64,000 bases of DNA from Thermococcus sp. 18S1 (GTDB taxonomy: Archaea; Methanobacteriota_B; Thermococci; Thermococcales; Thermococcaceae). Positions 1 through 64,000 of the stretch are shown here, piece by piece; the stretch's first letter is position 1; every line of letters starts with the position of its first letter. A program made the translations under genes and the position numbers. Location: positions 248,001-312,000 of the forward strand of contig NZ_SNUU01000001.1 in the NCBI RefSeq assembly GCF_012027645.1, in the 5' to 3' direction. Below the pieces are notes generated by a model, which was not told the DNA's origin, searched no databases, and saw only the letters and a list, made by a program, of their open reading frames with translations.

Positions 1-281
1 TCATTGCACTCCTCGCACTCCTCGGCTCTGTGATGGTGAGCTACTCGACCGAGAGGTTCAAGGCCGCCTACGGTGAGAACGCCTACGGCTCGATTCCGGC
101 TCTCAGAAAGCTCCCCGGCAAGAGAGATGAGAGAATCTTCCTGACGATGCTCTTCCTCCTGTATCCGGTCGAGGCTTCGGTTAAAGCGCTCTTCCTCCTT
201 CTCGCCATAATCACGAACCTGCGGGTTGCGGTAACGGCGTATTTAATTTCTAGGAAAGTTTTGCAGCCGAAAACTATTTAA
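1..281 (+). CDS. C-terminal end of bifunctional IPC transferase / DIPP synthase (partial)
   Basis: Only the last ~93 residues are in the window; the open frame runs in from the left edge, so the start is missing. The tail has two hydrophobic stretches around a polar loop, as at the end of a membrane CDP-alcohol phosphatidyltransferase. The assignment rests on recognising the Thermococcales sequence around YGSIPALRKLPGKRDE and on the inositol-1-phosphate synthase gene directly downstream. In this group the protein activates inositol-1-phosphate with CTP and condenses it with a second inositol-1-phosphate to give phospho-DIP, the precursor of the heat-stress solute di-myo-inositol phosphate. 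About 40 bp separate it from the next gene, suggesting one operon. Confidence 0.75.
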   Translation, partial: IALLALLGSVMVSYSTERFKAAYGENAYGSIPALRKLPGKRDERIFLTMLFLLYPVEASVKALFLLLAIITNLRVAVTAYLISRKVLQPKTI

Positions 282-322
282 CTGTTGTAAAATATCTTAG
301 AGCAATTGAGGAGGTGGAGGAA

Positions 323-1471
323 ATGGTGAAGGTTGTCATACTCGGACAGGGCTACGTTGCCAGCATCTTCGCGAGCGGCCTTGAGAAGATAAAGGCCGGA
401 AAGATGGAGCCCTACGGCGTTCCCCTCGCCGATGAGCTTCCAATCAAGATTGAGGACGTTGAGATAGTCGGTTCCTACGACGTCGATGCAAACAAGGTCG
501 GCAGGAGCCTCTACGAGGTCGTCAAGGCCTACGATCCGGAGGCGCCGGAGAGCCTCAAGGGCATCACCGTCAGGAAGGGAATCCACCTGAGGAGCCTCAG
601 GAACCTTCCGCTCGAGGCCACCGGCCTCGAAGATGAGATGACCCTTAAGGAGGCCGTCGAGCACCTCGTGAACGAGTGGAAGGAGCTCGGTGCCGAGGTG
701 TTCATCAACGTCTGCACCACCGAGGCCTTCGTTCCCTTCGGAAGCAGGGAGGAGCTCGAGAAGGCCATCGCTGAAGACAACAGGGACAGACTCACCGCCA
801 CCCAGGTCTACGCCTACGCGATAGCCCAGTACGCCAAGGAAGTCGGCGGCGCTGCCTTCGTCAACGCCATACCAACCCTCATAGCCAACGACCCGGCTTT
901 CGTCGAGCTCGCCAAGGAGAGCAACATGGCCATCTTCGGCGACGACGGAGCCACCGGCGCAACTCCGCTCACCGCGGACGTTCTCAGCCACCTCGCCCAG
1001 AGGAACCGCTACGTCCTTGACATCGCCCAGTTCAACATCGGCGGAAACAACGACTTCCTTGCCCTGACCGACAAGGAGAGGAACAAGAGCAAGGAGTTCA
1101 CCAAGAGCTCGGTCGTTAAGGAGCTCCTCGGCTACGACGCGCCGCACTACATCAAGCCCACCGGCTTCCTCGAGCCGCTCGGCGACAAGAAGTTCATCGC
1201 CATGCACATCGAGTACGTCAGCTTCAACGGCGCCCACGACGAGCTCGTCATCACCGGCAGGATAAACGACAGCCCGGCACTCGCCGGTCTACTCGTCGAC
1301 CTCGCGAGGCTCGGAAAGATAGCGATCGAGAAGAAGGCCTTCGGAGCCGTTTACGAGGTCAACGCATTCTACATGAAGAACCCTGGACCGAAGGAGAAGG
1401 GCAACATACCGCGCATCATCGCCCACGAGAAGATGAGGATGTGGGCGGGTCTGGAGCCGAGATGGCTCTGA
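323..1471 (+). CDS. myo-inositol-1-phosphate synthase
   Basis: Converts glucose-6-phosphate to L-myo-inositol-1-phosphate using NAD; first committed step of di-myo-inositol-phosphate synthesis. The N-terminus VVILGQGYVAS is the Rossmann NAD loop, and the family signatures around NIGGNNDF and the C-terminal MKNPGP region are present. I chose ATG 323 (382 residues) because a GGAGGTG ribosome site at 310-316 is six bases upstream; a GTG at 314 is in frame but lies inside that site. It follows the IPCT/DIPPS gene, so the pathway is grouped. A seven-T run just after the stop is a likely terminator. Confidence 0.92.
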   Translation: MVKVVILGQGYVASIFASGLEKIKAGKMEPYGVPLADELPIKIEDVEIVGSYDVDANKVGRSLYEVVKAYDPEAPESLKGITVRKGIHLRSLRNLPLEATGLEDEMTLKEAVEHLVNEWKELGAEVFINVCTTEAFVPFGSREELEKAIAEDNRDRLTATQVYAYAIAQYAKEVGGAAFVNAIPTLIANDPAFVELAKESNMAIFGDDGATGATPLTADVLSHLAQRNRYVLDIAQFNIGGNNDFLALTDKERNKSKEFTKSSVVKELLGYDAPHYIKPTGFLEPLGDKKFIAMHIEYVSFNGAHDELVITGRINDSPALAGLLVDLARLGKIAIEKKAFGAVYEVNAFYMKNPGPKEKGNIPRIIAHEKMRMWAGLEPRWL

Positions 1472-1477
1472 CGCCTC

Positions 1478-1484
1478 TTTTTTT
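1478..1484 (+). terminator. T-tract terminator after inositol-1-phosphate synthase
   Basis: Seven consecutive T on the + strand begin seven bases after the stop codon, the usual form of archaeal intrinsic termination. T-rich runs on the opposite strand between about 1550 and 1580 would serve the convergent peptidase gene. Confidence 0.55.
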
Positions 1485-1586
1485 GCCAAATTTCTCTCCA
1501 TTAATTCTACGCAACCCTCAGAGGGTCACTAAATACCGAACAGAGACGGTTCTAAAAAATTCAATAAAAAACAAAAAGCGGAAAAA

Positions 1587-4202
1587 TCACTTCCGCCTGA
1601 AGAGAAGCACCCCAAGGAGCATCAGAACCGCCATATACCCGAGGTTGCTGAATACCGGAACCTGCTGAAGATCCACGCCTGCAGAATCCGACCCCGTGCT
1701 TGTTCCAAGGACATCCAGTGGACCATAGATCTCGTCATGCTCGTAGAGTTCAACTTTAACCTTCAGTGACGCATCGCTGGATAGGGATATTAGGTCGGCG
1801 GGCATCTGAAGGAACACCGATGAACTGGTCATGGAAGGAACAAACACTGCATCCTGGGTGGTTATTTGGGCACCATCTGTGTTATACAGATCCAGTATTG
1901 ACGCAACCCCATCCCTAGTCCCTGCTTTAGCTAGATCAACAACGGCCGTGTAATCCCACGAACCGTCGCTGTCCACGTCAAAGTACACCTTAAGTAGGGA
2001 CGCCGGAGTTGTTCCCAAGTTATCCATTGGTGTAACCCCTATCTTGAGGTACAGCAGCCCATTGGCGGAGTCGTACCTAAGCTGGAGTGATGTAAGGTCG
2101 TATGTCCTGCCGGTGAACGGGGATACACCGTTATCCACCACATCCTTCCAGACGAAAGTTCCATCCACGTACCCCGTTTCACCGGGGGCAATAGTGCTAT
2201 CATCAGCCCACTGGGCAGAGTCCGCGATGACCTGCTGGTTAAGGGAAGAGGTGCTTATGTAAACCGTGCGCTCTGGAAGGTTTATCGAGTTGCCATTCTG
2301 GAGGGTAACCGTGACGCTGTAGGTGTAGGTTCCATCATCAAGCCCCGAAACGTTATAGTAGAGGTGGTATGTGTTGTCCATGTCCAGGGTGTAATCCTGG
2401 CCATTGAAGTGAAGGACGGCGCTACTCATGTTGACGATTGAGCCCACCTCTATGTAAGCCCAGTTTGTGTTGAGCTCCTGTTTGTCCAAGGGAGTGTTTC
2501 CAACGTAATCGACTATTGGAACGTTCGCTGAAACCACCAGCCAGTTCCCATTTTCAGGTATCGAAACCGGGAGGCCGGTGTTGGCCTCTATTACCCTGTG
2601 CATGTACGTGGAATTTATAATAACCTCGAACGAGTCCAGTGTTCCAGTGACTCCATCACCATACTTATCGGCGAGTTTGATGTAGAACGGGACGTACTGG
2701 GAACTGACTGCCGTTGAAGTTGTAAGTGCGTCCAAACTGTCCGTGAGGTCAAGAACTATCGGGCTATCTGGGAATGGGTGGGCCTGGTAGTTGGCGAGAC
2801 CATCGTAAGGATAATGCTGATACCCTATCCAGAAGTCAAAAAATCTGCGGTTCCACACAAGGGAACCCGATACATTAACCCCAAGTTCAATTCCCCCATG
2901 CACCTTTGGAGGGAAGCAGACATATCCTTCTGGACAGTCCTGCTTAAAGAGACCTCCAATAACTTCTCCTCTCTTTGGATGAGTCACCTTGAAGCTCGCG
3001 TAGACTCTTGGCTTGTATGGCTGGGGTTCCTGCGGGACAAAGATATACGCGTGTCCATCACTAATCTTGTGGTTCGGGTCTTGAGCGGCTTGATAGGTCA
3101 ACCACCAGTAGCCATGGTCACCCCAGGTAGTGCCCCAAGAGTTCACCATAAGAAAGGCACCATGTCCATCAGGAGTGACCTTATTATCGTCATAGCCAAC
3201 TATCGTAACGGCATGACCGCCAGGATTCCCGGAATGAGGCTGGTTCAGGGCGTAAATATTGTTGGTTGTGTCAAAGTAACGGAAGTCATCGTAAACATTT
3301 ATCCCGGTCTCAGCCACATAACCTGCCGCAAGAAGACCCCTGAGGTACTGAAACTGAGTTGAATTAGTAAGGTCAAGGATGTAGATTATCCCTGTCTGTG
3401 ATGCTTGAGGAACATAGAACCATCCCTTTAGCGCTGCATCATACATATCTCCTGATCCTCTGTTATACGGTGCCTCCTTCCACTGGGCTTCCTCTGGCCA
3501 TACGGAAATTGCATGAGCAAGCCAGTTGTTGAACGAAGCGTGGTCATTGTTATACCAATCAACAATAGTTGAATTCCAATCTTCGTCCCAGAGACCATAG
3601 TTTAATCCATTGTATACCTGGAAGGCACCATACGGGACTGCACCAACAGTGGAGATAAGATTCATCGCATCATAGACAATACTGCCATGGTCCTCAACTC
3701 TGCCATCTCCATTAACGTCAGAGACCTGACCGTCGTTTATTAGATTGTATGTAAACGTAGGGTTCATGATATCCCATACCGTATGTGGGTGGGGGTTGTT
3801 CCTGAACCAGTTTATCATGTAGGTCCAGACATAGTACGTGGAAGCCCAAGCGTTGCAGGAGCCAACTAGTCCCTGATTCCCTATTGGCGGCAGATATAGG
3901 CTGTTGTTGACTGAGGTAGGTAAGCTGTCCGGAGGAACCGGGCCCGGGGCGGTAACCCCCATGAGTGTATCTTTGGATATCTGCGGAGTTCTGGGGTAAC
4001 CCGGGGCTATCTCGATGAGGTGCTTGTAAACATCCTCCGTTACCGGCACAAATTTAACGCCAGTGAGCTTGCTGTACTCCTCCGGGGAAACCAGAATTGC
4101 TCCGGTTCTGTACGGAATCTCTGCCGCTGTCGCATAGCTTCCAAAGATGCCGGCGAGTATGGTAAGCAAAACTAAACCCGCCATTATTTTTCCGAATTTC
4201 AT
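1587..4202 (-). CDS. secreted, membrane-anchored papain-like (C1A) cysteine peptidase
   Basis: 871 residues with a signal peptide (residues 1-27, ending near ATAAE). The catalytic set of the papain fold is visible: [13 protein letters not shown] places oxyanion Gln110 and Cys116 six residues apart as in papain, [12 protein letters not shown] gives His330, and VNSWGTTWG gives Asn354. A Ca-type [10 protein letters not shown] loop lies near residue 162. The last ~450 residues look like beta-rich extracellular modules. The end is one hydrophobic segment followed by RRK, a cell-surface anchor resembling archaeal C-terminal sorting tails but without the CGP motif common in this order. The upstream lipoprotein gene stops on its start codon (TAATG), so they are co-transcribed. 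Substrate unknown; probably extracellular protein breakdown. Confidence 0.85.
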
Positions 4203-4909
4203 TAGCCTTTCACCTCCAAACTAAAATTGTACGTTTTGTCCCCAAACACACCGGCAAACTCTGCAGAGACTATGACAGAATCATCTACCATAACAACACC
4301 CTCCAGTGGAACATGTGGCGCATTATCAACTCCCACAAACTGGGCAAGCAAAAGGGCAGATACCTCCGGTGACAGGGTTATATTAACCGAACACTGTGAA
4401 CAGCCCAGATCTTTGGAGGTAGAATTAAAGATCACCACGTAGGGATTGGAGTAAAAAACAGAGTTCATTACCTCCTTCGTCTGATTCTCCGGAACCGGCA
4501 TCCACATTGCGGGTGGGGTCAGATACATCCGCACGGAGGATCCATTTTCAATGACGATTTTTTTAGAGTGCCAGTTCCCAGTTAGTCCCGGGAATCCTGG
4601 ACGGTAAACGGACGTGAAGTTAACTTGGGCGTTCATTTTAAGGTAATCCAAGAAGGCAGTGTACGAATAGTTCATAAGCAGGGAGCCGTTTTCGGTTACC
4701 GTTAGGACTGCATCAAAAGACAGGGTTTTTGGAAAAATTATCTCCTCGGCTATGGGGGTTTCGGATTTAGCATGTGTGCTCGAAGTAATATTGGAAGAAG
4801 AATAGTCATGGTTGAAAGAAGCGTCGGGTGTTCCCAAACATCCACTGGAAACCAAAATTCCAATGATAAATGTCACAATAATCATAGTCCAACGAACCGT
4901 TTTGTCCAC
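4202..4909 (-). CDS. putative lipoprotein of unknown function
   Basis: No family recognised. A hydrophobic stretch ending LVSSGCLG is a lipobox, so the mature protein should be lipid-anchored outside the membrane; the rest is polar and rich in NxS/T sites. The frame is open to a GTG at 4939, but a TATA-like element at 4956-4963 (minus strand) puts transcription start near 4935, so I prefer GTG 4909, which gives a signal peptide beginning MDKTVRW; ATG 4885 is also possible. Its stop overlaps the start of the cysteine peptidase, so it may assist, tether or restrain that enzyme. No chagasin-type inhibitor motifs were seen. Confidence 0.65.
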
Positions 4910-5033
4910 CCCCTGGTTTCCAAAAGTATCTAAAACCACTTAAGGTAATTTGGCCATTATAAATGTTTCGTAAAAAGTTCAAACCTGACAAACCTTTTAA
5001 TCCCCTCGCCATATTCTTCTTGGAGGGAAAAAG

Positions 5034-5636
5034 ATGAGCTGGAAGAGGGGAGCCTATCCTGAGTTCACGCTTGAGGATGCCGTTGCGGTTCTGTTCATGC
5101 TCCGGAATCCAACCGGAAGGAAGGCCATATCCGAAGTCCTCGAACTGGGGGAGGGCAGTGTCAGGACACTTCTGAAGAAGCTCGGAAACCTTGAAGTCAT
5201 AGAATCAACCCAACGCGGCCACTCCCTCAACGGAAGAGGAATGGAGCTTCTCGAGGGGATTTCAAGGCATTTCTCGGAAGTCCGCCGCATAGGGGAGATT
5301 GATGGCCATCCTGCATTCGCACTGACTGTGGGAGAGCCGGGAGAGTTCAAGAGCATCGAGCTCAGGGACGAGGCGATACGGTTCTTCGCAAAGGGTGCGA
5401 TGATACTGGTAGTGAGGAACGGGGAGCCGGTCTTCCCGGAGGATGAGAGACCTCTGAGCGAGACCATGCCCGAGCTGGCGGAAAGGATCAAGGAAGCGTT
5501 CAGGCTGGAGGACGGCGAGCTAGTGATAATCACGTGGGCGGAGAAGGAAGCGGACGCCATGAAAAGCGCCTACCACGTGGCACTCTCCCTGAAGGGGCAG
5601 GTCATTCCTGAGGAGATAAAGTCCCTCGTGAGGTGA
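5034..5636 (+). CDS. DUF4443 winged-helix protein, probable regulator
   Basis: 200 residues. The first ~80 resemble a winged helix (AISEVLELGEGSVRTLLKKL with a recognition-helix-like segment); the rest matches the DUF4443 domain of Thermococcales. ATG 5034 follows GGAGGGAAAAAG and a TATA-like TTTTAAT near 4995. It is transcribed away from the lipoprotein/peptidase pair and is followed four bases later by pyrF, so it leads a pyrF-PUA-ribL operon. DNA binding is inferred from the fold; targets are unknown. Confidence 0.75.
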   Translation: MSWKRGAYPEFTLEDAVAVLFMLRNPTGRKAISEVLELGEGSVRTLLKKLGNLEVIESTQRGHSLNGRGMELLEGISRHFSEVRRIGEIDGHPAFALTVGEPGEFKSIELRDEAIRFFAKGAMILVVRNGEPVFPEDERPLSETMPELAERIKEAFRLEDGELVIITWAEKEADAMKSAYHVALSLKGQVIPEEIKSLVR

Positions 5637-5640
5637 CGAA

Positions 5641-6288
5641 ATGAACGGGAGTGAAGACAGCAGACTGATCCTCGCCCTTGACGTGTACGAGCGCGAGAGG
5701 GCGCTTGAGATAGCTGAGTGCACGGCGGATTACCTGTGGGCCGTGAAGGTTAACTGGCCGCTGGTAATCGGCTCCGGCTTGGGCATTATCACCGAACTCA
5801 AGCAGGTTACGGGACTGCCGATAATAGCCGACCTCAAGCTGGCGGACATACCGAACACCAACAGGCTGATAGCGAGCAAGGTTTTCGAGGCCGGGGCGGA
5901 CTACATAATAGCGCACGGCTTCGTCGGGAGTGACAGTGTTGATGCCGTAATGGAGCTTGGGAAAACCATAATCGTCGTGGAAATGAGCCACCCCGGCGCG
6001 GAGGAATTCATCCAGCCGGCGACTGACAGGTTAATCGAGCTGGCCAATGGCCTTGAGCCCTTCGGCGTCATAGCCCCCGCCACCAGGCCCGAGCGCGTTT
6101 CGTACATACGCTCGAAGCTGAAGCAGGGAATCAAAATCCTCACCCCTGGCGTCGGTGCCCAGGGCGGCAGGGCGGGTGAGGTTTTAAAGGCCGGGGCGGA
6201 CTACATAATAGTGGGCCGCTCAATCTACGCGAGCGAGAACCCGAGGGAAAGCGCCAGAATGCTGTACGAGGAGACGTTGGGGGTGTGA
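5641..6288 (+). CDS. pyrF: orotidine 5'-phosphate decarboxylase
   Basis: Last step of UMP synthesis: decarboxylates OMP. 215 residues, usual for the archaeal enzyme. The catalytic DLKLADIPNT signature (Asp-Lys-Asp network) is at residues 61-70, and GVGAQGG followed by AGADYIIVGR makes the C-terminal phosphate site of the TIM barrel. ATG 5641 follows GAGGTGACGAA. It is followed at once by the PUA-domain gene. An exact 23-base repeat in the gene is described in the findings. Confidence 0.96.
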   Translation: MNGSEDSRLILALDVYERERALEIAECTADYLWAVKVNWPLVIGSGLGIITELKQVTGLPIIADLKLADIPNTNRLIASKVFEAGADYIIAHGFVGSDSVDAVMELGKTIIVVEMSHPGAEEFIQPATDRLIELANGLEPFGVIAPATRPERVSYIRSKLKQGIKILTPGVGAQGGRAGEVLKAGADYIIVGRSIYASENPRESARMLYEETLGV

Positions 6289-6290
6289 GA

Positions 6291-6809
6291 ATGGAGCTGA
6301 AGGTCAAGCATCCGCTCAGCAAGAAGGAAGTGAAGGAGATAATCCGGGAGATGAGTGAGACTTTCGGCGAGGAGATAGCGGGGAAGATGCTAAATAAGAA
6401 GGACAGGGTCGAGGTCGCGGAATTCGACAAGACGACGGAGATACTCCTCGTTAACGGCAAGCCGTTCTTCATAAGGAGGAAGGGACTCATCTTCCCGCTT
6501 GTTATAGCGCTCTACGAGCTGTCCAACGAGGAGAACCTGCGGGAGTGGCCGAGAAGGGTAGTGGTCGATGCCGGCGCCGTTCCGTTCGTCCTCAAGGGTG
6601 CCGACGTCATGGCGGCCGGAATAACGGACGCCGATGAGAACATCAGGGAGGGCGACTTCGTCTTCGTGGTCGAGGAAGACTACGGAAGGCCCCTGGCGAT
6701 AGGCATAGCCCTAATGGATGGAAAAGCCATGAAGGAAAAGCCCAAGGGTAAGGCAGTGAAGAACATCCACCACGCCAAGGACAGGATCTGGGAGCTAACG
6801 GTGGGCTGA
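6291..6809 (+). CDS. PUA-domain RNA-binding protein (MCT-1-like, DUF1947)
   Basis: About 172 residues. An N-terminal pre-PUA module is followed by a PUA domain starting near [24 protein letters not shown], the usual PUA opening, and closing with [11 protein letters not shown]. The layout matches the archaeal relatives of eukaryotic MCTS1/DENR-type translation factors and of tRNA-guanine transglycosylase PUA modules. I prefer ATG 6291 because GGGGGTG at 6279-6285 is five bases upstream; a GTG at 6285 is in frame. It lies between pyrF and ribL in one operon. Likely binds RNA or ribosome; the ligand is unknown. Confidence 0.82.
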
Positions 6810-6810
6810 G

Positions 6811-7269
6811 ATGAGCGGAACCGGGGAGGAAAGAAGGAAAATCCGCGTCCTCGTCGGCGGGGTTTTTGACCTCCTGCACATCGGCCATATTCACTTTTTA
6901 AGCCAGGCCAAGGCCCTGGGGGACGAACTGGTGGTTATAGTCGCCCACGACGAAACGGTGAGAAAACGGAAGCGCAGGGAGCCAGTGAACACGGCGGAGG
7001 ACAGGGCGGAACTCCTGAGGGCCCTGGAGATGGTGGACGAAGTCTACATCGGCTCCCCTGGGGGTATAGACTACGAGCTGGTGCGCAGGATAGACCCCGA
7101 CATCGTTGCGATAGGCCCTGACCAGGACTTCAACTGCGAGCGCCTCAGGGACGCGCTGAGGAACCACGGAATAGAAGCGGAGGTCATACGTATCCCCTAC
7201 CTCTACAGAAGCGACAGGGCGAAGACGAGCAAAATAATTCAGAGGATAGTGGAGACATACTGCGAGTGA
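6811..7269 (+). CDS. ribL: FAD synthetase (archaeal RibL)
   Basis: Transfers AMP from ATP to FMN to make FAD. 152 residues of the nucleotidyltransferase superfamily: [15 protein letters not shown] contains the HxGH motif near residue 24, and [15 protein letters not shown] near the end carries the second phosphate-binding motif. The archaeal enzyme is unrelated to bacterial RibF. ATG 6811 starts two bases after the stop of the PUA gene, so it ends the pyrF operon. The next gene converges on it. Confidence 0.9.
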
Positions 7270-7400
7270 TTTCAGGGAGTTATTCCAGAGCCTGGCTCGA
7301 GCATATTATTCCAGCTGCCACTCGATGTCCGTCCACAGGGAGTTGGGGCGTGATTTGAGCGGGCTTATTCAACGGGTGAATCTAGGCATCTGGATTAACG

Positions 7401-7745
7401 TTAAAGTTTGAACCTGCCCATGTAATCCCGCAGGAACTCCGGGTCTTCCCTCCTCACGGCGCTCAGAAGCTCCTCGAACTTCTTCTCGCCCAGTGCCATT
7501 CTAAGGTAGTAGTAGAGGTTCACAGCATCTTCCACGATTATGCTCTGCCTCCTCCCCTCCTCGCCGTACAGCTCGATGAGCTTCCGGTTCATGTCCCTGC
7601 TTATGTAGAGGGTCTTCTGCATCTTCTCCTTCTTCATATCCTTGGATTTCAGGGCGCCCTTCTCATCCTTCTTCCTCGGCTTGGAAGGCTTGGTGAGCTC
7701 ATTAACGGAACCGTCGAAAAGCTTGGGGATTTTATCCTTCGACAA
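7401..7745 (-). CDS. ribbon-helix-helix partner of ParA-like ATPase (SegB-like)
   Basis: Residues 1-50 are basic and low-complexity (Lys/Pro/Ser rich); then KTLYISRDMNRKLIELYGEE and a helix QSIIVEDAVNLYYYLRM form a strand-helix-helix as in ribbon-helix-helix DNA-binding dimers. This is the plan of Sulfolobus SegB: disordered N-terminus plus C-terminal RHH. The frame is open to 7799, but I chose TTG 7745 (114 residues) because GAGGTGG sits six bases upstream inside the end of the ParA gene. The two genes overlap by 14 bases, implying coupled translation. Likely the centromere-binding half of a partition pair; sequence similarity to SegB itself is not shown here. Confidence 0.72.
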   Translation of the reverse strand: MSKDKIPKLFDGSVNELTKPSKPRKKDEKGALKSKDMKKEKMQKTLYISRDMNRKLIELYGEEGRRQSIIVEDAVNLYYYLRMALGEKKFEELLSAVRREDPEFLRDYMGRFKL

Positions 7746-8502
7746 GCTCAACCACCTCGCGGGCAAGCTTTGAAAAGGCCTTTGCGGCCCTCCCATCACC
7801 CTCGAACTCGAATATGCTAACCCCCTGGCTCTGAGCCTTCTCCAGAGCTATGGCCTTTGGAATGGTCGTCAGAATCGGGGCGTCCGGGTAGGTCTCCTTG
7901 AGTTCCTTGAGGCGCATCTTTGGAACCTTCGTCTGGCGGGTGAACTTGTTGGGAACCAGGCCGAGGAGTTTAAGGTTCTCGTTGGTCTCCTGGCGTATCA
8001 TGCGCATCAGGTTGAACATCAGCTGCATTCCTATGACGCCAAAATAGCTGAGCTCCAGGGGTATGAGCACGTAATCTGAGGCTGTCAGTGAGTTGACCAG
8101 GAAGATGCCCATGCTCGGCGGATTGTCAATGAGAACGTAGTCGTAGTCCGGCAGAACTGGCAGGAGAGCCTTTTCAAGCCGCCTCTCACGGTTGTAGGTG
8201 TTGATGATCTCAATTTCCTTGGCCGAGAGGTTCAGGTGGCTGGGCACCAAATGGAGGTTCTCCCGGACTTCCACTATGGTACTGTCGATGTCGCTCTCCC
8301 TCGTCATCAGCGTCCCCACGTTGCTGTCACCGTGCTGAAGGACGTTCATGCCTATGAGACCAAAGGTCAGGTTAAACTGGGGGTCTATGTCCACCACAAG
8401 AACCCTTCTGCCCATCGCGGAGAGAGCGTAGGCGAGGTTCATCGTCAGGGTGGTCTTTCCGACCCCGCCCTTCTGATTGGCTACGCTAATAACCACTGCC
8501 AT
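7732..8502 (-). CDS. ParA/MinD-type ATPase (SegA-like)
   Basis: 256 residues. The deviant Walker A NQKGGVGKTTLTMNLA near residue 10 with its signature lysine, VVDIDPQFNLT (Walker A') and YDYVLIDNPPS (Walker B) identify a ParA-family ATPase of chromosome or plasmid segregation. ATG 8502 is preceded by GGTGGTT; an upstream in-frame start at 8520 lacks a site. It lies downstream of ftsZ on the same strand (35 bp gap) and overlaps the RHH gene. The pairing suggests a chromosomal partition system acting with division; a MinD-like role in placing FtsZ is the alternative. Confidence 0.88.
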   Translation of the reverse strand: MAVVISVANQKGGVGKTTLTMNLAYALSAMGRRVLVVDIDPQFNLTFGLIGMNVLQHGDSNVGTLMTRESDIDSTIVEVRENLHLVPSHLNLSAKEIEIINTYNRERRLEKALLPVLPDYDYVLIDNPPSMGIFLVNSLTASDYVLIPLELSYFGVIGMQLMFNLMRMIRQETNENLKLLGLVPNKFTRQTKVPKMRLKELKETYPDAPILTTIPKAIALEKAQSQGVSIFEFEGDGRAAKAFSKLAREVVELVEG

Positions 8503-8537
8503 AGAACCACCTGTGCCCAAATGGTAAAGGAAGAAAT

Positions 8538-9791
8538 TCAGGCAATATCCAGGAAGTCGTCCAGAACCCTCTTCGCGTAGGGCGGAAGCTCCTTCCCCTT
8601 CTTCTCGGGCCTGCCCGATATCATATTGAATATCCTGTCGAAGTCCCCATCCTTGGACTTGAATGGCTTGACCTGCTGTGTAGTGATTATGTTGTCCTTC
8701 ATCGATGAGCCGACCTGGAGGGCGTGTTCCCCGCCCAGGATGTGCGGGCTTTTAACGCCGGTCATGATGACCATCGCCCTGACGACCTTGCCCATGTCCT
8801 CGTCTATCCTCGCACCCCACTTGATTTCGCTCTTCTCGCCGAGCTTCTCGTAGACAATGTTCATGGCATCGTTTATCTCACCGAGGCTCACGTCGGGACC
8901 AACGGTGAAGTGAACCAGAGCCCTGTCGCCGCTGCCGTACTCAACCTCGAGCATCTTGTTCTCAAGGGCGTTCTTGACGGCATCAACCGCTCTGTTGCTG
9001 GAGTCGCTCTCGCCGATTCCAATGAGTGCCGCACCTCCGTTGTGCATGACGCTGTAAACGTCGGCGAAGTCGATGTTCACCATGGACGGGAGCTTTATGG
9101 TCTCGGTGATACCCTTGACCATCCTGGCTATTATCTCGTCGGCAAAGCGGAAGGCAGCATTGATGGGAAGCTTCGGAACGAGCTTGAGGAGCTTGTCGTT
9201 CTCAATGATGATGACCGTGTCGGAGTAGTACATGAGGGCCTTTATGCCCGCCTTGGCCTTCTCAATCCTTATCTTACCCTCGTTCTTGAACGGATAGGTT
9301 ACAACGCTGACGACGAGAGGCTCCCTAAACCTTCCGTTGTGCCTGGCGCGCTCCTTTATGACCTTGGCAACAACGGGAGCAGCGCCCGTACCGGTGCCGT
9401 TACCCATACCAGCGGTTATGAACACAAGATCGGCGTCACCTATGGTCTCGGCAATCTCGTGGGCGCTCGCCTCGGCGGCGCGGTAACCTATCTCGGGGTT
9501 TCCACCGGAACCCTTGCCCTGCGTTATCTCCTTGCCGAGGAGAAGCTTCCTGTGGGCCTTCGTCCTGGCAAGGTGCTGGGCATCGGTGTTCATGGCTATA
9601 AGCTCAGCACCCTGGACGCCAAGCTCGTAGAGCCTGGTTATGGTGTTGTTTCCAGAACCGCCAACGCCGACGATGACGATCTTTATGAGGTCCTCAAGGT
9701 TCTCGTCGGAGAACCCATCAACCTGCGCTGCCCTCGGCTCGTCGTCCAGATCGAGTTTTATTCCGGCCTGTTCTAAGAGTTTAAATACCAT
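8538..9791 (-). CDS. ftsZ: cell division GTPase FtsZ
   Basis: Tubulin-fold GTPase that polymerises into the division ring. About 417 residues. [15 protein letters not shown] is the N-terminal nucleotide loop, [15 protein letters not shown] near residue 125 is the tubulin signature, and the T7-loop region [15 protein letters not shown] provides the catalytic Asp. ATG 9791 is used; an in-frame TTG at 9806 lies within the GGGGGTTGGGG ribosome site. The C-terminal ~60 residues are variable. A ribbon-helix-helix gene lies 65 bp upstream on the same strand and the ParA pair follows. Confidence 0.97.
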
Positions 9792-9856
9792 CGCCCCAAC
9801 CCCCAATTCAGGTTCGACTATTAAATGACTTTGATTTTAACGTTGATTTCCGCGGC

Positions 9857-10048
9857 TTATTTCAGGACGTACTCAGGCGTTGAGCGTTCCTCAGTCTCCA
9901 GTTGATAGAGCTCCTTCTTCAAAAGCTCGCGGATAGCTTCTCTGATTATCTCGCTTCTGTTAGGGTATACCCCCTTCCTAACGAGCTGATCCATAGCGTT
10001 GATAAGTCCCTGGGGAAGCTGTACACTGATGATCCGCATTTTGGCCAT
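9857..10048 (-). CDS. ribbon-helix-helix regulator next to ftsZ (CdrS-like)
   Basis: 63 residues. MRIISVQLPQGLINAMDQLV (strand then helix) and NRSEIIREAIRELLKKEL (second helix) form a minimal RHH dimerisation and DNA-binding domain. ATG 10048 follows GGTGGTG by five bases. In haloarchaea a similar small RHH protein, CdrS, sits by ftsZ and controls division genes; position and size here match that, but orthology is inferred. It lies upstream of ftsZ on the same strand, so co-transcription or direct control of ftsZ is likely. An AT-rich inverted repeat at 10123-10140 is a possible binding site. Confidence 0.82.
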   Translation of the reverse strand: MAKMRIISVQLPQGLINAMDQLVRKGVYPNRSEIIREAIRELLKKELYQLETEERSTPEYVLK

Positions 10049-10122
10049 CCCTGCACCACCCAGTTCAGCAAGCCGCTGAAATAAATAGTGATTTAATTAG
10101 TTAAATACTTTGCGCTTGCTTA

Positions 10123-10140
10123 ATATTATCACAATAATAT
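10123..10140. promoter_or_regulatory. AT-rich inverted repeat, possible RHH operator
   Basis: ATATTAT, four-base spacer CACA, then ATAATAT. It lies in the divergent region between the RHH gene and cgi121, upstream of the minus-strand TATA-like element near 10080-10088. The surrounding ~100 bases are very A+T rich, so a chance occurrence is possible. Confidence 0.35.
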
Positions 10141-10257
10141 GATTTTCAAAAAATTTTTAAAAAATTGCCAATTTACAAAAAATTCACAAGTAATCAAATC
10201 AATGGGGCTCAGAAAGGGTTTTAACGTCGAAGAATCCACCGGGGATGGGGTGGCCCG

Positions 10258-10665
10258 ATGAAAGAAATAACGGAAAATCTTCACATCACAAAAGTATTCG
10301 TCAAAGATGCAGGGGAAATCGTACCCCTGATAGGCGGTGACTTTCAGATAGTGAGCGGCGAATGCTGGGAGGAAGTGGCGTTTGCGGCACTTTTAGCACT
10401 TCGTTCATTCGAGAGGGGCACCAACCATGCCAGAACCCTCGGCGGTGAGCTTCTCCTTCGTCTCGCCGGGACACTCCAGATAAAAGATGCGATAGCAAAA
10501 TACGGCGTCAAGAATGGAGAGAATTATCTTGTGGTCTTTGGGCACCGCAATAGGGCGGAGGAGATTCTTGCGGAGCTGGACCTGGAGGAACTGTCCATGA
10601 CCGACTGCGGGGCAGAAAAATCGAAAAGATTTTTTGAAAAGGCAGCTCTCGTTGAAGTTTTATAG
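10258..10665 (+). CDS. cgi121: KEOPS complex subunit Cgi121
   Basis: 135 residues with the family segment GELLLRLAGTLQIKDAIAKYGV and the acidic tail typical of archaeal Cgi121. In KEOPS (Kae1, Bud32, Cgi121, Pcc1) it recruits the tRNA 3' CCA end for t6A37 modification of ANN-decoding tRNAs. ATG 10258 has TATA-like TTTTAAC near 10218 and GGGGTGG upstream. The other subunits are not in the window; the gene stands alone, divergent from the division cluster. Confidence 0.85.
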   Translation: MKEITENLHITKVFVKDAGEIVPLIGGDFQIVSGECWEEVAFAALLALRSFERGTNHARTLGGELLLRLAGTLQIKDAIAKYGVKNGENYLVVFGHRNRAEEILAELDLEELSMTDCGAEKSKRFFEKAALVEVL

Positions 10666-10750
10666 ACAGCCAATGGCCATTTGTGTACTTTATGGTGGAT
10701 AGGTTTATAAAATCCCCCCATCATCCCCCACTGCTTGAGGTGATGTCCTC

Positions 10751-11929
10751 ATGAGATATAAAAAACGCAAATACTTCCTTGCGGGCAGAATAAACCTCAT
10801 CCAGCGCTCAAAGATTAGGGAGCTCTTCGAAAAGGCAAAGAAGATGGAAAACGTTATCTCCCTTGGAATCGGAGAGCCAGATTTTGATACTCCCAATGTC
10901 ATAAAGGAGGCCGCTAAGAGGGCAATAGAGGAAGGATACACCCACTACACTCCCAACGCGGGCATCCCCGAGTTCCGCGAAGCGATAGCCGAGTACTACA
11001 AGACCCACTACAAGGTTGATATATCCCCGGATGATATAATCGTCACCGCAGGTGCCTACGAGGCCACCTACCTCGCGTTCCAGACCCTTCTGGAGCAGGA
11101 TGATGACGTTATCATTCCAGACCCGGCCTTCGTCTGCTATGTTGAGGACGCAAAAATCGCCGAGGCCGGCATCCTGAGGATACCCCTCCGCGAAGAGAAC
11201 GAGTTCCAGATCGACCCCGATGAGCTCGTTGAGGCCATAACCAAGAGAACGAGAATGCTCGTTATCAACTATCCAAACAACCCAACAGGCGCAGTTCTTA
11301 AAAAGAAGACTGTGAAGGCAATAGCTGACATAGCGGAGGACTACAACCTGTACATTCTGAGCGACGAACCCTACGAGCACTTCCTCTACGAGGGGGCGAA
11401 GCACTACCCGATGATAAAGTACGCCCCCGACAACACGATTCTGGCGAACAGCTTCTCCAAGACCTTCGCCATGACCGGCTGGCGTCTCGGCTTCACCATA
11501 GCCCCAACCCAGGTCATCAGGGATATGATAAAGCTCCACGCCTACGTCATCGGAAACGTCACGTCCTTCATCCAGATAGCCGGAATCACCGCCCTCCGCG
11601 ACAAGCGCAGCTGGGAGGCCCTCGATGCAATGCGCCAGACCTACGCGGAGAGGAGAAGACTGGTCCTCCACCACCTCAACAAGATGCCTCACATCACACC
11701 GTTCAGACCGAAGGGCGCCTTCTACCTCTGGGCCAAGATCGATCCAGAGCTCGGGATGAGCAGCGAGGACTTCGCAGAATGGCTCCTCGAGAACGCTGGC
11801 GTTGTCGTCATACCTGGAACCGCCTTCGGCAAAGCCGGCGAGGGCTGGATAAGGATAAGCTACGCCACAAAGAAGAGTCAGCTCACTGAGGCAATGGAGA
11901 GAATGAACGAAGCACTTTCAAAGCTTTGA
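10751..11929 (+). CDS. PLP-dependent class I/II aminotransferase
   Basis: 392 residues, fold type I. ISLGIGEPDFDTP is the N-terminal signature, NYPNNPTGAVL the substrate-side loop, SDEPYEHF holds the PLP-ring Asp and Tyr, NSFSKTFAMTGWRLGF contains the Schiff-base lysine, and WIRISYA supplies the carboxylate-binding Arg. The family covers aspartate, aromatic and alanine aminotransferases; which amino acid is used cannot be read here. In a peptide fermenter it would feed 2-oxo acids to ferredoxin oxidoreductases such as IorAB at 52-54.7 kb. ATG 10751 follows GAGGTGATG; TATA GTTTATAAAA is near 10703. Confidence 0.9.
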   Translation: MRYKKRKYFLAGRINLIQRSKIRELFEKAKKMENVISLGIGEPDFDTPNVIKEAAKRAIEEGYTHYTPNAGIPEFREAIAEYYKTHYKVDISPDDIIVTAGAYEATYLAFQTLLEQDDDVIIPDPAFVCYVEDAKIAEAGILRIPLREENEFQIDPDELVEAITKRTRMLVINYPNNPTGAVLKKKTVKAIADIAEDYNLYILSDEPYEHFLYEGAKHYPMIKYAPDNTILANSFSKTFAMTGWRLGFTIAPTQVIRDMIKLHAYVIGNVTSFIQIAGITALRDKRSWEALDAMRQTYAERRRLVLHHLNKMPHITPFRPKGAFYLWAKIDPELGMSSEDFAEWLLENAGVVVIPGTAFGKAGEGWIRISYATKKSQLTEAMERMNEALSKL

Positions 11930-11939
11930 GGGAGGCGCG

Positions 11940-12203
11940 ATGGACGGCATCCTGGCCATATTCTTTGCCATTTTCCTGGCGGAGCTGGGGGACAAGACCC
12001 AGCTGGCAACCATGGCCTTCGCGGCCAAGTACGGGTGGAAGGTAGCATTCGTGGGGGCCATTCTGGGCCTCGCAGCGGTAAACCTCATCGGTGCAGTTCT
12101 TGGTGACAAACTCGGCGATGTTATTCCACTCGAAATGGTCCACAAGTTCGCTGGAGCACTTTTCATTGTTTTCGGAATTCTCATGATATTCGGAAAGCTC
12201 TAG
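11940..12203 (+). CDS. single-repeat GDT1/TMEM165 (UPF0016) membrane protein
   Basis: 87 residues with three hydrophobic helices. AELGDKTQLATMAF is the family signature E-x-G-D-K-T, which lines the cation path in Mn/Ca transporters. Most members carry two inverted copies in ~200 residues; this one has one copy, so it probably works as a dimer or with a second half-protein elsewhere, since no partner is adjacent. It starts ten bases after the aminotransferase stop. Cation transport is inferred from the family. Confidence 0.83.
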   Translation: MDGILAIFFAIFLAELGDKTQLATMAFAAKYGWKVAFVGAILGLAAVNLIGAVLGDKLGDVIPLEMVHKFAGALFIVFGILMIFGKL

Positions 12204-12215
12204 GAGGGATAAATC

Positions 12216-13421
12216 ATGGACAAACGGTGGAGCTCAGTCCTGCTTGACACACTGGTCATGACGGCCGGCTTCGGAACCCTGACCATGATGGCCGTCGCAA
12301 AGCCCGATATAATCGCCCACTTCGGGATAAGCAGCGCGGAATACGAATGGCAGCACATAGCGTACGTCTTTGGTTTGTTCATAGCGTTCCTTCTCGGCCA
12401 CACAAGGATATACGAGGGAAGCTTCAAGAAGAGCGTTGCCATAGCACTCAGCTGGGCGGCGATAGCGCAGGCGCTCATTCCGCTCGCCCCCAACTGGTAC
12501 GTCGTCGTCTTCCTCAGGTTCATCCAGGGTTTCGTGGTCACGCTCGTGCCGCTCTTCAGCACCCAGATAGCCCACTTCTTCGTTGCAGAGAGGCCCTTTG
12601 CGAAGGGTATAGTTCTCTCGGGTATCTTCTGGGGCGGCGTGTTCGGAAGCATGAGCGCCAAGTACGCCGTCGCGGACTTCGGGTGGAAGGGTGGTTTCTG
12701 GGTCACCGTCATCATAATGTACGCGGTTCTCGCCCTCTGGTGGCTCTTTACTGAGGACTTCGAAATAATCCACAAGACCGAGGGGGCTGAAACGGTAAGC
12801 GTTTGGAAAATGCCCTTCACCTGGGTGCTCGGATTCACGTTCTTCCCCGCCCTCTGGGTCATATTCACCATCATAGGGTTCTCGGCATCCCTCGGCTATG
12901 AAATCGGGTGGACGAAGGAGCACGTGGCAACGCTCAGCACGAGCCTCAACATATCCAAGGCGCTCTGGAGCATAGGCATGGGCTACGTCGGCTACATGCT
13001 GTCCAGGAAGAACCCGAACGCGAGGGGCCTCTTCAAGGCCATCGTGCAGGTCATGATATTCTCCTACGCGGTCGCCTTCGTCGGACTGCTGATCTACGGA
13101 AAGGCCATGCTCGCCGGTAACTACACCCTTGCACTCGCCTCGGTGGTTCTCATCGGAGCCCTCCAGGGAACCGGACCGGCGTTCTGGACCAGCGCCCCGG
13201 CCACTTACCCCAGGAACATCTTCCCGAAGGCCAGCTTCGCCCTCGGTCTCATATCCAACTCGGCCAACGCCATCGCCCCAACGGTAACGGATGTACTAGC
13301 GAGGCAGAGCACAGGCCTGGCCCTGGGAGAACTGGCCCTCATGCCGCTCATAGGAATCCTGACCCTTATAGCAGTCTCGAGGATGAAGCTCCCCGTGGAG
13401 GAGCTCGGCGATGCGGCCTAA
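12216..13421 (+). CDS. major facilitator superfamily transporter
   Basis: 401 residues with about twelve hydrophobic helices, the usual MFS length. The helix 4-5 segment FLRFIQGFVVTLVPLFSTQ resembles the MFS motif after loop 2-3, and the 6-7 loop is charged. No substrate signature was recognised. It begins twelve bases after the GDT1-like gene, and its last codons contain the ATG of the next membrane protein, so the three are one transcription unit. Confidence 0.85.
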   Translation: MDKRWSSVLLDTLVMTAGFGTLTMMAVAKPDIIAHFGISSAEYEWQHIAYVFGLFIAFLLGHTRIYEGSFKKSVAIALSWAAIAQALIPLAPNWYVVVFLRFIQGFVVTLVPLFSTQIAHFFVAERPFAKGIVLSGIFWGGVFGSMSAKYAVADFGWKGGFWVTVIIMYAVLALWWLFTEDFEIIHKTEGAETVSVWKMPFTWVLGFTFFPALWVIFTIIGFSASLGYEIGWTKEHVATLSTSLNISKALWSIGMGYVGYMLSRKNPNARGLFKAIVQVMIFSYAVAFVGLLIYGKAMLAGNYTLALASVVLIGALQGTGPAFWTSAPATYPRNIFPKASFALGLISNSANAIAPTVTDVLARQSTGLALGELALMPLIGILTLIAVSRMKLPVEELGDAA

Positions 13422-13740
13422 ACCCCTCGTCGTTTCTTTCTTTACATTCCTCGCGGTTTTCTTCTACGGCATAGCCGCGATGAGTTTCGGGGAAAGGTAC
13501 ACGTTTTTCGGCTACATCATCATCGGGAGCGTGCACCTGCTCTTCGCCTACGGAATCTGGGTGGGACACGAGACAATCGTGGACCTCTCGGCGTACATAA
13601 CCCTCCTGGACCTGCTCTTCGGACTCCTCTGGGTGATGGTGGGACTGTCCCTCCCCGCGGCAACGCTGACCCTCCTCTCGGCGCTGATTCTCTTTGTCCT
13701 GATGGACGAAGACGTAAGAATCGAACTCAAACTGCCGTAG
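13411..13740 (+). CDS. small four-helix membrane protein, unknown
   Basis: 109 residues and about four hydrophobic helices. ATG 13411 lies within the final codons of the MFS gene (11-base overlap), implying coupled translation and perhaps a physical partner for the transporter. No family recognised. The stop is followed at once by a hairpin (13741-13765) that may end the transcript. Confidence 0.68.
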   Translation: MRPKPLVVSFFTFLAVFFYGIAAMSFGERYTFFGYIIIGSVHLLFAYGIWVGHETIVDLSAYITLLDLLFGLLWVMVGLSLPAATLTLLSALILFVLMDEDVRIELKLP

Positions 13741-14358
13741 GAAACCTTTGCCCGCGCAAAGTTTCCTAACGTGGGAGAAGTATCACTTCCGAACAAACTT
13801 TGCTCTGCAAAGTTTGATCAAAGAGTGCCCTTTCTCACAGAGAAGCAAAAATCAGTCGTGCACTAAAGAACTGGATAATTCTAAGCAGGGTTTAACACAA
13901 AAGGAAGCTTTTCAAAGCAGTTTCAACTTACCATCGGCGCCCTTCGGGCGCCTTCTCAAAGAGAAACACTCATCAATGAGCAAGTGAACGAGAAACCCAC
14001 TCCAGAACTTGCAATCTTCAAAAAGCACTTAATCTTCCGCCAGCGCTTGCGCAGGAAGCTTTTTTCCAAAAGCTTCACCAAAAGTTAGTAGCTTTTCTCC
14101 AAGTCGCTCTTTGAATAGTGGTTTCTCAACTCAAGGCCAATGTTTCAGGTGAGAACACTGGCAGTATTCCCGTTAGAGAGGGTTTAATTCGAAAAAGACG
14201 CCCGTAGGGCGCCGAAAGAAAGTAAACCCATAGCAAAGGAGCATTTTAGAGCAAATTCTCCATGTTAAACGCCCCAGTACTGAAGAAACCACTTAGAAAC
14301 TGACACTTCAAGAAGGAGCTACAAACCTTGATCAAACTTCGCGCAGGCGAAGTTTGAA
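13741..14358. repeat. gene-less region with many short inverted repeats
   Basis: About 620 bases without a credible gene, visibly poorer in G+C than its surroundings. It holds a series of hairpins. Clear ones: TTTGC/GCAAA 13747-13760; CAAACTTTGC/GCAAAGTTTG 13794-13816; GGCGCCC/GGGCGCC 13936-13952; GAAGCTTTT/AAAAGCTTC 14055-14076; CGCCC/GGGCG 14199-14211; CAAACTTCGC/GCGAAGTTTG 14333-14356. The second and last are variants of one unit near opposite ends. It may be REP- or MITE-like sequence, a structured RNA or the scar of an integrated element beside the tRNA gene. I cannot decide between these. Confidence 0.6.
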
Positions 14359-14446
14359 TGGTGCGGGGGCGGGGATTTGAACCCCGGAACCCCTACGGGA
14401 CGGGACCCTAAATCCCGCGCCTTTGGCCAGGCTCGGCTACCCCCGC
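14359..14446 (-). tRNA. tRNA-Leu (anticodon UAG)
   Basis: Class II cloverleaf on the minus strand. Acceptor GCGGGGG pairs with CCCCCGC. The anticodon stem CGGGA/TCCCG encloses loop TTTAGGG, so the anticodon is TAG (reads CUA leucine codons). A long variable arm follows, then T stem CGGGG/CCCCG with loop TTCAAAT. The 3' CCA is encoded (14361-14359). A minus-strand TATA-like TTTTTAAAG at 14471-14479 fits its promoter. Mature tRNA body 14362-14446. Confidence 0.96.
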
Positions 14447-14494
14447 GCGGATTGAACTTCTCCCCGGCGCTTTAAAAACTTTGAGGGGCAAGGC

Positions 14495-14500
14495 TTATAA
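14495..14500 (+). promoter_or_regulatory. TATA box of the membrane protein/XRE/ABC operon
   Basis: TTATAA within GGCTTATAAGG. Start of transcription is expected about 25 bases downstream, near 14522, which falls inside the tandem palindromes. Confidence 0.7.
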
Positions 14501-14504
14501 GGAT

Positions 14505-14536
14505 GTAAAGGAAGCTTTACGTAAAGGAAACTTTAC
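14505..14536. promoter_or_regulatory. tandem palindromic operator
   Basis: Two adjacent copies of GTAAAG-GAA(G/A)-CTTTAC, at 14505-14520 and 14521-14536, with no gap. Each has perfect six-base arms around a four-base spacer. They begin five bases after the TATA box and cover the predicted transcription start, the right place for a repressor to block polymerase. The XRE protein encoded fourth in this operon is the obvious candidate ligand. Confidence 0.72.
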
Positions 14537-14554
14537 ATAGCCGGGGGGATATGA

Positions 14555-14845
14555 ATGATGGATAAAGTTCTTATTCCCATAATCGCCATTGCCACAGTAG
14601 TTTATGGATACATATTCTACAAATTTATGAAAGAAACCGGCCAGATGAAGGATGAGCGCGGGAGACGCATAAACCAGGTGGCCTCGGAAACAACGCTCAT
14701 GATTGTTCAAATACTTCTTCTCCTAGGCCTTATCTTCGTGGGAATATTTAAAAAGTTCGAACCAAGCAAGGTGCTCGCATTCATCTACGTGGTGGCGATA
14801 TTTGGACATGCCTTGCTGAGGTACCACTACGCGAGGGTGATGTGA
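14555..14845 (+). CDS. small membrane protein, first of three related (DUF2178-like)
   Basis: 96 residues: hydrophobic helix, charged segment KDERGRRINQVASE, two more helices, and the ending LRYHYARVM. Two further genes of the same plan follow directly, with the same helix - DER(G/T) - helices - HY.R.M layout. ATG 14555 or the adjacent 14558 follows GGGGGGA. First gene of the operon behind the tandem operator. Function unknown; association with the ABC exporter is inferred from co-transcription. Confidence 0.78.
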   Translation: MMDKVLIPIIAIATVVYGYIFYKFMKETGQMKDERGRRINQVASETTLMIVQILLLLGLIFVGIFKKFEPSKVLAFIYVVAIFGHALLRYHYARVM

Positions 14846-15214
14846 ATGAACCTGAAGTACGAAGGCATTCTCGCAGGTTTAATCGCCGTGATAGTTATCG
14901 GTCTAGCGTACTCCACCAAATCCGGGGAGGGTTCACTGGCGGTGGGCATCTTCCTCCTGGGTGTTCTCCTGGTCTATGCACTGAGCAGGTACTACAACTC
15001 CCGGGTGGGGAGAGTGGAGGATGAGAGGACCGAGCTTATAAGCGCCAAGAGCACGAGAAACGCGTTTGCCGTAATTAGTGTAGTCCTCTTTGCTGAGTAT
15101 CTGTGGGAGTACTCCGCCGGAAACACAGAGACTGCCATGAGGCTCCTCATTCCCCTCGCGCTTGGTGTGATAGCACTCGTGGTCTCGCAGTACCACTACG
15201 AAAGGGTGATGTGA
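14846..15214 (+). CDS. small membrane protein, second of three related (DUF2178-like)
   Basis: 122 residues with four hydrophobic stretches, the charged loop VEDERTELISAKSTRNAF and the ending SQYHYERVM. Its ATG follows the stop of the first copy without a gap. Clearly related to its neighbours in layout and ending, so it arose by tandem duplication, but it has an extra N-terminal helix. Confidence 0.78.
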   Translation: MNLKYEGILAGLIAVIVIGLAYSTKSGEGSLAVGIFLLGVLLVYALSRYYNSRVGRVEDERTELISAKSTRNAFAVISVVLFAEYLWEYSAGNTETAMRLLIPLALGVIALVVSQYHYERVM

Positions 15215-15514
15215 ATGGAAGGCCTGGTCATTGTTTCTCTGTTTGCCCTCCTCGGAGGCGGGCTCCTTGGTTACTTCATGACCAGGACGATAGCAGAAAA
15301 CACGGGCCTTCTTCCGGACGAGAGAGGAATGGAAATAGCCAAACTTTCCGCAATGAGGACGCTGGAGCTGGTTCTTTTCGTCACTGTGGCCGCGCTCTAC
15401 TACTCATGGTTCGTCATGAAGAATGAAGCCTGCACCAACCTCGCCGGTTTGATATTCGCCACCATATTCTTCGGCAACTTGGCCTTCAGGGCCCACTACT
15501 CAAGAAAAATGTGA
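15215..15514 (+). CDS. small membrane protein, third of three related (DUF2178-like)
   Basis: 99 residues: N-terminal helix, charged segment LPDERGMEIAKLSAM, two helices and the ending FRAHYSRKM. The start abuts the stop of the second copy. Most diverged of the three. The XRE gene starts nine bases later. Confidence 0.75.
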   Translation: MEGLVIVSLFALLGGGLLGYFMTRTIAENTGLLPDERGMEIAKLSAMRTLELVLFVTVAALYYSWFVMKNEACTNLAGLIFATIFFGNLAFRAHYSRKM

Positions 15515-15523
15515 GGGATAGCA

Positions 15524-15721
15524 ATGAAGAACCGCCTCCGTGAGCTGAGGGAGGAGCTGGGCATAACCCAGGAAGAGCTGGCGAAAGCCCTTGGAGTGAC
15601 GAGGCAGACGATAATAGCCATCGAGAAGGGCCGCTACGACCCGTCACTGAGGCTGGCCTTCAAGATAGCACGCTTTTTCAACAAATCGATTGAAGAAATC
15701 TTTATCTACGAGGAGGGTTAA
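15524..15721 (+). CDS. XRE-family helix-turn-helix repressor
   Basis: 65 residues, a bare Cro/CI-type domain: LRELREELGITQEELAKALGVTRQTI carries the helix-turn-helix, with the second helix pair through IARFFNKSIEEIF. Typical of small regulators of bacterial and archaeal stress or resistance operons. It lies between the three membrane proteins and the ABC exporter, so it probably autoregulates the operon at 14505-14536. DNA binding is established for the family; the operator is inferred. Confidence 0.88.
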   Translation: MKNRLRELREELGITQEELAKALGVTRQTIIAIEKGRYDPSLRLAFKIARFFNKSIEEIFIYEEG

Positions 15722-15743
15722 AAAGACGTTGGGAGGGCTGGAG

Positions 15744-16502
15744 ATGCCCATGGTTGAAGTTCTGAACCTGGAGAAGGACTACGGAAAGGTAAAGGCCCTC
15801 AAGGGGATAAGCTTTTCCATCAACGAGGGCGAAATCTTCGGGCTCATAGGGCCCAACGGTGCCGGAAAGAGTACCACGCTCAAGATACTCTCAACCCTGC
15901 TCAAGCCGACGGGCGGGAGCGCGAAGATAGACGGCCACGATGTGGTGAAGGAGTCCGACAAGGTTAGGGAGATCATCAGCTACCTTCCCGAGGAGGCAGG
16001 CGCCTACAAGAACCTCACCGGCTACGAATACCTCCAGTTCATGGCGCGGCTCTACGCCAAGGATGATGAGAAGGCAAGGGAGATGCTCGAGCTGGGCGTT
16101 GAGCTCAGCGGTCTGGGGGACAGGTTGCACGACAAGGTGTCGACGTACTCCAAGGGAATGACGAGGAAGCTCCTCATAGCGAGGGCACTGATGGTGCGGC
16201 CGAAGCTGGCAATACTGGACGAACCGGCGAGCGGACTGGACATAGTCAACGCCTACGCGATAAGACAGATGATAAGGCGCTTTTCAAGGACGGAAGGGGT
16301 CACGTTCCTGCTCTCAAGCCACAACATGCTCGAGGTCGAGTTCCTCTGCCACCGCGTCGCTCTGATAAACAAGGGCGAAATCATCGAGGTGGGAACTCCG
16401 AAGGAGCTGAAGGAAAAGTACGAGGCAGAGAACCTTGAGGAGGTCTTCATGAGGGCGGTGGGAGCGAACATCAGCGAGCCAATAGGGGGTGAGGGCGGAT
16501 GA
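15744..16502 (+). CDS. ABC exporter ATP-binding subunit (NatA-like)
   Basis: 252 residues. Walker A GPNGAGKST near residue 37, an ABC signature in the form YSKGMTRKLLIARAL (Lys-Gly-Met instead of Gly-Gly-Gln, as in several ABC-2 exporters), Walker B LAILDEP and the H-loop SSHNM. ATG 15744 follows GGGAGGG; the frame is open further upstream without a good site. Overlaps the permease gene by four bases (ATGA). Confidence 0.93.
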   Translation: MPMVEVLNLEKDYGKVKALKGISFSINEGEIFGLIGPNGAGKSTTLKILSTLLKPTGGSAKIDGHDVVKESDKVREIISYLPEEAGAYKNLTGYEYLQFMARLYAKDDEKAREMLELGVELSGLGDRLHDKVSTYSKGMTRKLLIARALMVRPKLAILDEPASGLDIVNAYAIRQMIRRFSRTEGVTFLLSSHNMLEVEFLCHRVALINKGEIIEVGTPKELKEKYEAENLEEVFMRAVGANISEPIGGEGG

Positions 16503-17788
16503 GCGACTTCTGGGTGATGGCCAGGAAGGAGCTGTGGAACCTCTTCAGGGACAAGAAGCTCGTCTTTGGCCTCGTGGTCGTCCCGCTGATACTGCTTCCG
16601 GTGATGGGGAAGGCGGTAAGTGTGGGGATGGAGCAGGCCCAGGGCGAGACTCACGTGGCGATAGTGAACTTCGACGATGGGAAGTACGGTGCGCTTCTTA
16701 TAAAGGCCCTGGAAGTGGCCCCGAACGTGACAGTGACGGTGGTGAACGCCACATCCCTAGAAGGGGCCATTCAACAGGCGGTACAGAACGAGCAAAACGT
16801 TCTCGTGGTCATTCCCCCCGACTTCACGGCCAAGCTCCAGGCCAACGAGACCGCCACCGTCGAGATATACGGCATCTTCACGACTATAAGCACCGGTATA
16901 AAGGAGAGCGTCAGCGAGGGCAGGATAAACGCCGTTCTCGGGATACTCAGCGACGAGATAGCCAAGATAAAGGTGAAGAACCTCGGAGCGAGCAACCCCG
17001 ACGCCATACTGCAGCCGATAAGGACCGAGAGCAAGTCCGTTATAAACAACAACGTCGTGGATATATCTCCAACCGCAGTTTCGAGCGTTATAGCGGCTCA
17101 GGCATTCACGATACCGCTCATAGTCTTCATGATGGTCATGATAACCTCCCAGATGGCGGCTGGAGCGATAGCGAGCGAGAAGGAGAACAAGACCCTTGAA
17201 ACCCTCCTGACCCTCCCGGTGGCGAGGACGAAGATAGTCGCGGCGAAGATATTCGGAACGGCCATGATGGGTCTCGTTGCTGCGATAGCGTACATGATAG
17301 GCATGCGCTACTACATGAGCTCCTTCGGACTGGGTTCAAGCGGGGTGAGCCTCGAAGACCTGGGTCTGGTCGTCACCCCAACAGGGGCGCTGATGTTCGC
17401 GGTCGTGGTGTTCCTGACGATAATAATCGCCCTCAGCCTGGCCATGATAGTGGCGACCTTCGCCGAAGACGTCCAGAGCGCGACGACCCTCGTCAGCGCG
17501 GTTATCCTGCCCCTGGCGTTTCCGGCTTTCCTGCTGATGTACACCGACATCAACGATCTCCCAGCGGTCGTCAAGTACGTCCTGCTTGCGATACCCTTCA
17601 CCCATCCCGTGGTGGACTACCGCTACGTCCTCCTCAGCAGCTACACGCCGATAGCGATAAGCATGGCATACCTGACGGTGGTTGCGGTCGTCATACTCTA
17701 CGCCACGGCATGGCTGTTCTCAACGGAGAGAATCCTCACGGCACAGGTCAGCTGGGGCAGAAGGAAGAAGAAAAAGGCGGCCGAGTGA
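16499..17788 (+). CDS. ABC-2 type exporter permease (NatB-like)
   Basis: 429 residues. One N-terminal helix (residues ~22-45), an extracytoplasmic domain of about 170 residues, then six hydrophobic helices to the end: the ABC2_membrane_3 layout of NatB and related exporters. ATG 16499 overlaps the ATPase stop. Substrate unknown; NatAB exports sodium, others export drugs or peptides. The last gene of the operon, followed by a T-tract. Confidence 0.9.
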   Translation: MSDFWVMARKELWNLFRDKKLVFGLVVVPLILLPVMGKAVSVGMEQAQGETHVAIVNFDDGKYGALLIKALEVAPNVTVTVVNATSLEGAIQQAVQNEQNVLVVIPPDFTAKLQANETATVEIYGIFTTISTGIKESVSEGRINAVLGILSDEIAKIKVKNLGASNPDAILQPIRTESKSVINNNVVDISPTAVSSVIAAQAFTIPLIVFMMVMITSQMAAGAIASEKENKTLETLLTLPVARTKIVAAKIFGTAMMGLVAAIAYMIGMRYYMSSFGLGSSGVSLEDLGLVVTPTGALMFAVVVFLTIIIALSLAMIVATFAEDVQSATTLVSAVILPLAFPAFLLMYTDINDLPAVVKYVLLAIPFTHPVVDYRYVLLSSYTPIAISMAYLTVVAVVILYATAWLFSTERILTAQVSWGRRKKKKAAE

Positions 17789-17795
17789 GCTTTCC

Positions 17796-17802
17796 TTTTT
17801 TT
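17796..17802 (+). terminator. T-tract terminator after the ABC exporter operon
   Basis: Seven T starting eight bases after the permease stop, in the short gap to a convergent gene. Confidence 0.5.
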
Positions 17803-18214
17803 ACTCTATCGGCACACCGTCCTTGGTCCTCGGCGCGAGCCACTTCATGAGCTTCCCGGGGTCTCTGGTTCTGATGATTATCGTTATCGGGCCCAGCGGC
17901 GACTCCTCGTTGAAGTTAACGACGCCGGCATAGGCTGCCTGCTTGTTGACCCTGATGATTATTTCCTCACCGAAGTAGCCCTCCTCAAGGAAACTCCGAG
18001 CGGTGTCGAGTATGGCCTGCCCGCGGAAGAGCTCGTAGAGCCTGCTCAGGGCCTTTCTGCTCCTCGTTTTGCCTGTCAGAATGACGTAATCACCCCTATC
18101 GAACGCCTCGAACTCCAAGTCATGAACCAGGTTCAGCATGGCCCTCTTGACCTTCTCGATGTCCTCGGTCGGATAAACGTAAGCCTCAACCTCAACTTCC
18201 TCAAAGAGCTCCAT
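17801..18214 (-). CDS. RNA-binding domain protein (COG1325-type, putative exosome-associated)
   Basis: About 137 residues. The sequence from [20 protein letters not shown] to the end matches the archaeal COG1325 family, predicted from gene context in other archaea to work with the RNA exosome. ATG 18214 follows GGGTGAGAAG, and the shared TATA box at 18245-18252 places the transcript start near 18222; the upstream in-frame start at 18265 lies beyond that and is rejected. Function is inferred from the family only. Confidence 0.72.
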
Positions 18215-18244
18215 CTTCTCACCCAGAAGAAGCTCGCGGGAAGG

Positions 18245-18252
18245 CTTATAAA
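18245..18252. promoter_or_regulatory. shared divergent TATA box
   Basis: CTTATAAA reads as a TATA box on both strands. It is the only such element in the ~70 bp between the minus-strand COG1325 gene and the plus-strand ZIP gene, and is correctly spaced for both. Confidence 0.55.
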
Positions 18253-18285
18253 CCCAACCGCCCAAATAGTTAGGGTGGCCTAATA

Positions 18286-19095
18286 GTGTTAGAGAACTTC
18301 GTGGCCAATCTCGCTGAGTGGATACTGAACATCTCGAACGGCGAAATCATGTGGGTTGCTTTCTATGCCGGACTTTTCGTCGCACTCATGACTTCCCTCG
18401 GTGCCATGGTGGCAATATTCGCCAAAAGCCTCCCCGAGGGCGGCGTTGATTTCGCCCTCAGCTTCGCCGCCGGAGTTATGATAGTGGCGGCCTTCACGAG
18501 CCTTATTCTGCCGGCGATAGAGAGCACCGGTTCCTTTGCACCGGCTGGAATCGGGATAGCACTTGGCATAGCCCTAATCTACGCCATAGACCGCTTCCTC
18601 CCCCACGAGCACCTCGTCAAGGGCTACGAGGGCCCCAAATCCATGAAGGACAAGCTGAGGAAGGTCTGGCTTCTCGTCATAGCTGTGATAATCCACAACC
18701 TGCCGGAGGGCCTCGCTGTTGGAACGTCCCTCGTCTACAACCTGGAGGTCGGTCTGGTAACCACCATAGCCATCGGAATCCAGGACTTCCCGGAGGGAAC
18801 AGTCGTCTCGCTGCCCCTCGCGACGATACAGAAGAAGCGCCTCCAGCCGATAGCGATGGGCGTGCTGAGCGGCTTTGCCGAGATGGCCATGGTTCTCCTC
18901 GGGGCGTATTTCTTCAGCCTCTTCGCCTGGCTTTTGCCGTACGGCCTCGGCCTGGCGGGCGGGGCGATGCTCTACGTGACCGTGAAGGAGATGATACCAG
19001 AGATATACAGGGGAGAAAATAGCGATACACTGATAACCCTGGGATTCTTCCTGGGCTTCTACGTGATGCTGTTCCTGGATTCAATGCTGGGTTAG
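18286..19095 (+). CDS. ZIP-family metal transporter
   Basis: 269 residues with about eight helices. The metal-site helices are clear: [10 protein letters not shown] (helix 4) and [10 protein letters not shown] (helix 5), the latter with Gln-Asp in place of the usual His-Asn/Glu; this resembles the ZupT/GufA branch. Family function is uptake (or balance) of Zn, Mn or Fe. The start is GTG 18286, from the shared divergent TATA box. The end overlaps the convergent kinase gene by 15 bases. Confidence 0.9.
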
Positions 19096-19638
19096 AATCC
19101 TGTCGACCAGCTCCTTTACCCTTTTATCGTACTCGTCCTTCGTCCCATCGTTCACTACCATGTGGTCCGCCATTGCTATGACGTTGCCTATGCCGAACTT
19201 CAGCTCCTTCCAGTCGCGCTCCTCGAAGTCCTCCCAGGTTTTTGGGTCGTCGTGCCTTCCCCTGGCTTTGAGCCGCTCGAAGCGGGTGTGGGGCGGCGTG
19301 TGAACGGCAAGTATTATTATCTCCTCCGTCGGAAAAGCGCTCCTGAAGGTTCCAACCTCGTCGAGGGAGCGGACGCCGTCTATAACGACGACCCTGCTGC
19401 CCTCAAGGAGGCGCCTCACCTTCTCGACCGTCAGCTTCGCAACGGCGTTCTGACCAAGCTCCTGCCTCAACCTTATGCTCACCTTGGCAACGTTCTCCTT
19501 GGTCAGCTCCAGACCGCGCTTTACGGTCTCCTCCCTCACGACGTCCCCCATAGAAATGCTTGGAAAGCCTCTCCTCTCGAATTCTTTAACGATCTTGCTC
19601 TTTCCCGAACCAGGCATTCCGGTCACGATGATTATCAT
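19081..19638 (-). CDS. UPF0200 P-loop nucleotide kinase-like protein
   Basis: About 185 residues. Walker A TGMPGSGKSKIV near the start, SMGDVVREE and VVIDGVRSLDEVGTF resemble dephospho-CoA/adenylate kinase-type enzymes. Archaeal UPF0200 proteins are often labelled dephospho-CoA kinase, but in Thermococcus that reaction has been assigned to an unrelated GTP-dependent enzyme, so the substrate is open. ATG 19638 is chosen; an in-frame GTG at 19647 also exists. Confidence 0.8.
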   Translation of the reverse strand: MIIIVTGMPGSGKSKIVKEFERRGFPSISMGDVVREETVKRGLELTKENVAKVSIRLRQELGQNAVAKLTVEKVRRLLEGSRVVVIDGVRSLDEVGTFRSAFPTEEIIILAVHTPPHTRFERLKARGRHDDPKTWEDFEERDWKELKFGIGNVIAMADHMVVNDGTKDEYDKRVKELVDRILTQH

Positions 19639-19683
19639 AGTGCCCACGCCCGAGTAAAATAGGGGGATTTAAAAAGATTGACC

Positions 19684-21864
19684 CTACTTCAGGAAAGCAT
19701 CGAGGGTTCCCTTCCGCGCTTTTTCTGACTTTTTGGAGTCTTTTTTAGCACCCTTTGGCATTTCCACGCCGAAGTGGCGGAACAAACCTTCAACCACCTT
19801 CATTCCGATGCCCTCGACCTCCAGGAGGTCCCTCACCTTGGCGCGCATTATGTCCTCCTGGCTCCTGAAGCCGGCGTTGTAGAGCGCCCTCGCCCTCTTC
19901 CTTCCGATGTTGGGGAGCTTAACCAGCTCGAGGAGCTCCTCGCGAACGCCGTGGCGCAGGCGGAGGTGCAGGTCTCTCAGGTAGTCCAGCACGTCTTCCT
20001 TTGGCTCGAAAAGCCTGTACAGCTCGATGAGGGAGTACATGAGCCAGTCCGCGAGCTCCAGAATTCTGTAGAGGTCTCCAGGGTCTATGTTGTAGGTCTC
20101 GTATATCCTCGTCTCCGGAACCTCGTTTATCCAGTCGAGGAGCACCTTTGCCGTTTTTATCTGGCCCAAAAAGCCCTGGAAGCGCGAGTCCTCGTAGTAG
20201 GGGATGTTCGTGTAAAGCTTGTCCTCCATCTCATAGGCCAGGTCTAGGTAGTCCTCCATCTCCCGTCTCCGGGCGTTCAGCGTGGCCATGTCCGGTGTCG
20301 AGGCCATCAGCTGGAAGATTCCGAAGGGATTTGGGTTGTTCTCAATTGCCGGAAAGGCGTCCTTGAATTTCTTCGCCGTGAAGGGGTCTATGTAGAGCTG
20401 GGAGGTGCGTTTTCCAAAGGGCAGGGGCATGAAGCGGTCGTTCATGTCCATGTCGATGAACCCGTTTTCGATGAGGAAGTAGACGACGTTCTTGGCCTTG
20501 TACTCAAGAGAGGCTATATCCCTGCGCTGGTGGGCGTAGAAAGTCCTCTCAAGGAAAGAAACCAGCTCACGGAAGTTACCTATTCCGAAGTTGGTCACGA
20601 GCGCCAGAACCTGGCTCCTGAAGGCCTGCTCGTTGGCGAGCATCGAGAAGAGCTTCTCGGGCTTCCCGTGGATGTATCTCTCCATCAGCTTTCTCGGCTC
20701 CTCGGTCCTTGCGACGATTATCGCCTCCCCAACTTTGTCGTACTTCGGCCTTCCGGCGCGCCCCATCATCTGCTGTATCTCAAGGACCGGTATGTCCGTC
20801 CAGCCAAAGCCGGCGTAGCGCTTGGTGTCGCGGATTATAACGCGGAATGCGGGCGTATTGACGCCGGCGGCCAGTGTGGGGGTGGCCACGATTACCTTTA
20901 TCAGTTTAGAGCGAAATGCGTCCTCTATCAAGGTTCTCTCGGTTCTGCTCAGGCCCGCGTGGTGGAAGGCGACACCGCCCCGCAGCGCCCTCTTGAGCTT
21001 CTCCGTCGTCGGGTTGTCCTCGATGGAGGAAACAAGCTCGTCCAGCTGCCTGGTCTCCGGTTTCGTGAGAAGGCGGGCTATCTTGGAGGACAGCGAAAGG
21101 GCCTCCTTTTCCGCCGAGCGACGGGTGTTGACGAACACCAGCGCCTGCTTGCCCTTCTTGACAGCGTCAATGGCCAGACTCTCCCAGTTCTCGGGGTAGC
21201 GGTCTATTTTGCCGTCCTCCCAGAAGAGCTGGCCGATGTGGAATACCCCCTTCCTGAGCTGAACCGGGCGCCAGTCGCTCATAACCAGCGCGGCATCGAG
21301 CCACTCGGCGAGCTCCTCGGCGTTTCCAACGGTAGCGCTCAGGGCCAGAATCTGGGCCTTTCCGAGCATGTGGCTTAGTATCATCTCGAGCGTGGCTCCC
21401 CTGTCGTAGGAGCCGATGAGGTGGACCTCGTCCGCCACGACCAGTTTGACGTCCTCAATCCAGTTGGAGCCGTGCCTCAGGAGGGAGTCGAACTTCTCGG
21501 CGGTGGCGATGATTACATCATAACGCCCGAGCCACTCATCGGTGGAGTCGTAGTCACCGGTCGTTGCGGCCACGCGGAGACCCAGAACCTCCCATTCCTT
21601 GAACTCGCGGTACTTCTCCTCCGCAAGGGCCTTCAGGGGGACGAGATAGACCGCCTTGCCTCCCTCTTGGAGAAGCTTGTTGACCATGACTATCTCGCTC
21701 ACGAGGGTCTTCCCGCTCGCCGTGGGGATGGCGAGTACGAGGTTTTTTCCCTCCAGGACGCCGCTCATCAGGGCCTCCGCCTGCGGCGGATAAAGCTCCT
21801 CTATTCCCCTCTCACGGATTATCCTCTTTATCCTCTCGTCCACTGGAAGCTCATCAACCCTCAT
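19684..21864 (-). CDS. hel308: ATP-dependent DNA helicase Hel308 (Hjm)
   Basis: 726 residues, Ski2-like superfamily 2 helicase that acts on stalled forks and branched DNA (3'-5'). Q-motif region YPPQAEAL, Walker A AIPTASGKTLVSE, DEVH box ADEVHLIG, motif III SATVGN, motif VI QMMGRAGRPKYD; then winged-helix, ratchet and a C-terminal helix-hairpin-helix (LPNIGRKRARALYNAGF). The last residues GTLDAFLK resemble a PCNA-interacting peptide, in line with the Pyrococcus homologue binding PCNA. It shares a TATA element with the divergent gene at 21937. Confidence 0.95.
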   Translation of the reverse strand: MRVDELPVDERIKRIIRERGIEELYPPQAEALMSGVLEGKNLVLAIPTASGKTLVSEIVMVNKLLQEGGKAVYLVPLKALAEEKYREFKEWEVLGLRVAATTGDYDSTDEWLGRYDVIIATAEKFDSLLRHGSNWIEDVKLVVADEVHLIGSYDRGATLEMILSHMLGKAQILALSATVGNAEELAEWLDAALVMSDWRPVQLRKGVFHIGQLFWEDGKIDRYPENWESLAIDAVKKGKQALVFVNTRRSAEKEALSLSSKIARLLTKPETRQLDELVSSIEDNPTTEKLKRALRGGVAFHHAGLSRTERTLIEDAFRSKLIKVIVATPTLAAGVNTPAFRVIIRDTKRYAGFGWTDIPVLEIQQMMGRAGRPKYDKVGEAIIVARTEEPRKLMERYIHGKPEKLFSMLANEQAFRSQVLALVTNFGIGNFRELVSFLERTFYAHQRRDIASLEYKAKNVVYFLIENGFIDMDMNDRFMPLPFGKRTSQLYIDPFTAKKFKDAFPAIENNPNPFGIFQLMASTPDMATLNARRREMEDYLDLAYEMEDKLYTNIPYYEDSRFQGFLGQIKTAKVLLDWINEVPETRIYETYNIDPGDLYRILELADWLMYSLIELYRLFEPKEDVLDYLRDLHLRLRHGVREELLELVKLPNIGRKRARALYNAGFRSQEDIMRAKVRDLLEVEGIGMKVVEGLFRHFGVEMPKGAKKDSKKSEKARKGTLDAFLK

Positions 21865-21896
21865 AGCCCTCAGCTCCGGGACTATTCCTCCGGCGG

Positions 21897-21904
21897 TTTT
21901 ATAT
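21897..21904. promoter_or_regulatory. shared divergent TATA box
   Basis: TTTTATAT, readable on both strands, between hel308 (start 21864, minus) and the gene at 21937 (plus), about 33 bases from each start codon. No second TATA candidate is seen in the 72-bp gap. Confidence 0.5.
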
Positions 21905-21936
21905 GCTTATCCCACGTACTCAACGGGGGGAGAGGT

Positions 21937-22500
21937 ATGAGGCTGAGGGTTCCCTACGTGCTCTTCGAGACAAGGACCGGGATGTACGGTGTGGACGCGT
22001 ACTTTTCGCTGAGGGTGGAGAAACCCGAGAGGCGTGCAACGCTGATAAGAAAGGCCGAAGACCTCCAGCGGCTCGAGGTCAGACCCCAAGGGGCCCTGCT
22101 GGAAGAGGACTCCCTGGGGAACTACCTGACTTCCCTCTTCGTGACCCTCTACGACCTCAGCGGCGAGAGGTTCAACGAGAGGGCGCACCACATGAGACGC
22201 TGGAACATCTGGAGAATCATCGGCATACCAACCGGCCACCAGCGGCACGTGGACAGGGACGAGGAGCTGGCCAAGAAGAATCGGGAAGCCCTGCTGGCCC
22301 TGGCGATAATGAGGAAGGTCCTCGGGATAAAGAGTCCCGCGGAGCTGGGGGAAACCGTGGTGAAACCCATGGGCTATGCAGTTCTCGAGTTCGAAGTGGA
22401 CGGCCGGGAAGTCAGCGACCCCGTTTACAGGGAACTGTTCAAAATAGACTCCAACGCAGGAATGGCACTCCAATGGCTGGGAAGGGAAAATATGGAATAG
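21937..22500 (+). CDS. conserved hypothetical protein
   Basis: 187 residues, soluble, no family recognised. Basic in the middle (ERFNERAHHMRRWNIWRIIG) with no visible catalytic motif. Although the frame is open far upstream into hel308 antisense, ATG 21937 is supported by GGGGGGAGAGG and by the TATA box at 21897. It ends five bases before the end of the convergent ABC ATPase gene. Confidence 0.68.
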   Translation: MRLRVPYVLFETRTGMYGVDAYFSLRVEKPERRATLIRKAEDLQRLEVRPQGALLEEDSLGNYLTSLFVTLYDLSGERFNERAHHMRRWNIWRIIGIPTGHQRHVDRDEELAKKNREALLALAIMRKVLGIKSPAELGETVVKPMGYAVLEFEVDGREVSDPVYRELFKIDSNAGMALQWLGRENME

Positions 22501-22505
22501 AAAAA

Positions 22506-23486
22506 TCATGCCTTTCCGTAGAGCCAGCAGGCGACGTAGTGGCCGTTCTCGACCTCCACCAGCGGGGGCTCTTTCTTGTCGCAGAGTCCCGCCTTGGCAA
22601 ACGGACATCTCGGGTGGAAGCGGCATCCCTGAGGCGGGTTTATCGGGCTCGGCGGCTCTCCTTCTACCTTCATGCGCTTTGCCTTGAGCTCCCTCGACAG
22701 CTCCGGGTCGGGAACTGGTATGGCGGACAGCAGGAACTTGGTGTACGGGTGGAGGGGGTTTTCGAAGATCTCTTCCGCCGGCCCGACCTCAACGAGCTTT
22801 CCGAGGTACATAACGCCCATCCTGTGGCTCATGTACTTAACGACACCGAGGTCGTGGCTGATGAACAGGTAGGTGAAGCCAAACTCCCTCTGGAGGTCCT
22901 TGAGGGTGTTGAGGATGTTGGCCTGAACCGAAACGTCGAGGGCCGAGGTGGGCTCGTCGAGGACTATGAACTCCGGCCTGAGGGCCAGCAGTCTGGCGAG
23001 GGCTATTCTCTGCCTCTGGCCGCCGCTGAACTCGTGGGGATAGCGGTAGAGGTGCATCTCATTGAGGCCGACGCTCTCCAGGAGCCTTATCACGAACTCC
23101 TCGGGGTCGTCAACGGGTATTTTGTGGAAGCGGACTGGTTCCATGATGACCTCGAAGACCGTCTGCCTGGGGTTGAGTGAGGAGTAGGGGTCCTGGAACA
23201 TGATCTGGGCCTTCCGCCTGAACCACTTCATCTCCTCGCCCTTGAGCTTCGTGACGTCCTTGCCCTGGAAGATGATTTGACCGCTGGTGGGTTCGATGAG
23301 GCGGAGGATGGTCCTTCCGGTGGTTGTTTTTCCACAGCCGCTCTCTCCGACGAGACCGAAGGTTTCACCCCGGTTTATTGTGAAGCTGACGTCGTCAACG
23401 GCCTTAACGTAGCCCTCGGTTCTGAAAAGGCCCCTGATGGGGAAATACTTCTTGAGGTTTTTAACTTCGAGTATCGGCTCGCTCAT
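22506..23486 (-). CDS. peptide-type ABC importer ATPase (OppF/DppF-like)
   Basis: 326 residues. Walker [13 protein letters not shown], signature [15 protein letters not shown], Walker [14 protein letters not shown], and the Opp/Dpp C-terminal extension with [15 protein letters not shown], whose cysteines bind a [4Fe-4S] cluster or metal in this family. Last of five genes of the importer. Confidence 0.92.
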
Positions 23487-23495
23487 GGTATCACC

Positions 23496-24476
23496 TCAGT
23501 AAAGGTGGCACGCCACGAAGTGACCGGGCTCTATCTCCTTCAGCTCGGGGACCTTATCCTTGCAGACGCCCATGACCCTCGGGCACCTCGGGTGGAAGCG
23601 GCATCCTCCGGGCGGCTCTATCAGGTTGGGAACCGTTCCCGGGATGGTATCGAGCCGCTCTATCTTCGCCAGCGGGTTGGGAACTGCCCTGAGGAGACCC
23701 TGCGTGTACGGGTGGAGCGGGTTCTTGAATATCTGGTCAACGGAGCCTATCTCAACTATTTTACCCGCGTACATGACGGCAACGCGGTCGGCCATTTCCG
23801 CGACGACACCCATGTTGTGGGTGATGAGTATCACGGTGGTGTTGTACTCGCGCTTGAGCTTGTTCATCAGCTCGAGTATCTGGGCCTGGACCGTGACGTC
23901 GAGGGCGGTCGTTGGCTCGTCGGCGATGAGTATCTTGGGGTTGTTGGCGACGCCCGTTCCGATGACGACACGCTGTTTCATTCCTCCGCTCATCTCGTGG
24001 GGGTAGTTCTTTACCCTGTTCTCCGGGTCGGGGATGAGGACGCGGCGGAGAATATCGACGGCCTTCTTAAAGCCCTCCTTCCAGTCCTTGACCGTGTTGT
24101 GAACCACCATTCCCTCGGCTATCTGGTACCCCACCGTGTAGAGGGGGTCGAGCGACGCGTGGGGGTCCTGGAAGATGTAGGCTATCTCCTTGCCCCTTAT
24201 GTCCCTTATCTCCTCGGAGCTCAGCTTTAGCAGATCAACGGTCGAACCGTCCTCCCTGTGGTAGATTACGCTGCCCTCCACGATCTTTCCGGGGCTCTCG
24301 ATGAGCTGGGTCAATGCCCTGGAGGTAACGCTCTTTCCACAGCCGGTTTCACCGACGAGCGCGAAGGTCTCGCCGCGGTAAACGTCGAAGGAAACCCTTT
24401 CGATGGCCTTGACTATTCCAGCGTAGGTGTAAAAGTGAACGGTCAGGTCGCGAACCTCAAGGATCGGCTCAGGCAT
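23496..24476 (-). CDS. peptide-type ABC importer ATPase (OppD/DppD-like)
   Basis: About 326 residues. Walker A GETGCGKSVTSRAL, signature MSGGMKQRVVIGTGV, Walker B ILIADEPTTALDV, C-terminal Opp/Dpp domain with [17 protein letters not shown] 24476 has GGAGGGTG six bases upstream and overlaps the end of the permease gene, so I prefer it to GTG 24485. Pairs with the OppF-like ATPase as a heterodimer. Confidence 0.92.
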   Translation of the reverse strand: MPEPILEVRDLTVHFYTYAGIVKAIERVSFDVYRGETFALVGETGCGKSVTSRALTQLIESPGKIVEGSVIYHREDGSTVDLLKLSSEEIRDIRGKEIAYIFQDPHASLDPLYTVGYQIAEGMVVHNTVKDWKEGFKKAVDILRRVLIPDPENRVKNYPHEMSGGMKQRVVIGTGVANNPKILIADEPTTALDVTVQAQILELMNKLKREYNTTVILITHNMGVVAEMADRVAVMYAGKIVEIGSVDQIFKNPLHPYTQGLLRAVPNPLAKIERLDTIPGTVPNLIEPPGGCRFHPRCPRVMGVCKDKVPELKEIEPGHFVACHLY

Positions 24477-25647
24477 TGCTCTCACCCTCCTTCTTGGCCT
24501 TCTTAACCTTGAACTCTATGCTCCTCCTCGTCTTCGGGTCAAGGATGTCCCTCATAGTGTCACCAAGGAGGTTCCATCCGAGGGCCACGAGCATGATCAT
24601 GAATCCCGAGAAGGTGACCAGCCACCACTTCTCGGGGAAGTACTGGGAGCCGTCGTAGACTATCCTACCCCAGTCCGCTATCGGCGGCGTCGCACCGAGG
24701 CCGAGGAAGCTCAGGCCAGCCTCCATGAGGATGACGCCTCCGAAGTCGAGGGTTATGTAGACCAGTATCGGGCCGATGATGTTGGGGAGGATGTGCCTGA
24801 ACATTATCGTCCTGGAGCTTAGCCCTATCGCCCTAGCCGCCTCGACGTAGAGGTTCTCCCTCTCGGTGAGGGTCGAACCGCGGGTGATTCTTGCGTAAGC
24901 CGGCCACCAGACGATGATCATGGCCAGTATGACGGCGAGGAGCTTTCCGAGGTTTCCTGCGTCCTGCGGCTCGAGGGCAAAGAGCCACAGCACGAAGCTC
25001 TGAACCGTCTCATGGGCAGAGATGAAGTTTTGAAGCCTCTGCGGCAACACCGCCGAGAACGCTATGGCCAGTATGAGCGCTGGGAAAGCCAGGAAGACAT
25101 CGGTGATGCGCATCACCAGCTCGTCCACCTTGCCGCCGTAGTAGCCGGCTATGAGGCCCAGGATTATGCCCAGCGGGACTCCGAGAGCTATGACTATGAT
25201 GGAGATAACGAACGAGACCCTGGCTCCGTAGAGTATGAGGCTGAGGAGGTCCCTTCCGTAGTGGTCGGCACCCAGGGAGTAGTGTATGGTGGTCACGTAC
25301 TGCAGGATGACGTCTTCCCTAAGCTCGGTCACGTTGAGCGTGTAGGTCGAACCGGGCGGGGCGAGGTAGGTCTCGAAGTTGTAGTTGGTCGGGAAGAAGC
25401 GGTAGCTCCATGGGGCCAAGCTGGGGCCGAATATGCCCAGGAACACGAACATGAGCACGAGGGCGAGGCCTATCAGTCCCGGAGGGGAACGGTTCAGAGC
25501 GTAGAGCATGAGCTTCCATTCTTCCATCTTGGAGCGGTTCTTCCTCTTCCAGTCCTTCTTGAAGAGGCTTATAAAGCTTCCAAACCCCTCGACGAGCTTG
25601 TCGGAGAGCCTGTCCAGGATGTTTGATTTGTACTCTTCCCTTCCCAT
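24469..25647 (-). CDS. peptide-type ABC importer permease (OppC/DppC-like)
   Basis: 392 residues. An N-terminal cytosolic stretch of ~55 residues, one helix, an external segment with the OppC_N pattern (LIGLALVLMFVFLGIFGP), then five helices containing the EAA loop EAARAIGLSSRTIMFRHILPN that docks on the ATPase. The N-terminal extension is longer than usual for DppC. Fourteen bases downstream of the partner permease. Confidence 0.92.
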   Translation of the reverse strand: MGREEYKSNILDRLSDKLVEGFGSFISLFKKDWKRKNRSKMEEWKLMLYALNRSPPGLIGLALVLMFVFLGIFGPSLAPWSYRFFPTNYNFETYLAPPGSTYTLNVTELREDVILQYVTTIHYSLGADHYGRDLLSLILYGARVSFVISIIVIALGVPLGIILGLIAGYYGGKVDELVMRITDVFLAFPALILAIAFSAVLPQRLQNFISAHETVQSFVLWLFALEPQDAGNLGKLLAVILAMIIVWWPAYARITRGSTLTERENLYVEAARAIGLSSRTIMFRHILPNIIGPILVYITLDFGGVILMEAGLSFLGLGATPPIADWGRIVYDGSQYFPEKWWLVTFSGFMIMLVALGWNLLGDTMRDILDPKTRRSIEFKVKKAKKEGESNA

Positions 25648-25662
25648 TTTACCACCCCAGAG

Positions 25663-26664
25663 TCAGTACCTCACCCTCGGGTCTATCAGGGCGTAGAGTA
25701 TGTCCACGACCAGGTTCGTTATGAGGAATATCAGGGCGAAGACCATGGTTATGGCAACGACCGCCGGGAAGTCGAGGTTCCTGATGGACTCTATGACGTA
25801 GGAACCCATTCCGGGCAGGCCGAACACCGTCTCGGTGATTGGAGTTCCACCGAGCAGTCCTCCGAACTGGAGGCCGAGAACGGTGACTATCGGAACCATC
25901 GCATTCTTGAGGGCGTGGCGGTAGATGCTCATCTTGGGGACTCCTTTGGCCTTGAGGAAGCCCACGTAGTCGCTTCCTATGGCCTCAAGGAAGCTGTTCC
26001 TGACGAACCTGGCCAGAACGCCCGCACCCATGAAACCGAGAGTGAACCCAGGAAGCCAGAGCCTGTGAATGTGCTGGCTGAAGGTCTCGAAGTCGCCGGT
26101 GATGAGCGCGTCTATCATCGGAATGTGGGTTATCTGATGCTCCGGGGGCGCGGGGAAGCCGGCAAGGGTTATCCAGTGAACCTTAACGAAGAACACGTAT
26201 ATGAGAAGGTAGCCCAGCCAGAAGACCGGCATTGAAACGCCGGTGAGGGCGAAGAACCTTATTAGAGTGTCCACCCAGGTGTTCCTCTTCAGGGCGGAGA
26301 TTATACCGAGGGGTATACCTATTATCAGTATGAAGAAGAACGCCACCAGCGCCAGCTCAAACGTTATCGGGAACCTCTCGCTTATGTCGTCGAAGACGTA
26401 GTTGGAGGTTCTCGGATCCACTATGCTGTTCCGCGCCAGTCCGCTCACGAGGAACCAGTACTGGTCGTACCACGGCTCGTCCAGGTGGTACTCCTTCCTT
26501 ATCTGCTCCATGTAGGCCTGGCTGGCCTTCTCTCCACCGGCCCACGCCCTAGCCACGTCGGCCGGAATGACGTAGGCGATCAGAAAAACTATGAGGGTAA
26601 CTCCGATGAGGGTGGGGATAAACGTGAGGAGCCTTCTTATTAGGAACTTCTTCAGGTTCGCCAA
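25663..26664 (-). CDS. peptide-type ABC importer permease (OppB/DppB-like)
   Basis: 333 residues. The classic start FLIRRLLTFIPTLIGVTLIVFLI, six helices in all, and the EAA loop FLKAKGVPKMSIYRHALKNAM. About 80 bp downstream of the binding-protein gene. The external loop after helix 1 (about residues 35-95) is the usual DppB region. Confidence 0.92.
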   Translation of the reverse strand: MANLKKFLIRRLLTFIPTLIGVTLIVFLIAYVIPADVARAWAGGEKASQAYMEQIRKEYHLDEPWYDQYWFLVSGLARNSIVDPRTSNYVFDDISERFPITFELALVAFFFILIIGIPLGIISALKRNTWVDTLIRFFALTGVSMPVFWLGYLLIYVFFVKVHWITLAGFPAPPEHQITHIPMIDALITGDFETFSQHIHRLWLPGFTLGFMGAGVLARFVRNSFLEAIGSDYVGFLKAKGVPKMSIYRHALKNAMVPIVTVLGLQFGGLLGGTPITETVFGLPGMGSYVIESIRNLDFPAVVAITMVFALIFLITNLVVDILYALIDPRVRY

Positions 26665-26743
26665 TCCTATTCCCCCCTGTACCGTTGACTTTATCCCTTA
26701 GAGCTCGGTCAAAAATCACGAACAGAAAAAAGAAAGATTAGAA

Positions 26744-28933
26744 TCAGCTAACACTTACCTCGACGCTCGTGAACTCGGTGGCTCCGTAGAGGAACGGGCC
26801 GACCCAGTTGTCGGAGTCGAGGTAGTCCGGAACCCAGCCGACGATGTAGACGTCGTACTCGCCGTGTGAGGTCTTCTGGAGGTAGGTGGGCCAGTTGTAG
26901 CTGTTCACGGTCACCTGGAAGCCGAGCTGGCTCCAGATGTTCTGGAGGAGGGTCATTATCTTCTCACGGGCGCTGTTGCCCTCGTTGTAGATGAGCTCAA
27001 TCTTGTACTGGGTCGGGTCAACGCCCGCCTGGTTGAGGAGCTGTTTGGCCTTGGCAAGGTTGTAGGTGTACTTGGTTATGCCCTCCTCGGTGTAGCCCGG
27101 CCAGGGCTTCGGTATCGGGCCGTAGTTCCTCTCGAGGAGTCCCTGGTAAACGACCTGGGATATCTGGTCGTACGGGACGGCGTAGGCGAGGGCCTGCCTG
27201 ACGAGCGGGTCGTTGAACGGCTCCTTCTGGGTGTTGAAGACGAGGAAGGTCAGTATCGGCTGGAGTATGTCGGTCTGGACGACCGAGTTGAAGCCGTTGA
27301 GCGAGAGTCCCTTAACCGTGTCCATCTTCTCGGGCGGTATGGCGACGACATCGGCGGTGCCGGTCTTGAAGATGTTAATCCTCGCCATGGCGTCGCTGTT
27401 TATGATGTAGATGACCCTCTCGTGGCCCGGACTGGCGGTGGCGTTCCAGTAGTACGGGTTGTACTCAAGGACGATGTAGGCGTCCTTCTGGTAGTCCTTG
27501 ACGTAGAACGGACCGGTTCCAACGGGCTTGTTGTGCATGAGCTGGTGGGTCGGGTCGCCCTTGCCCTCGCTCAGGTAGTTCCACCAGGCGCTCGGGTCGT
27601 GGCCGTTGTCGCTGGCCTGGAGGGCCTCCTCGTACTTGTCGCCGAGGAGGTACTCCATCGGAACGACGCTGAGGAACGGGTCGGCGAGTATTCCAAGGAC
27701 CGGAGCGTACGGGGCTGGGAGGACGAGCTTGAAGACTCCCGCGGTCTCGCCGTCGTAGCCGAAGAACTGCTTGAGCTCGTCGAGGCTCTTAATCTCGGCG
27801 CTCTTGCCGTTGAACTCGGCAACGAGCGGGTGCTCCTTGAGGTACTGGTCGAACTCGTCCTCGGTGAGGGCCTGGGAGGCGTTCACGTCCATGAAGCCAT
27901 CGACCATCCAGCTGACGGAGTGACCGAGCCTCTCAACGCGCAGGAAGGTGAACGCAACGTCAGTTGCGTCAATCGGGTAGGTCTTGTCGTTCCACGGGTC
28001 GTAGGCCTTGACGCCGCCGCGGATGAGGAAGTACCACTCGGTACCGTCCTTGTTGTGCGCCCAGGCGACCGCGAGGTCAGGGCTGACCTGCTCGGTCTCC
28101 TCCTTCCAGTAGGTGACGAGGGTGTCGCCTATCTCGTGCCATATCTCCCAGCCGAAGGTCTCGTAGGTCATGGCCGGGTCAAAGCTCTCCGGCCAGCCGA
28201 TGGTGGCGATGGTGTAGGTCTTGGGGTCGTTCTTGTAGTCCTTAATACCGATCTTGACGGACGGGGCGTTCTGGTCCTCGCTCAGGAGGTCGTAGCGCTC
28301 CGCAAGGGTCGGGTGGTAGTAGCGTCCCTTAACCCAGTCCCAGTAAACACGGAGCTGCTTGTTCTGGCCGAGGATAACCTCGGGGGCGAGCTTGTTTCCG
28401 AGCATGTAAACGGCCTTGAACAGCTCGGTTCTTATGGTCGGGTCGGTCTGGCGCCTGGCAGCTACAACAAGGGCATCGATGTGCTCATCACGGAAGAAGG
28501 CCGGATCGATGGCACCGAATCCCTGACCTTTCTCCATAAGGGTCTGTATGTCCGGGGTGTTGGCGGTGTCAACCTCGTACTCGACCTTTATGACCTTCCT
28601 GTCGCTCGGGATGTCAACGGTCGGGCTGGCACCCTTCGGACCGACGACCACGACGCTCTTGTCGGTGACGACAACGTAGACGTCGCCCATCTCAAGTATT
28701 CCCGGTTTTACCTCCGCAGGAGCCTGAGTCTGGGTGGCTGACTGGCTTGATGTCGTGGTGGTGCCGCCGGAAGTCGCCTCAGAAGACGTGGTCTGGGTGC
28801 CCGTCGGGCTTGTAGTGGGGCTCTGCGAAATGGTGGTTGTCTCACCGCTACTTCCACCGATACAGCCGCTGGCTGCAACAGAAAAAACCACCAAAAAAAC
28901 CACTAACAGGGCTATTGAACCTTTGGCCTTCAT
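26744..28933 (-). CDS. peptide-type solute-binding lipoprotein (SBP family 5), apparently circularly permuted
   Basis: 729 residues. Signal peptide ending AASGC (lipid Cys ~24), a Ser/Thr linker (residues ~29-78), then the binding protein. The order of parts is odd. Residues ~149-219 (IDALVVAARRQTDPTIRTELF ... WVKGRYYHP) match the piece that closes a normal family 5 protein, as in DppA. The usual start (TYTIATIGWPESFDPAMTYE) comes only at ~239, and the protein stops right after VGPFLYG, where that closing piece should follow. ATG 28933 follows GGGGTGGG; TATA GGTTTATTACC is at 28981-28991 (minus). Strong first gene of the importer operon. Substrate: peptides or oligosaccharides. Confidence 0.9.
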   Translation of the reverse strand: MKAKGSIALLVVFLVVFSVAASGCIGGSSGETTTISQSPTTSPTGTQTTSSEATSGGTTTTSSQSATQTQAPAEVKPGILEMGDVYVVVTDKSVVVVGPKGASPTVDIPSDRKVIKVEYEVDTANTPDIQTLMEKGQGFGAIDPAFFRDEHIDALVVAARRQTDPTIRTELFKAVYMLGNKLAPEVILGQNKQLRVYWDWVKGRYYHPTLAERYDLLSEDQNAPSVKIGIKDYKNDPKTYTIATIGWPESFDPAMTYETFGWEIWHEIGDTLVTYWKEETEQVSPDLAVAWAHNKDGTEWYFLIRGGVKAYDPWNDKTYPIDATDVAFTFLRVERLGHSVSWMVDGFMDVNASQALTEDEFDQYLKEHPLVAEFNGKSAEIKSLDELKQFFGYDGETAGVFKLVLPAPYAPVLGILADPFLSVVPMEYLLGDKYEEALQASDNGHDPSAWWNYLSEGKGDPTHQLMHNKPVGTGPFYVKDYQKDAYIVLEYNPYYWNATASPGHERVIYIINSDAMARINIFKTGTADVVAIPPEKMDTVKGLSLNGFNSVVQTDILQPILTFLVFNTQKEPFNDPLVRQALAYAVPYDQISQVVYQGLLERNYGPIPKPWPGYTEEGITKYTYNLAKAKQLLNQAGVDPTQYKIELIYNEGNSAREKIMTLLQNIWSQLGFQVTVNSYNWPTYLQKTSHGEYDVYIVGWVPDYLDSDNWVGPFLYGATEFTSVEVSVS

Positions 28934-29159
28934 TAATACCCACCCCTGTACATTAAGGGCATACACCATATGACGGATGAGGTAATAAACCTTTCGATAC
29001 CACTACCAGTGCCATAAGGGCTCTTCAGGCGCACTATTGGTTACTTATAGGCAGCGTTCTTAGAGTGCAACCGCCAGGGGATACCCGAAAAAACTACGAA
29101 AAGCTTAAATGAGTTGAAGGGCTAGATAGAGACGTAAAGCCTTTCCGCGGTGATGAAAA

Positions 29160-29405
29160 ATGGTTAGGTCGTACGTTTTATTGACCGTTGAGATTGGAAA
29201 AGTTGAGAGCGTCATAGATGCGCTCAAACAGATTCCGGGCGTTACCAAGGCCGACGCCGTCACCGGCCCCTACGATGCTATAGTCCACATCCAGGCTAAG
29301 GATCTCGGCGAGCTTACCAGGAAGATACTCCATGACATACACAACATCGACGGCGTTATAGACACCACTACCGCCATAGTCGTAGAAATGGAAGAAGAGG
29401 AGTGA
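29160..29405 (+). CDS. stand-alone Lrp/AsnC RAM domain protein
   Basis: 81 residues covering only the ligand-sensing, oligomerising RAM domain (YVLLTVEIGKVESVIDALKQIPGVTKADAVTGPYDAIV); no helix-turn-helix. In Thermococcales such proteins bind amino acids and may co-assemble with full-length Lrp regulators. ATG 29160 follows GGTGATGAAAA. TATA-like CTTAAAT is near 29104. Its position by the peptide importer may be functional, but strands and promoters differ. Confidence 0.86.
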   Translation: MVRSYVLLTVEIGKVESVIDALKQIPGVTKADAVTGPYDAIVHIQAKDLGELTRKILHDIHNIDGVIDTTTAIVVEMEEEE

Positions 29406-29753
29406 TCACCTCTTTTTCTTCCCGGATTTGCGTTTCTTCTTGCCCTGGGACTTGGCCTGGGTCTTTCTGATTTCCCGGATCTTCTGTCCGAGCATCCTTA
29501 AGGACTTACCCTTCGGATGCCTGCTCTCTATTCGGAGCATTCCCCTGAGCCGGTACTCGTCATCGAGAGCGGCCAGCCGGGGGTTAAGTTTCTCCTCATC
29601 GAGCTCTACCACCTTCATCCCAAGGGCCAGCGCGGCATCGGCTATCTCATGTACCTTTGGCCTATCAACGGCAAACTCCTTGCCCACAGCCCTTCCGTAG
29701 CGCCTGCTGAGCCTTGCATCGAGCTCGCTGGGCCACACCACGAACTTTCTCAT
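29406..29753 (-). CDS. srp19: signal recognition particle protein SRP19
   Basis: 115 residues. RKFVVWPSELDARLSRRYGRAV is the SRP19 start and LRGMLRIESRHPKGKSLRML the 7S RNA-binding loop; the tail is Lys-rich. SRP19 binds helices 6 and 8 of SRP RNA so that SRP54 can join. ATG 29753 follows GGTGGGAAG; the open frame beyond it is rejected. It converges with the RAM gene with no gap. Confidence 0.93.
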   Translation of the reverse strand: MRKFVVWPSELDARLSRRYGRAVGKEFAVDRPKVHEIADAALALGMKVVELDEEKLNPRLAALDDEYRLRGMLRIESRHPKGKSLRMLGQKIREIRKTQAKSQGKKKRKSGKKKR

Positions 29754-29810
29754 CTTCCCACCTAACAAGGTTTAAAAGAAGTGCCATTAAAAACCCTTTT
29801 GGTGAGTCCT

Positions 29811-30449
29811 ATGGACACCCTCATCTTCGAGAAGTACCTCTTTGGCAAGGCCAATCGGGGAGACGTTATTCTGATCGAGTACGACCCCACGTATCCTGTG
29901 GAAGAGTTCTCGTGGGGAGTCCTCATACCTGCACTCCTTGAGAGGGACGGAGTCGTTGTGGCGGACTTCTTCGGCATTGGAGGGATCCTCTTCAGGAACT
30001 ACACCCGAAAGGTCACAGGGAAGGAGTACTCCGGAGTGATAGAGCTCATTAAGAAGATAAAGGTCGTAAAGATCGGCCCCGGATCCACCAGTTACGGCGA
30101 TGTGATCGGAGAGGTAGTTCCGGCCTACGATTCACACACATTCCTGAAGAACTATTACACCATCGTCAGCAGGATAAGCCATTCCCCCACAAAGCCGGAG
30201 TACTTCGTCACATTCGGGCTTGGCCACTACATACACTTCGGCAGGGACGAGGCAATAAAGGCCATACTAACCGGCATCAGTACAATACCCCTTGAAGACT
30301 GGGTGGGGATACACTTTATAAACGCGGGCGTTCTGAGAAGTGAACACCTAGCGATGCTCGAGGAAATCGCCTCGATGGTGTTCCACATATCGCGGGACGG
30401 TCTGAAAGTAAAAAAGGAAGGTGGAGCGGTTGATCAGGGAAGGGGATAA
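29811..30449 (+). CDS. DUF257 family protein
   Basis: 212 residues. The layout (N-terminal FGKANRGDVILIEYDPTYP, FFGIGGILFRNY, then alternating strands and helices) is that of the Thermococcales DUF257 family, which looks like a RecA/KaiC-like fold without a clear Walker A. ATG 29811 follows GGTGAGTCC. It overlaps the start of trmI. Function unknown. Confidence 0.75.
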   Translation: MDTLIFEKYLFGKANRGDVILIEYDPTYPVEEFSWGVLIPALLERDGVVVADFFGIGGILFRNYTRKVTGKEYSGVIELIKKIKVVKIGPGSTSYGDVIGEVVPAYDSHTFLKNYYTIVSRISHSPTKPEYFVTFGLGHYIHFGRDEAIKAILTGISTIPLEDWVGIHFINAGVLRSEHLAMLEEIASMVFHISRDGLKVKKEGGAVDQGRG

Positions 30450-31191
30450 GGTTCTGCTCATCGATAGGAGGGGCAAGCGCTATCTGGTGACGGTATCGGA
30501 GAGGGAATTCCACACCGACCTGGGAATACTCAAGCTCGGCGAGCTCATAGGGAAGGAGTACGGCGAGACGATAGTCAGCCACAGAAACGAGAAGTTCAGG
30601 GTCCTCAAACCGGACATAAACGACATAATAGCCAAGATGAAGCGCGGACCGCAGATAGTCCACCCCAAGGACGCTGGTATAATACTCGCCTACGCTGGCA
30701 TCTCCCCCGGCGATACTGTGATAGAGGCCGGCGTCGGGAGCGGCGCGCTCACAATATTCCTCGCCAATGCAGTAGGGCCCAACGGAAGGGTCATAAGCTA
30801 CGAACGCCGCGAGGACTTCGCGAGGATAGCCCAGAAAAACATCGAGCTGGCCGGATTCTCCGACCGGGTAACCATAAAGCTCAAAGACATATACGAGGGC
30901 ATAGATGAGGAATACGCCGACCACATAGTCCTGGACCTGCCCCAGCCGGAGAACGTCCTCCCCCATGCTGTCGAGGTTCTCAGACCCGGCGGCTACTTCG
31001 TGGCCTACACCCCGTGCACGAACCAGGTCCACAGATTCTTCCAGGCGTTTCAGGAGTACAGGGAGCACTTTTACAAGCCTAAGGTCGTCGAGGTCCTCGT
31101 CAGAGAGCATGAGGTAAAGAAGGAGTGCATGAGGCCGAAGACGACCATGCTGGCCCATACAGGATACCTAACCTTCATCAGGAAGCTGTGA
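30430..31191 (+). CDS. trmI: tRNA (adenine-N1)-methyltransferase TrmI
   Basis: 253 residues, the same length as the P. abyssi enzyme that makes m1A57/58 in the T-loop of tRNA. MKRGPQIVHPKDAG and the SAM motif VIEAGVGSGALTIFLA are visible, with DLPQPE as motif IV and the C-terminal KKECMRPKTT. The frame is open to a GTG at 30421, but I use TTG 30430 (MIREGDKV) because GGAAGGTGG at 30416-30424 lies five bases upstream and this matches the known N-terminus. Overlaps the DUF257 gene, so translation is coupled. Confidence 0.92.
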   Translation: MIREGDKVLLIDRRGKRYLVTVSEREFHTDLGILKLGELIGKEYGETIVSHRNEKFRVLKPDINDIIAKMKRGPQIVHPKDAGIILAYAGISPGDTVIEAGVGSGALTIFLANAVGPNGRVISYERREDFARIAQKNIELAGFSDRVTIKLKDIYEGIDEEYADHIVLDLPQPENVLPHAVEVLRPGGYFVAYTPCTNQVHRFFQAFQEYREHFYKPKVVEVLVREHEVKKECMRPKTTMLAHTGYLTFIRKL

Positions 31192-31402
31192 GCTCTTCCT
31201 TTTCCCTAATTTCACCGGTCTCTTCTACAGCCTCGTCGAAAGTCACGTAGGCGAGCCCTCCAAAGATCACGAGCCCCACCACACCCTGAATAACGGGGTT
31301 CCCCGGGAGCACCCTCAGGGCCGGAACGTTGCCGTAGATCACCGGCCAGAAGAGGGCTACCGCCGCCAGCAGTGTTGATGCGTAATAAACGAGCCGCTTC
31401 AT
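31178..31402 (-). CDS. small two-helix membrane protein, unknown
   Basis: 74 residues with two hydrophobic segments and a Glu-rich cytosolic tail (DEAVEETGEIREKEEL). ATG 31402 follows GGGGGG. Its 3' end overlaps trmI by 14 bases on the opposite strand. No family recognised. Confidence 0.6.
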   Translation of the reverse strand: MKRLVYYASTLLAAVALFWPVIYGNVPALRVLPGNPVIQGVVGLVIFGGLAYVTFDEAVEETGEIREKEELTAS

Positions 31403-31489
31403 AGCGTTACCCCCCAACAGCCCTTTTTGCGAACGTTTTTTAATCTTTCCCCGGCACGCCCGAGGATCCTTCCGCGATGTAAACCTTTG

Positions 31490-31498
31490 GTTGGCAAC
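31490..31498. promoter_or_regulatory. SurR-like site upstream of the sudBA TATA box
   Basis: GTTGGCAAC fits the GTTn3AAC core of SurR, the redox switch of hydrogen and sulfur metabolism in Thermococcales. It ends three bases before the TATA box at 31501-31510 (CTTTATAAAC), i.e. over the BRE position. Confidence 0.5.
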
Positions 31499-31517
31499 AT
31501 CTTTATAAACACTCTAC

Positions 31518-31526
31518 GTTGCAAAC
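31518..31526. promoter_or_regulatory. SurR-like site downstream of the sudBA TATA box
   Basis: GTTGCAAAC fits GTTn3AAC and lies between the TATA box and the predicted transcription start near 31531. With the site at 31490 it brackets the TATA box. Confidence 0.5.
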
Positions 31527-31569
31527 CTTTAGATGACCAAGTTTGAACCTGTGTACGGAGGTGTTCATT

Positions 31570-33881
<2,312 letters not shown>

Positions 33882-33955
33882 CCTCTCTTCTTTCTCCTCA
33901 ACTACCATCCCAGTAGTTGCGGTACGTTTTTCAACCCATAGAACGGATTTTCCTT

Positions 33956-34011
33956 GGCGATGAGGATCCTCACGATAGCTGAAGGGTGACGAGGGGCATA
34001 CTGGCCGAGCC
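33956..34011 (+). ncRNA. candidate C/D box sRNA 1
   Basis: Terminal stem GGC (33956-33958) with GCC (34009-34011). C box GCGATGA 33957-33963, 15-base guide, D' box CTGA 33979-33982, three-base gap, C' box GTGACGA 33986-33992, 12-base guide, D box CCGA 34005-34008. The D box and C' box deviate by one base each from consensus. Archaeal C/D sRNAs with fibrillarin, Nop5 and L7Ae direct 2'-O-methylation; targets not identified. Confidence 0.5.
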
Positions 34012-34015
34012 GCTA

Positions 34016-34025
34016 GGCTTTTAAC
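34016..34025 (+). promoter_or_regulatory. TATA element of candidate sRNA 2
   Basis: GGCTTTTAAC, about 26 bases before the first base of the terminal stem of the sRNA at 34047, correct spacing for its own promoter. Confidence 0.45.
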
Positions 34026-34046
34026 TCCTCCTAAAAAAGATTGAAC

Positions 34047-34118
34047 GAGCGATGAAGACCTCTAGGGTATCTGAGACTGCGCCCCGCGCGGTGGTGATGA
34101 TGGTCAAAGCCTGAGCTC
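34047..34118 (+). ncRNA. candidate C/D box sRNA 2
   Basis: Terminal stem GAGC (34047-34050) with GCTC (34115-34118). C box GCGATGA 34049-34055, 15-base guide, D' CTGA 34071-34074, C' GTGATGA 34094-34100 (consensus), ten-base guide, D CTGA 34111-34114 (consensus). The D'-C' gap of 19 bases is longer than usual and G+C rich. A TATA element at 34016-34025 is well placed. Its 3' end touches the stop codon of the convergent gene. Confidence 0.55.
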
Positions 34119-34458
34119 ACTCCTCTTCCATCTCCTCGATTTCCTCGAGGATCTCCTCGAACTTCTTGAAGTCCTCCGTCTTAGCGAGCAGTGTGACGAA
34201 CTCGTCTATCTCCTTCTTCTCGAGGAAGGCTCCAGCGAGGAGCTTGCCGGTGTAGCGGTTGTTCTTTATCTCCCAGAACATGTAGAACTCGGGGAAGTTC
34301 TCCTTTATCTTCCTGTAGGCGACACCGTACTTCGAATCCTTAAGGGGGTTCTGCTCAAGGTAGAAATGGCCCGGCTCAAGCTCGATCATGTGCAGAACAG
34401 CGCCCCTTTTCGTCTTTACGAGTTTTACCCTCACGTCCCACTCCTTGAGAGCCTTCAT
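34117..34458 (-). CDS. conserved hypothetical protein, acidic
   Basis: 113 residues with an acidic C-terminus (EEILEEIEEMEEE). The middle (GHFYLEQNPLKDSKYGVAYRKIKENFPEFYMFWEIKNN) suggests a small alpha/beta fold. ATG 34458 is the first start after a GGTG-like site; the frame is open to 34518. Next to gcvH on the same strand, 46 bp apart. No family recognised. Confidence 0.68.
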   Translation of the reverse strand: MKALKEWDVRVKLVKTKRGAVLHMIELEPGHFYLEQNPLKDSKYGVAYRKIKENFPEFYMFWEIKNNRYTGKLLAGAFLEKKEIDEFVTLLAKTEDFKKFEEILEEIEEMEEE

Positions 34459-34504
34459 GACCAAACACCAGAGGGAATAGAGTAGAAAAGTATTAAAGCC
34501 TTGC

Positions 34505-34909
34505 TCAGAGGCTCTCAAGGTACTCGGCGTAGGCCTTGGCGTCCATAAGCTCCTTGAGCTCCTCGTCGAGGTTGCTCGGCTTGAGCTTGACTATCCAGTT
34601 CTCGTAGGGGTCCTCGTTGATGAGCTCCGGGCTGTCCTCGAGCTCCTCGTTGACCTCAGCGACCTCGCCGCTGACCGGGGCATAGACCTCGGAAACGGCC
34701 TTGACGCTCTCAAGCTCACAGAGAACGTCGCCCTTGCTGAGCTCGGAACCGACGTCCGGAAGCTCGACGTATGCCAGGTCGCCGAGCTCCTTCTGGGCGT
34801 AGTCGCTTATTCCTATGAGAACCGTCCCGTCCTCAAGAACCTGAACCCACTCGTGGTCCTTCGTGTAGTAAAGGCCATCCTTAACCCTGTATTCTCCGAC
34901 TTCAATCAT
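34505..34909 (-). CDS. gcvH: glycine cleavage system H protein
   Basis: 134 residues. LYYTKDHEWVQVL is the H-protein start, and LCELESVKAVSEVYAPVSG holds the lipoyl lysine (ESVKA). It shuttles the aminomethyl group among P, T and L proteins. ATG 34909 follows GGTGATG; a further in-frame ATG six bases upstream lies within that site. The other glycine cleavage genes are not here. Isolated H proteins in archaea may also serve in lipoate metabolism. Confidence 0.93.
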   Translation of the reverse strand: MIEVGEYRVKDGLYYTKDHEWVQVLEDGTVLIGISDYAQKELGDLAYVELPDVGSELSKGDVLCELESVKAVSEVYAPVSGEVAEVNEELEDSPELINEDPYENWIVKLKPSNLDEELKELMDAKAYAEYLESL

Positions 34910-35073
34910 GAACATCACCGGTTCTCGTAGGAAGAGCAGAGATTTAAACCTTTCCATGAGTGAAGGATTCTGCATTCGCCGTTTTCACTCCGGCCGTACA
35001 AAGTTTCGGTGTTTCCCGGTGAACTCCGAACGAATTTCACAGATCTGGGCAATTCTTTGACCAATTGCAAAAG

Positions 35074-35081
35074 CATTATAA
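35074..35081 (+). promoter_or_regulatory. TATA box of the Mrp operon
   Basis: CATTATAA about 27 bases before ATG 35105, with no ribosome site between, so the first message is probably leaderless. Confidence 0.55.
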
Positions 35082-35104
35082 CCCTCCGTACCCTACACTA
35101 CCAC

Positions 35105-35710
35105 ATGAGCCGCGTCCCTTTCTACCTGAAGGAGAGGCTGAAGGCCCTGAACGAGAGGGTTCTCCACGAAACCTCCGGGGCGTCCGGCCTGCCGCCCTGG
35201 GAAAGGGTGGCCCTAACATGGCTCGCCCTGATGGCGTTCTGGGTCGTCATAACCTCCAGCGTGGAGCCGAGAGACCTCATCGCCGGTGCCGCCGTTACCC
35301 TCCTTGTATCGCTCTTCATGCGAGACCTCCTGACCGGGGACGTGAGGAGAAGCGGCCACGTAGTCGAGAAAATCCTCTACTTCACCCTCATCTACCTGCC
35401 CCAGTATCTTGTGATAATGGCCTTCCGCCTGCTGGAGAGCAACGTGAAGGTGGCCAGGAACGTAATATTCATGGACATCAACCCAGGCATCGTCAAGATA
35501 AGGACAGACCTGCACTCTGACACGGGCGTAACGATACTCGCGAACTCCATAACCCTGACGCCCGGCACCCTCACACTGGACGTCAAGAAGAAGCTCGACG
35601 AGACCTATCTCTACGTCCACTGGATAGACCTGGAGACCCTCAACCGGGAGAAGGCCGGGGAAAAAATAAAGGGGGACATAGAGGAATGGCTCAAGAAAGT
35701 CTTCTGGTGA
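35105..35710 (+). CDS. mnhE: Mrp-type antiporter subunit E (MbhA-like)
   Basis: 201 residues with an unusually long polar N-terminus (about 35 residues), then helices at ~36-55 and ~60-80 and a soluble domain with the MrpE pattern ITLTPGTLTLDV. ATG 35105 is about 27 bases from a TATA box and lacks a ribosome site. Leads eight overlapping genes in the order E, F, G, DUF4040, MbhE-like, B, C, D. Confidence 0.9.
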   Translation: MSRVPFYLKERLKALNERVLHETSGASGLPPWERVALTWLALMAFWVVITSSVEPRDLIAGAAVTLLVSLFMRDLLTGDVRRSGHVVEKILYFTLIYLPQYLVIMAFRLLESNVKVARNVIFMDINPGIVKIRTDLHSDTGVTILANSITLTPGTLTLDVKKKLDETYLYVHWIDLETLNREKAGEKIKGDIEEWLKKVFW

Positions 35711-35958
35711 GCGCGTTCTACCTGCTCGTCTTCACGGCGGTGCTGATAACATACCGCGTGCTCAGGGGACCGACCCTCCCCGACAGGATAGTGGGCCTGA
35801 ACACCATAACGACGAAGGTGGTGGTGATAATAGCACTGGTCTCCGTCATGAGGGGTGAGTACTACCTGATAGACCTGGCGATAGTCCTGCTCATGGTGAA
35901 CTCGGTCGGGGGACTGATCCTGGCGAAGTACATGGAAAGGAGGGGTGCCGGTGCTTGA
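35686..35958 (+). CDS. mnhF: Mrp-type antiporter subunit F (MbhB-like)
   Basis: 90 residues, three helices, with the MrpF segment RVLRGPTLPDRIVGLNTITTK. Its ATG lies 25 bases inside the mnhE gene; a GTG at 35707 is an alternative start that would leave a four-base type overlap. Small membrane subunit of the Na+/H+ antiporter. Confidence 0.92.
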   Translation: MAQESLLVSAFYLLVFTAVLITYRVLRGPTLPDRIVGLNTITTKVVVIIALVSVMRGEYYLIDLAIVLLMVNSVGGLILAKYMERRGAGA

Positions 35959-36265
35959 GGTTCTGCTCCTCCTCTTCGGGGAAGCCGTGATGCTCTTCGG
36001 GGCCCTCGGGATACTCAGGTTTCCCGACGTTTACACCAGGCTCCACGCGGCCACAAAATGCGACACCGGCGGGGCGATGAGCATAATTCTCTACCTCATA
36101 ATCACAATGGACGCCCCGGCCCTGGTGAGGGCCAAACTCCTCGTGCTGGCATTCCTCATAGCCATGATGAACCCCATGGTGAGCCACGCCCTAGCGAGGG
36201 GAGCTTACAGGTACGGTGTCAAACCAAAAGTCGTGGTGGACATGTATGCTTGGGACAATCCTTGA
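35951..36265 (+). CDS. mnhG: Mrp-type antiporter subunit G (MbhC-like)
   Basis: About 104 residues, three helices, with the MrpG signature FPDVYTRLHAATKCDTGGAM. GTG 35951 has AGGAGGGG five bases upstream; GTG 35945 is also in frame. Overlaps mnhF. Confidence 0.92.
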   Translation: MLEVLLLLFGEAVMLFGALGILRFPDVYTRLHAATKCDTGGAMSIILYLIITMDAPALVRAKLLVLAFLIAMMNPMVSHALARGAYRYGVKPKVVVDMYAWDNP

Positions 36266-36476
36266 CGTGGTCTTCCTGGCTATGCTGGTCCTTGCCGTTG
36301 CGGTGGTTGAGGAGAGGAACCTAGTCAGTGCGGTAGTTAAATACTCCCTCCTCAGCCTGCTCTTCATCCTGGCACTCTTCGAGCTGAACGCCCCCGACGT
36401 GGCACTCTCGGCGATAGTGGTGGGGGCGATAGTCATAGGGGTGTTCCTCTTCACGATAAAGGGGGTGACCCGGTGA
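36246..36476 (+). CDS. DUF4040 subunit (MrpA C-terminal part, MbhD-like)
   Basis: 76 residues with two or three helices and the DUF4040 pattern LFELNAPDVALSAIVVG, which corresponds to part of the C-terminus of MrpA and to MbhD of the membrane hydrogenase. ATG 36246 overlaps the end of mnhG; the frame is open upstream without a good start. Confidence 0.85.
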   Translation: MLGTILDVVFLAMLVLAVAVVEERNLVSAVVKYSLLSLLFILALFELNAPDVALSAIVVGAIVIGVFLFTIKGVTR

Positions 36477-36715
36477 GGGCCGCTGCCGCCGTCCTAGCTA
36501 TCGCACTGGGTGCTCTGCTCCTCTCGCTGAACTACTCGCCATCCTACGGTGGGAGCTACACGTACTACGTCACCCACTGGACGGAGATAAACGTTCCCAA
36601 CCTGGTATCTGCTATCCTGGCCGGCTGGAGGGCCTACGACAGCCTCGGCGAGGCGAGTCTGCTATTCACTGCCGTCATCGGCTTTTACGTCCTCCTCGGA
36701 GGGAAGAAAAAGTGA
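36473..36715 (+). CDS. MbhE-like antiporter subunit (MrpA C-terminal part)
   Basis: 80 residues: an N-terminal helix, an external loop with TEINVPNLVSAILAGWRAYDSLGEA, and a C-terminal helix. This matches the last piece of MrpA and MbhE. GTG 36473 overlaps the previous stop by four bases. Confidence 0.83.
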   Translation: MRAAAAVLAIALGALLLSLNYSPSYGGSYTYYVTHWTEINVPNLVSAILAGWRAYDSLGEASLLFTAVIGFYVLLGGKKK

Positions 36716-37113
36716 AGATGAGCACCGTTGTGAGGACGACTACCAAGATGGTGAGCCCGTTCCTCGTCACCTACGCGGCCTATCTGATGCTCTACGGCCA
36801 CGTAAGTCCCGGCGGCGGCTTCCAGGGAGGGGTTATCCTGGCTGTGGCGGTGATACTGCTCATCACCTCGCACGGCTACGGCAAAGTCCGGAGGAAGTTC
36901 CACTTCAACTGGGCCAGTCTCATAGAGAGCTCCGCAGGGGCGCTGCTGGTGCTCCTCGGAATCGCAGGCCTCGGGCTGGGGGCGTTCTATTCAAACTTCC
37001 TGCCGACGGAGGGAGGGATAATCCTGCCCTTCAACGTGATCGTGGGGCTGGAGGTTGGAGCGGCCTTCACGTTCGTCTTCTACATCCTGCTGAGGTGGGT
37101 CGAAAGTGATTAG
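36712..37113 (+). CDS. mnhB: Mrp-type antiporter subunit B (MbhF-like)
   Basis: 133 residues, four helices, with the MnhB signature YLMLYGHVSPGGGFQGGVILA. Start GTG 36712 (overlapping the previous stop) or ATG 36718. Confidence 0.92.
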   Translation: MKMSTVVRTTTKMVSPFLVTYAAYLMLYGHVSPGGGFQGGVILAVAVILLITSHGYGKVRRKFHFNWASLIESSAGALLVLLGIAGLGLGAFYSNFLPTEGGIILPFNVIVGLEVGAAFTFVFYILLRWVESD

Positions 37114-37396
37114 TCCGGAGCAGGCTGGAATCCTGATAATGCTCGTTGGAATCTACGGTCTGATGGCCAAGAGGGAGCCGATAAAGCTGGTCCTCTCGAT
37201 AAACATCGTCTCCCTTGGGCTTGTCCTGTTCTTCATAGGCCTCGCGTACTCCCCAGAAAAGGACGTGCCGATAATGCCAGCGAACCCCGTCGATCCGCTC
37301 CCGGCAACGCTCATGCTCACCACCCTCGTCGTTGACGTCGCGATAACCTCCCTGGCCCTCGCGGTTATAATGCGGATGGGGGGTGACGGCGAATGA
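37106..37396 (+). CDS. mnhC: Mrp-type antiporter subunit C (NuoK-like, MbhG-like)
   Basis: 96 residues, three helices, NuoK/MrpC fold: VLSINIVSLGLVLFFIGLAY and TTLVVDVAITSLALAVIMR with the conserved acidic residue in the last helix. GTG 37106 follows GAGGTGGG. Confidence 0.92.
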   Translation: MISPEQAGILIMLVGIYGLMAKREPIKLVLSINIVSLGLVLFFIGLAYSPEKDVPIMPANPVDPLPATLMLTTLVVDVAITSLALAVIMRMGGDGE

Positions 37397-38895
37397 TACC
37401 GCTGATGGCCGCGCTGCCCCTGCTGGCCGCTTTCCTCCTGGTATTCCTTGATGTGCTGAAGGTCAAAAGGGGCATAATCAAGGGAGTCTTTCTGCTCGGG
37501 GCCCTCCTGCCGGTTCCGGTCGTCCTCTTAAACGGGCCCGGTTCGGAGATCGTCGGGGGCTGGGCGCGGGAGGCGGGAATAGAGGTCGCGCTAACGCGGA
37601 CGAACCTGCCATTTATCGCGGGCGAGCTTGTGCTCTTCATCTTCGTCGCCCTGTACTCCCTGCACTACTTCGATTTCAGGAACAAAAAGACGCCGAAGGT
37701 TCTCGCGCTCCTCCTGCTCCTCCACACGGGGCTCATGGGGGCGTTCATAGCGAGGGACTTCTTCAACTTCTACATATACTCCGAAATAGCATCCGTATCG
37801 GCCTTTGCGCTCGTGGCCTTCTCGGACGAAAAAGGCTCCAAGAGGGCCGCGTTCAGGTACCTCATACTGTCCCTGCTGGCATCTTACCTCTTCGTCTTCG
37901 CGGTCGGGATAATCTACATGGAGACCGGCTATCTCAACGTCGATTTGGTCAGGGAGAGCGCCAGGCCGTCCAGGGAGCTGAACACCGCCCTGGCACTGGC
38001 GTTTACCTCGCTTCTCCTCAAGGCCGGCATTTTCCCGCTCCATTCCTGGCTCCCGGACGCCCACTCGAGCGCGCCGACTCCCGTGAGCGCGGTTCTGAGC
38101 GGTGCAGTTGTCAAGGCCCCCGCCTACGGGATGATACTCCTTCTCTCCGCCCTTCCCTCAGGGGAAACCTTCAGGGCGGCCGTCATGGGGCTGGCGGTGG
38201 CGTCGATATTCTTCGGCATCGCGGGGGCGCTCCTCCAGCGGGACGCGAAGCGCTTCTTAGCGTATTCCACGGTCTCCCAGATGGGCTACGTTCTCCTTGG
38301 CATCGGGAGTCTCAACTTCATCGGGGCGGCGTACTACGCGATGGCCCACTCCATATCCAAGGGAGGCCTGTTCCTTGCGGTGGGTTCGCTCGGGAAGGAG
38401 AGCAGAAAACTCGGGGAGTTTGGATACAGAAACGCGCCCGTTATGGCCCTTTCAGTCCTCACACTCAGTCTCGCGATAGGGGGAATAGGGCCGCTGGTGG
38501 GAGCGTACGGCAAGGGGATACTCTACGAAAACCTGCCCGACCTGTGGAAGCTGACCGTTCCACTGGGGAGTATCGGGACACTCACGGCCTTCGCAAAACT
38601 TAACCACTACCTAAGACGGAGCGAAGCCCCCGGAATGCCCGCGGCATGGAAGCTGTCGTCTCTCGGCCTTGCGCTGGCGGCCCTTTTAACCGGCGTCTAC
38701 CTTGGAGCCGGCGTAAATCCCGGGGACGTCCTGTATATATCCTCGGCGCTCCTCCTCTTTGCGCTCCTGAAGCGGCTCGGGGTTCCGAACAGGAGCCCTG
38801 GGGTCGGCCGCAGGGAAATCGGGAGGGATGTGAACATCCTCACCGCGGTCTTCGTGATGGTGATCACGGTCATGATATTACTCCAGTGGGTTTAG
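37393..38895 (+). CDS. mnhD: Mrp-type antiporter subunit D (NuoL/M/N-like, MbhH-like)
   Basis: 500 residues, about 14 helices. The proton-channel motifs are visible: FNFYIYSEIASVSAFAL (helix 5 Glu), LLLKAGIFPLHSWLPDAHSSAPTP (helix 7 Lys) and the broken helix region. This is the only large channel subunit in the operon. Last gene of the module; no hydrogenase genes follow. Confidence 0.93.
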   Translation: MIPLMAALPLLAAFLLVFLDVLKVKRGIIKGVFLLGALLPVPVVLLNGPGSEIVGGWAREAGIEVALTRTNLPFIAGELVLFIFVALYSLHYFDFRNKKTPKVLALLLLLHTGLMGAFIARDFFNFYIYSEIASVSAFALVAFSDEKGSKRAAFRYLILSLLASYLFVFAVGIIYMETGYLNVDLVRESARPSRELNTALALAFTSLLLKAGIFPLHSWLPDAHSSAPTPVSAVLSGAVVKAPAYGMILLLSALPSGETFRAAVMGLAVASIFFGIAGALLQRDAKRFLAYSTVSQMGYVLLGIGSLNFIGAAYYAMAHSISKGGLFLAVGSLGKESRKLGEFGYRNAPVMALSVLTLSLAIGGIGPLVGAYGKGILYENLPDLWKLTVPLGSIGTLTAFAKLNHYLRRSEAPGMPAAWKLSSLGLALAALLTGVYLGAGVNPGDVLYISSALLLFALLKRLGVPNRSPGVGRREIGRDVNILTAVFVMVITVMILLQWV

Positions 38896-39285
38896 ATGAA
38901 CCTCCTTCACCTCGGACAGGGAGGCGAGTTCGTTCCTCAGGTCGTCCAGGGTTGTGTTCATCCCACTCACGTCCACGACAGCGACGATGCCGGCCAGTCC
39001 CAGGGCACCGAGCTCCTCCGACTCGCTGAAGAGTATGTTAACCCCGTGCCTGCCGAAGAGACCGCTGATCCTTGCCAGAACGCCCGGCCGGTCCTCCACA
39101 ACGAGCTCAACCTCCACTAGCTTCTTTCCGGGCAGGGCCACCCTCTCCAGGTGAACCTCCTTGAGGTCGGTGTCTATCTCCAGAAGGAAGTACGCACCCT
39201 CAACCACACCAAGCTCGTAGGCGAAATCCCGGGGCAGCTCAACCTTGCCGTTCTCCTTTATCCGGACTATCTCATAGTGTCTCAT
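38878..39285 (-). CDS. AbrB-like plus ACT domain fusion protein
   Basis: 135 residues. Residues ~1-50 (IKENGKVELPRDFAYELGVVEGAYFLLEID) look like a SpoVT/AbrB swapped-hairpin DNA-binding module; residues ~58-135 (VELVVEDRPGVLARISGLFGRHGVNI) are a clear ACT ligand-sensing domain. The combination suggests a small-molecule-responsive regulator. ATG 39285; the frame is open to 39771 without support. Its 3' end overlaps mnhD by 18 bases on the other strand. The regulated genes are unknown; the adjacent antiporters are possible targets. Confidence 0.78.
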   Translation of the reverse strand: MRHYEIVRIKENGKVELPRDFAYELGVVEGAYFLLEIDTDLKEVHLERVALPGKKLVEVELVVEDRPGVLARISGLFGRHGVNILFSESEELGALGLAGIVAVVDVSGMNTTLDDLRNELASLSEVKEVHLNPLE

Positions 39286-39360
39286 GATTAAAACTCCCCG
39301 CGTGGGAATAAAAGGATTGCCGGCAGAAAAATTATTAACGTCCCGCACGTAATGGAGGCC

Positions 39361-40509
39361 ATGGAAATCATAGGGTACGTATTCGTAATCATAGCCTTCG
39401 CAAGGCTCCTGGCCGAGGGATTCGAGAGGCTTGACTACCCAGGGTTTCTCGGCGAAATCACTGCGGGAATGATACTGAGCGCCCTCCTCATCAACATGCC
39501 CCGCGACCAGATGGAGCTTATGGCGGAGCTGGGGCTGTTCTTCCTCATGATATCCGCGGGCCTGGAGGTTACCCCCGAGGAGCTTCACTACGCCGGGAGG
39601 AGAACCCTGCCCCTCTATATCCTCACCTACGGGGTGATGTTCCTCACGACGATTCCGTTCACAGGGGGACACGTCGGTTCGGATAACATAATCTCCGCGG
39701 CCATACTGTCGATAGCATCGGCCCCGATAGTGCTCAGACTCAAGAGGTTCTTCGGAAGCGACTTCCTCCACGTGGCCCTCTCCTACGCGGTGATAAGCGA
39801 GATATTCGGGCTGTTCCTCGTCTACATGGTCATAAGGTTCAACGAGAACCCCGGTGACTACGGGCCGATACTGTCGAGCATTCTGAAGGACCTCGCCTTC
39901 GTCGGAATCCTGCTGTACATCAACTACCTCCTGGGCATAAAGCAGAAGGTCCGCATAATACGCTTCCTCCGCAGGCTCAAGAGCGACGAAGCTGTCTTCG
40001 GGCTCTTCATGGTGTTTTCAACTTCCCTCGCCTTCATCAGCGAGGAGATAGGGATGCACTTCAGCATAGGCGGCTTCCTCGCAGGTTTGATGATGCACAG
40101 CGACCTGGTCGGAACGAAGCAGTACGACAGGCTGACCACGATAGTGAGCGGCGTTACCTACGGAATCTTCGCCCCGATATTCTTCGCCTGGCGTGGACTG
40201 AACTTCGAGACGGAGCTGTCTCTGGTGGTGATAGAGTTCTTTGCCGCGATATACGCCGTCAGGCTAACGCTGTCGGCTCTGGCAGTTAGGAAAACAGACC
40301 TCTCCACGAGCCTCGTCAGGGGCGCTGGCATAGCGAGCTTCGGTGTCCTGGGTCTCCTAATCGGTGAGATAGGCTTCGTCTCGGGAGTTCTAAGCGAGCA
40401 CATGTACGCCATGGCCTCCCTCGCCAGCGTGCTCGGTATATTCACCTCAGCAACCCTGGGAAGGATCGTAAACCACTACAAAGAAAAGAGGGCCAGCAGT
40501 GCCGCATAG
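39361..40509 (+). CDS. cation:proton antiporter, CPA2/Kef type
   Basis: About 382 residues, 12-13 helices. LGEITAGMILSALLI and the SIGGFLAGLMM segment match Kef/NapA-type exchangers. No TrkA-N domain is attached. ATG 39352 and ATG 39361 are both possible; TATA ATTATTAAC near 39332 puts transcription start close to 39358, which favours a leaderless start at 39361. Swaps Na+ or K+ for H+. A hairpin at 40526-40563 lies beyond the stop. Confidence 0.87.
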   Translation: MEIIGYVFVIIAFARLLAEGFERLDYPGFLGEITAGMILSALLINMPRDQMELMAELGLFFLMISAGLEVTPEELHYAGRRTLPLYILTYGVMFLTTIPFTGGHVGSDNIISAAILSIASAPIVLRLKRFFGSDFLHVALSYAVISEIFGLFLVYMVIRFNENPGDYGPILSSILKDLAFVGILLYINYLLGIKQKVRIIRFLRRLKSDEAVFGLFMVFSTSLAFISEEIGMHFSIGGFLAGLMMHSDLVGTKQYDRLTTIVSGVTYGIFAPIFFAWRGLNFETELSLVVIEFFAAIYAVRLTLSALAVRKTDLSTSLVRGAGIASFGVLGLLIGEIGFVSGVLSEHMYAMASLASVLGIFTSATLGRIVNHYKEKRASSAA

Positions 40510-40525
40510 TGCTCAATCCTGCTTC

Positions 40526-40563
40526 ACCCCTGAGGTCTGGCCGCGAGGCCGGCCATCAGGGGT
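40526..40563 (+). terminator. hairpin after the antiporter gene
   Basis: ACCCCTGA (40526-40533) pairs with TCAGGGGT (40556-40563), with an inner GGCC-GCGA-GGCC stem, followed by TTCTTT. It may end the antiporter transcript or act as a boundary before the arginine decarboxylase promoter (TATA TTTTTAAG near 40585). Confidence 0.5.
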
Positions 40564-40675
40564 TCTTTCAGATATAACGAAACGTTTTTAAGCCGCCCGC
40601 AGAGTAGCGAGTAAGTGAACCGTTGCTTTGCCGTATAATCGCCATATACGTGAGAGAAGAAAGGAGGAAGCCGAG

Positions 40676-41149
40676 ATGAGCTGGACAACCCCCAAGAGGG
40701 CTTTTATAGGTGCCGCCGCCGCTGAGGGCGGAACCAAGCTGAACGCATTTGACAACGCGCTCCTCAAGCTGGGCATAGGGAACGTCAACCTCGTCAAGCT
40801 GAGCAGTGTCATTCCAGCGCACATAGAGTGGATCGACGAAGTTCACGACGTCCCGATAGGAATGCTCCTCCCGACCGTCTACGCTCACATCGAGAGCGAC
40901 GAGCCGGGAATGACCATAAGCGCGGCCCTGGGAATCGGCATCAGTGAGAACAACGAGGGCGGCCTAATCTACGAGTACTCCGGCTACTGCACGAAGGAAG
41001 AGGCCGAGGAGATGGTCAGGAAGATGGTCGAGGAGGGCTTTGAGCAGAGGGGCTGGAAGCTGGCCGAGTTCAAGGTCGCCAGCGCGAGCATAACCGTTAA
41101 GGACAAGCCCGCCGCGGCCCTGGCAGTCGTGGTGATGTTCCCCTACTGA
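40676..41149 (+). CDS. pdaD: pyruvoyl-dependent arginine decarboxylase
   Basis: 157 residues. Makes agmatine from arginine for polyamine synthesis. The proenzyme cuts itself within VKLSSVIPAH (Ser-Ser), turning the second Ser into the pyruvoyl cofactor; GIGISENNEGGLIYEYSG is the conserved beta-chain region. ATG 40676 follows GGAGG; the open frame starts earlier at 40628. Leader of about 65 bases after a TATA box near 40585. speE is 0.6 kb downstream. Confidence 0.94.
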   Translation: MSWTTPKRAFIGAAAAEGGTKLNAFDNALLKLGIGNVNLVKLSSVIPAHIEWIDEVHDVPIGMLLPTVYAHIESDEPGMTISAALGIGISENNEGGLIYEYSGYCTKEEAEEMVRKMVEEGFEQRGWKLAEFKVASASITVKDKPAAALAVVVMFPY

Positions 41150-41157
41150 GCCCTTTT

Positions 41158-41664
41158 TCATACTTTCTCAATTTCCAGGAGGACATACTCCCCGGAGGAG
41201 ATTTTCTCGAAAAGCATGTTGTACCTGACACCATCCTTCGTGGCCCAGACGTCGATGTACTCCCCCCTGCCGGCAGGGCGAACGTTTATCCACAGAACCT
41301 CAAACCCGGCCCTCTGAACGGCACTCCTCAGTATTCCCCTGATGTGCATTCCCGGCTCAAAGCGGCCCCCACTGTGGTTCTTACCATCCAGGAAGCGCCA
41401 TAGGCTGAAGAACAGTCTCCGGTGGTTCGAGTTCTCGGCTGGGTACATGAAGAAGGTACCCCCGTCCTCCCGGATGACGAAGCTGTGCCTCGCTTTCTCA
41501 AAAACCACCACCGAGAGACTCAAATCGGGGGAACCGCCGTTGTCATCGTAGGCGTTCCTTATCTCACCCACTAGGTGGGGAACGCCGTATCTGAGTCCAT
41601 CCTCGATTTCATCCCTCGCCAGCTCGAGCTTTCGAGCCAGCTCGCGCCTTATTCTCGGATTCAT
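41158..41664 (-). CDS. conserved hypothetical protein
   Basis: About 168 residues, soluble, no domain recognised. An N-terminal helical segment RRELARKLELARDEIEDGLRYGVPHL precedes an alpha/beta body. ATG 41664 (GTG 41667 also in frame) lies about 28 bases from a minus-strand TATA TTTTATAAG near 41690, so the message is short-leadered. Lies between pdaD and speE on the opposite strand. Confidence 0.66.
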   Translation of the reverse strand: MNPRIRRELARKLELARDEIEDGLRYGVPHLVGEIRNAYDDNGGSPDLSLSVVVFEKARHSFVIREDGGTFFMYPAENSNHRRLFFSLWRFLDGKNHSGGRFEPGMHIRGILRSAVQRAGFEVLWINVRPAGRGEYIDVWATKDGVRYNMLFEKISSGEYVLLEIEKV

Positions 41665-41762
41665 CACACGTAGTCTCCAGGTGGGCTCTTATAAAAATTT
41701 CTTCGGCGGGGAAGAACCTTAAGCTTTAAAACCCCGTGCCCTACCTAAGGGCGGTGAGACTC

Positions 41763-42629
41763 ATGGGATACAACGAGAAGGAAAGGGCTTTCATCGAATG
41801 GTACCCTCGCGGTTACGGCGTTGGCTTCAAGGTCAAGGAGAGACTCTTTGAGACGCAGACGGAGTACCAGCGCCTCGAGATTTATGAAACGGAGGGTTTC
41901 GGCAAGCTGCTCGTCCTCGACGGTACGGTTCAGCTCGTCGAGATTGGGGAGGAAAGCTACCACGAGGCGCTCGTTCACCCCGTCATGCTCGCCCACCCAA
42001 ACCCGAGAAGAGTGCTCGTCATAGGGGGCGGCGACGGCGGCACGTTGAGGGAAGTCCTCAGGCACAAAACGGTTGAAAAGGCTACGATGGTGGAGATAGA
42101 CGAGGGCGTCGTCGAGGCATCCTACATCTACCTTGACGTGGCGAAGGACCTCCTCGACAGGCTCCTGAAGGGCCAGGAGCCCAGGGGAGAGCTCATCATC
42201 GGCGACGGTGTGAGGTATTTGAGGGAGACCAACGAGCGCTTCGACGTCATAATAGTTGACTCCACAGACCCCGTCGGCCCAGCGAAGCTCCTGTTCAGTG
42301 AAGAGTTCTACAGAAGCGCCTACGAGAAGCTCAACGAGAGGGGCCTCTACATCACCCAGGCGGGAAGCGTCTACCTCTTCACGAACGAGCTTCTCGACGC
42401 TTACAAGGCGATGAAGAAGGTCTTCGACAGGGTCTACTACTTCAGCTTCCCGGTTATAGGCTACGCGTCGCCCTGGAGCTTCCTGGTCGGCGTAAAGGGC
42501 GACATCGATTTCGGGAAGGTCGACGTCGAGAGAGGAAAGGAGCTCGAGCTCTACTACTACGACCCGGAGAGGCACGAGACCCTCTTCCAGATGCCCAAAT
42601 ACGTCAGGGACCTCCTTGAGAGGGCCTGA
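41763..42629 (+). CDS. speE: polyamine aminopropyltransferase
   Basis: 288 residues, spermidine-synthase fold. [18 protein letters not shown] binds decarboxylated [15 protein letters not shown] follows, and [12 protein letters not shown] contains the catalytic Asp. In Thermococcus the enzyme prefers agmatine, giving N1-aminopropylagmatine on the way to spermidine, so it acts just after PdaD. ATG 41763 follows GGCGGTGAG. Confidence 0.94.
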
Positions 42630-42661
42630 CGGCTTTTCTAAAACTTTTTGGAGGTACTGCC

Positions 42662-43447
42662 ATGTTCCGCCCGGTTATCAGAAACGCTCGAATCCTCGAT
42701 GGAAGGGCTTTCATAGGCATGGGCCTTCTGGGCCTCGCGTTCAGTCTCGGGGCCACCCTTGATGTCACCCGTGTGCTCGTGTTCCTGATTTCACTCGTCC
42801 TCTACGTGGCCTATGCCTTCGCCATAAACAACTGCTTCGACGCGGATACCGACTCAGTAAACCCGAGGAAGAAGGAGAAAAACCCCATAGCCAGCGGTGA
42901 GCTGAGCTTTAGGGCGGGGGTTGTCTCTTCCGCCGCCATGGCGCTGCTCGGGCTGATGCTGGCCAGCGTCCTCGGAACCGGGGAGCTGGTGGTGTACGCA
43001 TCGATGGTCCTGCTGGCGACAGCCTATTCCGCCCCGCCGAGGCTCAAGGCGCGGCCGGTGGCGGACGTTCTCTCCCATGGGGTCTTCTTTGGGGCACTGC
43101 CCTTCCTCTACGGGGCCTACCTCGACGGCTCAGTCACGATGGAGGAATGGAGCATCGCCGCGGCAGTGTTCCTCTACTCCCTGGCCCTCGAGCTCAGGAA
43201 CCACCTGGAGGACTACGAGAGCGACCTTAATGCAGGCCTCAGGACGACGCCGATAGTCATAGGAAGGGAGCTCTCAAAGACCCTCGTTGCAGTCTTTTCG
43301 GCCGGAGCTGTGGGGCTGGCCCTCGCGGGAGCACAGCCCACTCTGGGCCTCCTCGGAATCGGCATCTACGGCCTCCGCACAAATTACCGGCTCATTGACG
43401 CCGCGATGGTCGCGATCCTGCTCCTCAGGGCATCAGGGGTGGTTTGA
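42662..43447 (+). CDS. UbiA-family prenyltransferase
   Basis: 261 residues, seven to nine helices. The two Asp-rich motifs are NNCFDADTDSVNPRKKEKNP and NHLEDYESDLNAG, which bind Mg-diphosphate in this family. Archaeal members make ether lipids (DGGGP synthase), quinones or chlorophyll-type products; which applies here is unclear. Followed without a gap by a glycosyltransferase, which may act on the same lipid product. Confidence 0.86.
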   Translation: MFRPVIRNARILDGRAFIGMGLLGLAFSLGATLDVTRVLVFLISLVLYVAYAFAINNCFDADTDSVNPRKKEKNPIASGELSFRAGVVSSAAMALLGLMLASVLGTGELVVYASMVLLATAYSAPPRLKARPVADVLSHGVFFGALPFLYGAYLDGSVTMEEWSIAAAVFLYSLALELRNHLEDYESDLNAGLRTTPIVIGRELSKTLVAVFSAGAVGLALAGAQPTLGLLGIGIYGLRTNYRLIDAAMVAILLLRASGVV

Positions 43448-44590
43448 TTGAGGATAGCACTGGTGAGTGACTGGTACTACCCCAAGATAGGCGGCGTTGC
43501 GAGTCACATGCACCATCTGGCACTAAAGCTCAGGGAAAGGGGACACGAGGTTGCAGTGGTCACGAACGACAGAAAAACCGGGAAGGAGGAGGAGCTAGAG
43601 GCTAAAGGAATCGAACTCATAAAAATCCCCGGGGTCATCAGCCCGGTTCTCGAGGTGAACCTCTCCTACAGCCTGAAATCCACGGGAGAACTCAACGAGT
43701 ACCTGGAGGACTTCGACGTTATTCACTCACACCACGCGTTCACCCCGCTGGCCCTGAAAGCCGCGAAAGCGGGCAGGGTGATGGGGAAGGCGACTTTACT
43801 CACAACCCACAGCATATCCTTCGCCCACGAATCCAGGCTCTGGGAGGCCCTCGGCCTGACGTTCCCCCTCTTCAGCAGGTACCTGAAGTACCCCAACGAG
43901 ATAATAGCCGTCAGCAGGGCAGCGGAGGCGTTCATAAGACACTTCACGGACGCTCCGGTCAGGATTATCCCCAACGGGGTTGACGATGAGGTCTTCAGGC
44001 CCCTGAGCGAGAGGGAAAGGGAGCGCCTTAAGGAGGAACTCGGTATCGAGGGAGACGTTGTCCTCTATGTGAGCAGGATGTCGCCGAGAAAGGGTCCCCA
44101 CGTCCTCTTAAACGCCTTCTCGGGCATAACCGACGCAACGCTCGTCATGGCGGGTTCCGGAGAGATGCTCCCGTTCCTGAAGGCACAGGCGAAGTTTCTG
44201 GGGATAGAAGACAGGGTTCGCTTCCTGGGCTACGTCGATGGTTCCCTCCTCCCGAGGCTCTTCGGCATGGCAGATGTTTTCGTCCTTCCCTCCACCACGG
44301 CGGAGGCCTTCGGGATAGTCATCCTCGAGGCCATGGCCGCGGGGGTTCCTGTGGTCGCCACGGACGTTGGTGGAATCCCCGAGATAATCAGGAACAGCGA
44401 GAGCGGGCTTCTGGTCTCCCCTGGCAACGAACTCGAGCTGAGAAACGCGATTCAAAAGCTCCTCCTTGACGAAGGCCTCAGGAGATGGTTTGGAAGCAAC
44501 GGCAGAAGGGCCGTCGAGGAGCGCTACTCATGGAAAAAGGTCACCGAGGGCATAGAAAAGGCTTATGAGAACGTGATGCAAAACCTTTAG
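43448..44590 (+). CDS. GT4-family glycosyltransferase
   Basis: 380 residues, GT-B fold. The N-terminal WYYPKIGGVASHMHHLALKL is the GT4 acceptor-side loop; RIIPNGVDDEVF, VSRMSPRKGPHVLL and EAFGIVILEAMAAGVPVVATDVGG (E-x7-E) form the donor site. Resembles PimA/PimB-type lipid mannosyl- or glucosyltransferases. TTG 43448 directly follows the UbiA stop and has GGGGTGG upstream. A membrane glycolipid role is inferred. Confidence 0.9.
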   Translation: MRIALVSDWYYPKIGGVASHMHHLALKLRERGHEVAVVTNDRKTGKEEELEAKGIELIKIPGVISPVLEVNLSYSLKSTGELNEYLEDFDVIHSHHAFTPLALKAAKAGRVMGKATLLTTHSISFAHESRLWEALGLTFPLFSRYLKYPNEIIAVSRAAEAFIRHFTDAPVRIIPNGVDDEVFRPLSERERERLKEELGIEGDVVLYVSRMSPRKGPHVLLNAFSGITDATLVMAGSGEMLPFLKAQAKFLGIEDRVRFLGYVDGSLLPRLFGMADVFVLPSTTAEAFGIVILEAMAAGVPVVATDVGGIPEIIRNSESGLLVSPGNELELRNAIQKLLLDEGLRRWFGSNGRRAVEERYSWKKVTEGIEKAYENVMQNL

Positions 44591-44593
44591 GGG

Positions 44594-45313
44594 ATGAAAA
44601 TGAGGCTCGAAGAACTCACCTGGCCAGATTTTGACAGGGTTAAACGACGGGTCGATACAGTTGTTATACCCGTTGGGAGCGTTGAAGCCCACGGGAGGCA
44701 CCTCCCGCTGGGAACAGACACCTTCGCCCCGCTCGAGATAGCAAAGCGCGTGGACGAGAGGGTTAGGGAGCTCGGCCGCGATGTTCTGATAGCCCCTCCA
44801 GTCTGGTACGGACACACATTTGCCCTCAACGCTTACCCCGGAACGATAAACGTGGGTGCCGATGCATTCAAAGCGTACATGAGAGAGATAATGCGCGAGT
44901 TCGCGGCCGAGGGGTTCAGGAGGATAGTCCTCCTCAACGGACACGGCGGCAACCACTCGCCCCTGGTTCTGGCGGCGGAAGAGGTGGCGGAGGAGTTTCC
45001 GGAGGTTGAGGTCTGGCTCATCAACTGGTGGATAGACTTCAGGGAGGACATCCTGAGCATATGCTCGAGCCAGGGGCACGCCGGCCAGGACGAGACCTCC
45101 GTCATCCTGGCGGTAAGGCCGGAGCTCGTTAAGATGGAGAAGGCCACAGGAGGGAAGAGCAAATCAAAGGTAAGGCGCATAAGGAGGGACATAGGCCTGG
45201 AGCTGTTCCCCGACGGGGTGAACGACGACCCTTCCCTCGCCACTGCCGAGAAGGGGGAGGCCATACTCAGCGTGGTGAGTGAGAAGATAGCCCGCCTGCT
45301 GGTGGGTGAATGA
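44594..45313 (+). CDS. creatininase-family metal-dependent amidohydrolase
   Basis: 239 residues. PVGSVEAHGRHLPLGTDTF carries the metal ligands (Glu, His, Asp) and LLNGHGGNHSPL the family signature. The fold includes creatininase, ArfB (archaeal riboflavin pathway, formamide hydrolase) and MftE. ArfB is a plausible identity but cannot be proved. ATG 44594 or ATG 44600, the latter better spaced from AGGGG. Overlaps the next gene. Confidence 0.86.
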   Translation: MKMRLEELTWPDFDRVKRRVDTVVIPVGSVEAHGRHLPLGTDTFAPLEIAKRVDERVRELGRDVLIAPPVWYGHTFALNAYPGTINVGADAFKAYMREIMREFAAEGFRRIVLLNGHGGNHSPLVLAAEEVAEEFPEVEVWLINWWIDFREDILSICSSQGHAGQDETSVILAVRPELVKMEKATGGKSKSKVRRIRRDIGLELFPDGVNDDPSLATAEKGEAILSVVSEKIARLLVGE

Positions 45314-45315
45314 TA

Positions 45316-45966
45316 ATGGGGAAGGAAGAAGTCCTCGCTGAGATAGACAGGCGCATAAAGCGCCTCGAAGCGGAAATTCAAATGGCGGAGGACAGGATTA
45401 GATACCTGGAGGAGATAGGTGCCCCCGTGAGGTACCGCGCCCTCCAGAGGAAGGACTACACGGTGTACTACCTTGTCTTCATGGGGGTCTGGATTCTCAT
45501 CGGCACGCTGGCTCTGCTCATCATGAGGAACCGCCTCCCATACTACTTCAACGTCCCCCTGCTACCCTACATCGTCATCGCCCTAGTCCTCCTGGCCGCG
45601 CCCGTGGTGTACCTACTATGGAGCGGGAGGGAAAAGCCGAAAACCCCGATGGAGGAGTTCGAGGAGAGGGCACGGCTCGCAAGGGACGTTCTAACGCTGT
45701 TCTACCGGCCGCTGAGGGAGGCCGTCGAAAAGGATGATCGGGAGATGATGCGGGCCATAGCAGAGGAGCTGCTGAACAACCCGGTTCTTGCGGGCTCAGT
45801 TGAGGAGATAGCCGAGGGAGACCCGAAGCTCATGGCCTACGCACTCTACCTCTACTCAAACTACTCCCCGGAGCTGGGGGAGGAGGTTAGGGAGACGGCG
45901 GAGAGGCTCAGCAACAAACCCCTGAAAGCCCTCCTCTCCGAGCTGGTGGGGGGAAGAGAGGGCTAA
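45316..45966 (+). CDS. membrane protein with N-terminal coiled coil, unknown
   Basis: 216 residues. A coiled coil (EVLAEIDRRIKRLEAEIQMAEDRIRYLEE), two hydrophobic helices (~50-75 and ~82-103) and a helical cytosolic domain of ~100 residues. ATG 45316 has GGTGGGTGA six bases upstream; ATG 45310 is in frame and overlaps the previous stop. No family recognised. Confidence 0.7.
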   Translation: MGKEEVLAEIDRRIKRLEAEIQMAEDRIRYLEEIGAPVRYRALQRKDYTVYYLVFMGVWILIGTLALLIMRNRLPYYFNVPLLPYIVIALVLLAAPVVYLLWSGREKPKTPMEEFEERARLARDVLTLFYRPLREAVEKDDREMMRAIAEELLNNPVLAGSVEEIAEGDPKLMAYALYLYSNYSPELGEEVRETAERLSNKPLKALLSELVGGREG

Positions 45967-45997
45967 AGGTTATAACCATTTTGCCGTTCTTTTTTCG

Positions 45998-46819
45998 GTG
46001 AGGCGATTGAGGCTGGAAGTTCTTAGCAGGGAGGATATGAACGCCCTCTCCAGGGAGCTGAGCAGGGCGGGGATAATGAACAGAACCCGGGAGGAGGTTT
46101 CCCCCCAGATATCACACTACGTCGTCATAGAGGGAACCTACGCCGAGCTCCTTGAGAAAGCGGAGGGGATAGAGCCCGTTGAGGCCGCCCTCGACGAGCT
46201 CAGGTTGGCGTATGAAGAGATAACCCGAGACTGGAAAGTGGGGGAGAAGAAGAGCCTGGAGAGGCTCTTTGACGAGTCGGACCTTGGAAAGCTGATAGTG
46301 GTCACGGCCCTTATGGAGGCCGGGGCAGTTGCCGAGGAAGATGGAACGCTCATTCTGAACGAAATGGTGCCCCTGGACGTCCTCAAGGTGGAACTGCGCT
46401 TCCCTATAGACGATATAGAGGAGTACCTGGAGGATATAGAGGAGCGCTTCAAAACGGGCATGGTGACGGAGTACACCCTTGAAAAGAGGTACTTCGTCGA
46501 GGTTATTGAGGTTGACAGGGAACTGGTCGAGGCGGCGCTTGAGATAGCGGAGGAGTACGCCACGGAGGAGAGCGTGGTCGAGGCGATGTTCGACGGCATA
46601 GCCCGCTCGGTTCTGGCGGACGTCATACTGGAGCTGGCCGAGAGGCACAGACGCAAGAACGAGCTGATGGAGGCCATAATGGAGAGGGAACCGATAGTCG
46701 TTGAGGGCGAGCGCGAGAGGGTGAACATATACTTCGACGAAGATGCCATAGAGGATTTCCTCAAGGAGCTCCAGAGCCTCGGCTACCTGAAGGTGAAGGG
46801 CAACAGGATATGGGTCTGA
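45998..46819 (+). CDS. conserved hypothetical acidic protein
   Basis: 273 residues, very rich in Glu and helices; the end (EDFLKELQSLGYLKVKGNRIWV) looks like a winged-helix wing but is not diagnostic. Start is GTG 45998 or TTG 46007; GGTGAGG at 45997 favours the TTG, while a TATA GTTATAACC near 45970 would fit a leaderless GTG. No family recognised. Confidence 0.68.
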   Translation: MRRLRLEVLSREDMNALSRELSRAGIMNRTREEVSPQISHYVVIEGTYAELLEKAEGIEPVEAALDELRLAYEEITRDWKVGEKKSLERLFDESDLGKLIVVTALMEAGAVAEEDGTLILNEMVPLDVLKVELRFPIDDIEEYLEDIEERFKTGMVTEYTLEKRYFVEVIEVDRELVEAALEIAEEYATEESVVEAMFDGIARSVLADVILELAERHRRKNELMEAIMEREPIVVEGERERVNIYFDEDAIEDFLKELQSLGYLKVKGNRIWV

Positions 46820-46892
46820 TTCCCCTCTCCTCCCCTATCCCTCCGTAAAATTTTAAAAGGACTTTCCTCACCTAGGTCCGGAGGTGGTGGAA

Positions 46893-47036
46893 GTGGCGGA
46901 GCTGAAGGCGGTTATATTCTACGACCGCGACGGCACCCGCTACTACCGCTGCCCGCGCTGCGGAAGGCTCTTCAGAACGTCCAAGGACTACACCAGGCAC
47001 GTAAACAGGGCCCACGGGCACCTGTTCAGGAAGTGA
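46893..47036 (+). CDS. 47-residue C2H2 zinc finger protein
   Basis: Short gene found by reading the gap. GTG 46893 follows GGAGGTGG by five bases; TATA AATTTTAAAAGG is near 46848. The protein runs [10 protein letters not shown]... to HLFRK and contains Cys20-x2-Cys23, then His36-x4-His41, a C2H2 finger ([19 protein letters not shown]). Codon use is like its neighbours. Single-finger proteins of this kind occur in Thermococcales; DNA, RNA or protein binding is unknown. Confidence 0.8.
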
Positions 47037-47084
47037 TTCCCTATTCTTCCGCCATTTTCCCGGTTTCGGTTCTTTAACATCCTG

Positions 47085-47144
47085 CGGGATGAGGAGAACA
47101 GCCAGGGCTGAAAAAAAGTGATGAGCGGCAGGGCTTTCCGACCG
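47085..47144 (+). ncRNA. candidate C/D box sRNA 3
   Basis: Terminal stem CGG (47085-47087) with CCG (47142-47144). C box GGGATGA 47086-47092, 15-base guide, D' CTGA 47108-47111, six-base A-rich gap, C' GTGATGA 47118-47124 (consensus), 13-base guide, D box CCGA 47138-47141 (one deviation). Same geometry as the candidates at 33956 and 34047. Lies in the convergent gap between the zinc finger gene and the membrane regulator, nearly filling it. Confidence 0.52.
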
Positions 47145-48149
47145 TTAGTCCCTGATTATTATTTCCTTCGTGAGCTTCACGATGAAGGTCTTCCCAACCT
47201 TCTCCCTCTCGACCAGCTGCTTCTTCTCCAGCTCCTGGATGATTCTGCTTATCGTCGGCCTCGAGTAGCCCGTCAGCTCCGGCAGCTCCTCCTGCTTGAC
47301 CGTACCGCCCTTCTCAAGTATGGCGTTCACAACTATGCGCTCCTTCTCGGTCAGCACCTCGATGGGCACCCTGTTGGCGGACCACTTCTTCTTGGCGTAG
47401 TAGAGCGAAACCGGAACCGCTACGGCCAGTGAGAGCAGCACCGCGGCCGCTATCATCACCCAGTTGGTCTCCTTGGGCTGGGCGGGTACCTCTATCTCAA
47501 GGTTCTCACGGACCCAGTAGGTCTGGTAGCCCATCGCCTCTATCTTCTTCTGGACGTCCTTGGACATGCCGGCGCCCATGAGCTCGACGAGATCAGGGTG
47601 AAGTTTCTGTATGGCGTCGGCGGTTGAGTCGGAGAGGGCATCCTCCTGGGTCAGGAGGAAGGGGTATCCGTATATCATGGCCCACCTCGCGGCGGCGAGG
47701 GCCGAGCCGTAGTCGCTGGAGCTGGCGACGACGACCGTGTCGTGTCCGTTGGGATAGAAGTGCAGTGCCAGCTTTGCCGCCGTTTCCGTCCTAACCGCGC
47801 CGCCTATCCTCTCGACCACGAAGCCCATCTCAAGGAGCTCATCCTGAACCTTGTCGCTGATGGCTTGGGAGTCACCGATTATAAGGACGTGGTTCCAGCC
47901 GAACTGGGCGTAGCTCTGGAGCTGGGCGATTGTTCCAGGATCGAGTTCCTCGCGGTTCACGGGCAGTATCGGAACGTCCAGCATCTTGGCGTAGGGGAGA
48001 GCGATGATGTAATCGATTAAATCATCGTTTCTCACGATTATAAGGTCGTACTTTGGCCCCTCCTTCGTATCCTGTGCGGAGGAGAGAGGAAGCATGAAGG
48101 ATGAGAACACCAGCAGGATGAGCGCCAGAGCAACGGCCCGTTTAACCAT
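47145..48149 (-). CDS. membrane-anchored winged-helix regulator with extracellular CWB2-like domain
   Basis: 334 residues. Signal peptide (1-25), an external domain of ~200 residues with repeats of the cell-wall-binding type 2 pattern (DLIIVRNDDLIDYIIALPYAKMLDVPILPVN; HVLIIGDSQAISDKVQDEL), a single membrane helix (~232-255), then a cytosolic winged helix (LTEKERIVVNAILEKGGTVKQEELPELTGYSRPTISRIIQELEKK). This suggests a one-component sensor linking the surface to transcription. ATG 48149 follows GGTGATGG; TATA CTTTTAAGG is near 48185 (minus). Confidence 0.8.
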   Translation of the reverse strand: MVKRAVALALILLVFSSFMLPLSSAQDTKEGPKYDLIIVRNDDLIDYIIALPYAKMLDVPILPVNREELDPGTIAQLQSYAQFGWNHVLIIGDSQAISDKVQDELLEMGFVVERIGGAVRTETAAKLALHFYPNGHDTVVVASSSDYGSALAAARWAMIYGYPFLLTQEDALSDSTADAIQKLHPDLVELMGAGMSKDVQKKIEAMGYQTYWVRENLEIEVPAQPKETNWVMIAAAVLLSLAVAVPVSLYYAKKKWSANRVPIEVLTEKERIVVNAILEKGGTVKQEELPELTGYSRPTISRIIQELEKKQLVEREKVGKTFIVKLTKEIIIRD

Positions 48150-48194
48150 TCCATCACCTGAAAAAAGGGTAGGAAAAGGCCCTTAAAAGGTTTT

Positions 48195-48869
48195 TCAAAG
48201 CTCCAGGGTTTCGCCGGGTTCGAGGATTACGACCTCCGCTTTGTCCCCGACCAGTCTCATGAACTCCTCGGGGTCGGCCGCTATCGGGGGCCAGGTGTTG
48301 TAGTGCATCGGCACGACCTTCTTCGGCTTCAGGAACTCCACCGCTTTAGCGGCCTCTTTAACGCCCATCGTGAAGTGACCGCCTATGGGGAGCAGGGCAA
48401 CGTCTATCGGCCCGTAAAGCTCGGCGAAGAGCTCCATGTCCCTGAAGACGTAGGTGTCGCCGGCGTGGTAAATCCTGACGCCGTCGAGCTCGATTATGTA
48501 GCCGCAGGCACTTCCTATGCTGTACTTGCCGTCACTGCTGGAGTGCCAGGCTGGAACCTGGACGATCTTGACCCCGTCAACCTCCGTCGGGCCGTAGTTC
48601 ATGCCTATGGTCGTTATTCCCTGCTCGCTCTCAACGAGGTAGTTGGCTATGTCGTACATCGCAACGATTTTTGCCCCGGTTCTCCTGGCTATCGCGGCAG
48701 CATCGCCGATGTGGTCGCCGTGGGCGTGGGTGACGAGTATGAGGTCAGCATCGAGCTCCTCGGGCTTGGTGGCGGCCGCTGGATTGCCGGTCAGGAACGG
48801 GTCTATCAGAATCCTCTTGCTCCCCTCGATCAGGAAGGCAGCGTGGCCCAGAAACTTCACCTTCACCAT
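48195..48869 (-). CDS. UPF0173 metallo-beta-lactamase-fold hydrolase
   Basis: 224 residues. FLGHAAFLIEG start, metal motif THAHGDHIGD (HxHxDH), VPAWHS, IYHAGDTY and the end PMHYNTWP match the UPF0173 metal-dependent hydrolases. Substrate unknown. Start ATG 48869; TATA TTATTATATCC near 48890 on the minus strand. Shares no operon with the regulator downstream on the same strand (45 bp gap with its own TATA). Confidence 0.9.
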   Translation of the reverse strand: MVKVKFLGHAAFLIEGSKRILIDPFLTGNPAAATKPEELDADLILVTHAHGDHIGDAAAIARRTGAKIVAMYDIANYLVESEQGITTIGMNYGPTEVDGVKIVQVPAWHSSSDGKYSIGSACGYIIELDGVRIYHAGDTYVFRDMELFAELYGPIDVALLPIGGHFTMGVKEAAKAVEFLKPKKVVPMHYNTWPPIAADPEEFMRLVGDKAEVVILEPGETLEL

Positions 48870-49124
48870 GAAACCACCCCCGCGGATATAATAACCTGGA
48901 CTAACTTAAGTCTTTCGGGTTGCGACTTCAGCAGCCATCACCGAACGGTACGGCCACCATCCCCCAGCCCAACTTACGAGGGCTGTGGAGTATGCCAACG
49001 GTGGTAGTAACTAAAGTACAATGTAACAGAACGCGCCTTAATAGGACATAAAAATTCATTCCTGTACAAAAAATGACAAGGTTTATAAACATGAACATTG
49101 TTGAATATGAGCGGTGATTCAATA
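48870..49124. other. divergent intergenic region, 255 bases
   Basis: Contains the minus-strand TATA near 48890 and the plus-strand TATA GTTTATAAAC at 49081-49090. Between them is a hairpin CAGCCC/GGGCTG (48965-48985). I see no gene. A nine-codon frame at 49091 begins too near the TATA to be translated. Confidence 0.5.
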
Positions 49125-50591
49125 GTGGAGGGCCAGACTCAAATACTGATTGTTCTGGTTCTGTACCTTTCGTTTTTGATAGGGTTCGGAGTTTATCAGG
49201 GAAGGAAGGCAAAGAGCGGTAAGGACTTCGCCATCGCAGGCAGGCAGCTTCCGGGCTGGATAGCGGCTCTCTCGGAGCGCGCCACCGGTGAGTCGGCGTG
49301 GGCACTCCTGGGCCTCCCCGGTTTCGCCTATGCCGCCGGTCTCTCAGCGATATGGGTCGCGGTTGGATGTGTGGCAGGTATCATCGTGGCATGGACAGTC
49401 TTCGCTGGAAGACTCAGAAGGGAGGCCGAGAAGTACGACGCTACCACATTCATCGACTACATCGCCAGGCGCCATTCCGACGCCGAGAAGTGGATAAGGA
49501 TCCTCGGCAGCGTTACTGTGGTGTTCTTCTTTTTCTTCTACGTCGGTGCCCAGTTCCTCGGCGGCGGAAAGACTCTGAGTGCTCTCTTCGGCGTTGATCC
49601 AAAGATCGGAATGCTGATAACCGCGGTGATAATCCTGCCCTACACCGTCCTCGGAGGCCTCAAGAGCGTCGCGTACACGGACACCGTCCAGGCGATAGTC
49701 ATGATACTCACCCTCACCATAGCCCCGATAGTGGGTCTCATATACATCGCCAACCACCCGGATGTTTTCGCCCACTCGGTCTCCAGCGCCCTGGAGATGT
49801 CCGGGCCCGAGTACTCCACGATCCTCGGCGGCCTCGTCGGCGGCGCGGCGTTCGTCTTCGTCATAGCCGAGTTCTCCTGGTTCTTCGGCTACCTCGGTGG
49901 AATGCCCCAGCTCAGCATCAGGTTCATGGCAATCAAGGACGAAAAGAACGCCAAACTCGCCAGGAACGTCGGAGTCAGCTGGACCATACTGGCATACATC
50001 GGTGCCCTCCTCATAGGGTGGATTGGAATAGCCATCTTCGGCCCGACCGGCCTCGAGGATCAGGAGGCCGTTATGCCCTCTGTCATGCTGAAGCTGTTCC
50101 CGCCCTTCCTCGCGGCGATATTCATAACCGGTGCGATAGCGGCCATGCTCTCAACGGCTGATTCACTGCTCATACTCTCCGCCACCGAGCTCTCGGAGAA
50201 CCTGCTTAAGCCGTTCGTTTACAAGGAGGAATTCGACCCTAAGAGGAGCCTCAAACTTTCGAGAATTACCACCGTCGCCCTGGGAGTCATAGCGCTTGTT
50301 ACAGCCTACCTCGTCCCATCAAAGCTCATATACACCATCGTCGGCTACACCTGGGCAGGAATAGGCGACACCTTCTCTGTGATAGTCATAATGACGCTGT
50401 TCTGGAAGAGGTTCCACGGAAGGGCCGTCCCGCCGACCATCGTCGCGGGTCTGCTGTTCACAATCTTCTGGATCAGCTCGGGGCTGGAGGAGGTCGTCTC
50501 GGCAAGGCTCATGACCTTCATCGTGACTGCGGTGGTTGCGGTGATAGCGACCTACGTCCTGAAACCCAAGGAGGCAGCCGCCACCGCCTGA
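49125..50591 (+). CDS. sodium:solute symporter (SSS family, PutP-like)
   Basis: About 488 residues, 13 helices. ALSERATGESAWALLGLPGFAYAAG is the helix 1-2 Na+ site region and FITGAIAAMLSTADSLLILSATELS the helix 8 signature with Ser-Thr Na2 ligands. PutP-type members take up proline, others different organic solutes; the substrate is not readable. I prefer GTG 49125 because GGTGAT (49113-49118) lies six bases upstream; ATG 49107 would be leaderless from the TATA at 49081. T-rich sequence after the stop should end the transcript. Confidence 0.9.
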   Translation: MEGQTQILIVLVLYLSFLIGFGVYQGRKAKSGKDFAIAGRQLPGWIAALSERATGESAWALLGLPGFAYAAGLSAIWVAVGCVAGIIVAWTVFAGRLRREAEKYDATTFIDYIARRHSDAEKWIRILGSVTVVFFFFFYVGAQFLGGGKTLSALFGVDPKIGMLITAVIILPYTVLGGLKSVAYTDTVQAIVMILTLTIAPIVGLIYIANHPDVFAHSVSSALEMSGPEYSTILGGLVGGAAFVFVIAEFSWFFGYLGGMPQLSIRFMAIKDEKNAKLARNVGVSWTILAYIGALLIGWIGIAIFGPTGLEDQEAVMPSVMLKLFPPFLAAIFITGAIAAMLSTADSLLILSATELSENLLKPFVYKEEFDPKRSLKLSRITTVALGVIALVTAYLVPSKLIYTIVGYTWAGIGDTFSVIVIMTLFWKRFHGRAVPPTIVAGLLFTIFWISSGLEEVVSARLMTFIVTAVVAVIATYVLKPKEAAATA

Positions 50592-50603
50592 GTTTTGTTT
50601 TTA
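50592..50603 (+). terminator. T-rich terminator after the symporter
   Basis: GTTTTGTTTTTA directly after the TGA stop, followed by another T run near 50620. Confidence 0.45.
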
Positions 50604-50725
50604 TCCATTGATGTCCTTTTTAGCCCATCAGGGCTTTACTTTTCCTCTACCATGCCCATATTTACCTCGCTGTCCTTTTTAGGAAAGCTTATATAGAATT
50701 CCGCCGAGTTTAGGCCGGTGATGTG

Positions 50726-52105
50726 ATGACGTTTGATTACTTCTTCAAGCCAAAGGCTATAGCGGTTATTGGAGCATCCAACGACCCGCTCAAGCTTGGC
50801 TACGAGGTCTTCAAGAACCTTAAGGATTACAAGGACGGCAAGGTTTATCCGGTAAACGTCAAGGACGAGGTCGTTCAGGGAGTCAAGGCGTATAAGAACG
50901 TAAAGGACATTCCTGACGAGGTTGACCTTGCAGTTGTCGTCGTTCCGAAGCGCTTCGTCAAGGGCACCATAGAGGACTGCGGCGAGAAGGGCGTCAAGGG
51001 AATAATCCTCATCACCGCAGGCTTCGGTGAGGTTGGCGAGGAGGGCAAGAAGGAAGAGCGCGAGCTCGTTGAGATAGCCCACAAATACGGCATGCGCATA
51101 GTCGGCCCCAACTGCGTCGGTATAATGAACACCCACAACGCCATGAACGCCACCTTCGTGACCAACGCGAAGAAGGGAGACATAGCCTTCATAAGCCAGA
51201 GCGGTGCCCTCGGAGCGGGCATAATCTACAAGACCGTCAAGGAGGGAATAGGCTTCTCCAAGTTCGTCAGCATCGGCAACATGGCGGACGTTGACTTCGC
51301 CGAGTTCATGGAGTATTTGGCGGACACGGAGGAGGACAAGGCAATCGCGCTCTACATAGAGGGCCTGAAGAACGGAAGGGCCTTCATGGAGATAGCCAAG
51401 CGCGTTACCAAGAAGAAGCCCGTCATAGTTCTCAAGGCAGGCAAGAGCGAGAGCGGGGCTAGGGCGGCTTCGAGCCACACTGGTTCACTCGCCGGCTCGT
51501 ACAAGATATACGAGGCGGCATTCAAGCAGAGCGGCATAATTGTCGCCGACACGATAGACGACATGCTCAGCATGGCGAGGGCTTTCACCCAGCCGCTGCC
51601 CAAGGGCAAGCGCGTCGCCATAATGACCAACGCCGGCGGCCCTGGAGTCCTCACCGCGGATGCCATAGACAAGCTCGGTCTCAAGCTCGCCGACCTTGAG
51701 GAGGAGACCATCGAGGGACTTCGCTCGTTCCTTCCGCCGATGGCCGCTGTGAAGAACCCGGTCGATATGATAGCCTCTGCCAGAGGAGAGGACTACTACA
51801 AGACCGCAAAGCTTCTCCTTGAGGACCCCAACATTGACATGCTCATCAGCATCTGTGTCGTTCCGACCTTCGCGGGCATGACGCCGACTGAACACGCGGA
51901 GGGCGTTGTGAAGGCCCTTAAGGAGGTCAACAACGGCAAGCCGGTTCTCGGTCTGTTCATGGCAGGCTACGTGAGCGAGCCCGCGAAGGAGGTTCTCGAG
52001 AAGGCAGGCATTCCGAGCTACGAGAGGCCGGAGGATGCCGCTGCTGCAGCCTACGCCCTCGTTGAGTTTGCAAAGGCTAAGGGAGTTTTGGAGGAAGAGG
52101 AGTGA
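50726..52105 (+). CDS. ADP-forming acyl-CoA synthetase alpha subunit
   Basis: 459 residues. N-terminal CoA-binding domain (AIAVIGASNDPLKLGYEVFKNL), the central domain with FISQSGALG, and the succinyl-CoA-synthetase-like region with the catalytic His in ASSHTGSLAG. In peptide fermentation it turns acyl-CoA, ADP and Pi into acid, CoA and ATP. The beta subunit is not adjacent and must be encoded elsewhere. ATG 50726; TATA GCTTATATAG near 50686. Followed after 11 bases by iorA, so aryl-CoA from aromatic amino acids is the likely substrate. Confidence 0.92.
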   Translation: MTFDYFFKPKAIAVIGASNDPLKLGYEVFKNLKDYKDGKVYPVNVKDEVVQGVKAYKNVKDIPDEVDLAVVVVPKRFVKGTIEDCGEKGVKGIILITAGFGEVGEEGKKEERELVEIAHKYGMRIVGPNCVGIMNTHNAMNATFVTNAKKGDIAFISQSGALGAGIIYKTVKEGIGFSKFVSIGNMADVDFAEFMEYLADTEEDKAIALYIEGLKNGRAFMEIAKRVTKKKPVIVLKAGKSESGARAASSHTGSLAGSYKIYEAAFKQSGIIVADTIDDMLSMARAFTQPLPKGKRVAIMTNAGGPGVLTADAIDKLGLKLADLEEETIEGLRSFLPPMAAVKNPVDMIASARGEDYYKTAKLLLEDPNIDMLISICVVPTFAGMTPTEHAEGVVKALKEVNNGKPVLGLFMAGYVSEPAKEVLEKAGIPSYERPEDAAAAAYALVEFAKAKGVLEEEE

Positions 52106-52116
52106 GGTGATTTTGG

Positions 52117-54063
52117 ATGGCGAAGGTTACCGACATGGTTTTGTGGGACAAGCCCGGGGAGAAGGTCATACTCCTCGGCAACCAGGCCATAGCGAGGGGT
52201 GCCCTCGAGGCCAACATAGCGGTTTACGCGGCCTATCCCGGAACCCCGAGTTCAGAGCTTACCGATACGATGGCCATGGTCGCCAAGAAGGCCGGTGTTT
52301 ACATGGAGTACTCCACCAACGAGAAGGTCGCCTTTGAGACCGCCCTCTCCGCGGCCTGGAGCGGCCTCAGGGCAATGACGGCCATGAAGCACGTTGGACT
52401 GAACGTCGCGGCCGACACCTTCATGAGCGCCGTCGGAATGGGCGTTGAGGGTGGATTCGTCATAATGGTCGCCGACGACCCGAGCATGTGGAGCAGCCAG
52501 AACGAGCAGGACACCAGGGTTTACGCGAAGTTCGCCAACGTTCCGGTTCTCGAGCCCAGCGACCCGATGGAAGCCAAGGAGATGACGAAGTACGCCTTCG
52601 AGCTGAGCGAGAAGTTCAAGCACTTCGTCATCCTGAGGACGACCACGAGAACGTCGCACGCCAGGGGAGACATAGTCCTCGGAGAGCTGCCAGAGGAGAT
52701 AAAGCAGGGCAAGAGGAAGTTCGGCGAGTTCAAGAAGGACCCGAGCAGGTTCGTCGACATTCCGGCACACTCAAGGCGCTTCCACCCGCAGATACTTGAG
52801 AAGATAGAGAAGATCCGCGAGGAGCTCAACGAGTGCCCGTTCAACTGGATAGAGGGCGACGAGAGCGCCAAGGTCGGTATCATCGCCCCTGGACTTGCCT
52901 ACTCCTACGTGAAGGAGGCCCTTCACTGGCTCGGCATCGAGAATGTAAAGATACTCAAGCTCGGAACCCCGTTCCCGGTCCCGTACGGCCTTCTTGAGAA
53001 GTTCCTCGACGGTCTCGAGAAGGTTCTCATCGTTGAGGAGCTTGAGCCGGTCGTCGAGGAGCAGGTCAAGACCTGGGCCTACGACAAGGGACTGAAGATA
53101 CCGATCCACGGAAAGGACCTCGTGCCGAGGATTTACGAGATGACCACCAGGAGGGCCGTCGAGGCCATAGCCAAGTTCCTCGGCCTTGAGACCCCGATAA
53201 ACTTCGAGGAGCTCGACGAGAAGTACGAGAAGGTCAAGGGAATGGTTCCGCCGAGGCCGCCGAGCCTCTGTCCGGCCTGTCCGCACAGGAACACCTTCTA
53301 CGCCATAAAGAAAGCGGCAACGCCGCGCGCCATATTCCCGAGCGACATCGGCTGTTACACCCTCGGTGTCCTCCCGCCGCTCAAGGCGGTTGACACGACC
53401 GTCGCGATGGGCGGTTCAATCGGTGTCGCCCACGGCCTCAGCATAGCCCTCAACGGCTCCGTTGCTGAGGACGAGCACAAGACCGGCAAGGAGAAGAAGG
53501 TCATCGTGGCAACGATAGGTGACTCAACGTTCTTCCACACCGGACTTCCCGCCCTGGCCAACGCTATCTACAACCGCTCCAACGTCCTCATAGTCGTCGT
53601 CGACAACCTCGTCACGGCAATGACCGGCGACCAGCCGAACCCTGGAACCGGTGACACACCGCACGGACCCGGCAAGCAGATAAAGATCGAGGAGGTCGCC
53701 AAGGCCCTCGGCGCCGACTTCGTCGAGGTCGTCGACCCGTACGACATCAAGGCCACGGTCGAGACCATGAAGAGGGCCCTCCAGGTCGAGGGAGTGAGCG
53801 TCGTCGTCACCAGGCGCGTCTGTGCCCTCCACAGGATAGGCGAGCTCAGGAGGGCCAGGATACAGTGGCCCATCTACCAGGTCAACGAGGAGAAGTGTAC
53901 CGGCTGTAAGGTCTGTATAAACGCCTACGGCTGTCCGGCAATCTACTGGGACGCCAAGAGCGGTAAGGCCAAGGTTGACGAGCTCATGTGCTGGGGCTGC
54001 GGCGGATGTGCGCAGGTCTGTCCGTTCGACGCCTTTGAGAAGGTCAGGGAGGGAGAGATATGA
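52117..54063 (+). CDS. iorA: indolepyruvate:ferredoxin oxidoreductase alpha subunit
   Basis: 648 residues. Oxidatively decarboxylates aryl pyruvates (from Trp, Phe, Tyr) to aryl-CoA, reducing ferredoxin. N-terminal pyrimidine-type domain ([13 protein letters not shown]), [12 protein letters not shown], the thiamine diphosphate motif [17 protein letters not shown]...DN, and a C-terminal ferredoxin domain with [14 protein letters not shown] and [12 protein letters not shown] for two [4Fe-4S] clusters. ATG 52117 follows GAGGTGA. Overlaps iorB by four bases. Confidence 0.96.
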
Positions 54064-54668
54064 AGGAGTACAACATCGTTATCACCGGAGTTGGCGGCCA
54101 GGGAATCCTCACCGCCGCCAACCTTCTCGGCTGGGCCGCCCTCCGCGCCGGCTACAAGGTCAGGATGGGAGAGGTCCACGGAATGAGCCAGCGCTTTGGT
54201 TCAGTTATAGCTTACGTCCGCTTTGGAGAGGAGGTTTACGGCGCGATGGTCCCCGAGGGGAAGGCCGACGTTATACTCTCCTTCGAGCCGGTCGAGGCGC
54301 TCCGCTACATCAACTACCTCAAGAAGGGAGGCCTTGTCTTCACGAACGCCAGGCCGATACCGCCGGTTCAGGTTTCGATGGGTCTGGCCACCTATCCGAG
54401 CCTCGACGAGATAAAGAAGGTCGTCGAGGAGGACTTCCAGGCCAAGTTCATGGCATTCGACGCCGAGGACCTCGCGGTCAAGGCCGGCCACGTGATAACG
54501 ACCAACGTCGTCCTCATAGGCGCGCTGACCCAGACGCCCGGCTTCCCGCTCTCGGCGGAGCACGTCAAGGAGGTCATCCGCGTCAGCGTCCCGCCAAAGG
54601 CCGTCGATGTGAACATGAAGGCCTTCGACCTCGGTGTCCAGGCCGCAAAAGAGATGCTGGGGCTCTGA
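54060..54668 (+). CDS. iorB: indolepyruvate:ferredoxin oxidoreductase beta subunit
   Basis: 202 residues. The gamma-type domain of 2-oxoacid oxidoreductases: [20 protein letters not shown] and [20 protein letters not shown] bind CoA or shape the interface with IorA. ATG 54060 in ATGA overlap with iorA. Last gene of the ACD alpha-iorAB unit. Confidence 0.96.
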
Positions 54669-54740
54669 TGCCCCTATTTTTAACTATTCTGAGTGCACTT
54701 TCTTGGCGGCCCTTTTCGAACATCCGCCAAAACCCTTATA

Positions 54741-54758
54741 ACTTACCCCGGGGTAAGT
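54741..54758. repeat. palindrome P1 before the ATPase gene
   Basis: ACTTACCCCGGGGTAAGT, a perfect 18-bp palindrome, starting just after a TATA-like CTTATA (54735-54740). First of four related palindromes around the gene at 54777-55883. Confidence 0.85.
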
Positions 54759-54778
54759 AACTTACGGTGGGGTAAGTT
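54759..54778. repeat. palindrome P2 over the start of the ATPase gene
   Basis: Arms AACTTAC (54759-54765) and GTAAGTT (54772-54778) around GGTGGG. It abuts P1, contains the ribosome site GGTGGGG, and its right arm runs into the TTG start codon. Confidence 0.8.
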
Positions 54779-55883
54779 GCTGTTTGACCTCCAACCTAAA
54801 ACAAGGAAAGAGGACCTGTATGATAGGGAAAGAGAACTTGAGGCGTTTAACGAGGCCTTGAAGCTCGGAGAGAGGCTTGTTCTCATCCTGGGCATACGAC
54901 GTCTTGGAAAGAGCTCCCTACTCAACGTGGTCCTCTCAGAATCAAGCTATCCTTACGCCAAAATAGACGTTCGCTCCCTGTACTTCACTCACGGTTCCAT
55001 TCCGCAGGAAATCCTCGCGAAAAGAATCCTGAGTTCGCTCATCGAATCCCTCCCTCCAAGTGGAAAGCTCAGGCTCGGCATGACGGAGGCACTTTCATCA
55101 ATCCGGGGAATCCGTCTCTCGGGAGTTCACGTGGAGTTCGAGAAGAAGCCAGACTTAGCTGAAATCCTTGAAAAGGTGGACTCCTGGGCGGAGAGTGAAG
55201 GAAAACGGGTTATCATAGCATTTGACGAGGCCCAGTACCTCCGGCTCTCCGGCATACAGTACGATGGGCTGATAGCTTATGCCGTCGATAACCTTCCAAA
55301 CTTAACCTTCGTTCTAACGGGCTCGGAGGTTGGAATGCTCCACGACTTCCTTGGCCTTGATAATCCCAAGAAACCGCTTTTCGGCAGGTACGCCAGGGAA
55401 ATAACACTGGAGAGATTCAGCCGGGAACGGAGCATTGAGTTCCTTAAGGCGGGTTTCAAAGAGCTTGGAATCGATGTAAGCCCTTCGGAGCTCGAACGAG
55501 CCGTTGATAAACTCGACGGAATCGTGGGCTGGCTGAGCATGTACGGCTACCTCAGGGGAATCCGAAAGCTCCCGGAAAGGGATGCCTTGAATGAAGTGTT
55601 CCACAGGGCACAGGCTCTGGTATTGGAGGAACTTTCCTCCCTGCTTTCACACAGCAGGCGGTACGGGCTCATACTTAAGGCCGTTGCAATGGGCAACGAA
55701 AGGTGGAGCGATATAAAGGAGTATCTGGAGTTCAAAGCGGGCAGGATAAACGACTCAAAGTTCTCCAGTCTCCTGAAGAACCTGGTGAAGTACGGCTATC
55801 TGAATAAAAGCGCCGATGGGTACGTCATTCCCGACCCTGTTGTTGAGGAGGTCATTAAGGGCCTCCAACTTACCCCCGGGTAA
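54777..55883 (+). CDS. archaeal ATPase family protein (Arch_ATPase, P-loop plus winged helix)
   Basis: 368 residues. LFDLQPKTRKEDLYDRE is the family start, LILGIRRLGKSSLLN the Walker A with the family Arg finger-like residues, VIIAFDEAQYL Walker B, LTGSEVGML sensor 1, and the C-terminal ~100 residues form a winged helix. This family is expanded in Thermococcales and of unknown function; some members travel between genomes. I use TTG 54777 with GGTGGGG upstream. Palindromes P1/P2 cover its start and P3/P4 its stop. Its codon choice is less G+C-rich than iorAB next door, which fits acquisition. Confidence 0.86.
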   Translation: MLFDLQPKTRKEDLYDRERELEAFNEALKLGERLVLILGIRRLGKSSLLNVVLSESSYPYAKIDVRSLYFTHGSIPQEILAKRILSSLIESLPPSGKLRLGMTEALSSIRGIRLSGVHVEFEKKPDLAEILEKVDSWAESEGKRVIIAFDEAQYLRLSGIQYDGLIAYAVDNLPNLTFVLTGSEVGMLHDFLGLDNPKKPLFGRYAREITLERFSRERSIEFLKAGFKELGIDVSPSELERAVDKLDGIVGWLSMYGYLRGIRKLPERDALNEVFHRAQALVLEELSSLLSHSRRYGLILKAVAMGNERWSDIKEYLEFKAGRINDSKFSSLLKNLVKYGYLNKSADGYVIPDPVVEEVIKGLQLTPG

Positions 55884-55886
55884 GTT
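55867..55886. repeat. palindrome P3 over the stop of the ATPase gene
   Basis: AACTTACCCCCGGGTAAGTT: arms AACTTACCC and GGGTAAGTT with a CC centre. The stop codon TAA (55881-55883) lies in the right arm. Confidence 0.82.
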
Positions 55887-55887
55887 C

Positions 55888-55903
55888 CTTACCCCAGGGT
55901 AAG
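55888..55903. repeat. palindrome P4 after the ATPase gene
   Basis: CTTACCCCAGGGTAAG: arms CTTACCC and GGGTAAG with a CA centre, one base after P3. Mirrors the P1-P2 tandem at the other end. Confidence 0.82.
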
Positions 55904-56025
55904 CCAATACCCTGACCAAGACGTTCCAGAAATGCGGAGGGAGGAGAACTCCAGCTGCCAATCAGAGTGCCCCCTCAAAATGGGCCGAAAATTAGGGGGT
56001 AAAAGATTCCAAGGGGCAGGAGGTT

Positions 56026-56598
56026 TCACCACTCCTCCTCTTCCTCGATAAGACCGTACTTCTCCAGCTCGCGGAGGAGCTTTCTGACGGCTTCCCAGGC
56101 GTCGTGCTCGCTCTTGGCTCCGGAGCAGACTATCTTTCCGGAGGAGAAGAGCAGTATCACAGCCCTCGGCTCCTTGACGCGGTAGATGACGCCGGGGAAC
56201 TGCTCGGGTTCGTACTCACAGTTCGGCAGGCTCAGAGCGACGGCATCGAGGTTGAACTCCATGCCGATGTCGCCGCTGAAGACCATGTTCTGGATGTCTA
56301 TCTGCGGGGCGCGGCCGAACTTGGCGCCTATCTTCTTGAGCATCTGGATGAGCTTGTTGACGGCGCGCTCTATGTCCTCGACGCTCTTGGCGCCGGTGAC
56401 GACGAGCTTGCCTGAGCTGAATATCAGAAGAGCAACCTTGGGCTCCTCGAAGCGGCAGATTATGCCGGGGAACTCCTCGGGGTTGTACTTGGAGTTGGGG
56501 CAGATTTCAATAACCTTCTCAAGGTTGAGCTGCGTAAACAAATCAACAGAAGCGACGATGTTTTCAATTCTGAGCTTTACATTGCTCATATCTACCAA
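56026..56598 (-). CDS. tbp: TATA-box-binding protein
   Basis: 190 residues made of two direct repeats of ~90: [33 protein letters not shown] and [33 protein letters not shown], each ending LLIFSSGK(L/I)V.(T/S)GAKS, plus an acidic tail EEEEEW. Basal transcription factor that recruits TFB and RNA polymerase. TTG 56598 gives the [10 protein letters not shown]-terminus known from Pyrococcus, with GGAGGTG six bases upstream. TATA ATTTATAAAGG at about 56632-56642 (minus). Confidence 0.97.
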
Positions 56599-56800
56599 GG
56601 CTTACACCTCCAGATGGTGGGTTTAAAAACCCTTTATAAATGAGGCGGGTTGAGTTTTTAAAGGTTTAGGTCATGATGGCGAGGAGAGAGGAGGAAATGC
56701 ACACAAGTGTTCAGGGAGAGATTGAAACTTTCTTAAGTGCCGGTAACTAAAAATCAAGAAGGCTTAAAAGGTGTTGGGCAGAGCTGGGGGTGGTGAGACC

Positions 56801-57223
56801 ATGAGAAACACGATGGTTTTAGTAAGGACCGACAACTTCCAGAAGGCCAGCATAGCCCTCGCGGACCTGGTGCGCTACGGAGGAATGCAGATACGCGGCA
56901 GCCCGAGGATTATTCCCCCCGCTCTTTCGGACTGGGCGTTTGAGAAGATAAGCGGCGAGAAGCCGAGGAGGCGCTTCAGGGCCCACGTGATCGCCCAGAT
57001 AGACCTCGCGCCGGCGAAGGCAATAGGAAGGCTTATGGACATACACCCGCCCGCTCACGTCCTCGTGATTCCCCCCGATACCGAAGTCTGGGAAGAGCTG
57101 ATGCGCCTCTGGGGAACTTTCGAGAAGCTCAAAGGATTCCACCCGCCGAAGAGAACCAGAGCGGAGGAGCTGAGGAAGAAGCGCGAGAAAGAGATGGAGA
57201 ACGAAGAACTGGATGAACTCTGA
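56801..57223 (+). CDS. DUF356 family protein
   Basis: 140 residues. NTMVLVRTDNFQKASIALADLVRYGGMQIRGSPRIIPP and HPPAHVLVIPPDTEVWEEL match DUF356 of euryarchaea; the end is Glu/Lys-rich. ATG 56801 follows GGTGGTGAG; TATA GGCTTAAAAGG near 56761. Function unknown. Divergent from tbp and convergent with the MBF1 gene. Confidence 0.8.
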   Translation: MRNTMVLVRTDNFQKASIALADLVRYGGMQIRGSPRIIPPALSDWAFEKISGEKPRRRFRAHVIAQIDLAPAKAIGRLMDIHPPAHVLVIPPDTEVWEELMRLWGTFEKLKGFHPPKRTRAEELRKKREKEMENEELDEL

Positions 57224-57224
57224 C

Positions 57225-57767
57225 TCACTTCTTCTTCCGCTTCTTGATCTTGATGTTGGCTATGTCACCGAGCGTCGGCTCGTAGTCCTTCGGGATGCTC
57301 CTCTTCTCCAGAACCTCCTCCCCCGAGGTCTCGATGAGTTTTATTTTGAAGTACCTCTCCAGTTTTTTCGCTTCCTTTATCGTCGGCTCGCGGTGGCCAT
57401 GGGCGATGGCGCGGAGGTCGTTCATGGAGAGCCCAATCTCATGGGAGAGCTCCTCGTAGCTCTTCCCAGAGCGCTGTATCGCCCTGTAAACCTTCTCCGC
57501 GTAATCCTCAACTATCTCTTCGGTGTAGAGCGGCCTCTCCGTCCTCGGCTTCGGAGCGGGCCTCGGTCTGGCCGGCCGTGAATAGGTTCTCCTCGTCGGT
57601 TGCCTGCCGGTCGGCATGATGCTGAACGTCCCTGGCTTCTTTCCACCGTATTTCTCGTAACAGCGGTTACAAACGAGAACCTCCGCCCCCTCTATCCGTA
57701 TCCTGTGACCGGAACCTCTAATCGGCGCCCCACATACCTCGCAGTACCTTGGCTTGGCCTTCCCCAT
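57225..57767 (-). CDS. multiprotein bridging factor MBF1-like protein
   Basis: 180 residues. N-terminal zinc ribbon with Cys9/Cys12 (YCEVCG) and Cys33/Cys36 (VCNRCY), a Pro/Arg linker, and a Cro/CI helix-turn-helix (RSGKSYEELSHEIGLSMNDLRAIAHGHREPTIKEAKKLERYF). Archaeal MBF1 bridges transcription or translation machinery rather than a specific promoter. ATG 57767 follows GGTGATTGAG; the longer open frame is rejected. Confidence 0.9.
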   Translation of the reverse strand: MGKAKPRYCEVCGAPIRGSGHRIRIEGAEVLVCNRCYEKYGGKKPGTFSIMPTGRQPTRRTYSRPARPRPAPKPRTERPLYTEEIVEDYAEKVYRAIQRSGKSYEELSHEIGLSMNDLRAIAHGHREPTIKEAKKLERYFKIKLIETSGEEVLEKRSIPKDYEPTLGDIANIKIKKRKKK

Positions 57768-57837
57768 CTCAATCACCTTCTTGCTCCACTTAAGGCTGGG
57801 AGTCATGCTTTTTAAACCCCACGATGAGCTTATATCG

Positions 57838-58344
57838 ATGGCGGAAGTTAAGATAGAGCGACTCCCCAAGCTTGACCAGGAGACGCTGGAAAGGCTCATC
57901 GAGATATACATGAGGGGTTACGAGGGCATGCGCGAGTACGGCGGCGAGGGGGAGAGCTACGCGAAGCGCTACCTTCGGTGGTGCTGGAACAAGGCTAAGG
58001 ACGGCTTTTTCATCGCCAAGATCGGCGATGAGATAGCGGGCTTCATAGTCTGCGACGCGGACTGGTACAGCAAGTACGAGGGAAGAACCGTCGGGGCGGT
58101 CCACGAGTTCGTTCTCGACAAGAAGTTCCAGGGACACGGCATAGGCCACATGCTGATGGAGAAATGCCTGAGGTACCTCGCGGAACGCACCGACAGGGTG
58201 GAGCTGTGGGTCGGGGAGAAAAACGAGGGCGCCATCAGATTTTACGAGAACTACGGCTTTAAGAAAGTCGGTCAGAGCGGGATATGGGTGCGTATGGTCA
58301 AAGACCTGAGGAGGAACGATGCACCCCGAGAAAAAGGGAAGTAG
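57838..58344 (+). CDS. GNAT-family N-acetyltransferase
   Basis: 168 residues. FFIAKIGDEIAGFIVCD (strand 4), VHEFVLDKKFQGHGIGHMLMEKCLRYL (acetyl-CoA loop Q-x-x-G-x-G/A), and NEGAIRFYENYGFKKVG close the GNAT fold. ATG 57838 is about 26 bases from TATA TTTTTAAAC (57808), so probably leaderless. The acceptor is unknown. Confidence 0.88.
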   Translation: MAEVKIERLPKLDQETLERLIEIYMRGYEGMREYGGEGESYAKRYLRWCWNKAKDGFFIAKIGDEIAGFIVCDADWYSKYEGRTVGAVHEFVLDKKFQGHGIGHMLMEKCLRYLAERTDRVELWVGEKNEGAIRFYENYGFKKVGQSGIWVRMVKDLRRNDAPREKGK

Positions 58345-58352
58345 GTGGTTTG

Positions 58353-58646
58353 ATGTCCTGCATAAAACCGCCCGAACCCGAGAAGGTGATGAACTTGAAA
58401 GAGGAGAGTTTCATACGCGAAGGTAAAGGCAGGCTGAAGGTCGTTATAGAGAGCGAGGGAGAGATCATGGAAACGACCGTCAAAGGCTCCCTGAAGAGCG
58501 TCGACGAGATAGCGGAGATGCTGGGCGTAGATGCTAGGGACGGGAAGATAGAGGCCATCGTCGATGGTGTGAAGATCAACGCCGAGCGCGGGAAGCTGGA
58601 GATGGAGTTCGAGAACGGTGACAGGCTGAGAATTGAAAAGGCATAA
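58353..58646 (+). CDS. conserved hypothetical protein
   Basis: 97 residues, alternating strands and one helix (VDEIAEMLGVDARDG), with no recognised family. ATG 58353 follows GGTGGTTTG, nine bases after the GNAT stop, so the two are co-transcribed. Confidence 0.68.
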   Translation: MSCIKPPEPEKVMNLKEESFIREGKGRLKVVIESEGEIMETTVKGSLKSVDEIAEMLGVDARDGKIEAIVDGVKINAERGKLEMEFENGDRLRIEKA

Positions 58647-58664
58647 AAGAAGACAGAAAGGCCT

Positions 58665-59069
58665 TCACTTCACAGGCGGCCTGAACTTGTAGCCGTAGAG
58701 GATTATTCCGTCCTCCTCGAACTCCCTTATCTTCTTGGTGACGACCTCGACCTCCATTCCGAAGTCTATCTCCTCGGGGTCAACGTCGGTCAGCTGGGCG
58801 AGTACTATGGGCCCCTCCTCAAGCTCTATCAGTGCCAGCGGGAAGGGCTTGTAGTACTCGAAGCCGCTCGGCGGGTTTCTGACTATCGTCCAGCTGATGA
58901 CCTTGCCCTTTCCGCTCAGCTCGATTTCCTCGACGTTTCTTGAGCCGCAGACAGGGCAGATCGACCTCTTCGGGAAGTGGACGTGGCCGTTCTCGCATTT
59001 TCCACCTATGAGCATGTACTTCTCACGGAAATGCCTCCAGTAACGGGAAACCTGCATCGGGCGCGCCAT
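58665..59069 (-). CDS. DUF35 OB-fold protein of the thiolase/HMG-CoA synthase complex
   Basis: 134 residues: rubredoxin-like zinc ribbon followed by an OB fold (GKGKVISWTIVRNPPSGFEYYKPFPLALIEL). Archaeal DUF35 proteins hold thiolase and HMG-CoA synthase together and channel acetoacetyl-CoA. The first metal half is KCENGHVHFP, one Cys with nearby His instead of CxxC; the second is ICPVCGS. Its start is one base before the thiolase stop region, third gene of the operon. Confidence 0.9.
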   Translation of the reverse strand: MARPMQVSRYWRHFREKYMLIGGKCENGHVHFPKRSICPVCGSRNVEEIELSGKGKVISWTIVRNPPSGFEYYKPFPLALIELEEGPIVLAQLTDVDPEEIDFGMEVEVVTKKIREFEEDGIILYGYKFRPPVK

Positions 59070-59070
59070 T

Positions 59071-60231
59071 TCAGACCCTCCTAAAGACGTTGACCGTTAT
59101 GTTCGAACCGGTTCCACCTATGTTCTGGGTCAGGCCGATTTCCGCATCGGGCACCTGGCTCGGCGCCTCACCGCGGAGCTGGAGGACGGCCTCAACAGTC
59201 TGGTAAACGCCGGTGGCTCCAACGGGGTGTCCCCTCGCCTTGAGACCTCCCATGGTCTGTATTGGATAGTCGGCGTCAATGGCTATCTGTCCCTCCTTGG
59301 CCAGCTTCGCTCCCTCTCCCTTCTTCGCGGCGCCGAGGGCTTCAAGGCTTAAAGCGGCCATGACGGTGAATGCATCGTGGACCTCGAAGAAGTCGATGTC
59401 CTTCGGCTCAACGCCGGCCATCTTGTAGGCCCTCTCCGCGGCGACCTTTGCCGCCTTGAGGGTGAGCAGGTCTTCCCTGCTGGCGAGGCTTATGGTGTCT
59501 ATGGCGCGCCCCATTCCGGCAACCTCGACCCACTTCTCCTTCGGAACACCAAGCTCCTTTGCCTTCTCCGGCGTGGTGATTATAACAGATGCCGCACCGT
59601 CGCAGACCGGCGAGGCGTCGAAGAGCTTAAGCGGGTCGGCAACGTAGGGGCTCTTGAGGACGGTCTCGACCTTAATCGGGCGCTTGAACATGGCGTAGGG
59701 GTTCTTGGCACCGTTGGCGTGCGCGTTAACTGCGAAGAGCGCCAGATCCTCCTCGGTGTAGCCGTAGGTCTTCATGTAGTAGCGCATCACGAGCGCGTTG
59801 AGAGCCACGAAGCTCGCCCCGTGGAAGAGTTCCCACTCGGCATCTGCCGCGTAGGCCAAATAGCGGGTCGCGTCGCTTGGCCAGGCGTCGGTCATCTTCT
59901 CGACGCCAACCACAGCAACCACGTCTTCCAGCCCGCTGAGGACGGCCTTAACGCCCTCCTGAACGGCGGCACCACCACTGGCACAGGCGGCCTCGATTTT
60001 CACGGCCGGGATGTTTCCGAGTCCCGCCCAGTCGGCTATGAGCGCGCCCAGGTTCTCCTGCTCAACGAATGGGCCGGAAATCATGTTTCCGACGTAGAGT
60101 GAATCGACCTTGTCTATTCCAGCGTCATCCATAGCGTTGAGGAGCGCCTCGACTGCGAGGTCCCTCAATCCGAGCTTCCAGTGCTCACCAACCGGGGTCA
60201 TACCGGCACCGATTATGACTGCCTTCCTCAT
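59071..60231 (-). CDS. acetyl-CoA C-acetyltransferase (thiolase)
   Basis: About 386 residues. Condenses two acetyl-CoA to acetoacetyl-CoA for the mevalonate pathway. KIEAACASGGAAVQEG holds the nucleophilic Cys, FEVHDAF the conserved His region, GGLKARGHPVGATG the catalytic His. ATG 60231 follows GAGGTGG; GTG 60240 is in frame. Middle gene between HMG-CoA synthase and DUF35. Confidence 0.93.
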   Translation of the reverse strand: MRKAVIIGAGMTPVGEHWKLGLRDLAVEALLNAMDDAGIDKVDSLYVGNMISGPFVEQENLGALIADWAGLGNIPAVKIEAACASGGAAVQEGVKAVLSGLEDVVAVVGVEKMTDAWPSDATRYLAYAADAEWELFHGASFVALNALVMRYYMKTYGYTEEDLALFAVNAHANGAKNPYAMFKRPIKVETVLKSPYVADPLKLFDASPVCDGAASVIITTPEKAKELGVPKEKWVEVAGMGRAIDTISLASREDLLTLKAAKVAAERAYKMAGVEPKDIDFFEVHDAFTVMAALSLEALGAAKKGEGAKLAKEGQIAIDADYPIQTMGGLKARGHPVGATGVYQTVEAVLQLRGEAPSQVPDAEIGLTQNIGGTGSNITVNVFRRV

Positions 60232-60241
60232 CTCAACCACC

Positions 60242-61294
60242 TCACATGATGAACTTTCTCCTCGCCTTCGCGTAGAGGGCGTAGTCGATGTACTTCTTCC
60301 TGTTCACGTAGTCCATGGTCTTCGGAGCCAGCTCACGCTTCTCCTCGATGGCATCCTGAACGACTATGCTGAAGGCGTCGCTTCCCGCGCCGGAGCCAAA
60401 GCTGACCCACAGAATCCTGTCGCCGGGCTTGGCTATGTCGAGAACCGCCGAAACACCGACCATCGTTGCACCGCTGTAGGTGTTTCCGATGATTCCAGTG
60501 AGCAGACCTGGGAGAACCTTCTCCTTCGGGATTCCAAGGATTTTGGCAACGGTGAGCGGGAACTTGACGTTCGGCTGGTGGAAGACGGCGTAGTCGAAGT
60601 CGTCCACCGTGAGACCGAGCTCCTCCATGAGGGTCTTGGCCGCGTTGACTATGTGGTGGAAGTAGGCCGGCTCGCCGGTGAACCTGTTTCCGTGCCTCGG
60701 GTAGTGCTCGTGTTGCCTTCTCCAGAAGTCGGGCGTGTCGGTAACGTATGAATAGCTGCCCTCGAAGTAGGCGACGGTCTCGCTGCTTTTCTCGCCGACT
60801 ATGAATGCCGCTCCACCGGCACCGGCGGTGAACTCAAGGTGGTCGCCGGGCCTTCCCTGGGCGGTATCCGCTCCAATGGCCATGGCGTAGTCGACCATCT
60901 CGGAGCCGACGAAGCCTATGGCAGTCTGCAGGGCCTCGGTTCCGGCCTTACATGCGAACTCAAAGTCGGCCGTGCTTACATCGGGGGTGGCGCCGATTGC
61001 CTCAGCTATGACAGTGCCTGTGGGCTTGACCGCGTAGGGCTTGCTCTCGCTTCCGAACCAGACGGCCCTGATGAGCGCCGGCTCTATCCGGGCCCTCCTG
61101 AGTGCGTTTCTCGCGGCCTCAATTCCTATCGTGAGCGCATCCTCATCGAGACCGGGAACGGCCTTCTCCTGTATCGGGAAGCTGGAAACTCCCCAGACTC
61201 TTCCTATCTCTTCGGCCTTGATTCTATACATCGGGACGTAGGCACCGTAGCCGACGATGCCGACTTCGCGCCTTGGCTTCAGGAGCTTTTTCAT
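60242..61294 (-). CDS. hydroxymethylglutaryl-CoA synthase
   Basis: 350 residues, archaeal HMGS. Makes HMG-CoA from acetoacetyl-CoA and acetyl-CoA for isoprenoid lipids. [13 protein letters not shown] carries the general-base Glu (~83), [12 protein letters not shown] the acylated Cys115, and [10 protein letters not shown] the His. First gene of the HMGS-thiolase-DUF35 operon; TATA CTTTTATAACTC near 61350 (minus). Confidence 0.95.
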
Positions 61295-61425
61295 GGGGCA
61301 TCACCTACAAAAGCTGAACGTAACTCCGCCTAAGGTTAATGGGCGAGTTATAAAAGTCTTTCGGTAAAAGTAAAAGGTTTTTTCGACGATTAGCGATAAA
61401 AAAGGACGGAAAACGAAAGACGCCT

Positions 61426-62106
61426 TTATGGTTTCCTCACAACAAACAGCGCGTGGTCCTTCTCGTAGGGCTCGAGTGAAAGCCTCTCAACGACCTCGAA
61501 GTAGCTCGCGAGCTCCCTCTCGACCTCCTTGAAGACCTGCTCCGGCTCCTTCGTGACGTCGATGCTCCTGCTCTTGACGCTTATCATGGCGTAGCCGCCG
61601 CTCTTCAGGAAGACCCTGGCGTTGTCTATGAGTATCTTCGCCTGCGTCGGCTGGGCGACATCCTCGAAGATAACGTCGACCTTCGGCACGAGCGCACGGT
61701 AGCCTTCCGGCTTGGTGGCGTCGCCGAGTATCGGGACGAGGTTCCTGCGCTCCTCCACAAGGGGCACCAGCTCCCTCAGGACGCGCGGGGAGAACTCAAC
61801 ACCGAATACCTTGCCCTCCCAGCCCACGACGTCGCTGACGTGGGAAGCTGTGGTTCCGCTCGCGACTCCGAGGTAGAGAACCTTTGAGCCCGGCTTTATC
61901 GGGAAGTTCTTGAGGCCGTTGAGTATGGCCGCACCGAGCTTCGATCTGCTCGGGTTCCATATCCTGTACTCCTCACCCTCAGACTTTATCAGCCTCTCGC
62001 CGTAGACCTTCTGGCCGGGGACGAGGTTCTTGGTGGCTATCTTCTCGCTACCGTCCTCATCAACGAAGACGTAAACACCGGGGAACTTGTGCTTCTTAAT
62101 CCTCAT
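61426..62106 (-). CDS. flpA: fibrillarin-like rRNA/tRNA 2'-O-methyltransferase
   Basis: 226 residues. N-terminal small domain ([14 protein letters not shown]), SAM motif [31 protein letters not shown] and the [14 protein letters not shown] loop are diagnostic. Catalyses C/D sRNA-guided methylation. Directly follows the nop5 gene (about five bases), the usual archaeal pairing; three candidate guide RNAs lie elsewhere in this window. Confidence 0.97.
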
Positions 62107-62111
62107 CTACC

Positions 62112-63389
62112 TCACCTCTTGCCGCCCTTCTTCTTTTTCTTTCCGCCTTTCTCGCCCTTCTTACCCTTTCCGGCTTTCTCCTTCTTCTTGCCGCCAAAGC
62201 CCTTGCCCTTCTTCTCCTTGCCCTTGAACTTCTTCTTTTTCTTCTTCTTTTCCGGCTTGGCCTTCCTCTTGGGCGGGTTCGGATACTTCTGCTTTATTTC
62301 CTGAATGCGCTGCTCTATCTCCTGCTTCAGCTCCTCGGCGATGTATTCACCGGAGAAGTAGTCAACCCTGGCAGCTATGGCGAGCTTTCCTGCCAAAGCC
62401 CTCGCTATCTTACCCCTCTGCCACCACGGCGAGCGGTTTATGGCCGGGTACTGGAAGATGACGCCGTGCTTGGGCGGCTTTGCACCACTCCTCAGGTGCC
62501 TGAAGAGAGCCTTCTCTGCACCGAGAACCTGTATGGTCGATGCTGGCATTATGGCGAGCTCCTTGAGGCCTCCCGCGAGGCTCATAAGGCGGGCGGCGAG
62601 CTTGGCGCCGACTAAAGCCTTCAGGTTCGGTGCGACCTCGTCCATGGCCGTCTCCAGGTAGTCCTCTATCTCCTTCCTGAGCTTGTAGAGGTCGTTTATC
62701 TCGCTGGCCAGCTTCATTATGATGTCGCTGTCGAACTTACCGAGCGGAGCACCCATTGATGTTTCCGCGGCCTTCAGTATCTTCTCCACCTTGGAATCGG
62801 GGAAACCAAGGCTCCTGAGCCTCTCTTCGCTGACGTTGTCCCTCGAGCCAACGGTCTTGACGAACGCCACGTACTGCTCGTGCCTCGGCAGAATCTCATC
62901 GAGCTCCGGGAAGTGCAGGCCGTACCACTCCCTCAGCCTGGAGACGAGGAGGTTGGTGACCTTGTCTATGTCGTCGAGGGCCTCGATGGCCTGGATTATC
63001 ATTTTGTCCCTTGCTCCGCTCTGCTTCTGTATGCGGAGCCTGGTCAGGGCAACGCCAACCCCGAAGTACTCGTCGAACCAGCTCTCGCCGAGGAACTCCT
63101 CTGGGCTTGAGCGGAGCTTCTCTCCGGCGATGTTCGGGAACTCGGCGGTTGCGTTGTAGCCGAGCTCCTTCAGGGCCCTTCCCAGTTCGGAGTCTTCCAC
63201 CACAAACTCGTCGTAGCCCCTCTCCATGAGCTCGTCAAGGAAAGAAACCAGCTCGTCGCTTGGCTCACCCTTCAGAAGCCTGTCAAGGCTCGCTTCCGGT
63301 CTTCCGGAGAAGACCTTCTGATCAACGAGATTACCGCTCTCGTCAAAGGCGTAGATGCCCCTGACGTTCTCCGCTATGTAAGCTTTCAT
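62112..63389 (-). CDS. Nop5/Nop56/Nop58 C/D RNP core protein
   Basis: About 425 residues. N-terminal fibrillarin-binding domain, a coiled coil (~120-240), and the NOP RNA-binding domain APNLKALVGAKLAARLMSLAGGLKELAIMPASTIQVLGAEKALFRHL. The tail of ~60 residues is nearly all Lys/Gly/Glu and coincides with a purine-rich DNA strand. ATG 63389 has GGTGAT just upstream; GTG 63398 is in frame. TATA CTTTTATAC near 63424 (minus). Confidence 0.96.
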   Translation of the reverse strand: MKAYIAENVRGIYAFDESGNLVDQKVFSGRPEASLDRLLKGEPSDELVSFLDELMERGYDEFVVEDSELGRALKELGYNATAEFPNIAGEKLRSSPEEFLGESWFDEYFGVGVALTRLRIQKQSGARDKMIIQAIEALDDIDKVTNLLVSRLREWYGLHFPELDEILPRHEQYVAFVKTVGSRDNVSEERLRSLGFPDSKVEKILKAAETSMGAPLGKFDSDIIMKLASEINDLYKLRKEIEDYLETAMDEVAPNLKALVGAKLAARLMSLAGGLKELAIMPASTIQVLGAEKALFRHLRSGAKPPKHGVIFQYPAINRSPWWQRGKIARALAGKLAIAARVDYFSGEYIAEELKQEIEQRIQEIKQKYPNPPKRKAKPEKKKKKKKFKGKEKKGKGFGGKKKEKAGKGKKGEKGGKKKKKGGKR

Positions 63390-63485
63390 TATCATCACCC
63401 TCTCAGTTTTTGTTTCCGAAGTATAAAAGGCATACCCCTTTTAAGCCCTATCGGTAGAAAGAAGTAGGAGAAAAGGAAAAAACCC

Positions 63486-64000
<515 letters not shown>

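Follow-up and report, generated by a model that had tools for sequence, protein, structure and literature searches.

One question raised by the intergenic DNA downstream of gltA in this Thermococcus genome is what kind of RNA, if any, it encodes, and what role might be played by a G+C-rich hairpin lodged amidst its box elements. The DNA analysed here, henceforth the window, is a stretch of 64,000 nucleotides taken from a 1.99-Mb genome, in which it occupies positions 248001-312000 of contig 1. A preliminary description made from its letters had read at this place a candidate C/D sRNA with its own promoter, the end of which overlaps that of a convergent gene. Our analysis confirms the observation and supports the interpretation: all elements of a C/D sRNA are present in the window, in the order C, D', C' and D, and the gene very probably makes a box C/D guide sRNA that methylates 23S C2536 via its D' half, with a hairpin supplying a helix between D' and C'. 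At the level of sequence, the box set, the conserved TATA-like element and the family-wide guide are evident, and RNA evidence comes from the ortholog in T. kodakarensis. The features of the locus are:

34047-34118, plus strand: box C/D sRNA of 72 nt, ortholog of T. kodakarensis sR38
34047-34050, plus strand: 5' strand of the closing stem, GAGC, pairing with GCTC at 34115-34118
34052-34058, plus strand: C box AUGAAGA (ATGAAGA in DNA), one departure from RUGAUGA
34059-34070, plus strand: D' guide of 12 nt, CCUCUAGGGUAU, predicted target 23S C2536 (E. coli 2441)
34071-34074, plus strand: D' box CUGA, exact
34075-34093, plus strand: D'-C' spacer of 19 nt, GACUGCGCCCCGCGCGGUG, with a 6-bp G+C hairpin, CUGCGC CCC GCGCGG
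34094-34100, plus strand: C' box GUGAUGA, an exact RUGAUGA
34101-34110, plus strand: D guide of 10 nt, UGGUCAAAGC, with no convincing target
34111-34114, plus strand: D box CUGA, exact
34115-34118, plus strand: 3' strand of the closing stem, GCUC, its last two bases inside the stop codon of the convergent gene
34018-34024, plus strand: TATA-like promoter element CTTTTAA, its hexamer conserved at the same distance
34117-34518, minus strand: convergent gene for a DUF7132 protein (open reading frame as listed; PF23476, 4.2e-54 for the 113-aa form)
33956-34010, plus strand: neighbouring C/D sRNA sR51 (RF01305), 59 bits against a gathering threshold of 38

Elements of the sRNA and their conservation

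When set beside the archaeal box forms (RUGAUGA for C and C', CUGA for D and D'), the RNA shows a single departure, which lies in the C box, and the form of this box across the Thermococcaceae is AUGANGA. The C' and D boxes had been called consensus from the outset, and both are exact (GTGATGA and CTGA in DNA). The four-base closing stem (GAGC/GCTC) seen in the preliminary description forms a terminal stem of 4 bp flanking C and D. A start near 34046 and a length of about 70 bases had also been proposed; the length agrees with the 72 nt found here, and the predicted start, 34047, lies one base off. Archaeal C/D guides span 10-12 nt (PMC7994747), and the two guides of this RNA measure 12 nt (D') and 10 nt (D). 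The region between D' and C' departs from the short loop (k-loop) form, as it is a 19-nt spacer with a hairpin; the k-loop is not a strict expectation, because k-turn forms are admitted for archaea (PMC8413462).

To trace the RNA among its relatives, 94 Thermococcaceae genomes were searched with a pattern comprised of the C box, D' guide and D' box, allowing one mismatch. This module was recovered in 90 of the 94 and in all 74 complete genomes (completeness of 90% or more, contamination of 5% or less); the four genomes without it (G061, G082, G083 and G085) are all at most 82% complete, and the reversed pattern gave no match in any of the 94. Each genome has one match apart from G051, whose two matches both lie close to contig ends. 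The counts of 80 given below are based on those genomes, among 85 first fetched, that yielded a full parse of the sRNA. Omitted from them are G003, G009 and G012, with no C' and D in the form expected by the parser, G010 and G061, where the stretch contained no core, and nine genomes outside the first set (G004-G008, G011, G082, G083 and G085); seven of these fourteen (G004-G008, G010 and G011) were added later and read together with G009 and G012.

Among the 80, pairs 1 and 2 of the closing stem are unchanged throughout, pair 3 is A-U in 61, G-C in 14 and G-U in 5, an exchange of A-U for G-C that argues for the stem, and pair 4 is non-standard in 19. The D guide is 10 nt long in 75 of 80. Position 5 of the C box and position 2 of the D box seem to covary (A/U in 30, C/C in 29, C/U in 7 and C/G in 5 of 80); we take these two to be the 3b-3n position of the terminal k-turn. 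The claim of a separate promoter is supported by a TATA-like hexamer found in 63 of 80 genomes with its start 33 to 28 nt upstream of the GCG that stands ahead of the C-box AUGA; in 25 control windows of the same width, such a hexamer occurs in 0-12 of 79-80 genomes.

The sRNA stands in tandem with sR51, which is 36 nt upstream on the same strand, and gltA (TIGR01316) lies upstream of both. An sR51-like stretch, with up to 6 mismatches, is found no more than 170 nt upstream of the sRNA in 46 of 80 genomes. At its other end, as had been noted, the RNA runs into a convergent gene, two of its bases falling in the stop codon of the minus-strand open reading frame that begins at 34117, and an internal ATG of this frame gives the 113-aa form. 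A convergent open reading frame of at least 60 codons stops no more than 7 nt past the D box in 47 of 80 genomes. Such an overlap is ordinary, since the primary transcriptome of T. kodakarensis is reported to contain 17 potential antisense snoRNAs, 16 of them over the 3' ends of genes (PMC4247193).

Beyond the family, the guide was also encountered in C/D-like settings on Altiarchaeota and other archaeal contigs (L098, L099, L106 and L114). Matches to it in Deltaproteobacteria and Erwinia (L101 and L109) look like chance. A contig filed as Thermotogota (L107:837) carries a hairpin-bearing copy of the sRNA with Thermococcus-like flanks, and is probably misbinned.

Expression of the ortholog and known relatives

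Table 1 of PMC9014305 (Liu et al. 2022), which deals with circular RNAs, lists T. kodakarensis sR38 without an alias at 1167276-1167338 (+/- 5 nt), with a length of 63 nt. It gives 11,287 aligned and 106 circular reads for the wild type, and 4,940 aligned and no circular reads for the knockout of the RNA ligase Rnl, on which the circles of sR38 depend according to that paper. In G024, taken as T. kodakarensis, the minus-strand slice at these coordinates begins GAGCGATGACGAGCTCTAGGGTATCTGA and ends CCGAGCTCACTT; in other words, they cut out a copy of the studied sRNA, starting at its GAGC stem. Because the sR38 coordinates coincide with this copy, the ortholog is a known, expressed and circularised RNA. 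The preliminary description had named the absence of an RNA of this size and start as the finding that would count against it, and for the ortholog, the sequenced sR38 supplies the RNA. The two RNAs share the C box type, the D' guide core CUCUAGGGUAU and the GAGC/GCUC stem, whereas sR38 differs from the studied sRNA in having a 6-nt D'-C' spacer without a hairpin, a CCGA D box and an A-rich D guide.

Outside one genus, discussed below, no Rfam family scored over its cut-off at the sRNA in the nine loci tested. The best score at the window site belongs to sR14 (RF01145), which reaches 19.6 bits via the boxes (32.6 in L013); this lies below the cut-off of 38, the guides differ, and sR14 is not an ortholog. 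The families sR1, snoPyro_CD, sR44 and sR3 were likewise rejected as identities, being below cut-off at the sRNA in both the window and L013. This lack of an Rfam family over cut-off, and a whole-RNA folding energy no better than that of shuffled sequences (z -0.09), would be expected had the boxes come together by chance in intergenic space, but the presence of the module in nearly all genomes and the reads for the T. kodakarensis ortholog, for which such an origin is refuted, render it scarcely credible.

The D' guide, its predicted 23S target and the D guide

When compared with the rRNA of the same genome, the D' guide has its best target at 23S C2536, with residues numbered from the first base of the Rfam match. 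The equivalent E. coli residue 2441 is a U, and the catalytic A2451 follows ten residues further along the sequence. Guide positions 2-11 pair with 23S 2533-2542, UACCCUGGGG, in a duplex of 10 bp that includes two G-U pairs and has a pair at N+5. The complementarity of the lone guide is not significant, as 480 of 2000 shuffled guides match some rRNA site just as well, but that of the set of natural variants is: all 11 that were scored, which stem from kindred genomes and do not count as independent events, reach at least 9.0 at the C2536 site, and just 1 of 300 column-permuted guide sets attains the same mean there. The scored variants were drawn from the Thermococcaceae and the archaeal loci L099 and L106, and 3 of the 11 have no pair at position 11; two of the 13 variants in all (GCTCTAGGGTAT and TCTCTAGGGTAT, differing solely at position 12) stand outside the scored set.

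The pattern of change along the guide is consistent with this target. In all 80 genomes guide positions 1-7 are invariant, although position 1 is mismatched to the 23S target, and position 5 is a G opposite C; positions 8 and 10 change solely from U to C, opposite G, in a search that allowed one mismatch. On the rRNA side, the 65 genomes in which the 27-nt 23S site was matched all have the same letters there, and 29 of the 94 genomes, 13 of them complete, gave no match to this pattern. Taken together with the box structure, these results suggest a mechanism in which L7Ae, Nop5 and fibrillarin would assemble on the sRNA, the D' guide would pair through positions 2-11 with the 23S segment, and the 2'-OH of C2536 would be methylated. 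They also speak for a guide, shared by the whole family, to a site near the ribosome's catalytic centre. A methylation datum for 23S C2536 was not found in the literature searched; RiboMeth-seq data for P. furiosus exist (GSE153501), and according to PMC7758197 they are to be reported elsewhere.

The chance-level match of the lone guide also fits another reading, wherein the main task of the C/D sRNA would be to assist rRNA folding as a chaperone, or would concern some other RNA, with methylation of C2536 secondary or absent. Chaperone roles have been proposed for some C/D sRNAs (Dennis et al. 2015), and some archaeal guides are described as having no rRNA or tRNA targets (PMC4644070). Furthermore, in the window's own genome the pre-16S leader contains a site, 300 nt ahead of 16S, with a mean score of 9.32, against 9.41 for the 23S site. 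However, a leader site near -300 is present in just 3 of 13 genomes, including the own, and was dropped as a target for want of conservation, whereas the 23S site shows no difference among the 65 genomes in which it was matched and lies opposite the unvarying G of position 5; we hence consider the chaperone role improbable and methylation of C2536 the preferred account. A search for the perfect complement of the guide, ATACCCTAGAG, in the genome offered no further candidate, its sole match being the antisense of the sRNA gene itself.

The same guide reappears in another genus (g3 in our set), where it lies on the D side of a C/D sRNA in all nine genomes (L153-L159, L085 and L086). The copies match RF00095 (snoPyro_CD), six of the nine over cut-off and three below, and we infer from these matches that the genus is Pyrococcus. 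Like the studied sRNA, this RF00095 member has the same rRNA guide, in the form CCUAGGGUAU or CCCAGGGUAU, before a CUGA box; unlike it, it bears the guide on the D side rather than at D', and has another second guide. The partner guide fits 23S 2485 with a mean of 9.50 (the next best site being 23S 480, at 8.75), 51 nt from C2536, so this sRNA is predicted to be a double guide over one 23S region. The guide has, as a separate observation, changed sides between genera, being on the D side in the inferred Pyrococcus.

The D guides of the 80 sRNAs fall into three classes: 1) class A, with GGUCA or GGUUA, in 33, which share a D-guide core and all have CUGA as their D box. 2) Class B, the rest, mostly A-rich, in 39, with a CUGA D box in 6 and another D box in 33. 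3) Class C, with CCAAGGG or CCAAAGG, in 8, with a CUGA D box in 1. A scan of rRNA and tRNA found no shared target for the class A or the class B guides. The best tRNA means, 5.89 for class A and 7.38 for class C, fall on the strand opposite the tRNA genes and are unconvincing, in a scan of 44 tRNA places with 10-nt flanks on both strands in which intron-bearing tRNAs may be missing. As these classes have no convincing target, the D half seems to be under weak constraint or particular to a lineage, and in the proposed mechanism it would be a weak or lineage-specific guide. The class A core GGUCAAAG (34101-34110) also occurs in two tRNA genes, on their sense strand, perhaps by chance.

The hairpin between D' and C'

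The type of RNA, its ortholog and its overlap with a gene end were already known; the unusual part is a recurrent hairpin. The preliminary description had remarked on the 19-base gap between D' and C' and its possible G+C hairpin, and this stem of 6 bp indeed covaries among relatives. Of the 80 genomes, 49 have a spacer of 3-7 nt, 5 one of 11-14 nt and 26 one of 15-24 nt, the cut of 15 nt for a long spacer having been picked after the lengths were known, and all 26 long spacers fold into a hairpin of at least 4 bp. In an alignment of these (26 rows, 22 of them distinct), 87.8% of the cells pair, as against 79.8% in shuffles, and alignments slid out of register paired in 17.5 to 57.0% of cells. 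Fifteen cells are changed on both sides, as against 5.6 in shuffles, with none of 500 having as many, in counts that include related genomes and can be swollen by kinship. The support for covariation comes from these cell counts, because neither the number of pairs with a double change (128 of 500) nor that of pair types (480 of 500) is above shuffles. The row of L018 is visibly misaligned and that of L008 has a bulge. As regards stability, which is weak for some single spacers, 20 of 500 shuffles are as stable as the spacer of the window's own genome; for others of the 26 the number rises to as many as 65 of 500 (G034).

In archaea, the form of the internal C'/D' motif, k-loop or k-turn, is described as being set by the loop or helix that flanks the kink (PMC8413462). 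The studied sRNA differs from that picture in having the helix in some and not in other orthologs of one RNA. A hairpin of 4 to 6 bp replaces the short D'-C' loop in the own species and about a third of the parsed relatives. It most likely provides a helix in place of the k-loop, such that C'/D' would fold in a k-turn-like manner with the guide lengths untouched. A regular k-turn is not certain, because the stem is often not flush with the boxes, being set off by a bulged base or an AAAA linker, and for the same reason a freely hanging hairpin or a neutral insertion stay real alternatives.

A neutral insertion, in a tolerant D'-C' loop and perhaps owing to decay of the D half, has an appreciable though minor probability in our estimation. 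It accords with the range of spacer lengths, from 3 to 24 nt, and with the D boxes other than CUGA in 33 of 39 class B sRNAs. On a tree of the DUF7132 gene, the hairpin requires 7 gains or losses, at least 4 of them forced by strong branches, a history that also fits an insertion without consequence; this tree, which is short (300 columns) and weakly supported, covers 44 of the 80 genomes and 13 of the 26 bearing the hairpin, and leaves 18 of its 41 inner branches open. A tree of gltA was dropped, the gene being in 36 of 62 loci and at usable length in 19. Against neutrality, all 26 spacers of 15 nt or more have kept a stem, with compensatory changes, and the hairpin is not restricted to sRNAs with an altered D half: it is present in 11 of 33 class A sRNAs, with their CUGA D box and shared D-guide core, as well as in 8 of 39 of class B and 7 of 8 of class C. 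In addition, a long-spacer pattern (11-26 nt) run over 26 genomes of the genus matched nine places, all of them the studied sRNA and no other C/D sRNA, in a search that requires a CUGAGC end and is blind to other C/D RNAs. A helix supplied to the C'/D' motif is accordingly the role that we prefer.

A more far-reaching proposal, which we put forward tentatively and hold to be rather doubtful as a whole, is that one guide RNA repeatedly gains and loses a covarying D'-C' hairpin, unlike the other C/D sRNAs of the genus, and that the hairpin would convert a k-loop into a k-turn, allowing a one-armed guide, with D' intact and its D half decaying, to keep assembling and methylating near the peptidyl-transferase centre. 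If true, this would be a series of naturally occurring switches between k-loop and k-turn within one orthologous RNA. No description of a recurrent hairpin in one orthologous archaeal sRNA was found in the literature searched, whose coverage of the k-loop was partial. The genomes furnish a natural experiment on the C'/D' loop, as the same two guides occur with the hairpin (G000 and G034) and without it (G017, with a 3-nt spacer).

In the own genome, 12 C/D-like matches were found, with spacers of 2-7 nt except for the studied sRNA and two others. These two, with spacers of more than 10 nt, are located at G000:C1:860241-860289 and 1526604-1526651. Outside the Thermococcaceae, the guide also occurs at an Altiarchaeota locus (L098:709), where the D'-C' spacer is 20 nt long and forms a 4-bp hairpin (-2.0 kcal/mol) that may have arisen separately.
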